Shown here piece after piece: positions 1-37,629 of a stretch of 37,629 nt of DNA (position 1 is the stretch's first letter; every line of letters starts with the position of its first letter). Source of the stretch: Oribacterium sp. P6A1. GTDB taxonomy: Bacteria; Bacillota; Clostridia; Lachnospirales; Lachnospiraceae. The stretch lies in NCBI RefSeq assembly GCF_000702885.1, contig NZ_JNKO01000025.1, positions 1 to 37,629 of the forward strand. The letters are read 5' to 3'. Below the pieces are notes generated by a model. It was not told where the DNA came from. It ran no database searches and worked only from the letters and a program-made list of their open reading frames with translations. A program made the position numbers and the translations under genes.

Positions 1-2
1 GC

Positions 3-98
3 ACTATCGATTATATCCATGAACTTAGATTGCCTCCTCAGGCTTTCTTTGTTCCAAAAATTGATTTTGATATTTTCAAGGTACAATTGTTTATATGA
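3..98 (+). CDS. 3' end of an unrecognised protein (partial, enters from left edge)
   Basis: An open frame enters the window and stops at the TGA ending at 98, giving the last 31 residues of a protein that reads Thr-Ile-Asp-Tyr-Ile-His at its start and ends Val-Gln-Leu-Phe-Ile. No family can be named from so short a tail. It is the only open frame running to a natural stop before the palindrome at 144, and it has the same direction as the next gene. It could also be a chance frame. Confidence 0.35.
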   Translation, partial: TIDYIHELRLPPQAFFVPKIDFDIFKVQLFI

Positions 99-143
99 GG
101 CAGCCGTCTGAAAAAATTAGGCGGTTGCTGAGCATACACTAAT

Positions 144-197
144 TAAGTAAGACGTAAATGCGACGTAAAAAATTACGTTGCATTTACGTCTTACTTA
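144..197. promoter_or_regulatory. 54-nt near-perfect palindrome before the AlbA_2 regulator
   Basis: Two 25-nt arms (144-168 and 173-197) are separated by AAAA and differ at one position, which would be a G-U pair in RNA. Each arm carries the submotifs GACGTAA and TAAGACGTAA. There is no T-run after it, so it does not look like a normal terminator. It ends 28 nt before the ribosome binding site of the gene at 239. An autoregulatory operator for that winged-helix protein is the favoured reading; an RNA hairpin or the relic of a mobile element end is possible. Confidence 0.7.
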
Positions 198-238
198 TCA
201 TATGATGATATTGAAATGAATTTTAGGAGGAATTGCCA

Positions 239-1492
239 ATGAAAGAAACAAGAACTCTAGAATATAAATCAGAAGTGACAAATTCATTTTTGAAAACAGT
301 GAGTGCTTTTTCTAATTTTGGAACTGGAAAAATATTGTTTGGAATTGCTGATGATGGAGCGGTCATTGGTATAGATAATCCAGATCAGAAATGTCTCGAT
401 ATTGAAAATAAAATTAATGATTCCATTTCTCCTAAGCCTGATTATTCTCTTTCAATTAATAGGTTAAATAATGTTATAACATTAGATATAACTGAAGGAA
501 GATATAAGCCATATTTATACAAGGGAAAAGCATATCGAAGAAGTGATACTGCTTCTGTTGAGGTTGACCAGATTGAATTAAAAAGACTTACTCTTGAGGG
601 AAATAATCTATACTTTGAATCATTAGTCAATGAGGATGAGGATATGACTTTTGAAGAGCTTGAGAAAAGTCTTATTGAAAAATTAGGAATAACAAAAGTT
701 AATGACGATACACTTAGGACGTTAGGACTTTATACAAAAGAAGGGCTGCTTAATAATGCGGCTTCATTGTTATCTGATAAAAATAATTTTTCTGGAATTG
801 ATGTTGCTCGTTTTGGTAACTCTATTGATGAAATACTAGATCGCGAGAGCTTTACTCATATGTCTATAATTACACAGTATAATAAGGCTCTTAATATGTA
901 TAGAAGATACTATCAATATGAGCAAATTAAAGGTTTTGATAGAGTTTTGGTAGAAAAGGTCCCAGAAAAAGCATTTCGTGAAGCAGTTGCAAATGCACTA
1001 GTACATAGAACATGGGATATAAATGCAAATATTAGGATATCAATGTTCGAGGATAAGATTGAGATTTCTTCGCCTGGTGGGTTGCCAAGTGGAATTAGTG
1101 AGGATGAATATTTACATGGCAATATTTCAACATTGAGAAATCCTGTATTAGGGAACATTTTCTTTAGATTGCACTATATTGAGATGTTTGGTACTGGAAT
1201 AAAACGAATTTTGGATGCATACAAAGAATGCCCAATAAAGCCACAGTTTGAAATAAAAGATAATTCAATTACTGTCACACTGCCTGTATTATCTGCAACA
1301 ATGTCGGTTACATCTGATGAAAATAAATTGCTAGAGTTGTTAACTGGTGAGATGCGCTATAGTAGCAGTGAAATAGCAGAAAAGCTCAATTGGAGCAAAG
1401 ATAAAACAGTACGAATCTTGAATGCTTTGGTGGACGTAGGATATGTTACAAAATATGGAACGGGGAGGGGAACAAGATACTCAAAAAAGTAG
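239..1492 (+). CDS. AlbA_2 (Schlafen-like) / GHKL / winged-helix putative transcriptional regulator
   Basis: This 417-residue protein belongs to the group often annotated as ATP-binding protein or RecG-like regulator (COG2865 type). Residues about 1-120 form an AlbA_2 domain, seen in EYKSE near the start and AFSNFGTGKILFGIADDG. Residues about 240-320 resemble the GHKL fold, with FREAVANALVHR as the N-box and GTGIKRI near its end. Residues about 364-417 are a winged helix (SSSEIAEKLNWSKDKTVRIL). ATG at 239 is chosen over the in-frame TTG at 233 because AGGAGG at 225-230 lies 8 nt before it. It has no partner gene; the only neighbour signal is the palindrome at 144. The target is unknown; proteins of this group are usually accessory and may take part in defence or toxin-antitoxin-like control, which is inference. 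Confidence 0.85.
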   Translation: MKETRTLEYKSEVTNSFLKTVSAFSNFGTGKILFGIADDGAVIGIDNPDQKCLDIENKINDSISPKPDYSLSINRLNNVITLDITEGRYKPYLYKGKAYRRSDTASVEVDQIELKRLTLEGNNLYFESLVNEDEDMTFEELEKSLIEKLGITKVNDDTLRTLGLYTKEGLLNNAASLLSDKNNFSGIDVARFGNSIDEILDRESFTHMSIITQYNKALNMYRRYYQYEQIKGFDRVLVEKVPEKAFREAVANALVHRTWDINANIRISMFEDKIEISSPGGLPSGISEDEYLHGNISTLRNPVLGNIFFRLHYIEMFGTGIKRILDAYKECPIKPQFEIKDNSITVTLPVLSATMSVTSDENKLLELLTGEMRYSSSEIAEKLNWSKDKTVRILNALVDVGYVTKYGTGRGTRYSKK

Positions 1493-1523
1493 ATGCGGGG
1501 CAGTTTTAAGTGTAAATCAATAG

Positions 1524-1601
1524 CAGGGCGTTATAGTTGGTATGGTTGTTGCGCTGGTTACTCAGGCTTTAACGCTATGGGGAGAAGAAGGATTACTTTG
1601 A
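1524..1601 (+). pseudogene. Possible C-terminal remnant of a membrane transporter
   Basis: A short open frame reads QGVIVGMVVALVTQALT and continues LWGEEGLL before the stop. It is a single hydrophobic helix with a charged tail, typical of the end of a permease, but a TAG lies directly upstream and there is no start codon. It sits at the left edge of a stretch of broken genes. The family cannot be named. Confidence 0.3.
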
Positions 1602-1637
1602 CTAAAAAATCCCTAATAGGATTTAAAATGGTAATTC

Positions 1638-2020
1638 TTACAGAGGAAATGCGACCGCTTCGTTGTATAACTTCTGTAATACTTTAATAAAAGCATCAAG
1701 GCTATGACGTTGATCCGCTTTATGAGTGCAGAGGACGCATGAAAAACTATCATCGCAGTCATAAGGAATCCAGGCAAACTGTCCGCTGTGGTCATTAAGA
1801 AAACCGGGAGCCAGACAGATTCCTTTGCCTGAAGCAACGTTAGTAAGTGTGGTGTCATGATCTGGACTATTAAAATATTCAATTTTACCTGATGAAATAA
1901 GCTTTTGCTGAACGGAGCGGAGAAGTGCCGGTGAGCCACCACCTACCATAAGAGTGTGACCATAAATGTCTTCATCAGTAATAAGATTTTTGCCAGCAAG
2001 AGGATCATTCTTAAATATAC
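1638..2020 (-). pseudogene. LysR-family regulator, C-terminal half of the effector domain only
   Basis: On the minus strand the frame reads [12 protein letters not shown], then [20 protein letters not shown] and ends near AFIKVLQKLYNEAVAFPL. This matches the second half of a LysR substrate-binding domain (the hPLA.k.. and iTl.nVasGkGi.laP blocks). The DNA-binding domain and first half are missing. The first available ATG at 1949 lies inside the domain, so no functional start exists. Its truncated 5' end meets the truncated 5' end of the acetyltransferase on the other strand near 2015-2040, which suggests one deletion across a divergent gene pair. Confidence 0.75.
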
Positions 2021-2255
2021 CTATGGAAAAGTCACTGTAAAGAAAAATGCATGGCTTGGCCTTAATGTAACTATCTGTCCTGGCGTAACCATCGGAGAAT
2101 ATGCAGTCGTTGGAGCGGGAGCTGTTGTTACAAAAGATGTACCTGCGTATGCGGTTGTAGGTGGTGTACCTGCTAAGGTAATCAAGATGCTGGATCCAGC
2201 GGAACAGAAGAAGAAAAAATTTCAGAACTATATAAAGACTACTGGGATTATATGA
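2020..2255 (+). pseudogene. Hexapeptide-repeat acetyltransferase, C-terminal part only
   Basis: The frame shows left-handed beta-helix hexapeptide repeats: [38 protein letters not shown] and GGVPAKVIK. This is the C-terminal half of a maltose/galactoside (Maa/LacA/NodL) type O-acetyltransferase. The N-terminal half, including the region before the catalytic His, is missing; similarity begins about 2022. An ATG at 1956 opens the frame, but the intervening residues match nothing and lie antisense to the LysR remnant. The frame runs into the next fragment with a 4-nt overlap. Confidence 0.75.
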
Positions 2256-2545
2256 TAGAGAAAAACATAGAAGGTCTCAGAAGTCTTATGTCTGCAGATT
2301 ACTGTCTTTATCATATGACAGGAGTAAGGCAGTCTGCTGATGAATTTATAGAGGGATTAAAGAATGGTACTTTCAATTATTATTCAGCCGAGCATGAGGA
2401 CATTGCCGTAAGTGTTGATGGTGATGAGGCAACCATTGAAGAAATGGCAGAAATCGCCAAGCTTGATAAGAACGAGAGATATTATCATAGAACAGATGAA
2501 CAGCTTATTCAGTTTGCTGGTTGGAAACCGGATTTTGAAAAATAA
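2252..2545 (+). pseudogene. NTF2-like (SnoaL/DUF4440 type) fragment with a foreign C-terminus
   Basis: The first half (EGLRSLMSADYCLYHMTG, then EFIEGLKNGTFNYYSAEHE) fits small NTF2-like proteins of the DUF4440 type. The domain actually starts before the ATG at 2252, in a frame with no start codon ([12 protein letters not shown]). After DGDEATIEE the expected final strands are replaced by an unrelated stretch, ERYYHRTDEQLIQFAGW, of unknown origin. It therefore looks like a chimera cut at both ends rather than a working gene. It could be translated by coupling to the overlapping upstream frame. Confidence 0.5.
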
Positions 2546-2560
2546 AGTATGTGGCCGACA

Positions 2561-2600
2561 TTGTCTCGCTTTGACTCGTTTTGTCTCGTCTTGACCGTCA
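2561..2600. repeat. Four tandem 10-bp repeats
   Basis: Four consecutive decamers read TTGTCTCGCT, TTGACTCGTT, TTGTCTCGTC and TTGACCGTCA. TTG is invariant, and the first three copies share CTCG at positions 5-8. The period is close to one helical turn, so all copies face the same side of the DNA. They lie just upstream of the palindrome and likely promoter of the nucleosidase gene. A regulator-binding iteron is possible. Confidence 0.65.
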
Positions 2601-2606
2601 AGTATG

Positions 2607-2639
2607 TATTCTTGAATTTTAAATTCAAGAATATATAGT
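2607..2639 (+). promoter_or_regulatory. Probable promoter overlapped by a perfect palindrome
   Basis: A perfect palindrome with 13-bp arms (2607-2619 and 2621-2633) is centred on T2620. TTGAAT at 2612-2617 and TATAGT at 2634-2639 are 16 bp apart and would serve as -35 and -10, so the palindrome covers the -35 and the whole spacer. It would drive the nucleosidase gene at 2702. A repressor bound there would block polymerase; this is inference. Confidence 0.5.
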
Positions 2640-2701
2640 AAAATAGAAGAGGGGGCTGTCCCACTTGATTGCCCATGATAATGGAAACGAGGTGATTAAA
2701 T

Positions 2702-3490
2702 TTGAGAAAAAGAAGTATTACGCTGATGTCTGTAGTAATTGCAATGGTACTTTGCTGCATACTCATAGGATGCGGGGAAAAGGCTAAGTCATCGGTAAAA
2801 ACCGGAATTATCGGAGCTATGGATGAGGAAGTGGATACCCTTAAGCAGGAGCTGGAAAACGTAAAGGTAACAGATATTGGCTGGATGGAGTTCTATGAAG
2901 GAAATCTTGACGGTGAGGATGTAGTTATCGTTAAGTGCGGAATCGGTAAGGTTAATGCGGGGGCTTGCGCTCAGGTTCTTATTACGAATTTTGGTGTGGA
3001 CAGGATTATTAATACCGGTGTGGCAGGCTCACTTGATGCTTCGATAGATATTGGAGATTTTGTGGTATCAACCGATGCGGTGCAGCACGACTTTGACCTG
3101 ACTGCCATAGGGAATCAAAAGGGAGAGCTTGATGGGATAGGCTCTGTTTCTTTGCCGGCAGATGAGACCATGATGGCAAATGCCGTCAGCGCTATTAGAG
3201 AATGTGCACCGGAAGTTAATGTTTTTGAGGGCAGAGTCTGCACGGGAGATCAGTTCATCTCATCAGATGAGCAAAAAAGGAATATAACATCTGAGTTTGG
3301 AGGACTTTGCTGTGAGATGGAAGGCGGAGCAATAGCTCAGATCTGCTACCAGAACAATGTACCCTTTGTTATCATCAGAGCCATTTCAGATAAGGCGGAC
3401 GGCTCTGCCACAGTGGATTATCCAACCTTTGAAAAAGAAGCAGCGGCAAGATGCGCATCCATCGTGCATTACATGGTTACAAACAAGTAA
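2702..3490 (+). CDS. MTA/SAH nucleosidase with a lipoprotein signal peptide
   Basis: The 262-residue product is a 5'-methylthioadenosine/S-adenosylhomocysteine nucleosidase (Pfs/MtnN), which cleaves adenine from MTA and SAH. GIIGAMDEE (with the catalytic Glu equivalent to E12), CEMEGGAIAQ and AISDKAD (the catalytic Asp) are all present, so it should be active. Unlike the usual cytosolic enzyme it starts with a signal peptide: MRKR, a hydrophobic core, and the lipobox LIGC with Cys about residue 24. That predicts a membrane-anchored enzyme outside the cell. The start is TTG with GAGGTG 7 nt upstream. Its neighbours are gene remnants, so it has no visible pathway partner. Secreted homologues are known in Borrelia (Bgp); a role in adenine salvage or signal degradation here is inference. 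Confidence 0.88.
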   Translation: MRKRSITLMSVVIAMVLCCILIGCGEKAKSSVKTGIIGAMDEEVDTLKQELENVKVTDIGWMEFYEGNLDGEDVVIVKCGIGKVNAGACAQVLITNFGVDRIINTGVAGSLDASIDIGDFVVSTDAVQHDFDLTAIGNQKGELDGIGSVSLPADETMMANAVSAIRECAPEVNVFEGRVCTGDQFISSDEQKRNITSEFGGLCCEMEGGAIAQICYQNNVPFVIIRAISDKADGSATVDYPTFEKEAAARCASIVHYMVTNK

Positions 3491-3549
3491 CGCATAATCT
3501 CAAAAACAAAAAAATCTATTGAAAAATAGCCCTATTTTGTTATAACAAG

Positions 3550-3579
3550 CCTCCTATATATAGGTTTATATATAGGAGG
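3550..3579 (+). promoter_or_regulatory. Hairpin that hides the ribosome binding site of the transposase remnant
   Basis: Arms of 13 nt (3550-3562 and 3567-3579) pair perfectly around the loop GGTT. The right arm contains the whole AGGAGG of the following gene (3574-3579), 4 nt before its ATG. In a transcript reading in from outside, the site would be buried. This arrangement is known for insertion sequences, where it prevents transposase synthesis from neighbouring promoters. Confidence 0.65.
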
Positions 3580-3583
3580 GGTT

Positions 3584-3904
3584 ATGTACTACGATTTTTG
3601 GGTGGATTTACCTGATGCGCCAGGGAAATATATTTTTGAAAAAAGAGGCGGAACGACATATGTGAAGTACGAATACGATAGGATTTACGATCCTGAAAAA
3701 CAGATCACCTATCCGAAACGTGCAACAATCGGAAAGCTTTCGGATGACAGGATGATGATACAGCCAAATCAAACTTTTTTGACTTACATTTTTATCGAAA
3801 GAGGAGACTATCGTAACCAAAGGATCGGCGCAGGGAGAACTGCAAGCATAAAGGTGGAGTTTATAGAGAACGAAGATAAAAGCCTCTGTCTTTCGCAGCA
3901 GTAA
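3584..3904 (+). pseudogene. N-terminal fragment of an IS transposase
   Basis: The first 75 or so residues (GKYIFEKRGGTTYVKYEYDR, then YPKRATIGKLSDD and MIQPNQTFLTY) resemble the N-terminus of the IS1634/IS4-like DDE transposases that are common in Lachnospiraceae. The catalytic core is absent; after residue 75 the frame continues in unrelated sequence and stops at 106 residues. It is the 5' end of an insertion sequence whose remainder has been lost. The assignment is from memory of the family pattern. Confidence 0.5.
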
Positions 3905-3967
3905 AGAACTGTCATTTTTACGTAAATATAGTATAAATCTGGAAGGTATGTGTCAAAGGAAATGAAG

Positions 3968-5353
3968 ATGAGGATGATAAAGATCGATAATAAGACATTC
4001 TGTTTGCTTGTGTCCGCGCTCATGTTCCTTTTAACGTTTTTTGCCTTTGCAGTATCGGTGAAAAATAATATTTTCAGAGACTCAATGTTCATGTTAAGGA
4101 TCATCTATCTTATCAGTCTCGTTTTTTTGACAGTTTTTTCGGGATATATGTGCTTCAGGGATAGCTACCTTGGAGCAATGGGCTATTTTACCCTCTTTCT
4201 CTTTAATCTTTTTGTTGCGGTATTCTTTGCAGCTCTTACAGGCAGTGTTTACGGGATGCCGGGGCATAGCCACGCTATTGATGTACTTACAGGCTTAGAT
4301 TATTTTTTTTCCATGACCTGTTTCCTGACCTTATGGCTCTATCAGAAGAGATTTCTTGAGGAAACAGCCGTCACACGCATGGTTACCGTGCTTATCTCCA
4401 TTGGGGTTATCATTTATTCCGTTGCCATTCTCGTCAACAGATTCAGGCCGGTTCTTTTTCTTGTCACTGATGAGGGATTATATTCTGATGTCATTGAGGA
4501 TCATATCAGCATCCTTCTGGATTTATTCTGTCTGATATCATTGTCGGTTGCTACCTTGCTTTCCAAATTGAGCAGAACCCGGAAACTTTCTTTTATATGC
4601 TGTATCTTTTCTCCCGTACTATTTTCCATGCTGTCTCTGAATCTGGACGTTTTAAACAAGTATGTATCGGTGTGGGGTCTGGCGACAGTTGTGTTTATGA
4701 TGCCGGTCTGCCTTATGTTTTTTAACGTAAATGATGAACTTGAGAAGGATAATCTAAGATACGAAAAGGAACAGGTTCAACTTCAGGTCTCAGCCATGAT
4801 CTCGCAGATGCAGCCCCATTTCCTTTGTAATTCTTTGGCGGTCATCGAAGCCTTGTGTGAGGAAGATCCGGGGCTTGCTGCCAGAGCCATAGGTGAATTC
4901 TCGGAGTATCTGCGTGAGAATATTGATTTTGCCGATAAAAGCGAGCCTGTTTCTTTTTCGGAAGAATTGAATCACATTAAAACTTATGTATGGCTTGAAA
5001 AGCTTCGTTTTCAAAACAAACTGAACATTGAATTCGATATAAACTGCACTTCTTTCCTTGTTCCGGCGCTTTCGGTCCAGCCTATAGTTGAAAATGCAAT
5101 AAAACATGGTGTCTGTGAGAAAAAAGATGGAGGGACTGTGAGGATCGGTTCGTTTGAAACGGGTGAGCACTATATTGTATCGGTAGCTGACGACGGAACC
5201 GGATTTGATGCTGCAGTGCATGAGGATAACGGGAGAAAGCATCTTGGAATAGAGAATTCCCGATACCGGATCCGGGAAATGGTAGGTGGAAGTCTTACTA
5301 TCGAGAGCACTCCGGGCAAAGGAACAAAGGTAACCATAAGGATTCCCAAATAA
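3968..5353 (+). CDS. GHKL-type sensor histidine kinase with polytopic membrane domain
   Basis: The N-terminal 230 residues hold six or seven hydrophobic helices and no recognised ligand domain. The kinase core starts with QMQPHFLCNSL (phospho-acceptor His about residue 283), the LytS/YehU-type H-box, followed by QPIVENAIKHGV (N-box, about 369), DDGTGFD (about 407) and GKGTKVTI (about 449). It should autophosphorylate and pass phosphate to the regulator starting 17 nt downstream. The frame is open from GTG 3950, but GGAAGG is only 3 nt from that codon. ATG 3968, with AAGGA 7 nt upstream, is preferred; ATG 3962 and 3974 are alternatives. The signal is unknown. Confidence 0.85.
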   Translation: MRMIKIDNKTFCLLVSALMFLLTFFAFAVSVKNNIFRDSMFMLRIIYLISLVFLTVFSGYMCFRDSYLGAMGYFTLFLFNLFVAVFFAALTGSVYGMPGHSHAIDVLTGLDYFFSMTCFLTLWLYQKRFLEETAVTRMVTVLISIGVIIYSVAILVNRFRPVLFLVTDEGLYSDVIEDHISILLDLFCLISLSVATLLSKLSRTRKLSFICCIFSPVLFSMLSLNLDVLNKYVSVWGLATVVFMMPVCLMFFNVNDELEKDNLRYEKEQVQLQVSAMISQMQPHFLCNSLAVIEALCEEDPGLAARAIGEFSEYLRENIDFADKSEPVSFSEELNHIKTYVWLEKLRFQNKLNIEFDINCTSFLVPALSVQPIVENAIKHGVCEKKDGGTVRIGSFETGEHYIVSVADDGTGFDAAVHEDNGRKHLGIENSRYRIREMVGGSLTIESTPGKGTKVTIRIPK

Positions 5354-5369
5354 ATGAAAGGCATGGAGA

Positions 5370-6146
5370 ATGAGAATACTTGTTGTAGAAGATGAACCCA
5401 TCCTGTTAAGGCAATTGACCAAACGTGTTCATGAGGCTCTGCCGGAAGCTGAGATAGTGGCTTTTGATAATGCCGATGATACGCTTGCTGCCTTACCTTT
5501 AGGGGTGATCAATATTGCATTTCTGGATATAGCGATAGGAGCCATGACAGGCGTTGACCTGGCAAGGTGCATTAAAACAGCATATCCCGGGTGCGACATA
5601 GTTTTTACCACCGGATACAGCGAGTACGCTCACAAAGCCTTCGAACTGGGAGCCAGTGACTATCTTATGAAGCCTGTTACGGTAGAAAAGATAGAGCATG
5701 CATTATCGCAGCTTCGGCATAATGCCATTAAAGGGAACATGGGGAAGGGATTGTCTATCCAGTGCTTTGGTGATTTTGAAGTGTTTTATAACAGAGAGCC
5801 TGTCGTATCCTTTACAAAACGTTCGAAAGAGCTTTTGGCCTATCTGATAAACAAGGCCGGTGTTCTCTGTCCGGTCACTGAAATCTGTAATGTCATATTC
5901 CGGGACAGTTCCGACTCTTATATTCGTGTCGCAAAGAAGGACCTCTTAAAGACATTATCAGACATAGGTGAGGCAGATATTCTGATCCAGGGATGGGGAG
6001 TGCTGGGAATCGACAGAAAAAAGGTACGGTGTGACTATTTTGACTATCTTGACGGAAAGCCGGGTGCCGTGAATCTTTATTATGGTGCTTATATGTCCCA
6101 GTATGACTGGGCGCATGGAAACAATCTGTTAAAACCAGGCAAATAA
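5370..6146 (+). CDS. Response regulator: receiver plus winged-helix (SARP/OmpR-like) output domain
   Basis: The receiver (about 1-118) has VVEDEP, the phosphorylated Asp53 in FLDIAIG, Thr/Gly in FTTGYSEY and Lys101 in LMKP. The C-terminal part (about 128-258, starting IQCFGDFEVFYN with FTKRSKELLAYLINKAG) is the short OmpR/SARP-like winged helix found with many Lachnospiraceae GHKL kinases, not the LytTR domain usually paired with LytS kinases. AAAGG at 5357-5361 is 8 nt before ATG. It is co-transcribed with the kinase and the operon ends at the strong stem at 6165. The amidohydrolases beyond that stem may be targets, but that is only proximity. Confidence 0.85.
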   Translation: MRILVVEDEPILLRQLTKRVHEALPEAEIVAFDNADDTLAALPLGVINIAFLDIAIGAMTGVDLARCIKTAYPGCDIVFTTGYSEYAHKAFELGASDYLMKPVTVEKIEHALSQLRHNAIKGNMGKGLSIQCFGDFEVFYNREPVVSFTKRSKELLAYLINKAGVLCPVTEICNVIFRDSSDSYIRVAKKDLLKTLSDIGEADILIQGWGVLGIDRKKVRCDYFDYLDGKPGAVNLYYGAYMSQYDWAHGNNLLKPGK

Positions 6147-6164
6147 GTAACCCCTTTTTGGTTT

Positions 6165-6231
6165 TGGTGAGGGTGCATTAACAGTCTTAATAACTTAAGA
6201 CTGTTAATGCACCCTCACCACTTTTATGTTT
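6165..6231 (+). terminator. Very long perfect stem-loop after the two-component operon
   Basis: Arms of 26 nt (6165-6190 and 6195-6220) pair without mismatch around TAAC, followed by CTTTTATGTTTT. It begins 18 nt after the response regulator stop. The stem is far longer than most intrinsic terminators and could be a small palindromic element reused as a terminator. Confidence 0.7.
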
Positions 6232-6299
6232 TAACGGACTTTTAACATTTATTTAAGTACAATGACTGTATATTGTTTGGCTTAATTAAAGGAGGCTCT

Positions 6300-7970
6300 A
6301 TGAAGGCAGACATAATCATAAGAAACGCAAAAATCTTTACATCGAACACGAAAACCCTGCGGGCTACAGCCCTTGCGGTAAAGGATGGCAAATTTGTTTA
6401 TGTCGGCGATGATGCCGGTCTTTCGGATTATGAGGGCGAGGTGACGGATCTTGACGGGAAATTCATAATGCCGGGAATCATCGACAGCCATGTCCATGTT
6501 ACCATGCCCGTCGGATTTGAGTATAAGGATATGGGCGAGTATATCGTGTGTGACAGCAAAAAGGAAGCCCTTGGCTTTATAGCTGATCATATTAAGAACA
6601 ATCCGGGCAAGGAGAGCTACAATTTCCTTCTGGAGCGTGTTTTTCTACATGGTGAAGAGATTACAAAGGAAGATCTTGATGCTGTCTGTGCCGACAGTGA
6701 GATCATGATCTTAGAGGGTGAGGCACACAGCATATGGGCAAATTCAAAGCTTCTTAAGCGTCATGGCATTACGGATGATATCATCGATCCCGTGCCGGGA
6801 CTTAGTTACTATGTGCGTAAAGATGGACATATAACAGGAAATATATTTGAAGCGGCTGCGGAAACCCGCTTTCTGATCGATGGTGCGGAAAAACTGACAG
6901 ATGAACAGATAGATGCCGCCTTAAAGCGTTGGTTCGATTTTTCTGTCAATGCAGGGGTCGTGGGTGTCTTTGATGCCGGTATTCCGGAATGCAATGATTT
7001 TCATGAGAGGGTTTACAGACAATTAAAAAAATTTGATGAGGAAGGAGAGCTTCCCGTTTATATAGACGGCTGCTATGTGATCACACAGCCCCGCCAGGTG
7101 CCGGAGGCGATAAAAAAGCTTAAGAGCTTTAACAGTGAATTTAATACGAAACACCTTAAGGTGCATACCTTAAAGATTTTCAATGACGGTACCTTAAAGA
7201 TTGAAACGGCAGCACTTGTGACACCTTATGAAGATACCGGGGACAAGGGAACGGCTGCTTTCAATAAGGATCAGATCGCAGAGCTTCTTATTCAGCTTAA
7301 TGAGGCAGGACTTGACCTGCACCTGCACACTGTAGGTGAGGGCGCATCCCGTAATGTACTTGACGGTGTGGAGATGGCTAAGAAGGAGCTTGGGGATAAG
7401 TACCATGTGAAAGTCACCTGTGCACATCTTGAGATTCAGGATGACGCGGATATTGACCGTTTCGCAAAGTTAGGTGTTAACGCCAATTATACACCATGGT
7501 GGCATGCAGGAAACATGGGCGGAGATCCTTATAAGACGTGGTGCGAGCTGCTTGGTGAGGAGCGTGCGGGTAAGATGTACCGCTGTAAGTCGGTCTGGAA
7601 GACCGGTGCCAATGTTACATGGTCCAGCGATGATATCCACTATGGTGATTTTAACAACTGGAGTCCGTACCTTGGCATGGAGGTCGGCATGACAAGGTGG
7701 ATAAATGAGAAGACCAGAGCCGCCGAAACAGACTGGACCGTCAGAGCAAATCCTTCCGCCGATGAGCAAATGAGTATAGAAGAAATGATACTCGGATATA
7801 CGATAAACGGAGCAAAGCAGCTTGGTATAGAAGACAGCAAGGGCTCTATTGAAAAGGGTAAGGATGCTGATTTCCTTATTTTTGATACTGACCTGCTTAC
7901 TGCCAAGCATGAGGGCTTCAGCTATAACAAACCGACGGATGTGTATTTTGCGGGAAAGAAAGTAAATTAA
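6300..7970 (+). CDS. YtcJ-like metal-dependent amidohydrolase (Amidohydro_3), first copy
   Basis: The 556-residue protein is a cytosolic hydrolase of the amidohydrolase superfamily, YtcJ group; substrates for this group are mostly unknown. The metal-site motifs are in order: IDSHVHV (His64, His66), LHLHTVGEG (His341, His343), CAHLEI (His376) and WSSDDIHYG (Asp about 444). The N- and C-terminal segments (AKIFTS, then GSIEKGKDADFLIFDTD) build the usual beta-sandwich. ATG 6300 with AAAGGAGG just upstream is preferred over TTG 6273. It is followed after 21 nt by a second member of the same superfamily, so the two probably act on related substrates. The C-terminus closely resembles the broken copy at 11640. 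Confidence 0.88.
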   Translation: MKADIIIRNAKIFTSNTKTLRATALAVKDGKFVYVGDDAGLSDYEGEVTDLDGKFIMPGIIDSHVHVTMPVGFEYKDMGEYIVCDSKKEALGFIADHIKNNPGKESYNFLLERVFLHGEEITKEDLDAVCADSEIMILEGEAHSIWANSKLLKRHGITDDIIDPVPGLSYYVRKDGHITGNIFEAAAETRFLIDGAEKLTDEQIDAALKRWFDFSVNAGVVGVFDAGIPECNDFHERVYRQLKKFDEEGELPVYIDGCYVITQPRQVPEAIKKLKSFNSEFNTKHLKVHTLKIFNDGTLKIETAALVTPYEDTGDKGTAAFNKDQIAELLIQLNEAGLDLHLHTVGEGASRNVLDGVEMAKKELGDKYHVKVTCAHLEIQDDADIDRFAKLGVNANYTPWWHAGNMGGDPYKTWCELLGEERAGKMYRCKSVWKTGANVTWSSDDIHYGDFNNWSPYLGMEVGMTRWINEKTRAAETDWTVRANPSADEQMSIEEMILGYTINGAKQLGIEDSKGSIEKGKDADFLIFDTDLLTAKHEGFSYNKPTDVYFAGKKVN

Positions 7971-7991
7971 CAATAAGAGGAGATACAGATA

Positions 7992-9641
7992 ATGAAAGCA
8001 AATAAGGTCATCTACGGTAATATCTACACAGTTGATAAGAAAAAGCCCAAGGCTGCGGCACTTGCGATTTCTGACGGAAAGTTCGTCTATGTGGGAGACG
8101 AAGAAGGCGTGAAGGAATATATTGACAAGGATACGGAGGAGATCCGGTATGATAAAGGTATCATTCTTCCGGGATTTGGAGAGGGACACGGTCATATCGC
8201 ACCCGGAGGAACGGAAGCGCTTTTCTTTGTACATCTAAGTCCCATGGGTACCTTACAGGAACATCTTGCTGCTATAAAGAAGTTCATCCGGGAGCGTCCG
8301 GAGCTGGATGTTATTCAGGGCTCAGGCTTCATACCCACACCGGATATGGGACCGAACGGTCCCACTGCGGATCTGCTTAATGGTTTGACAGACAAACCGA
8401 TCGTTCTTGCGGATATAGGTCATCATTCTTATTGGGTGAATCATGCCGCAATGGATCGTCTGGGAATCGACAAAAACACGTCGGATATAAGTGACGGAAT
8501 AATCACCCGGGATGATCAGGGGAATCCCACCGGTTATTTCCGTGAGGGTGCTATGGATCTGCTAAAGGAGCTTACCGTGTTCTCGGTTGAGCAGTATAAG
8601 GAGGGATTCCTGCACTATCAGGAGGAATATCTGGCTCATGGAGAGACCCTGATCCTTGAACCTATCATCAACTGGGATACTACAGACAATGCCGCACTTG
8701 CCTGCCATGAGCTTGATATGGAAGGAAAGCTTAAAATGCATGTCTATGCCGCTTATCAGGTATTTCAGGCGGAAGGTCATGATACTATGGCAGAGATAGA
8801 ACATGCGGCAGAGCTTAGAAAGAAGACCAAGGGGCGCATGTTCGAGCTTAACAATATCAAGATACAGATAGACGGTACGATGCCGGGGACACCTTCGACA
8901 GCATATATGAAGCAGCCTTACACAGATCCGTGGTCTGTCGAGCATCAGCATCATGGGCAGCTTCGCTTTGACATGGAAACCCTTATTAAAATATACAAAA
9001 AATCTCATGAGCTGGGATTTACGGTACACGCTCATGCCATAGGAGACGGGGCACTCTGCATGGCTCTGGATGCCATAGAGAAGGCATTGGAGGAGACAGG
9101 ACCTCACGATTACAGGGATGCCATAACTCATCTTCAGGTGGTAGACAGGGAGGATATCCCCCGTATGGCTAAACTAAATGTTATAGCTTCTACAGATCCT
9201 CACTGGTTTGATTTCGAGCCGGAATATTTTCAGATGATGGTCGCTGTTCTTGGCGAAGAACGTGCTGAAAATCAGCTTCCGATGAAGGCATTCTTTGATG
9301 CCGGAGTTACGGTAACCTCTGCCAGTGATTATCCTGTTACAAATCCGGCCTATCCGCTTACAGGCATACAGAAAGGTGTGATTCGTCAGCTTCCCGGACG
9401 TCCGGACACACTGCATAATGCGAGCGAGCGCGTAACGATAGAGCAGATGATCGAAGCGACCACCATTAATGAGGCTTATCAGATGCTTTGTGATGACAGG
9501 CTGGGCAGTATTACTGTCGGGAAGGAAGCAGATTTGGTGGTACTTGGTGATGATATTACCAAGTGCGATTCGGAGCATATCCAGGATTCGCCCGTGCTTG
9601 GAACCATGGTGGGCGGAGAGTGGGTCTACACTCACGCTTAA
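7992..9641 (+). CDS. YtcJ-like metal-dependent amidohydrolase (Amidohydro_3), second copy
   Basis: This 549-residue paralogue has LPGFGEGHGHI (His66, His68) as the first metal pair, VHAHAIGDGA as the second, THLQVVD for the next His, and SASDYPV with the terminal Asp. All metal positions are kept. Glu-Gly precedes the first His where most relatives have Asp-Ser, a mild deviation. AGAGGAG at 7976-7982 lies at normal distance from the ATG. It is the middle gene of a three-gene cassette; the next gene starts 8 nt after its stop. Substrate and pathway are unknown; related enzymes cleave exocyclic amides and similar bonds. Confidence 0.88.
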   Translation: MKANKVIYGNIYTVDKKKPKAAALAISDGKFVYVGDEEGVKEYIDKDTEEIRYDKGIILPGFGEGHGHIAPGGTEALFFVHLSPMGTLQEHLAAIKKFIRERPELDVIQGSGFIPTPDMGPNGPTADLLNGLTDKPIVLADIGHHSYWVNHAAMDRLGIDKNTSDISDGIITRDDQGNPTGYFREGAMDLLKELTVFSVEQYKEGFLHYQEEYLAHGETLILEPIINWDTTDNAALACHELDMEGKLKMHVYAAYQVFQAEGHDTMAEIEHAAELRKKTKGRMFELNNIKIQIDGTMPGTPSTAYMKQPYTDPWSVEHQHHGQLRFDMETLIKIYKKSHELGFTVHAHAIGDGALCMALDAIEKALEETGPHDYRDAITHLQVVDREDIPRMAKLNVIASTDPHWFDFEPEYFQMMVAVLGEERAENQLPMKAFFDAGVTVTSASDYPVTNPAYPLTGIQKGVIRQLPGRPDTLHNASERVTIEQMIEATTINEAYQMLCDDRLGSITVGKEADLVVLGDDITKCDSEHIQDSPVLGTMVGGEWVYTHA

Positions 9642-9649
9642 AAAAAATC

Positions 9650-11620
9650 ATGAAGAAGTTATTTACAATCGATGATTTTATGGTGGCTTTCATCTCGGCG
9701 CTGGGCTATGGCTTTGGCTATACGATTCCGATGTATCTGGGCTGGACGCAGCCTGCGTGCATAGCGGTCTGCTTTGCCCTCGGAATTACGCTGGAGGAGC
9801 TCATCAGCAGGATCGTTTTCAGCAAGACCGTCCAGCAAAAAACGGTCAACCGGGTATTCACTTATGTGGCGATCCTGCTTATTTTCCTGATCGCCGAGTT
9901 TGTTTCGAGGCATTTGCTGGGCACGTCCCTGATAGAAGACCTGGAGGAAGAGTTTGCGTGGGTTGTGGGTCTTCCCATTGTCGGCTTTGTGGTGAATCTG
10001 TGCATACGTGGATATCGTGTCAGAAAGATTTGCAAGCTTTACGGGGACGGAAGCGAGGGCTATGTGTTCGACGTGACGGACAGGGACATCGAGGAAGTGA
10101 ATCAGCGGAACCGGGCTGTTCACGGTGAATATGATGTCGAGTGTGCGGTCAGGACGCGAACCGGCATCTACGTCGGGGAGAAGTACAAGGAGACACGAAT
10201 CTTTTGGGGGATTCCCTACGCAAAGTCTCCGGTAGGCGAACTGAGATGGAAGGCACCCGAGCCGCTCCCTGCGTCGGAGACGGTGTTTGAGGCCAAGAAC
10301 TTCGGCGCCTCGGCCATACAGGTGGAGCATAAGGGCTCGATCATCAGGCATCACCGGCAGAGCGAGGACTGCCTGTACCTGAATATAGCCACCGGGGACG
10401 AAAAGACGGAAGCGAAAAAGCCGGTGCTTGTGCTGTTCCACCACGGAGATTTTACCTACGGCGGCGCGGTCGATCCGCTGCTGTACGGTGAGGATTATGT
10501 AAATGCGAATCAGGATGTAGTGCTTGTCAGTTTTAATTATCGCCTCGGTATCTTCGGGTTCATTGATTTTTCTGAGGTTCCCGGCGGGGAGGCCTGCCCG
10601 GACACCCTGAACCTCGGGCTGCTGGATCAAATCGCGGCACTGAAGTGGATCAGGGAAAACATCGGAGCCTTCGGGGGTGATCCCGAGCGGATCACGGTGC
10701 TGGGCTTCGAGTCCGGCGCGACCTGCATCTGCCTGCTGGCCGCCAGCGAGCAGGTGAGGGGTCTGTTCCGGAGGGCCTTCGTGTTCGACGGCAGCCCGGA
10801 GTCTGCCTGTGATACGCCGGATGCCTCCAGAGCCCTGGCAAAAGCATTGTTGAAAGAAACAAACACTTCGACGATGGCGGAGCTTTTGCACCTGGATACG
10901 GAAGCTCTAAAAGACGCTGTGCAAAGGCTTTGGATGAGCATGTGCACACCGACCTGTGACGGAAAACTGATCCCTAAGCAGGTGTATGAGGCATATCGAA
11001 ACGGAGCCGCTTCGGGTATCGAGTTTATCGTCGGCATTACCGGCGGGGGAATGCAGGTGATCCGATCCTCCGTCGGCAGTAAGAACTACAAGGACGCGGT
11101 AAAGGCGGCTGTGGACGACCTTCAGGGCGATATAGACGGTTCCGTCGCCGAGGCGATGCGGGCGTATATTAAGGCTCAGACATTGACTTCATCCGAGCTT
11201 GAGGCGAAATCAGAGCTGTACGGGCAATGGACTGCGTTGGGTATTTATCGTGTTGCGGCAAAGCTGTCGCAGGGTGGAAACAAGGTGCATCTGATGTACT
11301 GGGACGAAAAGGCACTGATCGAGAATCTGGGTTCGGGTACCGCAGACGTTCTAGCAACATTGCTCGGGAACAGCGAAGCACTACAGATGTATGGCAGCGT
11401 AATGAACGCGGATCTGTCCGAGATGCTCCGGGCTTTGTTGCTGAAATTTGTCAGCGGAGATGCCCTGCAGCTTTATCGCAACGAGATTTCGGGCTTCGAC
11501 GGTCTCGACTGGGAGGCGTTTCCACAGGCACTTATCGTTGAAGACGGGAAATTAGCGTGCGATACGATTGAAGACAGAATAACAGAGGTCAAAGGATTGT
11601 TGGACTATATGTTGAAATGA
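9650..11620 (+). CDS. Membrane-anchored carboxylesterase-fold protein, probably a pseudoenzyme
   Basis: Residues about 8-122 of 656 contain four hydrophobic helices; from about 160 on the protein follows type-B carboxylesterases (GIYVGEKYKETRIFWGIPYA, SEDCLYLNIATGD, VSFNYRLGIFGF, GLLDQIAALKWIRENIGAFG). Ungapped comparison with the family consensus shows the nucleophile Ser as Glu354 (GFESG where GESAG is normal), the oxyanion HGGG as His264-His-Gly-Asp267, the acid Glu as Gly467 (GITGGGM), and the catalytic His as Thr564 (GSGTADV). The fold core is kept, so a binding or scaffold role, as in neuroligins, is plausible. ATG 9650 has no clear ribosome binding site, so translation may be coupled to the upstream gene. 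GC is higher than next door (42 of 60 bases at 10681-10740 against 25 of 60 at 8101-8160), a sign of separate origin. Confidence 0.8.
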   Translation: MKKLFTIDDFMVAFISALGYGFGYTIPMYLGWTQPACIAVCFALGITLEELISRIVFSKTVQQKTVNRVFTYVAILLIFLIAEFVSRHLLGTSLIEDLEEEFAWVVGLPIVGFVVNLCIRGYRVRKICKLYGDGSEGYVFDVTDRDIEEVNQRNRAVHGEYDVECAVRTRTGIYVGEKYKETRIFWGIPYAKSPVGELRWKAPEPLPASETVFEAKNFGASAIQVEHKGSIIRHHRQSEDCLYLNIATGDEKTEAKKPVLVLFHHGDFTYGGAVDPLLYGEDYVNANQDVVLVSFNYRLGIFGFIDFSEVPGGEACPDTLNLGLLDQIAALKWIRENIGAFGGDPERITVLGFESGATCICLLAASEQVRGLFRRAFVFDGSPESACDTPDASRALAKALLKETNTSTMAELLHLDTEALKDAVQRLWMSMCTPTCDGKLIPKQVYEAYRNGAASGIEFIVGITGGGMQVIRSSVGSKNYKDAVKAAVDDLQGDIDGSVAEAMRAYIKAQTLTSSELEAKSELYGQWTALGIYRVAAKLSQGGNKVHLMYWDEKALIENLGSGTADVLATLLGNSEALQMYGSVMNADLSEMLRALLLKFVSGDALQLYRNEISGFDGLDWEAFPQALIVEDGKLACDTIEDRITEVKGLLDYMLK

Positions 11621-11639
11621 CGCGGACTTTCTTCTTATC

Positions 11640-11790
11640 TCCTTAACTAATGAGAGGATGAGCATTGAAGAGATGCTTTTGGGCTTTACGATCAATGGCG
11701 CAAAGCAGCTTGGTATTGTGGATAAAAAGGGTTCTATCACGGCCGGTAAGGATGCTGATTATCTGGTATTCGACAAAGACCTGCTTACCA
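11640..11790 (+). pseudogene. C-terminal remnant of a third amidohydrolase
   Basis: The frame reads NERMSIEEMLLGFTINGAKQ and GSITAGKDADYLVFDKDLLT, nearly the same as residues about 490-540 of the amidohydrolase at 6300. Everything before it is missing and the last residues are replaced by unrelated hydrophobic sequence. It shows that another copy once stood here, which the esterase-like gene now separates from the intact pair. Confidence 0.75.
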
Positions 11791-11932
11791 TAATATGTAT
11801 ATCATCTGCAGTGATGTTTGTTCTGTCAGAAGCACTTGCCTATCCGTTTTCATTCCTGTTTTTGCTGAGCTGATGGCAGCTGTTGTAGGAAGCATATTTA
11901 TGTTTGCTTTACGCAGAAGGTACCATTATTAA
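11791..11932 (+). pseudogene. Frameshifted tail of a membrane transporter
   Basis: Two overlapping frames give ISSAVMFVLSEALAYPFSF and then, after a shift near 11860, FAELMAAVVGSIFMFALRRR before a TAA. Together they look like the last two membrane helices and basic tail of a transporter, perhaps a MATE-type exporter. No start codon or signal belongs to it. Confidence 0.35.
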
Positions 11933-11997
11933 AAAATTTATTCCATTGAGCATGGTTAGAGTTCTTATATAATAAGATAAACAGATATATCAGGTAT

Positions 11998-12166
11998 ATG
12001 AGACTGTACGAGAGATATTTTGATGATATAGATGCACTTAATGATGATAAGGGATGCTTTATAAGCAACAGTCAATAAAAAGTCTTCAGAGTTAAAGAAG
12101 CCTGCAACAGCATCAAAGCCTGCAACATCTAAAAAAGCCACAAAAAAGAAAGCTTCATCAAAGTAA
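11998..12166 (+). pseudogene. Small ORF and Lys/Ala-rich tail in two frames
   Basis: ATG 11998 opens 26 residues (MRLYERYFDDIDALNDDKGC and on) ending at 12078. In another frame, 12065-12166 encodes a basic tail (KKPATASKPATSKKATKKKA) with no start codon. Such tails occur on nucleic-acid-binding proteins and at the end of some cell-surface or phasin-like proteins. A frameshift could join the two. No family is recognised. Confidence 0.3.
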
Positions 12167-12210
12167 TAATACTTCATTAGAGAGTGTGTAATTTCAAAAG
12201 AAGAAGGAGA

Positions 12211-12762
12211 CTACCGGTCATTGGTAGTCTCCATTTGTTTGCCGAGGAATATCTGTTTCAAGGTTTCAGGCATGGATTCGAACATCATCTGTACAGCTGT
12301 CCGTGAAGGGGTTATGTTATCGGTAAGCACCCATTCCCTTGTCATTCCAAGAGTCCCGTAGCAGTATAGCCTGATGCTGTACAGGATCTGAGTGTCGAGG
12401 GTATCCGTACCGAGGTTCTGCTTTGCCATCTGGGCATAACGCTCCACGAAATATTCAAGCATATATTGCCACATGGGAGTCTGCGAGTTGTCCTCGTAGG
12501 CTCTTTTATAAAAGATGCAGTCTTTTTTCATCCTGTCCAGAGCCTTAGCTGCTGAGTCGAGATCAAGAACATCCGTATCGTAGGCAGATTGAAAGATCAT
12601 CCATGCCATTAGGTCATATTTGTCCTTGAAATGATAGTAGAATGTAGGGCGCTCAATCTCAGCTTCCTTACAGATCTCGGTTACCCGAATCTTGTCTATT
12701 GATTTATGGGATAGCAGCTTTCTAAGAGAATCTGCTATCCAAATCTTTGTTCTTTCAGCCAT
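12211..12762 (-). CDS. TetR/AcrR-family transcriptional regulator
   Basis: The 183-residue protein starts with the family DNA-binding domain: KIWIADSLRKLLSHKSIDKI, VTEICKEAEIERPTFYYHF and KDKYDLMAWM. The C-terminal domain looks like the TetR_C_8 (DhaS-type) group, and its ligand cannot be predicted. It is divergent from the radical SAM gene, and the region between them carries two inverted repeats that could be its operators. The likely target is therefore itself and the radical SAM gene. Confidence 0.88.
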   Translation of the reverse strand: MAERTKIWIADSLRKLLSHKSIDKIRVTEICKEAEIERPTFYYHFKDKYDLMAWMIFQSAYDTDVLDLDSAAKALDRMKKDCIFYKRAYEDNSQTPMWQYMLEYFVERYAQMAKQNLGTDTLDTQILYSIRLYCYGTLGMTREWVLTDNITPSRTAVQMMFESMPETLKQIFLGKQMETTNDR

Positions 12763-12774
12763 ATCACACCCCGT

Positions 12775-12825
12775 TTCTTACAGAATATGAAATATGTAAG
12801 AATATATATCAGAATTATAATTCTG
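12775..12825. promoter_or_regulatory. Two inverted repeats between tetR-like gene and radical SAM gene
   Basis: TTCTTACA (12775-12782) and TGTAAGAA (12795-12802) form one inverted repeat, and CAGAATTATAATTCTG (12810-12825) is a perfect 16-bp palindrome. Both lie just upstream of the TetR-family start codon at 12762 in an AT-rich divergent promoter region. Their position fits operators of the regulator. Confidence 0.5.
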
Positions 12826-12923
12826 TAAGTGGATAATTACAAGTTTCGGTTGTATGTTATACACATAGTACAGGAGATAAATGCTCGTACGTGAACATGA
12901 TTTAAGAAACGGAGGCGATTGAT

Positions 12924-13804
12924 ATGCATTTTACAGGAACCGTATACAGAAACCCATACTGGCCTACATGGCCTTTACTTGAGATCACACAGGGCTGTAC
13001 TCATAACAAATGCAAGTTCTGTACCATGTACAAGGACGTTCCCTTCAGGATGTCCCCTATGGAGTGGATCGAGGAGGACTTAAAGGAACTGTCTGAGAGT
13101 GATCCAAATGCAAGAACAATACAGATACTTTCCGCAAATCCGCTTGTCTTAACATATGACAAGCTTGCACCAATCTTCGAGATGGTACATAGATACCTGC
13201 CCAAGATGGAATACATCTATTTGGCAGGAAGAGTATCTGACCTTAAGAACAAAACGGTGGAAGAGCTGAAGAAGCTTAAGGAACTGGGAATGAAAGAAAT
13301 ATCACTTGGTGTCGAGAGCGGAGATGACTGGACGCTTAATATGATAAACAAAGGCTATCACGCGGAGGATATCCTCGAGCAGTGTCATAAGCTTGAAGAA
13401 GCAGGGATTGATTACTGGATGACTTTTCTTAAGGCGTTGCCGGAAAGTCTCACAGTCGTGAGCACGCTATAAATTCTGCCAGGATATTCAGTCAGTGTAA
13501 GCCTATGCTTGTTGGAACAGGCGGTCTCACATTATTCCCCGGGACTCCGCTTCTGGAAGAGGCACAGAGTGGTGAATTTGATCCCCTTTCGGAAAAAGAG
13601 ATGCTGGAGGAATTAAAGCTTTTTGTAGAGAACCTTGAATGTGACTGTTCATTTATCACGCATCATACGGTTTCGGGTAAGAACCTGACAGGACCTGATT
13701 TCTTAAAGCGTAAGGATCAGATTGTCGCAGCCCTTGATCATGAGATAAAGCATGGTAATCTTGGCAGAATGGCTGCACTCAGGCAGAGCAAGAGAACATT
13801 ATAA
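12924..13804 (+). pseudogene. Radical SAM protein interrupted by a one-base frameshift
   Basis: The first part (12924 to about 13431) has the iron-sulfur motif as Cys25-x4-Cys30-x2-Cys33 in QGCTHNKCKFC, then EISLGVESGDD and YHAEDILEQCHKLEEAGI, typical of a B12-independent radical SAM group related to COG1032. At 13431 the frame changes: the other frame continues with GVAGKSHSREHAINSA and then LVGTGGLTLFPGTPLLEEA to 13804. A single base missing after CTTAA restores T-F-L-N-G-V. So one gene of about 293 residues is split. It could be a real mutation or a sequencing error. The reaction is unknown. Confidence 0.8.
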
Positions 13805-13817
13805 GGAGTGATGAGAT

Positions 13818-13886
13818 ATGCGTTTTTCAGGAGGAATCAATTGTCCACCATATGCCGGTATAACGAGAATGTCTACAGCAGAATAG
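13818..13886 (+). pseudogene. 22-codon head of a possible second radical SAM copy
   Basis: AAGGAG at 13803-13808 is 9 nt before an ATG that opens MRFSGGINCPPYAGIT and stops at TAG 13884. The pattern (Met-x-Phe-Ser/Thr-Gly, then Pro-Tyr) resembles the first residues of the preceding gene, MHFTGTVYRNPY. It may be the start of a lost tandem copy. Confidence 0.3.
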
Positions 13887-13942
13887 TGGAGAGAATCAGG
13901 AATCAATGGAGAATATATTGCATCTTCCCCAAAAAGATTCTG

Positions 13943-13951
13943 TGCTATAAT
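13943..13951 (+). promoter_or_regulatory. Extended -10 promoter for the PrsW-like gene
   Basis: TGCTATAAT combines a TG extension with a perfect TATAAT, 29 nt before the ATG at 13980. No good -35 is seen at the usual distance. Confidence 0.5.
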
Positions 13952-13979
13952 AGGTAATCAAAAAAAGGAGACAACACAC

Positions 13980-14747
13980 ATGAACGCCATGTCTATTCTT
14001 TCAACAGCGATTACTATTGTTTTTCTTGGCTTACTGTATTGGAGAATGGTCAAGAGAGAAATTCCACAGCCCGTTGGCTGGCTGCAGGCCCTGCTTCCCA
14101 TTGCTATCGGCTTGCTCTCTCATCCGTTGACGATTCCCTTCTCCATGCGCTACCTTAAGGCAATGGCAGCGGACCCGAATGCTGTGAAGCTGTCCGAAAT
14201 GAACTTGATCCAGTCTTTGGAGCGCGCCCTCATTCTCGCCGGCGGTCTGGAGGAGATTGCCAAGCTGATCCTGATCATCGTTATACTGCTCATCTTTCGC
14301 AAAAAGGTTAAAAACGTTTATGAGTACATTCTGATCGGTGCGTGCGTGGGTATCGGCTTTTCCATTATTGAGGAGTTTTCTTATGGTGCAGACGATGCGA
14401 CCATCGTCTCCACAATTGTGAGAATGATTTCTGTCCCTGCGCATATGACTTTCAATATGGTCATGGCGGAGTTTTTGGGAAGGGCGAAGTTCAGCAAACT
14501 GAACGGTAAAGGCTCTGTTGTTCTGAACTATGTGCTGGCGCTTCTTGTTCCCATTGTCGTCCATACGTTGTACGATGTATGCACTGCCTTCAACTCCAGT
14601 CTGATGAGGGGTGAGGTGAGCGGCATGATCAGAGCCCTAATTGGTTATGTGGCCCTGCTGATCTATGAGTTCATCGTTCTTGTTCGCTTCAAGAAGAAGA
14701 CAGCGACGATCTGCGGCATGAGCACCCTGGTGAAAGAAGCGGCATAA
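13980..14747 (+). CDS. PrsW-family intramembrane protease
   Basis: The 255-residue membrane protein has about seven hydrophobic helices. The family motifs are intact: GGLEEIAKL (Glu91, Glu92, Lys95), GFSIIEEF (Glu131, Glu132), PAHMTFN (His155) and VVHTLYD (His195, Asp199). In Bacillus subtilis PrsW starts cleavage of the anti-sigma factor RsiW; related proteins cut other membrane substrates. There is no sigma or anti-sigma gene beside it, so the substrate is unknown. AGGAG is 9 nt before the ATG. The region is GC-rich (37 of 60 bases at 14221-14280), unlike the core genes, which fits acquisition. Confidence 0.82.
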   Translation: MNAMSILSTAITIVFLGLLYWRMVKREIPQPVGWLQALLPIAIGLLSHPLTIPFSMRYLKAMAADPNAVKLSEMNLIQSLERALILAGGLEEIAKLILIIVILLIFRKKVKNVYEYILIGACVGIGFSIIEEFSYGADDATIVSTIVRMISVPAHMTFNMVMAEFLGRAKFSKLNGKGSVVLNYVLALLVPIVVHTLYDVCTAFNSSLMRGEVSGMIRALIGYVALLIYEFIVLVRFKKKTATICGMSTLVKEAA

Positions 14748-14829
14748 GCCTGGCCGATTTCATAGCTCTTATGAATAGCAGAGCGTATTTTTCGATAACT
14801 TCCGGTTTGATGATAGTATATACGGGTCT

Positions 14830-14851
14830 AAGAGTACTCTTTTGATATAAT
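14830..14851 (+). promoter_or_regulatory. Palindrome next to an extended -10
   Basis: AAGAGTACTCTT (14830-14841) is a perfect 12-bp palindrome. It is followed by TGATATAAT (14843-14851), a TG-extended TATAAT. It stands before the conjugation-gene remnant. It may be the promoter and operator of that lost element. Confidence 0.4.
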
Positions 14852-14955
14852 GAAGTGAACACCTACCCTAAAAAGCTGGGATCACGCGAACCCTTCTGAC
14901 ACATAAAAGCAGAGATTGTATCAACGTAGATAGTATGGAGGAAGGAGCAGACACG

Positions 14956-15070
14956 ATGAATCAGAAATTAAAAAAGAAGATTATCCTGAATATCCCTTAT
15001 GTTGCAATAGGCCTGTTTGCTACCAATTTAGGAGAGGCCTGGCGCATAGCAGACGGGATAAATGCTTCAG
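14956..15070 (+). pseudogene. N-terminal remnant of a VirD4/TraG-like coupling protein
   Basis: The frame from ATG 14956 reads MNQKLKKKIILNIPYVAIGL and FATNLGEAWRIADGINASAR. This fits the first membrane helix and following segment of VirD4/TraG-type coupling proteins of Firmicute integrative conjugative elements (pattern N-[LI]-P-Y...G.A.R.A.G..AS). All further domains, including the ATPase, are missing; similarity ends near 15070 where the HD fragment begins. Confidence 0.5.
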
Positions 15071-15071
15071 C

Positions 15072-15620
15072 CAGATGGTCGAACACAAAAAAGGGGTGTC
15101 AAAATCCCTGCACAGCATGGACGTGCTGTATTTTTGCAATCAGCTGCTGGGAGAGCAGGTTCAGGCACTGACGATACCAGAATGCTATGCCTTGGTAATG
15201 AGCTGCTACCTCCATGATGTTGGCATGGGGATTTCCCGGGATAGCTTCGAAGCATTCACCCGGAAGTTGGATATGGAGGAATACCTGAAAAAGCACCCCA
15301 ATCCCAAACCGGAAAAGGTCATCAGAGACTTTCATAACGAGCTGAGTGGCCTGTTCATTCGTAAATATGCAGATCTGTTCGATATTCCCTCCGAGGATCT
15401 GCTGTTTGCCATCATTCAGATTTCCCGGGGGCACAGGAAAACCAACCTATTCGACGAGACGGAGTATCCCGACATTCAGACATCGGATGGAGTCATCCGT
15501 ACTTCATACCTTGCCGGGAAAATACAGGAGACGCTGGATTACTGCCACAAAGTGGCAGTAATCCAGCGTCTCCGATCTGCGAATTGCGCCGGAGCGGGTG
15601 GAGATTGTGGATGTTGAGTG
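15072..15620 (+). pseudogene. HD-domain phosphohydrolase fragment
   Basis: The frame from ATG 15075 shows SKSLHSMDVLYFCNQLLGE, CYLHDVGMGIS (the HD pair) and IQISRGHRKTNLFD, consistent with an HD-type metal phosphohydrolase of about 160 residues. It starts abruptly at the end of the conjugation remnant. After ETLDYCHKVA it runs into the copy side of a fold-back hairpin and becomes meaningless. In a different frame the last 48 nt read DLRIAPERVEIVDVE before TGA at 15620, the end of some other protein. The fragment is probably not functional. Confidence 0.55.
15527..15573. repeat. Perfect 22-bp fold-back hairpin with AAA loop
   Basis: Arms 15527-15548 and 15552-15573 are exact reverse complements with a 3-nt loop. 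The left arm is normal coding sequence of the HD gene (ETLDYCH) and the right arm is its inverted copy, so it is a duplication, not an evolved terminator. There is no T-run after it. Confidence 0.85.
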
Positions 15621-15649
15621 AATGAACACCTGCGTAGATACACCTGCGC

Positions 15650-16060
15650 TCATGATTCCCGGTCTGTTTGTGCTGCCTGAGCCTGTTTTTTGAAGAAAGC
15701 ATTAACAGTCTCAGTGATCTTTATAAGAGAAGTTGATTTCAGCACATAACCTGCAGGACCCAGCTTCAGAACCTCCATAACGCTTTCCGTATCATTGGCA
15801 CCTGTCAGGAAGATGACAGGAATATCACGGAGTTCAGGATCGTCATGCATGATATAGAAAACCTCACGCCCGGATTTGACAGGCATCATATAATCAAGCA
15901 GGATAAGATCAGGTTTATTCTTCTTCAGGTATGCCAGTGCCTGATCACCGTTTTTTGCCATAGCTATACGGTAATGCTGCATCAGGGCACCATGCAGCAT
16001 CTTTATGTACATAATATCATCATCTACCAACAGAACTAATTTTCGATCGTCATTAGCCAT
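15650..16060 (-). CDS. Stand-alone receiver (CheY-like) response regulator
   Basis: The 136-residue protein is a single receiver domain: LLVDDDIMY, the phosphorylated Asp56 in LILLDYMMP, FLTGAND and YVLKSTS with the conserved Lys. It has no output domain, only a short polar tail rich in Gln, Ala and Asp. AGGGG lies 6-7 nt before the ATG. It starts 30 nt after the hybrid kinase on the same strand, so it is probably the terminal phosphate acceptor of that kinase through its HPt domain. How the signal leaves the receiver is not visible. Confidence 0.88.
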   Translation of the reverse strand: MANDDRKLVLLVDDDIMYIKMLHGALMQHYRIAMAKNGDQALAYLKKNKPDLILLDYMMPVKSGREVFYIMHDDPELRDIPVIFLTGANDTESVMEVLKLGPAGYVLKSTSLIKITETVNAFFKKQAQAAQTDRES

Positions 16061-16090
16061 ATATTTCCCCTAATTAATTATGATTAAAAT

Positions 16091-19000
16091 TTAAAAGTCT
16101 GCGATGAGACTCTGGACCTTGTCCCAATCGAGGTCCTCAAGTGCATTCTTTACTTCCGTAAGAGTTGTTTTCATCTTATTGGATACAGACTGTGCTGTAA
16201 GGAAGTCAACAAGCTTTTCACAGGAATCAAAATCAAATTCATCAGCCTTTTGCTTCAGGACAACAAAGGCCTTTGACATCTCCTCCGCATTAAGTTTACG
16301 GATTTCTCCAACACGTCCGATTGGGTCATTACTCATATCCTTTGATTCTCCTCCCGATTTAATGGTAATTATATCTATGGATTCTTTAGCTTTGTTGTTG
16401 TCAGAAACTGATGCTCCGGTATTTGACTGGTCTGAAACCGGAGAGGTTAAAGATGATCCCGAAGAGACACTTTGCACGGAAGTTTCTTTTTCATGGAACA
16501 GTTTCAAAGCAGGAGCCAGTTTTTCATAAATAGCGGAGAGACCTGAAACAAAAACAGGCATATTTTCTTCAATCAAATCAAAATTACTTGATTTTCCGGC
16601 CTTTTCCAGTACTTCTGCCAGCCTGCTCAGTTGATTTGCTCCGATGACCCGGGAAGTACTCTTTATGGAATGAACCAAAAGTATGTATCCGTCCAGATCT
16701 TCCAGGCTCTTATATTGATTAAATTTGTCCAGCTGCTTCGGAATATTTTCCACAAAACCGATAAGCGCTTTTTGATATGTTATGAAATCACCGCAGTACT
16801 TGATGCCGGCAATGATATCAACTCCTGCTATATTTGGAAGGGAACCAAGATCATCAAGGTTTGTGCTTGCACTGTTCATATGCAGCACGTCCTTCACAGA
16901 AGTTGTAGCAGAATCATCCTTTTCAACAATCTGTACTTTATCCTTTGGTAAATATTGTATCAGCTTTGATTCCAAATAGGTAGGAGATATAGGCTTGGAA
17001 AGATAATCTATAAATCCTTCCTCTATATACATATTTCTCGCGCCGGATATGGCATTGGCAGTGAGCGCTATCACGGGAACAGTTTTTGTCCAGTCCTGAT
17101 CAAGATCTCTTATGGAGTGGAAAGTCTCTATTCCGTTTAAACCGGGCATCAGGTGATCCATGAAGATCAAATCATAACGGTTCTTTTTGCAAAGGTCAAG
17201 TGCTTCCTGACCGCCTGATGCTTCTGTTATATTAAGCTCTGTTTTTTTGAGCAATGACTTGAAAACGAACCTGTTGACTTCAACATCATCCACAACCAGT
17301 ACATTTGCACCTGGAGCCTTAAAAGATTCGTGATAATGGTTGTTTTTGATTATTTCACTTTCATAATTTGCTTTATGTGAAGCTACAGTAGCCCAATCCC
17401 TGACATTTATTTTGATTGTGAAATAAAAATCCGATCCCACTCCGTATTCGGACACAAATTCCAGTTTGCTGTCATGCATATTGAGAAGCCTTTGAACTAT
17501 GGAAAGACCCAGTCCGCTTCCCTGGGTTGTGCGATGATTCTGTTCGTCAAAGCGCTCAAAATCGATGAACATTCTCTTCTGGTCTTCCGGTTTCACGCCT
17601 ATACCGGTATCTTTTATGTGTACAGTAAGATACTCTGATGTGTCATCAATTTTTTCAAAGTCCAAAGAAAATGTCACAGTGCCCTTATCTGTGTACTTGG
17701 CTGCATTGGATATTAGATTTGCGATGATCTGTTTCAGCATGACCTCATCAAAATGAAGCTGATAAGGCATATCATCATTCACTATAACTTCAAATCTCAG
17801 ATTTTTCTTCTCGCAGTAATGCTGGGCTATCTGCACAAGATCCAAAATCAGCTTGAACAAGTCAAAGTCCACTGGAATAGGACTCATCTTTCCCGCCTCA
17901 ATCTTGGAGAAATCCAGGATATTGTTTACTATGTTGAGAAGCATGCTTCCGGAGTTTGCAATATTTCCGGCATACTCAAGAATCTGAGGATCTGATGATT
18001 CCCGAAGGACCATTTCATTCATACCGATGATGGCATTTATGGGAGTACGAATCTCATGGGACATTCTGGAAAGGAATTCGGTTTTTGCCATATTTGCCTG
18101 GTCGGCTTTAATGGCCATGTCATTTAGATCCAGAGATGTTTTTTCAAGGTAAGTGACCAGCCTTTCAGAGAGAGGCACAAGGCCGTTTGACCTTGGTTCC
18201 TGACCTGCCTGAAAATTTGTACGGGGCATGGAATCGGTAATGGGACCTTCACGCATGGCGACAGCTACGATGGATCCTGCCAGAAAACCGCCGTATCCGT
18301 TGTATTTATAGATTTCACCGGAGCCGTGGGCATAGGTAGCCTGAGGAAGTATACGGGTCAGATTATCGATTTCGGAAATATAGCGATCCCTGAGGAGCAT
18401 AAAACGGCTTACACAAATGAAGGAAAACATTGCTTCGGGAACAAATTCCTGCATCCTGATACTAAGAAGTTCGGATTCTCTGATGAGTTCTCTTGGATTT
18501 CCGTAGCCTATCTGAACCTTTTCCCCTTCTTTTATATCTCCGTAATAGTAGAATTCTCCGTTGTCGCCGCAAAAAAAGGGTATACGAACATAAGGAATTC
18601 CGTCTCGTTCCAGAACTATGGGGAATTCATTTATGTTCATCATATTATAACCGTCGATGTCGGCATCAAGATAGTACTTATACAGATCCTTCACCGGAGT
18701 GTCATCCAGCATCTCAAGGCAGGTGTCGCCTACACGCATCTGAATATTATCGTTCACGTGAGCAGTAAAGGTTTTGCCCAGAGGCTTCCACCCGAGACAT
18801 GCATCAATTTGTATATTCAGATCTTCACCGTAGAATGCAACTACAGCAAGACCGTACTTGACTGTATCATCGGTAAAGGCAAATGGAAGTACGTTCCTGG
18901 AAAAATCATCCATATGGGTGCTGGCGAGACTTCCGAAAAACGGAACATGGGAAAGTCCCTCGGAGACATCCTCGATTATTTTGGAGATGCCGATGGAGTA

Positions 19001-19390
19001 TCCCGCGGGATACAATGCCACGCCCTTAAGATGTGTACCGGAACGAAGGATTCTGTTTAGCTCTGCAGAGCCTTCTTCCTCACTTATTTCGGTGAAGTCA
19101 TAAAGAAAAGTTTCCAAATGACCGGAATGGAAGAACATAAAGCTCAGAAGAACAGAAGGATCATTGTTTATTTCCCGGGCACCGAAAAGAGAAATGCCCG
19201 CAGTTTTTATCCCCGGAAAAGCGGAGCTAATAAGAGAAAGCATCTCTTTTAAATCGTCCTCAGGAATCCGTGTTGTGTATAACTGAACAAATGATTCCAC
19301 GGTATTGGAATAGAACCCCTTGAGGTCAAAGTTATCAACTATTTTTTTTATATCATTGATATCGCGAGCTATAAAAGTTTTCTGATACAT
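16091..19390 (-). CDS. FIST-sensor hybrid histidine kinase with receiver and HPt domains
   Basis: From N to C: FIST_N and FIST_C ligand-binding domains (about 25-380; HVPFFGSLASTHMDDFSRN, then YGLAVVAFYGEDLNIQI), a short helical linker, HisKA (FLSRMSHEIRTPINAIIGMN, His about 446), a GHKL ATPase (NLISNAAKYTDKG, KDTGIGV, GSGLGLSIV), a receiver (VLVVDDVEVN, Asp in FMDHLMPGLNG about 742), an HPt domain (VHSIKSTSR, His about 905), a Ser-rich linker and a helical C-terminus of 85 residues with no known match. No membrane helix is seen in the core, so sensing is probably cytosolic; FIST domains are thought to bind small ligands such as amino acids. ATG 19390 with GGCGGAG just upstream is preferred over ATG 19483, which has no ribosome binding site. 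The partner receiver follows directly. Confidence 0.88.
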   Translation of the reverse strand: MYQKTFIARDINDIKKIVDNFDLKGFYSNTVESFVQLYTTRIPEDDLKEMLSLISSAFPGIKTAGISLFGAREINNDPSVLLSFMFFHSGHLETFLYDFTEISEEEGSAELNRILRSGTHLKGVALYPAGYSIGISKIIEDVSEGLSHVPFFGSLASTHMDDFSRNVLPFAFTDDTVKYGLAVVAFYGEDLNIQIDACLGWKPLGKTFTAHVNDNIQMRVGDTCLEMLDDTPVKDLYKYYLDADIDGYNMMNINEFPIVLERDGIPYVRIPFFCGDNGEFYYYGDIKEGEKVQIGYGNPRELIRESELLSIRMQEFVPEAMFSFICVSRFMLLRDRYISEIDNLTRILPQATYAHGSGEIYKYNGYGGFLAGSIVAVAMREGPITDSMPRTNFQAGQEPRSNGLVPLSERLVTYLEKTSLDLNDMAIKADQANMAKTEFLSRMSHEIRTPINAIIGMNEMVLRESSDPQILEYAGNIANSGSMLLNIVNNILDFSKIEAGKMSPIPVDFDLFKLILDLVQIAQHYCEKKNLRFEVIVNDDMPYQLHFDEVMLKQIIANLISNAAKYTDKGTVTFSLDFEKIDDTSEYLTVHIKDTGIGVKPEDQKRMFIDFERFDEQNHRTTQGSGLGLSIVQRLLNMHDSKLEFVSEYGVGSDFYFTIKINVRDWATVASHKANYESEIIKNNHYHESFKAPGANVLVVDDVEVNRFVFKSLLKKTELNITEASGGQEALDLCKKNRYDLIFMDHLMPGLNGIETFHSIRDLDQDWTKTVPVIALTANAISGARNMYIEEGFIDYLSKPISPTYLESKLIQYLPKDKVQIVEKDDSATTSVKDVLHMNSASTNLDDLGSLPNIAGVDIIAGIKYCGDFITYQKALIGFVENIPKQLDKFNQYKSLEDLDGYILLVHSIKSTSRVIGANQLSRLAEVLEKAGKSSNFDLIEENMPVFVSGLSAIYEKLAPALKLFHEKETSVQSVSSGSSLTSPVSDQSNTGASVSDNNKAKESIDIITIKSGGESKDMSNDPIGRVGEIRKLNAEEMSKAFVVLKQKADEFDFDSCEKLVDFLTAQSVSNKMKTTLTEVKNALEDLDWDKVQSLIADF

Positions 19391-19481
19391 AAGACTCCGC
19401 CAATAAACAGTACTATCCTTAATCTCAGTTGCATACGTAAATGATATCGGCGAAACAGATATACAAGATAACAAAAAAACC

Positions 19482-19546
19482 ATATGTTTTAAACATATCC
19501 TGCTATCTTTTCAGAGATACAGGGGAGTATGTTAAACCATATGGTT
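19482..19546. promoter_or_regulatory. Two palindromes upstream of the FIST kinase
   Basis: ATATGTTT-T-AAACATAT occupies 19482-19498 and AACCATATGGTT occupies 19535-19546; both are perfect. They lie between smpB and the kinase, about 90 and 145 nt upstream of the kinase start. They could be operators for the kinase promoter, but no clear -35/-10 pair was found. Confidence 0.4.
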
Positions 19547-19577
19547 ATCAGTAATTATTTAAGTTTTTCCGGCCACA

Positions 19578-20060
19578 TCAGACTCTGAGATTTGATCCCT
19601 TAAAATCTCTTTCCAGCTCGCGCTTCTGCTGTTTCTTGGCAAGATCCGCACGCTTATCATACAGCTTCTTACCGCGGCAGAGACCGATTTCCACCTTCAC
19701 AAGAGATTTTCTGAAATAAACCCTCAGCGGAACAAGGGCGTAACCCTGCTCCTTCAGCTTGCCCACCAGCTTGTTGATCTCATATTTGTGCATAAGAAGC
19801 TTACGGTCCCTGAGAGCGTCCTTGTTGAAGATATTACCCTTTTCGTAGGGATTTATATGCATTCCGAGAATATAGACCTCGGCGTTTCTTATACTGCAGT
19901 AAGCCTCCTTGATAGAACATTGGCCCATTCTCAGAGACTTTACTTCAGTGCCTGCAAGTTCTATGCCGCACTCAAAGGTCTCGTCAACAAAGTAATCGTG
20001 GTATGCCTTTTTGTTGTTGGCGATCAGTTTTGTGCCTTCTTCTTTTCCGTAATTAGCCAT
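19578..20060 (-). CDS. smpB: SsrA-binding protein SmpB
   Basis: The 160-residue protein binds tmRNA and places it in stalled ribosomes for trans-translation. It has the family pattern throughout: NKKAYHDYFVDETFECGIEL, GTEVKSLRMGQCSIKEAY, INPYEKGN, HKYEINKL and the basic C-terminal tail KKLYDKRADLAKKQQKRELE. The length is usual. Its ATG overlaps the end of rnr by 8 nt (stop TAA inside ATGGCTAA), so it is translationally coupled to RNase R, which also acts on stalled messages. No tmRNA gene was noticed in the window. Confidence 0.97.
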   Translation of the reverse strand: MANYGKEEGTKLIANNKKAYHDYFVDETFECGIELAGTEVKSLRMGQCSIKEAYCSIRNAEVYILGMHINPYEKGNIFNKDALRDRKLLMHKYEINKLVGKLKEQGYALVPLRVYFRKSLVKVEIGLCRGKKLYDKRADLAKKQQKRELERDFKGSNLRV

Positions 20061-22248
20061 AAGTTACCTCATTTTGTACAGGATCTGTGTCCGGTTTTAC
20101 AATCTGAAAATCTATAGTTCTGGTGAGCTTGTCGGCTCTCAGAGCTCTTACATGGACCTTGTCTCCAAGTCTGTAGACCTTGCCTGTGCGTTCTCCCACA
20201 AGCTCATACTTATCCTCGTGGAATACGAAATAATCGCTGTCCATAATTCTAAGAGATACCATGCCCTCAACAGTATTTGGAAGCTCCACGTAAAGTCCGT
20301 AATTGGTAATGCCTGAAACCACACCGTCGAACTCCTCGTCGATATGGTGCATCATCCATTCACATTCCTTGAGCTTGTCTGTCTCCCTCTCGGCCTCGTC
20401 AGCACGCCTTTCCAGGGTAGAAGAGCGGTCTGCAACCCCGGGAAGAAGATTACGATAATGCTCAAGGCGGCGGTTCTTAAGCTCGCCTCTCAAATCTTCC
20501 TTGATTATACGATGAATCTGAAGATCCGGATATCTTCTTATAGGAGAAGTGAAGTGACAGTAGTACTTTGCGGCGAGTCCGAAATGACCGCTGCATTCGG
20601 TTGAATAGCGGGCCTGCTTCATTGACCTCAGGGTCATGGTCTTTATGATAGGCTCCTCCGGCGTACCCTCTATGGACTCAAGAAGCTTCTGCACTTCCTT
20701 TGGCCTAATGCTTTCCTCGTCACGCATCCTTATGAAATGACCGAAATTGGACACCGCAAGACTGAGTGCCGTGAACTTTTCGGGATCCGGCTTCTCATGA
20801 ACTCTGTAAACAAAGGGGATCTGCTGCCAGAAGAAATCCTCTGCCACAGTTTCATTGGCTGCCAGCATGAAGTCCTCGATCAGCATGTGTGCTTCGTTAC
20901 GGATGTAGGGAAGGATCTCGGTGACCTTGCCTCTTTCGTCCAAAAGGATCTTTGTCTCCGGGAAATCAAAATCAATTCCGCCACGCTCATGACGTTTTTT
21001 ACGGAGGATCTTTGACAGCTCGTACATCCTTTCAAGCATCTCCTTATAAGGAAGATAGGTGGAAAGGTCCTCTCCGTTTGTGAGCTCAGCTCCTGTCAGG
21101 ATGGAATGAACACCGTTGTAGGTCATTCGTTTGTTTGATCTGATGACTGATTCGCAGATCTCGTGATCCAGAAGCTTTCCGCTCTTGTCGAAATCCATGA
21201 TGCAGGTAAGGGCCAGTCTGTCCTCTCCTTCGTTGAGAGAGCAGATGCCGTTGCAAAGGACTCTCGGAAGCATGGGAATGACTCTGTCGGTGAGGTATAC
21301 GGAAGTGCCTCTGTTGAGAGCCTCCTGATCGATGAGAGAGTGCTCTGTTACATACTGGGTAACATCTGCGATGTGAACATACAGTTTGTAAACACCGGTA
21401 TTCTCATCGAAGTTTAATGATATGGCATCGTCCAGATCCTTTGCATCCTCACCGTCGATGGTGACAGTGGTGAGATTTCTGAAATCGTGACTGCTTCTTT
21501 CAGCGATAATGTTCTCCGGTACACTTTCCGGAACAGATTCCGCTGCCTTCATGATGTCCTTTGGAAATGTTTCCGGCAGCCCGTAAGCGCGAACGATAGA
21601 GAGGATATCCACGCCGGGATCATTGACATGACCAAGTATCTCCTTGATGATGCCTTCCGGCTTGTGGTGAGCGTCTCCGTAGTTCAGGATCTTTACAACT
21701 ACCTTGTGACCGTTCACGGCACGCATGTCCTTGCCCTGAGGGATGAAGATATCCTTTAGTATCCTCTGGTTATCGGGCTCTACAAAGCCCACAGATTTAT
21801 TTTTGCGGTAAATACCGACTATTTCCTTGTTGGCATGCTCGAGAATCTGGGTGATGTGACCTTCCGAACGATGGCTTCCGTCACCGTTTTTTGTGATAAT
21901 GATTCTGACCTTATCACCGTCAAGGGCCTGACCGATGTAATCCTCCGGAATAAAAATATCCTCCTCATCCTCATGACCTTCGAGACTAACGAAACCAAAG
22001 CCTCTCTGGTTGGCAGTAAATGTACCTACATGAGTGAAGTTCTCGGTACGGCCGTATTTGCCTTTCTGGGAAATGCCTATCTTTCCGGTGGCCACCAGTT
22101 TGTCCAGAACCTCCTGGAGAGCGGCACGCTCGGCCTTGGGTATGCCGATAAGATTGGCCATTTCCTTTGCTTTCATGGGCTGGTAGATTTTATCCTTTAC
22201 GAGATCTACAATCAGCTTGGAAAGCTTTTCCTTCTGATAATCTTCCAT
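20053..22248 (-). CDS. rnr: Ribonuclease R
   Basis: The 731-residue 3'-5' exoribonuclease degrades structured RNA. The order is an N-terminal helix-turn-helix, two cold-shock domains (FGFVSLEGHEDEEDIFIPED is the first), the RNB catalytic domain (DGEDAKDLDDAISL about 270, with the metal-binding Asp residues) and a C-terminal S1 domain (about 650-715, FDGVVSGITNYGLYVELPN). ATG 22248 is preferred, with AAGGAG 11 nt upstream; the longer frame from 22275 would add MSGQGVFLF and include that site in the coding part. The order secG, rnr, smpB is a classic Firmicute arrangement. Confidence 0.96.
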   Translation of the reverse strand: MEDYQKEKLSKLIVDLVKDKIYQPMKAKEMANLIGIPKAERAALQEVLDKLVATGKIGISQKGKYGRTENFTHVGTFTANQRGFGFVSLEGHEDEEDIFIPEDYIGQALDGDKVRIIITKNGDGSHRSEGHITQILEHANKEIVGIYRKNKSVGFVEPDNQRILKDIFIPQGKDMRAVNGHKVVVKILNYGDAHHKPEGIIKEILGHVNDPGVDILSIVRAYGLPETFPKDIMKAAESVPESVPENIIAERSSHDFRNLTTVTIDGEDAKDLDDAISLNFDENTGVYKLYVHIADVTQYVTEHSLIDQEALNRGTSVYLTDRVIPMLPRVLCNGICSLNEGEDRLALTCIMDFDKSGKLLDHEICESVIRSNKRMTYNGVHSILTGAELTNGEDLSTYLPYKEMLERMYELSKILRKKRHERGGIDFDFPETKILLDERGKVTEILPYIRNEAHMLIEDFMLAANETVAEDFFWQQIPFVYRVHEKPDPEKFTALSLAVSNFGHFIRMRDEESIRPKEVQKLLESIEGTPEEPIIKTMTLRSMKQARYSTECSGHFGLAAKYYCHFTSPIRRYPDLQIHRIIKEDLRGELKNRRLEHYRNLLPGVADRSSTLERRADEAERETDKLKECEWMMHHIDEEFDGVVSGITNYGLYVELPNTVEGMVSLRIMDSDYFVFHEDKYELVGERTGKVYRLGDKVHVRALRADKLTRTIDFQIVKPDTDPVQNEVTYG

Positions 22249-22334
22249 AAATAAAAAAACTCCTTGTCCGGACATATAGTCCGTCGAAATGGGGTGGTGT
22301 GATATAGAATCGTTACGCGTTAGGCGCTTTCACA

Positions 22335-22343
22335 ATTATATCA
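22335..22343 (-). promoter_or_regulatory. Extended -10 promoter for rnr-smpB
   Basis: On the minus strand TGATATAAT begins in the T-run of the secG terminator, giving a TG-extended perfect -10 about 90 nt before the rnr start. Terminator and promoter thus share bases. Confidence 0.5.
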
Positions 22344-22375
22344 AAAAACACCTGCATACATTGTATGCAGGTGTT
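22343..22375 (-). terminator. Intrinsic terminator of secG
   Basis: On the minus strand two 14-nt arms (22362-22375 and 22347-22360) form a stem capped by the few central bases, followed by a run of six T. It begins about 30 nt after the secG stop. Confidence 0.85.
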
Positions 22376-22405
22376 GAGCAAATGTCATTAAATTAATACT
22401 TTAAT

Positions 22406-22633
22406 TTACCAGATGATATCAAGGATAAGTGCAACAACAAAGAATGCAACTGCTGCAAACTTTGTGAACTTCTCAAGACCACCCTCGATAGAACGACCCT
22501 TGTTCTTGGACCAGTAAGACTCAGCCATACCGGAAATTGCACCAAGACCTGCGCTCTTTCCTTCCTGCATAAGAATGATAGCAGAAAGAGCTACACCAAT
22601 AAGACAAAATATAATAACAAGTGCGATTTTCAT
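22406..22633 (-). CDS. secG: Protein translocase subunit SecG
   Basis: The 75-residue protein is a small subunit of the SecYEG channel. It has two membrane helices (MKIALVIIFCLIGVALSAII and FAAVAFFVVALILDIIW) and the typical linker LMQEGKSAGLGAISG with a Gly/Ser-rich stretch. Its place before rnr supports the call. Confidence 0.95.
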   Translation of the reverse strand: MKIALVIIFCLIGVALSAIILMQEGKSAGLGAISGMAESYWSKNKGRSIEGGLEKFTKFAAVAFFVVALILDIIW

Positions 22634-22752
22634 AAATCCTCACCACCTTACAAACAATATAATTTGAAATACCGTAGTACTATAACATGACAAAACTATA
22701 AATGCAAGGAGATTTATGATTAGCGACGATCAACATGTCCTGAAATTTTTGG

Positions 22753-22818
22753 GCCGGAGTGAATTCATTTAGGACCGGGGCGCTTTGGCTTTACGTTCAT
22801 ATATGGAGCCACTCCGGC
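22753..22818. repeat. Spaced inverted repeat between secG and murI
   Basis: GCCGGAGTG (22753-22761) and CACTCCGGC (22810-22818) are exact complements 48 nt apart. A smaller stem GGAG/CTCC (22805-22815) competes with the right arm. It lies downstream of murI on the minus strand; there is no T-run. It may be an RNA structure of the murI-secG transcript. Confidence 0.3.
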
Positions 22819-22855
22819 TCTTGATACTGATTAACTACATTTAATAAAAGACTTT

Positions 22856-23680
22856 TCATTTTTCTGGTGAATAGTCAAAGGGCAGATTCAGGAGTCTCTC
22901 GGCCAGTGCAGTAGGAGATGTCTCTTTTGATGTTGAGAACAGCTGTATGCTGCCGTCAGCAGAGCTGTCATTCAGAAGGCCCGCTTCCGTAAGCCTTCTT
23001 TTAGTCTCGCGGGATGTACCGTATGCCCCGTCATAGAATGTCACATCATATCCCAGTGCCTCCCGGATCTTTTTCATGGCAAATGGGAAGTGGGTGCATC
23101 CCAGAACTACGCTGTCTACGATTTTGCCCTCGCCGCCGTCTTGTGCACTTCTGAAAGGTTTAAGAAGCTCTTTGAGATAATTGAGCATCTCCTCTGAATC
23201 TTCTTTTCCGGCTTCCACCAGTGGAACGATACCCGGAGCTGCCACAGCGTTAATGTCAGCATCATCGGAAAATCGTCCTATAAGATGATGGAGACGCTCT
23301 CCGTGAATGGTTGCGCTGGTGGCCAGAACAAGTACATGAGGGTGAGCAGTCTCTGACTTGTCTACGGCAGGCTTCACAGCAGGTTCCATGGCAACGATTA
23401 TGGTATCGGGATACTTTTCTCTCAGATAAGTTGCAGCAGCTGATGTTGCGGTGTTGCAGGCAATAACAATGGCTTTCGCCCCGTGTTCAAATAAAAATTT
23501 AATGTTGTTATCGCACATTTCCTTTATGCGGGTTTCACTTTTTTCTCCGTAGGGGGCGTTTATGCTGTCCCCGAAAAAAATATAATTCTCATTTGGCATG
23601 TCGTGTTTGAGAACACGAAGTACCGAAATCCCACCGACTCCTGAGTCAAATACTCCGATGGGAGATGATTTTGAAATCAT
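22856..23680 (-). CDS. murI: Glutamate racemase
   Basis: The 274-residue enzyme makes D-glutamate for peptidoglycan. Both catalytic Cys motifs are present: FDSGVGGISVLRVL at the N-terminus, ACNTATS (Cys about 76) and LGCTHFP (Cys about 195). The length is normal. GGAG precedes the ATG on the minus strand. It is divergent from hprK and lies upstream of secG, 223 nt away. Confidence 0.95.
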   Translation of the reverse strand: MISKSSPIGVFDSGVGGISVLRVLKHDMPNENYIFFGDSINAPYGEKSETRIKEMCDNNIKFLFEHGAKAIVIACNTATSAAATYLREKYPDTIIVAMEPAVKPAVDKSETAHPHVLVLATSATIHGERLHHLIGRFSDDADINAVAAPGIVPLVEAGKEDSEEMLNYLKELLKPFRSAQDGGEGKIVDSVVLGCTHFPFAMKKIREALGYDVTFYDGAYGTSRETKRRLTEAGLLNDSSADGSIQLFSTSKETSPTALAERLLNLPFDYSPEK

Positions 23681-23830
23681 TTTGTAACTCCGAAAAACTA
23701 ATATTTTACTGCTTTAGTACCGAAATTATGATGCGGGTGTTATGCAGCAGTGTATGTACAGCATAGAACCATTTTCAATGGAAATCAAGTTTATGGAATG
23801 GTATGACGGGAAGCTTTAAAAAGCTTTACA

Positions 23831-23879
23831 AGGCAAATGTCAGATTCTTCAGGGAATTAAACGGATAAACCATTTGCCT
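23831..23879. repeat. Spaced inverted repeat in the murI-hprK divergent region
   Basis: AGGCAAATG (23831-23839) and CATTTGCCT (23871-23879) are exact complements separated by 31 nt. It lies between the divergent murI and hprK starts, upstream of the hprK promoter. A looped operator or leader stem is possible. Confidence 0.35.
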
Positions 23880-23905
23880 CAGACATCGTCATATCCTACA
23901 GTCAG

Positions 23906-23934
23906 TTGATTTTTTCTCTTAGGCTAAATATACT
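23906..23934 (+). promoter_or_regulatory. hprK promoter
   Basis: TTGATT (23906-23911) and TATACT (23929-23934) are separated by exactly 17 bp, 36 nt before the hprK ATG. This is a good housekeeping-sigma promoter. Confidence 0.7.
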
Positions 23935-23970
23935 TATATTAACTATGTTTCTACAGAATGGAGGCTCATT

Positions 23971-24909
23971 ATGACTAGTGTAGACAAGGTCAGTGTAAGT
24001 GAACTTATTAAGAAGGAAAAACTTATAAATCTCACACCTGATGTGAGTACCGACGATAAATTTATCAACATTCCAAATGTAAACCGTCCGGCGCTTCAGC
24101 TCACAGGTTTCTTTGATCAGTTCGATTCCGAGCGTGTACAGATCATCGGAAATGTTGAAAATGCTTATCTTATGACATTTGAGGCTCCGCAGCGCCGTGC
24201 CAAGTATGATGCCATCACAAGATATAATATGCCTTGCATCATTTATGCCAGAAACATTGAACCTGACAGCTGCATGATAGACGCATGCCGTGCTGCACAG
24301 ATTCCGCTTCTCCAGTCACCGAGACCCACAACAGAGCTTGAAGCTGAGATCATCGGATGGCTTAAAGTCAAGATGGCTCCTATGATCTCCGTTCACGGAG
24401 TTCTCGTAGATGTTTACGGTGAAGGTGTTCTCATTATGGGAGATTCCGGAATCGGTAAGTCTGAGGCAGCTCTTGAACTCATTAAGCGCGGACACAGACT
24501 GGTTTCCGATGACGTTGTGGAAATCAGAAAAGTCAGTGATGAGACACTGGTAGGATCAGCGCCTGATATAACCAAGCATTTTATCGAGCTTCGAGGCATT
24601 GGCATCATAGACGTAATGCAGATGTTCGGTGTAGAGTGCGTTATGGACACTCAGAATATAAACATGGTTATCAAGCTTGCGGAGTGGTCAAAGGACAAGG
24701 ATTACGACAGACTTGGACTCAAGGATAACTATACAGAATTTCTTGGAAACAAAGTTATATGCTATGATATTCCGGTTCGCCCCGGACGTAATATCGCCAT
24801 CATAGTTGAATGTGCTGCAGTAAACAACCGTGCAAAGAAGATGGGTTACAATGCGGCTCAGGTGCTTTATGACAGAGTTACAGCCAATATGAAGGCGAAT
24901 GAAGAATGA
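23971..24909 (+). CDS. hprK: HPr kinase/phosphorylase
   Basis: The 312-residue bifunctional enzyme phosphorylates and dephosphorylates Ser46 of HPr-type proteins in response to ATP, fructose-bisphosphate and phosphate, controlling carbon catabolite repression in Firmicutes. It has the P-loop GDSGIGKSEAALELIKRG (about 156), SDDVVEI and the family signature RGIGIIDVMQMFG. ATGGAGGCTCATT precedes the ATG, giving a strong ribosome binding site. Its likely substrate, the Crh-like protein with Ser46, is encoded 2.9 kb downstream. No other PTS gene is in the window. Confidence 0.96.
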   Translation: MTSVDKVSVSELIKKEKLINLTPDVSTDDKFINIPNVNRPALQLTGFFDQFDSERVQIIGNVENAYLMTFEAPQRRAKYDAITRYNMPCIIYARNIEPDSCMIDACRAAQIPLLQSPRPTTELEAEIIGWLKVKMAPMISVHGVLVDVYGEGVLIMGDSGIGKSEAALELIKRGHRLVSDDVVEIRKVSDETLVGSAPDITKHFIELRGIGIIDVMQMFGVECVMDTQNINMVIKLAEWSKDKDYDRLGLKDNYTEFLGNKVICYDIPVRPGRNIAIIVECAAVNNRAKKMGYNAAQVLYDRVTANMKANEE

Positions 24910-24999
24910 TGATGAGATGAATCCATAGCTTTTTATCGTTCGTATTAAGGCTCCGGTCATATGTACCGGATGGATTTCAGAAATATATCTATAATAAGA

Positions 25000-25040
25000 A
25001 TCGGAGGTTGTCCCATATATGACTTCCTCCGATATTTTCT
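25000..25040 (+). terminator. Probable terminator or attenuator between hprK and murB
   Basis: ATCGGAGG (25000-25007) pairs with CCTCCGAT (25026-25033), followed by ATTTTCT. The stem ends 14 nt before the murB ribosome binding site. The T-run is weak, so partial read-through is likely. Confidence 0.5.
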
Positions 25041-25056
25041 CTGATTTGGAGGTTTT

Positions 25057-25962
25057 GTGAAAGTATTAAAAAATGAACCCCTGGACAAACATACCAGTTT
25101 CAGGGTTGGCGGTCCGGCAAAGGTTTACGTGGTTCCTGAGGATGAGTACGAGCTTCAGAAGCTCATAGAGTTCTTACACTCAGAGAAGCTTTTATACAAT
25201 ATAATAGGAAACGGTACAAATTTACTGGTGAGCGACGAGGGGGTCGATTCCATAGTTATAGAAATCGGAAAGGCTCTTGACGGAATTGAATTTGTGAGCG
25301 GCAGGGGAAATGCAGAATGTGCAGATGCTGATGGAATCTACCGCATCAGAGCTCTCGCCGGAACATCTCTCGGTAAGACAGCCCAGTTTGCCGCAAGTCA
25401 CAGCCTTACAGGTATGGAGGCCTTAAGAGGTATTCCGGGAACTGTAGGCGGCGCAGTGACCATGAACGCCGGAGCTTACGGTACAGAGATGTGTGACGTT
25501 CTCGAATCCGTGGAGGTCATCACAAGGGACGGAAAGATAAAGAAACTTGCCGCAGCAGATCTAAAGCTTGGATACCGGTACAGCATAGTTCCCGAGGAGG
25601 GGTATATTGTGGCGGCAGCAACATTTGCACTTAAAAAGGGTGACAAAAAAGCCATAGAAGCAGAGATGGCGGATTACCAGCAGAGACGTAAGGATAAGCA
25701 GCCCATAGAGAAATTTTCTGCAGGATCCACCTTCAAGAGACCCGAGGGCCACTTCGCAGGAAAACTTATCGAGGATTGCGGACTCCGGGGCTTCAGACAT
25801 GGGGGAGCGCAGGTTAGTGAAAAGCACTGCGGCTTTGTGATCAATGACGGAACTGCAAGAGCAGCCGATATTTTCTGGCTTATAGGAGAGATCCGCAAAA
25901 GAGTTCTTATGGAGCAGGGCGTGGAGCTAACTCCGGAGGTCAAATTATGGGGAAACTTCTGA
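25057..25962 (+). CDS. murB: UDP-N-acetylenolpyruvoylglucosamine reductase
   Basis: The 301-residue FAD enzyme makes UDP-N-acetylmuramate for peptidoglycan. HTSFRVGGPA (FAD-binding start), GNGTNLLVSD, GMEALRGIPGTVGGAVTMNA, GAYG, YRYS, and SAGSTFKRPEG with the catalytic Ser are all present, as is LIEDCGLRGFRHGGAQVSEKH. This is the shorter type-II MurB found in Gram-positives. The start is GTG, 4 nt after GGAGG. It overlaps rapZ by 16 nt, so the two are coupled. Confidence 0.96.
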   Translation: MKVLKNEPLDKHTSFRVGGPAKVYVVPEDEYELQKLIEFLHSEKLLYNIIGNGTNLLVSDEGVDSIVIEIGKALDGIEFVSGRGNAECADADGIYRIRALAGTSLGKTAQFAASHSLTGMEALRGIPGTVGGAVTMNAGAYGTEMCDVLESVEVITRDGKIKKLAAADLKLGYRYSIVPEEGYIVAAATFALKKGDKKAIEAEMADYQQRRKDKQPIEKFSAGSTFKRPEGHFAGKLIEDCGLRGFRHGGAQVSEKHCGFVINDGTARAADIFWLIGEIRKRVLMEQGVELTPEVKLWGNF

Positions 25963-26813
25963 TAGTTACCGGCATGAGCGGCGCCGGAAAGACCATAGCT
26001 TTAAAATCTCTCGAAGATATGGGGTATTACTGTGTTGACAATCTTCCCATACCACTGGTTGAAAAGTTTGCAGAGCTCATTACTGACGGCAACGAGCAGA
26101 TAACCAAGGCAGCACTGGGTATAGATGTGCGTTCGGGAAAAGACCTGCCTCTTCTTAAGGAGATATTTGATGATTGGGACATAAAGGGCAATGTTGATTA
26201 TGATGTTCTTTTTCTCAATGCCTCCGACGAGACTCTCATCAAGAGATTCAAGGAAACGAGACGCGCTCATCCTCTCAGCAAGGACGGACGTGTGGAGACC
26301 GGAATCGAAGCAGAGAGACAGGAAATGGGATGGCTAAAGGATAATGCTGATTTCATCATCGATACCTCACATCTTCTTACAAAAGAGCTCAGAAAGCAGA
26401 TAGCAAACATCTTTGAGGAGAATCGTGCCTATGAGAATCTGCAGGTGACGATACTCAGTTTTGGCTTCAAATACGGAATTCCGGATGATGCGGATCTTCT
26501 CTTTGATGTGAGATTTCTGCCGAATCCGTACTATGTTCCCGAACTAAAGACCCATACGGGACTTGATCAGGACGTGAGGGATTTCGTAAAAAAGGATGGG
26601 ACGGCGGAAGAATTTCTGATAAAGTTGCATGATATGATAAGCTTTCTGATTCCTCATTATATAGAGGAAGGAAAAAATCAGCTGGTTATAGGAATCGGAT
26701 GCACCGGCGGAAAGCATCGATCGGTCACCATAGCATGTCTTCTTTATGAAAGGCTGAAAAAAAACGCGGACTATGGCTTGCGGCTTGATCACAGAGACAT
26801 CAGTCTGCGGTGA
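25947..26813 (+). CDS. rapZ: RapZ-type nucleotide-binding protein (YvcJ)
   Basis: The 288-residue protein has a Walker A site at its N-terminus (GMSGAGKT), GYYCVDNLPIPLVEKF, and the C-terminal block IGIGCTGGKHRSVTIA shared by RapZ and YvcJ. In Escherichia coli RapZ guides RNase E to a small RNA; in Bacillus YvcJ affects competence, and its exact task in clostridia is unclear. It overlaps murB by 16 nt and lies upstream of whiA as in other Firmicutes. The yvcK gene that often stands between rapZ and whiA is absent here. Confidence 0.95.
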   Translation: MGKLLIVTGMSGAGKTIALKSLEDMGYYCVDNLPIPLVEKFAELITDGNEQITKAALGIDVRSGKDLPLLKEIFDDWDIKGNVDYDVLFLNASDETLIKRFKETRRAHPLSKDGRVETGIEAERQEMGWLKDNADFIIDTSHLLTKELRKQIANIFEENRAYENLQVTILSFGFKYGIPDDADLLFDVRFLPNPYYVPELKTHTGLDQDVRDFVKKDGTAEEFLIKLHDMISFLIPHYIEEGKNQLVIGIGCTGGKHRSVTIACLLYERLKKNADYGLRLDHRDISLR

Positions 26814-26983
26814 CTCTATAAAAATTTCTTATACTGAAAGCTGTTTCGCTATAAGAAGTTTGTATGGACGGCTGCTTTTGATCGCAAACAGCAAAAAGTG
26901 TTGATAAAGCGAAAAATGTTCAACAAAATACGGTAGGCTTCAAAGAGTTATTATAATACTTTTATATAATGCCCGGAGGTTTT

Positions 26984-27682
26984 ATGGCACAAGGGTCAAA
27001 ATCTAAGGTGTCTTTTTCAAGCAGGGTAAAGGATGAGTTGAGGAAAAAAGACTTTACAGCTTATGAAAAAGTTATTAATATTGGAAACGTCGATTCACGT
27101 GATTTTGAGACTCGTTCTTATGTCAGAGAGCGCTTTTTGAATTCCGGGTCGGTTACTGATCCCAAGAAGGATTATCATCTGGAGTTTGTATGCGACGGAG
27201 CAGAAGATGCAGACCGCGTTTCGGTGGAACTCCGAACCTTCGGGCTGGAACCGAGAATCATGGATCGCAACGGCCATCTGGTGGTGTACTTAAAGGATGC
27301 TTCACAGATTTCCGATGTTCTTAACCTGATGGGTGCGGTTGACGGACTCATGGAATTTGAGAACACGCGTATCCTGAAGGAAGTCAGCGAGAAAGTAAAT
27401 CGCCGTGTGAATTGTGAAACTGCTAACCTTCAGAGGACAGTTTCCGCGGGAATACGGCAGATTGAAGATATAGAATTGATTGAGAAAGAACTGGGGCTTC
27501 GTAAGATAGACCCGGGACTGCGAGAGATAGCTGAGAAGCGGTTAGAGGATCCCAATGCTTCCCTGGCTGAACTTGCAGAACGTCTGAGTGAACCGATTGG
27601 AAAGAGCGGGGCCAATCATCGTATGAGGAAGCTGGCAAGTATTGCCGATGAGTTACGTAAAAAAACCGCAAGGGGAGTATAA
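26984..27682 (+). CDS. whiA: WhiA-type DNA-binding protein lacking the N-terminal domain
   Basis: WhiA is a DNA-binding protein related to homing endonucleases that affects sporulation or division. This one has 232 residues; the family usually has about 310-320. The start VSFSSRVKDELRKK is normal, and from RSYVRERFLNSGSVTDPKKD onward it follows the family through NRRVNCETANLQRTV and the C-terminal helix-turn-helix GKSGANHRMRKLASIADE. Between them about 80-90 residues (the WhiA_N domain) are missing without a frameshift. ATG 26984 with GGAGG 4 nt upstream is preferred over ATG 26969. Location after rapZ and before the HPr-like gene confirms identity. Confidence 0.85.
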   Translation: MAQGSKSKVSFSSRVKDELRKKDFTAYEKVINIGNVDSRDFETRSYVRERFLNSGSVTDPKKDYHLEFVCDGAEDADRVSVELRTFGLEPRIMDRNGHLVVYLKDASQISDVLNLMGAVDGLMEFENTRILKEVSEKVNRRVNCETANLQRTVSAGIRQIEDIELIEKELGLRKIDPGLREIAEKRLEDPNASLAELAERLSEPIGKSGANHRMRKLASIADELRKKTARGV

Positions 27683-27765
27683 AAAAGAAGTTGAGTTTTT
27701 TGTTGGTTAGCAATGCGAAGGTATTTTCATTGCGGACATTTAGCTGATCTTCATGGAGGACAATG

Positions 27766-28026
27766 ATGAAGGACACAAACGTGGTAGTTAACTTACCAAA
27801 AAAATCTGATGACCATCCGGTTGCTATGCTTGTACAGATCGCAAGCAGATATGAGTCACGTATTTACATGGCAGACGGTCCGAGAAAAGTAAACGCAAAG
27901 TCTATTATGGGTATGATGGCACTTGGTATCAACAACGGTCAGGAGCTTGTTGTATCTGCAGAGGGTTCTGATGAGAATGATGCAGTAGAGGCTATCTCAG
28001 AGTATCTGCGCGGTGAAGCAGTTTAA
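27766..28026 (+). CDS. Crh-like HPr protein without the catalytic His
   Basis: The 86-residue protein has the HPr fold pattern: PVAMLVQIASRYES, VNAKSIMGMMALGI and the C-terminal helix ending EYLRGEAV. Counted from ATG 27766, residue 15, where PTS HPr carries the phosphorylated His, is Asp, and residue 17, normally Arg, is His (SDDHPVA). Ser46, the target of HprK, is exactly at position 46. That is the pattern of Crh, which regulates CcpA but does not transfer phosphate to sugars. Its place after whiA equals that of crh in Bacillus. GGAGG at 27755-27759 fits ATG 27766 better than 27763. Confidence 0.88.
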   Translation: MKDTNVVVNLPKKSDDHPVAMLVQIASRYESRIYMADGPRKVNAKSIMGMMALGINNGQELVVSAEGSDENDAVEAISEYLRGEAV

Positions 28027-28054
28027 TTGACATATAGATTTATACATGATATTC

Positions 28055-28085
28055 AGGCAGTCGCTTCAGGCGGCTGCCTTTTTGT
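28055..28085 (+). terminator. Terminator of the hprK-to-HPr gene group
   Basis: GGCAGTCGC and GGCGGCTGCC pair around TTCA (about 28056-28078, with one G-U pair), followed by five T. It ends transcription after the Crh-like gene. Confidence 0.85.
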
Positions 28086-28328
28086 GTTGGCTGACAATGG
28101 AATATCATGTATACATGGATATGCATTTTTCGGCCAACGTGAATATATATTTAAGAACATATATTCTAAAATTTGATTCTGTGTGTTATGATTAGATAAG
28201 TGTCATGACTGGCGGCGGATTCCGCAGAAATCCGGCATATAGCACCGGCCATCGCGAAGCGAATGCAGATGGGCAGGTATTCCCGAAGAGCACGCAGTTT
28301 TTTGATATTTTGTATTAAGGAGTTTCAG
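28086..28328 (+). promoter_or_regulatory. Upstream region of dnaE
   Basis: The 243 nt between the terminator and dnaE are AT-rich to about 28200. TGTTATGAT (28184-28192) is a TG-extended -10 without a good -35. From 28200 the sequence becomes GC-rich and contains short stems (CGGATT with AATCCG; TCGC-GAA-GCGA near 28255). A leader of about 130 nt is likely. No gene was recognised in it. Confidence 0.35.
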
Positions 28329-31300
28329 ATGGCTTTTACACATTTACATGTTCATACATCATATAGTCTTTTGGATGGTGCCGGCAGGATACCGGAGATG
28401 GTGGAAAGATGCAGGGAACTGGGTATGGATTCCATGGCTATCACAGATCATGGAGTTATGTATGGCGTCATAGATTTTTATAAAGAAGCAAAGAAACAGG
28501 GCATCAAGCCCATACTTGGCTGCGAGATCTACCTGACCTCCGGTTCCAGATTCGACAGAGAAATAGTAAAAGGCGATGACAGGTATTATCATCTGGTGCT
28601 TCTTGCGGAGAATGATACGGGCTATGCGAATCTTATGAAGATAGTTTCTGCAGGATTTACAGACGGTTACTACTATAAGCCCCGTGTGGACTATGAGATT
28701 CTTAGTATGTACCATGAGGGAATCATAGCTCTTTCTGCATGTCTTGCCGGAGAAGTGTCCAAAAATCTTGCCAGAAGCATGTACGACGAGGCAAAGGCAG
28801 CGGCTCTTCATTATCAGAGTATCTTCGGGGAAGGGAACTTCTTCCTGGAGCTTCAGGATCATGGATTTCCGGAGCAGAAGCGTGTCAATGCCGGTCTCCT
28901 GCAGCTTCATGAAGAGACTGGTATTCCTCTTGTTGCCACAAATGATATCCACTATACCTTCAAGACTGACGCAGAGGCACATGACATCCTTCTATGCCTT
29001 CAGACAGGAAAAAAGGTGGCGGATGAGAACCGTATGCGTTATCCGGGAGGGCAGTTTTACATAAAGTCAGAGGAAGAGATGCGGTCGCTGTTCCCCTACG
29101 CAGCAGAAGCGCTGGATAATACCCATAAAATAGCCGAGAGATGTAATGTTGATATAGAGTTCGGACATTATCATCTGCCAAAGTATGAGGTTCCGGAGGG
29201 ATATACTTCCCTTAGTTATCTCACAGAGCTTTGTGAGAACGGGCTTAAGGAACGTTACGGTGAGGAAGCGGAAAAACACAGAGAACGTCTTCAGTATGAG
29301 CTTGATACCATCACATCCATGGGATTTGTGGATTACTTCCTTATAGTCTGGGATTATATTCATTTTGCGAAAACCCACGATATATCTGTTGGTCCGGGAA
29401 GAGGGTCTGCGGCAGGTTCCATAGTTGCCTACGCCATAGGCATTACCGACATAGACCCTATGCGCTACAGCCTGATCTTCGAGCGTTTCCTGAATCCTGA
29501 ACGTGTTACCATGCCCGATGTGGACGTGGACTTTGAGTATGAGAGACGTCAGGAGGTCATTGATTACGTAACAGAGAAGTATGGAAAGGACAATGTCACC
29601 CAGATCGTCACCTTCGGTACACTGGCGGCAAAGGGCGTTATCAGAGATGTGGGACGTGTTCTTGATATACCTTACGCAAAATGCGATCTGATAGCTAAAC
29701 TGGTTCCCAATGAGCTTAATATGACTCTGGACAAGGCTCTGGAGCTGAGCCCTGACCTTAAAAAGATGTACGAGTCTGATGAAGAGACCTATCGTATCAT
29801 CACCATGAGTAAGAGACTGGAGGGACTTCCGAGACATAGTTCCATGCATGCTGCGGGAGTGGTTATCTCTGGTCAGCCTGTTGTGAACTATGTGCCGCTT
29901 TCCAGAGGATCGGATGGTTCCATTACAACCCAGTTCACCATGACGACCATTGAGGAGCTGGGACTTCTCAAGATGGATTTCCTCGGTCTTCGTACCCTGA
30001 CGGTTATAAAGGACGCCATCAGATTCGCAAATCAGTCTCACGGCATCAATCTCACTGTAGACAATATGGATTACAACGATCCTAAGGTTTACCAGATGAT
30101 ATCTGCCGGAAAATGCGAGGGCGTGTTCCAGCTGGAATCTGCGGGAATGAAAAACTTCATGAAGGAGTTACGGCCGGAGAATATTGAGGATATCATAGCC
30201 GGCGTTGCACTCTACAGACCGGGTCCCATGGATTTTATTCCCAAATATATAAAGGGAAAGCGTAATCCGGGACTCATCACCTATGACTGTCCTGAGATAA
30301 AGCCTATCCTTGAGAACACATATGGATGTATTGTTTATCAGGAGCAGGTAATGCAGATAGTCCGGGATCTTGCGGGTTACTCCATGGGGCGTTCTGATCT
30401 GGTTCGCCGTGCCATGAGTAAGAAGAAGGCTTCTGTCATGGAAAAGGAGAGGCAGAATTTCGTTTACGGCAATAAAGAGGAGGGCATCCCGGGATGTATC
30501 GCCAAAGGAATTGATGAAGCAACTGCCAATCGGATCTATGATGAGATGATAGATTTCGCCAAGTATGCCTTTAACAAGTCTCATGCCGCCTGCTATGCAG
30601 TTGTGGCTTATCAGACCGCATATCTCCGCTGCTACTATCCGGCAGAATTTTTTGCTGCACTTATGACATCTTTTATGGATAATCAGGGAAAAACTGCCGA
30701 ATATATAGATGTGGTGAAATCCTTTGGCATAAACATCCTTCCGCCGGACGTGAATACGGCAGAGATTGGCTTCTCTGTCAGCGACGGTTCCATCAGATAC
30801 GGACTCAGCGCCGTAAAAGGTGTAGGCCGAAGCGCAGCTCTTCAGATAATCAATGAACGAAAACTTCACGGCCCCTTCAAGGATTTTGAAGATTTCGTCA
30901 TGAGAGTGACGGAGAAAGGCATTAACAGACGTGCCATCGAGTATTTTGTCCAGGCCGGGGGCACCGACAGCATGAAGGGCAACCGAAGAGAGAAGATTGC
31001 CATGACTCCCATGATCATCGACAGCAAGGCCAAGGAAAAGGTGAATTCCATGGCCGGACAGATGACTCTCGCGGATCTTCTGGGAGAGGATAACAAGGAA
31101 GCGGCTGAATTCCGTATTACCATGCCAAAGCTTACTGAATTCACCAAGGGAGAGCTTCTTCAGTTTGAGAAGGAGGCTCTCGGATTCTATCTCAGCGGTC
31201 ATCCTCTGGATGAGTACAGTGATGTTATAAAGGCCAATGTCTCTGCGTCAAGCTTTGACTTCCGAAGGGATCCTGAATCCGGAAATGTCAATCTCAGAAA

Positions 31301-31814
31301 CAAACAGAGAGTCACCATCGGAGGTATCATAACCGAGGTTAAGACCAAGATTACATCCAAACAGCAGAAGCAGATGGCTTTCATACAGCTCGAAGACATG
31401 GTGGGAACAGTGGAGGTAGTTGTATTCCCCAATGTATTTGAGATAAAGCGTTCACTTCTTACTGAGGACAGAAAGGTATTTATTTACGGTTACGTGGACG
31501 GCACCGGTGACGGAGACAGTAAACTGATTGCAGACAATATTTACGGCTTTGAGGAAGCACCCAAAGAGCTGTGGCTGCAGTTTGAATCCAAGGACAGTTT
31601 TCTTAGTCTCAGGGAAAAAGTAGGCAGGGTCATATATGAACATCAGGGGTCTGATTTTGTTTCGATTTATCTCAGACAGGAAAAGGCAGTGAAAAATCTC
31701 AACCGCGATCAGGCGGTTCATGTGAATGATTCACTACTAAAAGAGTTTGAGTACTTACTTGGTGAAAAAAATGTCAAAGTTACATACAAAGTATTGAAAA
31801 AAGTACAAAATTAA
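28329..31814 (+). CDS. dnaE: DNA polymerase III subunit alpha (DnaE type)
   Basis: The 1161-residue replicative polymerase subunit has an N-terminal PHP domain (HLHVHTSYSLLDGAGRIPEM, AITDHGVMYGVIDFYKEA), the polymerase core with GPGRGSAAGSIVAYAIGITD and the catalytic Asp motif PDVDVDF (about 395), RHSSMHAAGVVIS, the helix-hairpin-helix region, and an OB-fold near the end (RVTIGGIITEVKTKITSK). It lacks the exonuclease insert of PolC. ATG 28329 with AAGGAG 6 nt upstream is chosen; the frame opens upstream but without support. dnaE next to pfkA is common in clostridia. Confidence 0.97.
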   Translation: MAFTHLHVHTSYSLLDGAGRIPEMVERCRELGMDSMAITDHGVMYGVIDFYKEAKKQGIKPILGCEIYLTSGSRFDREIVKGDDRYYHLVLLAENDTGYANLMKIVSAGFTDGYYYKPRVDYEILSMYHEGIIALSACLAGEVSKNLARSMYDEAKAAALHYQSIFGEGNFFLELQDHGFPEQKRVNAGLLQLHEETGIPLVATNDIHYTFKTDAEAHDILLCLQTGKKVADENRMRYPGGQFYIKSEEEMRSLFPYAAEALDNTHKIAERCNVDIEFGHYHLPKYEVPEGYTSLSYLTELCENGLKERYGEEAEKHRERLQYELDTITSMGFVDYFLIVWDYIHFAKTHDISVGPGRGSAAGSIVAYAIGITDIDPMRYSLIFERFLNPERVTMPDVDVDFEYERRQEVIDYVTEKYGKDNVTQIVTFGTLAAKGVIRDVGRVLDIPYAKCDLIAKLVPNELNMTLDKALELSPDLKKMYESDEETYRIITMSKRLEGLPRHSSMHAAGVVISGQPVVNYVPLSRGSDGSITTQFTMTTIEELGLLKMDFLGLRTLTVIKDAIRFANQSHGINLTVDNMDYNDPKVYQMISAGKCEGVFQLESAGMKNFMKELRPENIEDIIAGVALYRPGPMDFIPKYIKGKRNPGLITYDCPEIKPILENTYGCIVYQEQVMQIVRDLAGYSMGRSDLVRRAMSKKKASVMEKERQNFVYGNKEEGIPGCIAKGIDEATANRIYDEMIDFAKYAFNKSHAACYAVVAYQTAYLRCYYPAEFFAALMTSFMDNQGKTAEYIDVVKSFGINILPPDVNTAEIGFSVSDGSIRYGLSAVKGVGRSAALQIINERKLHGPFKDFEDFVMRVTEKGINRRAIEYFVQAGGTDSMKGNRREKIAMTPMIIDSKAKEKVNSMAGQMTLADLLGEDNKEAAEFRITMPKLTEFTKGELLQFEKEALGFYLSGHPLDEYSDVIKANVSASSFDFRRDPESGNVNLRNKQRVTIGGIITEVKTKITSKQQKQMAFIQLEDMVGTVEVVVFPNVFEIKRSLLTEDRKVFIYGYVDGTGDGDSKLIADNIYGFEEAPKELWLQFESKDSFLSLREKVGRVIYEHQGSDFVSIYLRQEKAVKNLNRDQAVHVNDSLLKEFEYLLGEKNVKVTYKVLKKVQN

Positions 31815-31890
31815 ACTATTATATAGACTCAGTTTGAAATACTTTGATAAGGCATTTCTGCGGTAAAAAAGCATGTGTGTCATGTCATAT

Positions 31891-31917
31891 ATGAATGTCA
31901 GAAGCTTCTGCATTCAT
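31891..31917. promoter_or_regulatory. Interrupted palindrome upstream of pfkA
   Basis: CAGAAGCTTCTG (31899-31910) is a perfect 12-bp palindrome, extended by ATGAATG and CATTCAT on both sides with a single extra T at 31898. It lies 110 nt before pfkA. It may be an operator or a leader stem; no clear promoter was found. Confidence 0.45.
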
Positions 31918-32026
31918 TATATTCCGAAGGGTAAAGTCAGACTTTCGGATGAGTTATACTTTGATTTCAAATGTCGCCATACGGCTATTATTAGGGAGAA
32001 ACTAGACAAAAAGTGGAGGAATAACT

Positions 32027-33004
32027 ATGGCTGCAAAATCTGTAAAAACAATAGGCGTTTTAACATCAGGTGGTGATGCGCCGGGAATGAACGCCTGCGT
32101 TCGTTCTGTTGTAAGAACCGCTATTCATGAGGGACTTAAGGTTAAAGGTATCATGAGAGGTTATGCAGGCCTTCTTCAGGAGGAGATCGTTGATATGGAT
32201 ACAACATCCGTATCCGATACCATCAGCCATGGAGGAACTATATTATATACAGCAAGATGCATGGAATTCACAACACCTGAGGGCCAGCAGCGCGGAGCTG
32301 AGATCTGCAGAAAGCACGGAATCGACGGTATAGTAGTTGTCGGCGGTGACGGTTCTTTCCGCGGAGCAGGAAAGCTTTCGGCATTAGGCATTAACACCAT
32401 CGGTGTTCCGGGTACCATCGATCTCGATATCGCATGTTCAGACTATACCATCGGTTTTGATACTGCTATCAATACAGCTATGGATGCTATCGACAAGCTG
32501 AGAGATACTTCCACATCTCACGAGCGTTGTTCCATCATCGAGGTTATGGGAAGAAGAGCAGGTTACATCGCTCTCTGGTGCGGTGTTGCCAACGGTGCCG
32601 AGGAGATCCTCATTCCTGAGCGTTACGACGGTGACGAGCAGGCTATCATCAATCGTATCATCGAGGCCCGTAAGAGAGGAAAGAAGCATTATATCATCAT
32701 CAATGCAGAAGGTATCGGCCACAGTGCATCTATGGCTAAGCGTATCGAGGCTGCAACAGGTATCGAGACAAGAGCTACCATCCTTGGACATATCCAGCGT
32801 GGCGGTTCACCGACCTGTAAGGATCGTTACTATGCATCTATGATGGGCGCAAAGGCTGCAGAGCTTCTCTGCGAAGGAAAGTCAAACCGCGTAGTTGCAT
32901 ACAAGAACGGTGAGTTCGTGGATTTCGACATCCAGGAAGCACTTCAGATGAAGAAGGATATTCCTGAGGAGCAGTACAGAATCGCAAATCTTCTTGTAAG
33001 ATAA
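32027..33004 (+). CDS. pfkA: ATP-dependent 6-phosphofructokinase
   Basis: The 325-residue glycolytic enzyme makes fructose 1,6-bisphosphate. GVLTSGGDAPGMNACVRSVV binds nucleotide, GGDGSFRGAGKLSALG has the Gly that marks ATP rather than pyrophosphate use, and IEVMGRRAGYIALW and GHIQRGGSPTCKDR are normal. The catalytic loop is PGTIDLDIACSD, where PGTIDNDI is usual; the catalytic Asp is kept and the Asn next to it is Leu. The product is the signal that activates HprK in Firmicutes, which links it to the genes upstream. GGAGGA lies before the ATG. Confidence 0.96.
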   Translation: MAAKSVKTIGVLTSGGDAPGMNACVRSVVRTAIHEGLKVKGIMRGYAGLLQEEIVDMDTTSVSDTISHGGTILYTARCMEFTTPEGQQRGAEICRKHGIDGIVVVGGDGSFRGAGKLSALGINTIGVPGTIDLDIACSDYTIGFDTAINTAMDAIDKLRDTSTSHERCSIIEVMGRRAGYIALWCGVANGAEEILIPERYDGDEQAIINRIIEARKRGKKHYIIINAEGIGHSASMAKRIEAATGIETRATILGHIQRGGSPTCKDRYYASMMGAKAAELLCEGKSNRVVAYKNGEFVDFDIQEALQMKKDIPEEQYRIANLLVR

Positions 33005-33059
33005 TGACGGCTGTATCTGAATGGGATGGATCAGATAAGGAATAGATTAAATATGATAG

Positions 33060-33100
33060 GGATGTGGTGAGTATATTTACTTCACCGCATCCTTTTTATT
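33060..33100 (+). terminator. pfkA terminator
   Basis: GGATGTGGTGA (33060-33070) and TTCACCGCATCC (33081-33092) pair with a G-U or mismatch in the middle, followed by five T and ATT. It lies 56 nt after the pfkA stop. Confidence 0.85.
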
Positions 33101-33192
33101 ATCAGGACTTCCCGCGTGAGTTGCGCCCTCATGGGAGGCTTTTGATATTCCGGCTCACCGATGGGACAAGTATTATTTGATCATCTTTTTAT

Positions 33193-33221
33193 TTGCACAC
33201 AATTGATAATTGTGTTATCAT
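33193..33221 (+). promoter_or_regulatory. Promoter with palindromic spacer before the candidate RNA
   Basis: TTGCAC (33193-33198) and TATCAT (33216-33221) are 17 bp apart. The spacer itself is filled by ACACAATT (33197-33204), GAT, AATTGTGT (33208-33215), a perfect inverted repeat. Binding of a regulator there would block polymerase. Confidence 0.6.
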
Positions 33222-33227
33222 GCGCGT

Positions 33228-33318
33228 TACGGTGAACGGTGACAGGGATGGAACTGATACTCATGAAATGTAAAGGTTTCTGAACGCAATCAAGGAAAAA
33301 GCGTTCAGAAATCTTTTT
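33228..33318 (+). ncRNA. Candidate small RNA or attenuated leader
   Basis: A transcript from the promoter at 33193 would begin about 33228 and meet an intrinsic terminator at 33277-33318: TTTCTGAACGC (33277-33287) pairs exactly with GCGTTCAGAAA (33301-33311) and is followed by TCTTTTT. The remaining 49 nt hold a possible stem GTTAC/GTGAC and no ORF. It matches no riboswitch class I recognise. It is either a 91-nt independent RNA or a leader that terminates before the gene at 33433. Confidence 0.5.
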
Positions 33319-33328
33319 AGCAGGATGA

Positions 33329-33348
33329 TTTTTGACTAAAGTCAAAAA
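33329..33348. repeat. Short symmetric hairpin after the candidate RNA
   Basis: TTTTTGACT (33329-33337) and AGTCAAAAA (33340-33348) are exact complements separated by AA. It may act as an operator or bidirectional stop; it lies 85 nt before the gene at 33433. Confidence 0.45.
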
Positions 33349-33432
33349 ACACATATATGGAAATCGAATTCCCTGGGGATCCGATATCCTGTGAAAATGG
33401 GTATGAGTTCGATATGATATGGAGGTAAAGCT

Positions 33433-34056
33433 ATGTTAAAAAATGTAAATTCAAGCCTCGAAGGCAATAATGTGGTACTTTGTGCGGCTAATTCATATAA
33501 TCAGAAATTTTTCATGAATCCGGAGTACAACAATCTTCCGGAGGATGTACTTAAAGAGCTTAAGATAATCTCTGTGGAGTATACGGAAGAGATCGGCGGA
33601 ATCTTCCTTATGGAGTTCAATGCTGACAACAAGCTGGTGCTTAAGTCAATGCATGAGGACGGGGATGTGATGTTTGATGAGGACAACTCAAGAAAGAAGA
33701 TTGACAGCATCGCCGAGAAGTACGAGGCACTTTTCACAAAGCTTGAGACCTACTATTCAGCTATTCAGGCTCTTCATGGCAATGTAAGAAGAGGCGATGG
33801 AGAGGTGGAGATTACGGATGAGGACAGAAATGCCGAGCCCGGGGCCAACAATCCTGAGGGAATCGCCGAGGTAAGAAGAGCAACCTTAGAGGAGCTTAAT
33901 GCTTCAGATGAGGACTCAGAGGAGTACCCGGACAGAGGCGTTGTCACAGAGGAGGAGCAGGGCTCCATCCGAATGACAGGCTCCTGGGACATGCCGGTTC
34001 ACCCGGATGATCCCGACGCCGAGAACACAGCATATCATACGCTATTTGGGGAATGA
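33433..34056 (+). CDS. Conserved Lachnospiraceae protein (DUF6145-like) with an acidic tail
   Basis: Residues about 10-120 (NNVVLCAANSYNQKFFMN, LKIISVEYTEEIGGIFLMEF, IAEKYEALFTKLETYYSAIQ) follow a small family of unknown function that I believe is DUF6145; the number is from memory. Residues 120-207 are a tail rich in Glu, Asp and Pro with little predicted structure, longer than I would expect for the family. GGAGG is close to the ATG. It precedes dusB by 33 nt and is probably co-transcribed with it. No function can be given. Confidence 0.75.
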   Translation: MLKNVNSSLEGNNVVLCAANSYNQKFFMNPEYNNLPEDVLKELKIISVEYTEEIGGIFLMEFNADNKLVLKSMHEDGDVMFDEDNSRKKIDSIAEKYEALFTKLETYYSAIQALHGNVRRGDGEVEITDEDRNAEPGANNPEGIAEVRRATLEELNASDEDSEEYPDRGVVTEEEQGSIRMTGSWDMPVHPDDPDAENTAYHTLFGE

Positions 34057-34089
34057 TCCTCATTTCGAAGAAATAATGAAAGAATAATA

Positions 34090-35049
34090 ATGAAAATTGG
34101 AAACATTGAACTGAAAAACAACGTGGTGATGGCGCCCATGGCGGGGGTTACAGACCTCCCTTTCAGAACACTGGTACATGAAATGGGTGCCGGACTCACC
34201 ACAACAGAGATGGTCAGCGCAAAGGCCATTCTTTATAAGAATAAAAATACGGAAGAGCTTATGAAAAGGGATGGTGACGGAACTCCGGTTGCGGTTCAGC
34301 TTTTTGGCTCGGATCCTGAAATAATGTCGGATATCGCCCATCAGATAGAGGACAGATTTGACATGATAGATGTGAACATGGGATGTCCTGTGGGAAAGAT
34401 CGTAAACAACCATGAGGGCAGTGATCTTATGAATCATCCTGACCTTGCCTATGATATATTGAGCCGGATGGTGAAAAAGTGCCATGTCCCCATAACTGTG
34501 AAGTTCAGAAAGGGCTTCATGAAGGAGGATGATACTGCAGTCGAATTCGCAAAGATGGCAGAAAGTGCCGGTGTATCCGCTGTGACTATTCATGGAAGAA
34601 CCCGTTCTCAAATGTACGCAGGAAAGGCAGACTGGGACGTTATAAGACGTGTAAAGGAAGCTGTTAAGATACCGGTATTCGGTAACGGAGACATTTTTGA
34701 ACCCGAAGATGCAAAGAGAATGCTTGATGAGACAGGCTGCGACGGTGTGGCTATCGCGAGAGGCGCCCAGGGCAATCCGTGGCTCTTCAGGAGGACGGTA
34801 CACCTCATTGAAACAGGAGAACTTCTTCCGAAACCTGAACTTAAAGAAATCATAGATATGATCCACAGACACACAGAGCTGATGCGGGAAATAAAGGGTG
34901 AGTTCACAACTATACGTGAGATGAGAAAGCACATTTCATGGTATACGGAAGGACTTCCAAACTCATCCCGTCTGAGAGCTCAGGTAAATACTGCGGAGAG
35001 CATTGAAAAACTCTATGAGCTGGTTGACAAACTACTTATTAATGTATAA
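34090..35049 (+). CDS. dusB: tRNA-dihydrouridine synthase B
   Basis: The 319-residue FMN enzyme reduces uridines in t[36 protein letters not shown] (catalytic Cys), [25 protein letters not shown] and [12 protein letters not shown] are in order, with the C-terminal helical tRNA-binding domain after 245. It starts 33 nt after the preceding gene. In other Firmicutes dusB also often sits before greA and lysS, as here. Confidence 0.96.
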
Positions 35050-35381
35050 AATCAGCATTTGTAAAATCGCAAGGTAAAGGTGTAATATTGCGCCTAAAAG
35101 CCGAAATTTTAACATCTAAGTTACCGGAGTTGTGGTTTTACAGGCACTGTGGATGAGCATAGCAGAGATTAACAGGCATTATCCGGTGCATAGGGATTCA
35201 GAATTTTCACGCATCGAGGATGTGTTGAGAACGTAGGCATTGGCCGAGGCATATGAGAGGGATACAAAAATTTCTGATGCATCAAAGATTTTTGCATTCT
35301 GATCATTTAAGATATGACCGGGATATGGGTAGACCGCCCCGGGTATAATCAGTTTTTTATGTGAAAGGAGCTATGGCAAAC
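35050..35381 (+). other. Region between dusB and greA
   Basis: No gene is convincing here. A 27-codon frame (35153-35236: MSIAEINRHYPVHRDSEFSR and on) has a protein-like composition but no ribosome binding site; it may be a remnant. TATAAT at 35344-35349, with CCGGG and CCCGG stems around 35318-35341, is a plausible -10 for greA; no -35 was found. No tRNA was seen. Confidence 0.3.
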
Positions 35382-35876
35382 ATGGCAGAGGAGCAGACAG
35401 TAAAGAAAAACTTACTCACACGTGCAGGTCTCAAGAAGTATGAGGAAGAGCTTCATGATCTTAAGGTAAACCGCAGACAGGAGATCGCTGCAAAGATCAA
35501 GGAAGCAAGAGAGCAGGGCGATCTTTCAGAGAATGCCGAGTATGATGCAGCGAAGGATGAGCAGCGTGATATTGAGGCCAGAATCGTTGAGCTTGAGACA
35601 CTTCTCAAGAATGTAGAGGTTGTAGACGATACTGTTGAGGGTGAGATCAATGTAGGTTGCCGCGTTGTTCTTCTTGATGAGGAGTTTGACGAGGAAGTTA
35701 CATACTATATCGTAGGTTCTTCAGAGGCAAACAGCCTTGCAGGAAAGATCTCAAACGAGTCTCCTGTAGGACATGCTCTTCTTCATCATAAAGCAGGTGA
35801 TGAGGTAGAGGTTGAGACTGATGCAGGTCTTCTCAAGTTCAAGGTACTTGAGGTAGCTCGTCACGAGGCTGAGTAA
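35382..35876 (+). CDS. greA: Transcription elongation factor GreA
   Basis: The 164-residue factor rescues backtracked RNA polymerase. The N-terminal coiled coil has LTRAGLKKYEEELHDLKVNR and the tip ENAEYDAAKDEQ with the acidic residues; the C-terminal FKBP-like domain has VGSSEANSLAGKISNESPVG. ATG 35382 is favoured: AAAGGAG (35364-35370) is 11 nt upstream, while ATG 35373 is only 2 nt from it and GTG 35361 would overlap it. It is followed by lysS as in many Firmicutes. Confidence 0.95.
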   Translation: MAEEQTVKKNLLTRAGLKKYEEELHDLKVNRRQEIAAKIKEAREQGDLSENAEYDAAKDEQRDIEARIVELETLLKNVEVVDDTVEGEINVGCRVVLLDEEFDEEVTYYIVGSSEANSLAGKISNESPVGHALLHHKAGDEVEVETDAGLLKFKVLEVARHEAE

Positions 35877-35916
35877 TTTCATTAGTCTTTTTTGCGAGTC
35901 ATAATGTCTGAAATTC

Positions 35917-36114
35917 CCCAAGGAACGATGGTGGTTTTCTGCGAAGAAGCAGAGCCTTGGGATTCCGGAGATTAAAGTAGATAATATAATATAGTCAAGT
36001 TTTAATATCTGACGGCTGGGTGAATGTGGCCCGGCCGTCTTCATTAGCATAAAGCGGAGTGCAGGTTTAAACGACCTGCATTTAGGAAGAACAGGCACAT
36101 GGTTCTTCATGTGC
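35917..36114 (+). promoter_or_regulatory. Structured region between greA and lysS with four stem-loops
   Basis: Stems are CCAAGG/CCTTGG (35918-35923, 35955-35960, with an inner TCTGC/GCAGA), a 10-bp GC-rich stem (36011-36020, 36030-36039), an 8-bp stem (36059-36066, 36074-36081), and GCACATG/CATGTGC (36095-36101, 36108-36114). TATAAT at 35985-35990 may start the lysS transcript, leaving three stems in a leader of about 145 nt. No T-box sequence is present. The 36011 stem may instead end greA. Confidence 0.45.
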
Positions 36115-36142
36115 GGATTTCATATCAAAGAGGGAGAGAAAC

Positions 36143-37629
36143 ATGGCAGAGAATCAGCAGAACAATCAGCAGAACAATCAGCCTGTTGAGGATACAAATC
36201 ACATCGTACAGGCTCGTCGCGACAAGCTTGCAGAGCTTCAGGCAGCAGGACAGGATCCGTTTGAAATCACAAAGTTCGAGCAGACACATCATTCAGAGGA
36301 GATCAGAGAGAATTTCGAGACTCTTGAGAATCAGCATGTGGCTATCGCAGGACGTATCATGCTGAAGCGTGTCATGGGTAAGGCTTCATTCGTACACCTT
36401 CAGGACAAGCAGGGCAGAATCCAGGCTTATGTAGCTCGTGACGGTATCGGCGAGGATGAGTACAAGGCATTCAAGAAGCTTGATATCGGCGATATCATCG
36501 GTATCGAGGGTTATGTATTCAAGACAAAGACAGGCGAGACATCTGTTCATGCAGAGAAGCTTACTCTTCTTTCAAAGTCTCTCTATCCACTTCCTGAGAA
36601 GTTCCACGGAATCCAGGACACTGACACAAGATACAGACAGAGATACGTTGACCTCATCATGAGCGAGGAATCAAAGAAGGTATTTATCAAGCGTTCACAG
36701 ATCATCAGTGAGATCCGTAACTTCCTTGCAGGACGTGATTTCATGGAAGTTGAGACTCCTATGCTTGTTTCCAATGCCGGCGGTGCAGCAGCACGTCCAT
36801 TCGAGACACATTATAATGCTCTTAATGAGGACGTTAAGCTTCGTATTTCTCTTGAGCTTTACCTTAAGAGACTTATAATCGGTGGGCTTGAGAGAGTATT
36901 CGAGATCGGCCGTGTATTCCGTAACGAGGGTGTTGATACACGTCACAACCCTGAGTTTACACTTATGGAGCTTTATCAGGCATACACAGACTACAATGGT
37001 ATGATGGAGCTTACAGAGTCCATGTTCCGTTACCTTGCCGAGAAGGTTTGCGGTACAACAACCATCACATATCAGGGCACAGAGATCGACCTTGGAAAGC
37101 CATTCCGTCGTCTGACCATGACAGAGGCTATCAAGGAGGAGACAGGTATCGACTTCGATACAGTTAAGGATCTTGAGGAGGCTCGTGAGCTTGCAAGGAA
37201 GAACCACATCGAGTTTGAGGATCACCACAAGATCGGTGATATCGAGAACCTCTTCTTCGAGACATTCTGCGAGGAGAAGATGATACAGCCTACATTCATC
37301 ATGGATCACCCTGTTGAGATCTCACCTCTTACAAAGAAGAAGCCATCAGACCCTTCAAAGGTTGAGCGTTTCGAGCTTTACATCTACGGACGTGAGATGT
37401 GTAATGCTTACTCAGAGCTTAACGATCCTATCGATCAGAGAGAGCGTTTCAAGGCTCAGGATGCACTTGCTGAGGCAGGTGACGAGGAAGCCAACCATAC
37501 AGATGAGGACTTCCTTCACGCTATGGAGATCGGTATGCCGCCTACCGGTGGTATAGGATATGGCATTGACAGACTTGTTATGCTGTTGACAGATAGTGCT
37601 GCCATCAGAGATGTCCTGCTCTTCCCGAC
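36143..37629 (+). CDS. lysS: Lysyl-tRNA synthetase, class II (C-terminus beyond window)
   Basis: The frame is open from ATG 36143 to the end, giving 495 residues, so only a few are missing from a normal length near 500. It charges tRNA-Lys. The N-terminal OB-fold binds the anticodon (AGRIMLKRVMGKASFVHLQD); class II motifs follow: motif 1 about 200-220 (FMEVETPML), motif 2 FEIGRVFRNEG, and motif 3 GIGYGIDRLVMLLTD. ARPFETHYNAL and GREMCNAYSELNDP are typical of LysRS. The start has an Asn/Gln-rich stretch (NQQNNQQNNQ). GGGAG is 6 nt before the ATG. Confidence 0.96.
   Translation, partial: MAENQQNNQQNNQPVEDTNHIVQARRDKLAELQAAGQDPFEITKFEQTHHSEEIRENFETLENQHVAIAGRIMLKRVMGKASFVHLQDKQGRIQAYVARDGIGEDEYKAFKKLDIGDIIGIEGYVFKTKTGETSVHAEKLTLLSKSLYPLPEKFHGIQDTDTRYRQRYVDLIMSEESKKVFIKRSQIISEIRNFLAGRDFMEVETPMLVSNAGGAAARPFETHYNALNEDVKLRISLELYLKRLIIGGLERVFEIGRVFRNEGVDTRHNPEFTLMELYQAYTDYNGMMELTESMFRYLAEKVCGTTTITYQGTEIDLGKPFRRLTMTEAIKEETGIDFDTVKDLEEARELARKNHIEFEDHHKIGDIENLFFETFCEEKMIQPTFIMDHPVEISPLTKKKPSDPSKVERFELYIYGREMCNAYSELNDPIDQRERFKAQDALAEAGDEEANHTDEDFLHAMEIGMPPTGGIGYGIDRLVMLLTDSAAIRDVLLFP

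Follow-up and report, generated by a model that had tools for sequence, protein, structure and literature searches.

Dead or modified alpha/beta hydrolases serve in plants as intracellular small-molecule receptors, as in the hormone receptors of the GID1 type, which belong to a different branch of the superfamily from the protein described here. An esterase fold without a catalytic triad is also found in neuroligin-like adhesion proteins, and the examples of non-catalytic esterase folds given in the portion of a review considered here (PMC5943944), namely neuroligins and thyroglobulin, are animal proteins. For the insect esterase E3 (alpha-esterase-7), the portion of the source considered (PMC3812244) describes a Gly137Asp substitution in the oxyanion hole through which organophosphate hydrolysis was gained. 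No dead bacterial carboxylesterase was seen among the papers listed by searches of the open literature, a result that constitutes weak evidence of absence given their partial coverage.

Here we analyze a gene of Oribacterium sp. P6A1, located at positions 9650..11620 on the forward strand of a 37,629-nucleotide stretch of DNA (contig NZ_JNKO01000025.1, hereafter the window; all features below lie on its forward strand), which encodes a membrane-anchored pseudo-carboxylesterase of 656 amino acids starting at the ATG at 9650. This pseudoesterase has the whole fold in common with the bacterial type-B carboxylesterases Est55 (2ogs) and pNB esterase (1qe3), from which it differs in the replacement of the catalytic Ser, His and acid, in its altered oxyanion hole and in the addition of four membrane helices. 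It resembles the neuroligin-like proteins in combining an esterase fold with the absence of the triad. Neuroligins, however, are animal ectodomain proteins and the thyroglobulin C-terminal domain is part of a hormone precursor, whereas the pseudoesterase is bacterial, predicted to be cytosolic and anchored through N-terminal helices. As in the E3 variant, an Asp is found in its oxyanion hole (Gly137 of E3 occupies what we take to be the position equivalent to D267), but E3 retains its catalytic Ser.

Results

An esterase fold with a substituted active site

The original prediction, based on the DNA letters and their translations, described a four-helix anchor followed by a type-B carboxylesterase fold with Glu354, His-His-Gly-Asp, Gly467 and Thr564 at the active-site positions, and this description was confirmed. 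The four membrane helices (residues 7-29, 34-56, 65-90 and 95-131; 9668..10042) precede an esterase fold spanning approximately residues 161-656 (10130..11617). The Pfam COesterase family (PF00135) matched residues 167-577 with an E-value of 2e-71, indicating homology to the type-B carboxylesterase fold family across the catalytic domain. In a phmmer search, the top PDB match was Est55 (1.5e-53), and both motifs aligned without gaps, HGGAF of Est55 against HHGDF and GESAG against GFESG; this alignment ends at residue 506, and the position of the catalytic His was taken from a multiple alignment. Comparison of the predicted structure with the PDB matched the whole fold, the nearest bacterial structures being 25-29% identical to the query, and the model is of low confidence at residues 269-277, just after D267. 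In the query protein, the oxyanion-hole motif HGG[AG] is replaced by H264-H265-G266-D267 (10439..10450), the nucleophile elbow GxSxG by G-F-E-S-G (residues 352-356; 10703..10717), the acid by Gly467 (11048..11050) and the catalytic His by Thr564 (11339..11341). With its GFESG elbow, Gly467 and Thr564, the query lacks the nucleophile, acid and base expected of an enzyme of the type-B carboxylesterase family.

Active-site states were tabulated across homologs, the named loci having been collected with search patterns that avoided the active-site motifs. The first set comprised 34 clade rows and 35 relatives (33 distinct genes, since two genes of genome G014 were doubled via the overlapping loci L065 and L070), divided by identity to the query and independently of active-site residues. 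At position 354, the clade rows of this set had E (26), D (7) or G (1), and all 35 relatives had S; position 564 was T in 24 and S in 9 of 33 clade rows versus H in 34 of 34 relatives; and position 267 was D in 31, G in 2 and S in 1 of the clade rows versus A, G or S in the relatives. Four new members brought the final set to 38 clade sequences, in which identical sequences were collapsed to one count and which include three pairs above 95% identity. L034, L036, L037, L039 and L041, with at most 350 aligned residues in one frame, were excluded from the state tables, and only the N-terminal piece of the split copy L032/L047/L063 and the C-terminal piece of L033 were tabulated.

The original prediction regarded homologs keeping the GxSxG serine as evidence against a pseudoenzyme, and no clade sequence has Ser at position 354 (0/38), which is instead E in 29, D in 8 and G in 1, and hence acidic in 37 of 38. 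Position 564 is T in 25 and S in 12 of 37 sequences, with no instance of His (0/37). In the altered oxyanion hole, D267 is present in 35 sequences (G in 2, S in 1; n=38) and H264 in 37 of 38, and position 235 is His in all 38. The exceptions at 354 and 267 are L015 (Gly354), L016 and L028 (Gly267) and L033 (Ser267). At the acid position, 467, most of the clade keeps the catalytic Glu (25 of 37 sequences), with Q in 5, G in 5 and V in 2; the query protein has lost it. A small chance had been reserved for an altered active site at Ser355, but of the 38 sequences 27 have Ser at this position, 10 have Ala and one has Asp, which makes such a site unlikely. A triad rebuilt from neighboring residues around Ser355 was rejected on account of the Ala and Asp states. 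Carboxylesterases encoded in the same loci as clade members (L002, L004, L011, L013, L025, L028, L035 and L037) retain an intact G[QE]SAG motif, Glu and His, the one of L002 having been entered in the table as the identical L062.

Distribution, probable single origin and purifying selection

A scan of a species-genome collection led to 40 loci, 37 of which contain a pseudoesterase match by tblastn. The carriers are mostly metagenome-assembled genomes (MAGs) labelled Lachnospiraceae, Clostridiales or other Firmicutes, many of them from ruminants. Three strains of Oribacterium are also among the carriers, as are a few MAGs that bear the labels Eggerthellaceae, Synergistaceae, Spirochaetaceae and Chloroflexi. 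In L016 and L028, the two labelled Eggerthellaceae, the gene and its flanks all have a GC content of 61-65%, which makes transfer between phyla, as opposed to misbinning, likely in these two cases. The clade is narrow: an alignment profile applied at E ≤1e-120 to 295 sampled genomes of the order detected members in 7, and in a sample of 391 genomes of the class it detected members in 3, both counts including the genome analyzed here. The pseudoesterase gene of the window has a GC content of 54.4%, against 42-48% in the adjoining genes, and that of Oribacterium sp. WCC10 (locus L002) is likewise GC-rich (54.2 versus 44.0), a contrast that suggests recent horizontal gain of the gene.

When a tree was computed from the esterase part, the non-Ser rows, 34 in number, fell on one side of a single branch (SH-aLRT 100, stem of 1.36 changes per column). 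The tree requires one change between Ser and non-Ser and eight changes for all states at position 354, where 33 of the 34 clade rows are acidic; E, D and G have thus interchanged repeatedly at a site that nonetheless stays acidic outside a single row. Built by a quick method, the tree has some long outgroup branches and does not by itself distinguish loss from gain. We infer a single loss of the catalytic residues, placed at the clade's base, because Ser is the norm in the rest of the family.

Selection was assessed by the Nei-Gojobori method on six sequences of the closest sub-clade, in which the near-identical pairs, query/L002 and L004/L005, contain too few changes to be usable. For the diverged pairs among the query, L003, L004 and L031, dN/dS ranged from 0.14 to 0.19 (about 0.17) for the esterase domain and from 0.12 to 0.30 for the membrane part, demonstrating purifying selection on the non-catalytic esterase domain in this sub-clade. 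Together with the absence of Ser at position 354, this bears out the proposal that the protein, as judged from its sequence, is very probably a pseudoenzyme. Most clade members have long open frames. Split or frameshifted copies occur in L032 (genome G010), L033, L034 and L037, and a decayed second copy is present in G016, the genome that holds the L002 contig; unless these broken copies are assembly errors, some strains may dispense with the pseudoesterase. The decayed copy (G016:C39:50170-52042) lies on a contig that also contains carboxylesterases, Amidohydro_3 genes and c4, a membrane protein family described below.

Membrane anchor and predicted topology

The four-helix N-terminal anchor is common to the clade. 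Mean net charges across the family are +2.0 at the N-terminus, +3.6 in loop 2, -3.2 in loop 3 and +3.9 after helix 4, and because this positive-inside pattern runs through the family, both termini of the helical region are predicted to be inside and the esterase domain in all likelihood lies on the cytosolic face of the membrane. The neuroligin-like membrane receptor originally envisaged is, in that form, at odds with the predicted topology. A profile of residues 1-156 found matches in 7 of 195 related genomes, and these corresponded to pseudoesterases, remnants in G016 and, at E 8e-4, one borderline match in a further genome; among these 195 genomes, the four-helix anchor was not seen on any carboxylesterase that has its triad intact.

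Genomic context

In the window, the pseudoesterase gene is preceded by two genes for Amidohydro_3 metallohydrolases (PF07969), one of 549 amino acids (7992..9641) ending 8 bases upstream of it and one of 565 amino acids (6273..7970) ending 21 bases before the former. Further upstream are a response regulator of 258 amino acids (5370..6146), composed of a receiver and a C-terminal part without Pfam match, and a LytS-type histidine kinase (3950..5353; PF06580) that is predicted to cross the membrane with seven helices and lacks a large external domain. A remnant of the two-helix membrane protein c4 (3770..3889; E 9.8e-8) is fused to the start of another reading frame, forming the C-terminal part of ORF 3584-3904. 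The start of this ORF resembles what we take to be a transposase N-terminus, which suggests that an insertion broke c4. Downstream of the pseudoesterase lies a 140-base remnant of a third Amidohydro_3 gene (11649..11788), 99% identical to L002 12413-12552, itself part of an Amidohydro_3 fragment. Oribacterium sp. WCC10 shares 6275-11649 at 98.8% DNA identity and has downstream a block that is absent from the window, made up of an extra Amidohydro_3 gene, a fragment of an Amidohydro_3 gene and a carboxylesterase whose triad is intact.

The genome analyzed here (G000; assembly 97.6% complete) yielded a single COesterase-fold gene, the pseudoesterase, and two Amidohydro_3 genes (E ≤1e-20), these three being the consecutive genes described above. 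An active carboxylesterase partner within this genome was rejected, none having been found in the assembly. The pseudoesterase had been proposed as a partner of the two amidohydrolases, and in this genome the proposal stands insofar as the only Amidohydro_3 pair adjoins the only COesterase-fold gene found. Across homologs it holds in part.

Neighbors were counted over 38 loci, a set different from the 38 sequences of the state tables, by tblastn with known family members, which replaced crude gene calls; the counts take in fragments (the Amidohydro_3 remnant of the window and, for carboxylesterases, those of L006 and L023) as well as genes that run off a contig, and several loci are truncated. 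Some long ORFs beside pseudoesterases, such as L024:6232-8004, look like antisense artefacts. Amidohydro_3 was found in 16 of these loci, a further carboxylesterase in 10 of them, a response regulator in 12 (including one remnant, in L002) and c4 in 9. Within 5 kb, the corresponding numbers were 16, 10, 8 and 8, with a kinase in 6 (including a weak 27% match in L013), and the nearby carboxylesterases have an intact Ser motif in 8 of their 10 loci. Of the 20 loci whose upstream sequence extends over 4 kb or more, 9 have Amidohydro_3 within 5 kb and 7 have none of the five recurrent families, and no neighbor family is constant across the clade. In G016, three of five Amidohydro_3 genes adjoin the pseudoesterase, whereas G004, G006 and G014 encode 11, 12 and 10 Amidohydro_3 genes, none of them on the pseudoesterase contig; no Amidohydro_3 gene was found in G010, which is 73% complete and in which the pseudoesterase is split. 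The amidohydrolase link is thus real in the operon of the window and is not a rule of the clade.

The response regulators near pseudoesterases are of two types, one with HTH_3 and a receiver (L003 and L012 scanned) and one with a receiver and a C-terminal part without Pfam match (window and L031 scanned). Relatives of the window regulator occur beside pseudoesterases in L031, where the gene order is kinase, pseudoesterase, regulator, and in L032, where the regulator follows the split pseudoesterase. The regulator at L030:4254-4853, which adjoins a LytS-type kinase, has an N-terminal HTH and a C-terminal receiver, the reverse of the usual order in response regulators. The HTH-receiver regulator is rare, with near-full-model matches in 2 of 98 related genomes (E ≤1e-25); one copy, in G006, is flanked on either side by a carboxylesterase that keeps its Ser. 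Each of the four kinases examined is predicted to have 7-8 helices and lacks a large external sensor, and the three neighboring enzymes examined have no predicted membrane helix.

In 7 of 38 loci the c4 gene is found upstream, no more than 150 bases from the pseudoesterase gene, and in one (L026) downstream; in L003, L004 and L005 the two genes overlap by 4 bases at the pseudoesterase start. The c4 gene also occurs near carboxylesterases outside the clade, in G004 and G016. The c4 proteins (e.g. L003:7261-8004) form a two-helix membrane family of approximately 200-255 amino acids that recurs in amidohydrolase and carboxylesterase clusters. A structure model of c4 (pLDDT 72.7) had no match in the PDB at E ≤0.001, two c4 proteins had no Pfam family up to E 0.1, a third had one weak match to BacA below the cut-off (E 0.053), and the one protein scanned against NCBIfam had no family up to E 0.01.

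Discussion

The best reading of these data is that the pseudoesterase would be a cytosolic, membrane-tethered binding or sensor subunit tied to esterase and amidohydrolase metabolism, the sensor or adaptor role itself being a plausible but tentative assignment. On this reading, the protein would not hydrolyze esters by a Ser-His-acid mechanism and would have kept the old pocket, with the conserved E/D354, D267, D566, H235 and T/S564 in and around the former active site. The pocket would bind either a metabolite with an ester or amide group or another protein, and the anchor would relay the bound state to adjoining membrane proteins, most plausibly the LytS-type histidine kinase, c4 or both. 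This relay would tune clusters of amidohydrolases and ordinary carboxylesterases. The regulators, kinases and c4 genes that recur near the pseudoesterase speak for it; the lack of any constant neighbor, the presence of a kinase within 5 kb in no more than 6 of 38 loci and the broken copies speak against it, and the conserved acidic pocket might as well serve a new kind of catalysis.

Several alternatives account for part of these observations. The pseudoesterase could have no sensing role and act as a scaffold or localizer that holds cytosolic amidohydrolases at the membrane and, in the loci that have them, ordinary carboxylesterases as well. Such a role agrees with the occurrence of Amidohydro_3 and other carboxylesterases in 16 and 10 of 38 loci within 5 kb (fragments included), with the adjacency of the three such genes of G000, the sole ones found there, and with the lack of predicted membrane helices in the three neighboring enzymes. 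We nonetheless consider it unlikely, as 7 of 20 well-covered loci have no recurrent family, Amidohydro_3 is never on the pseudoesterase contig in G004, G006 and G014, and a pure scaffold has no need of conserved pocket residues. An allosteric subunit, pairing with an active carboxylesterase through the usual dimer interface of the family, would fit the carboxylesterase genes or fragments of those 10 loci, 8 of them with an intact Ser motif; it seems very improbable in general, and the absence of another COesterase-fold gene excludes it here unless one lies in an assembly gap. Decay of an esterase drifting after loss of function is scarcely credible: the broken copies in a few genomes and the c4 and Amidohydro_3 remnants of the window point that way, but the non-Ser sequences lie on a single branch, most members have long open frames, and the low dN/dS of the closest sub-clade contradicts it.

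A re-invented active site merits separate attention, in which Glu/Asp354 and Asp267, with His235 and Asp566, would form a carboxylate pair or metal site for a different reaction. The acidic state of position 354 in 37 of 38 sequences and Asp267 in 35 of 38 would be expected of such a site, and in E3 the Gly-to-Asp change in the oxyanion hole orients water for attack, according to the portion of the source considered (PMC3812244). The pair is not invariant, however, being broken by Gly354 in L015, Gly267 in L016 and L028 and Ser267 in L033; E3 still uses its own Ser; and the segment following D267 is poorly modelled. The conserved carboxylates leave some scope for new chemistry, but a new reaction is improbable in our estimation. 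In a more speculative variant, to which we attach little weight, the carboxylate site (Glu/Asp354 and Asp267, perhaps with Asp566 and His235) would bind a metal or catalyze a new reaction at the cytosolic face, and the product or ligand would be read by the adjacent histidine kinase. If true, this carboxylate rewrite would have turned an esterase into a membrane signal receptor.

What is new here is a bacterial, predicted cytosolic, membrane-anchored clade of non-catalytic esterases, animal counterparts being already known. Since Pfam does assign these proteins to the esterase family, similarity-based annotation would tend to label them carboxylesterases, which is very unlikely to be true. With one apparent loss event, an added anchor, evidence of purifying selection and some gene clusters that also contain ordinary relatives, the clade would offer a clean case of the transition from an enzyme to a binding or signalling protein.
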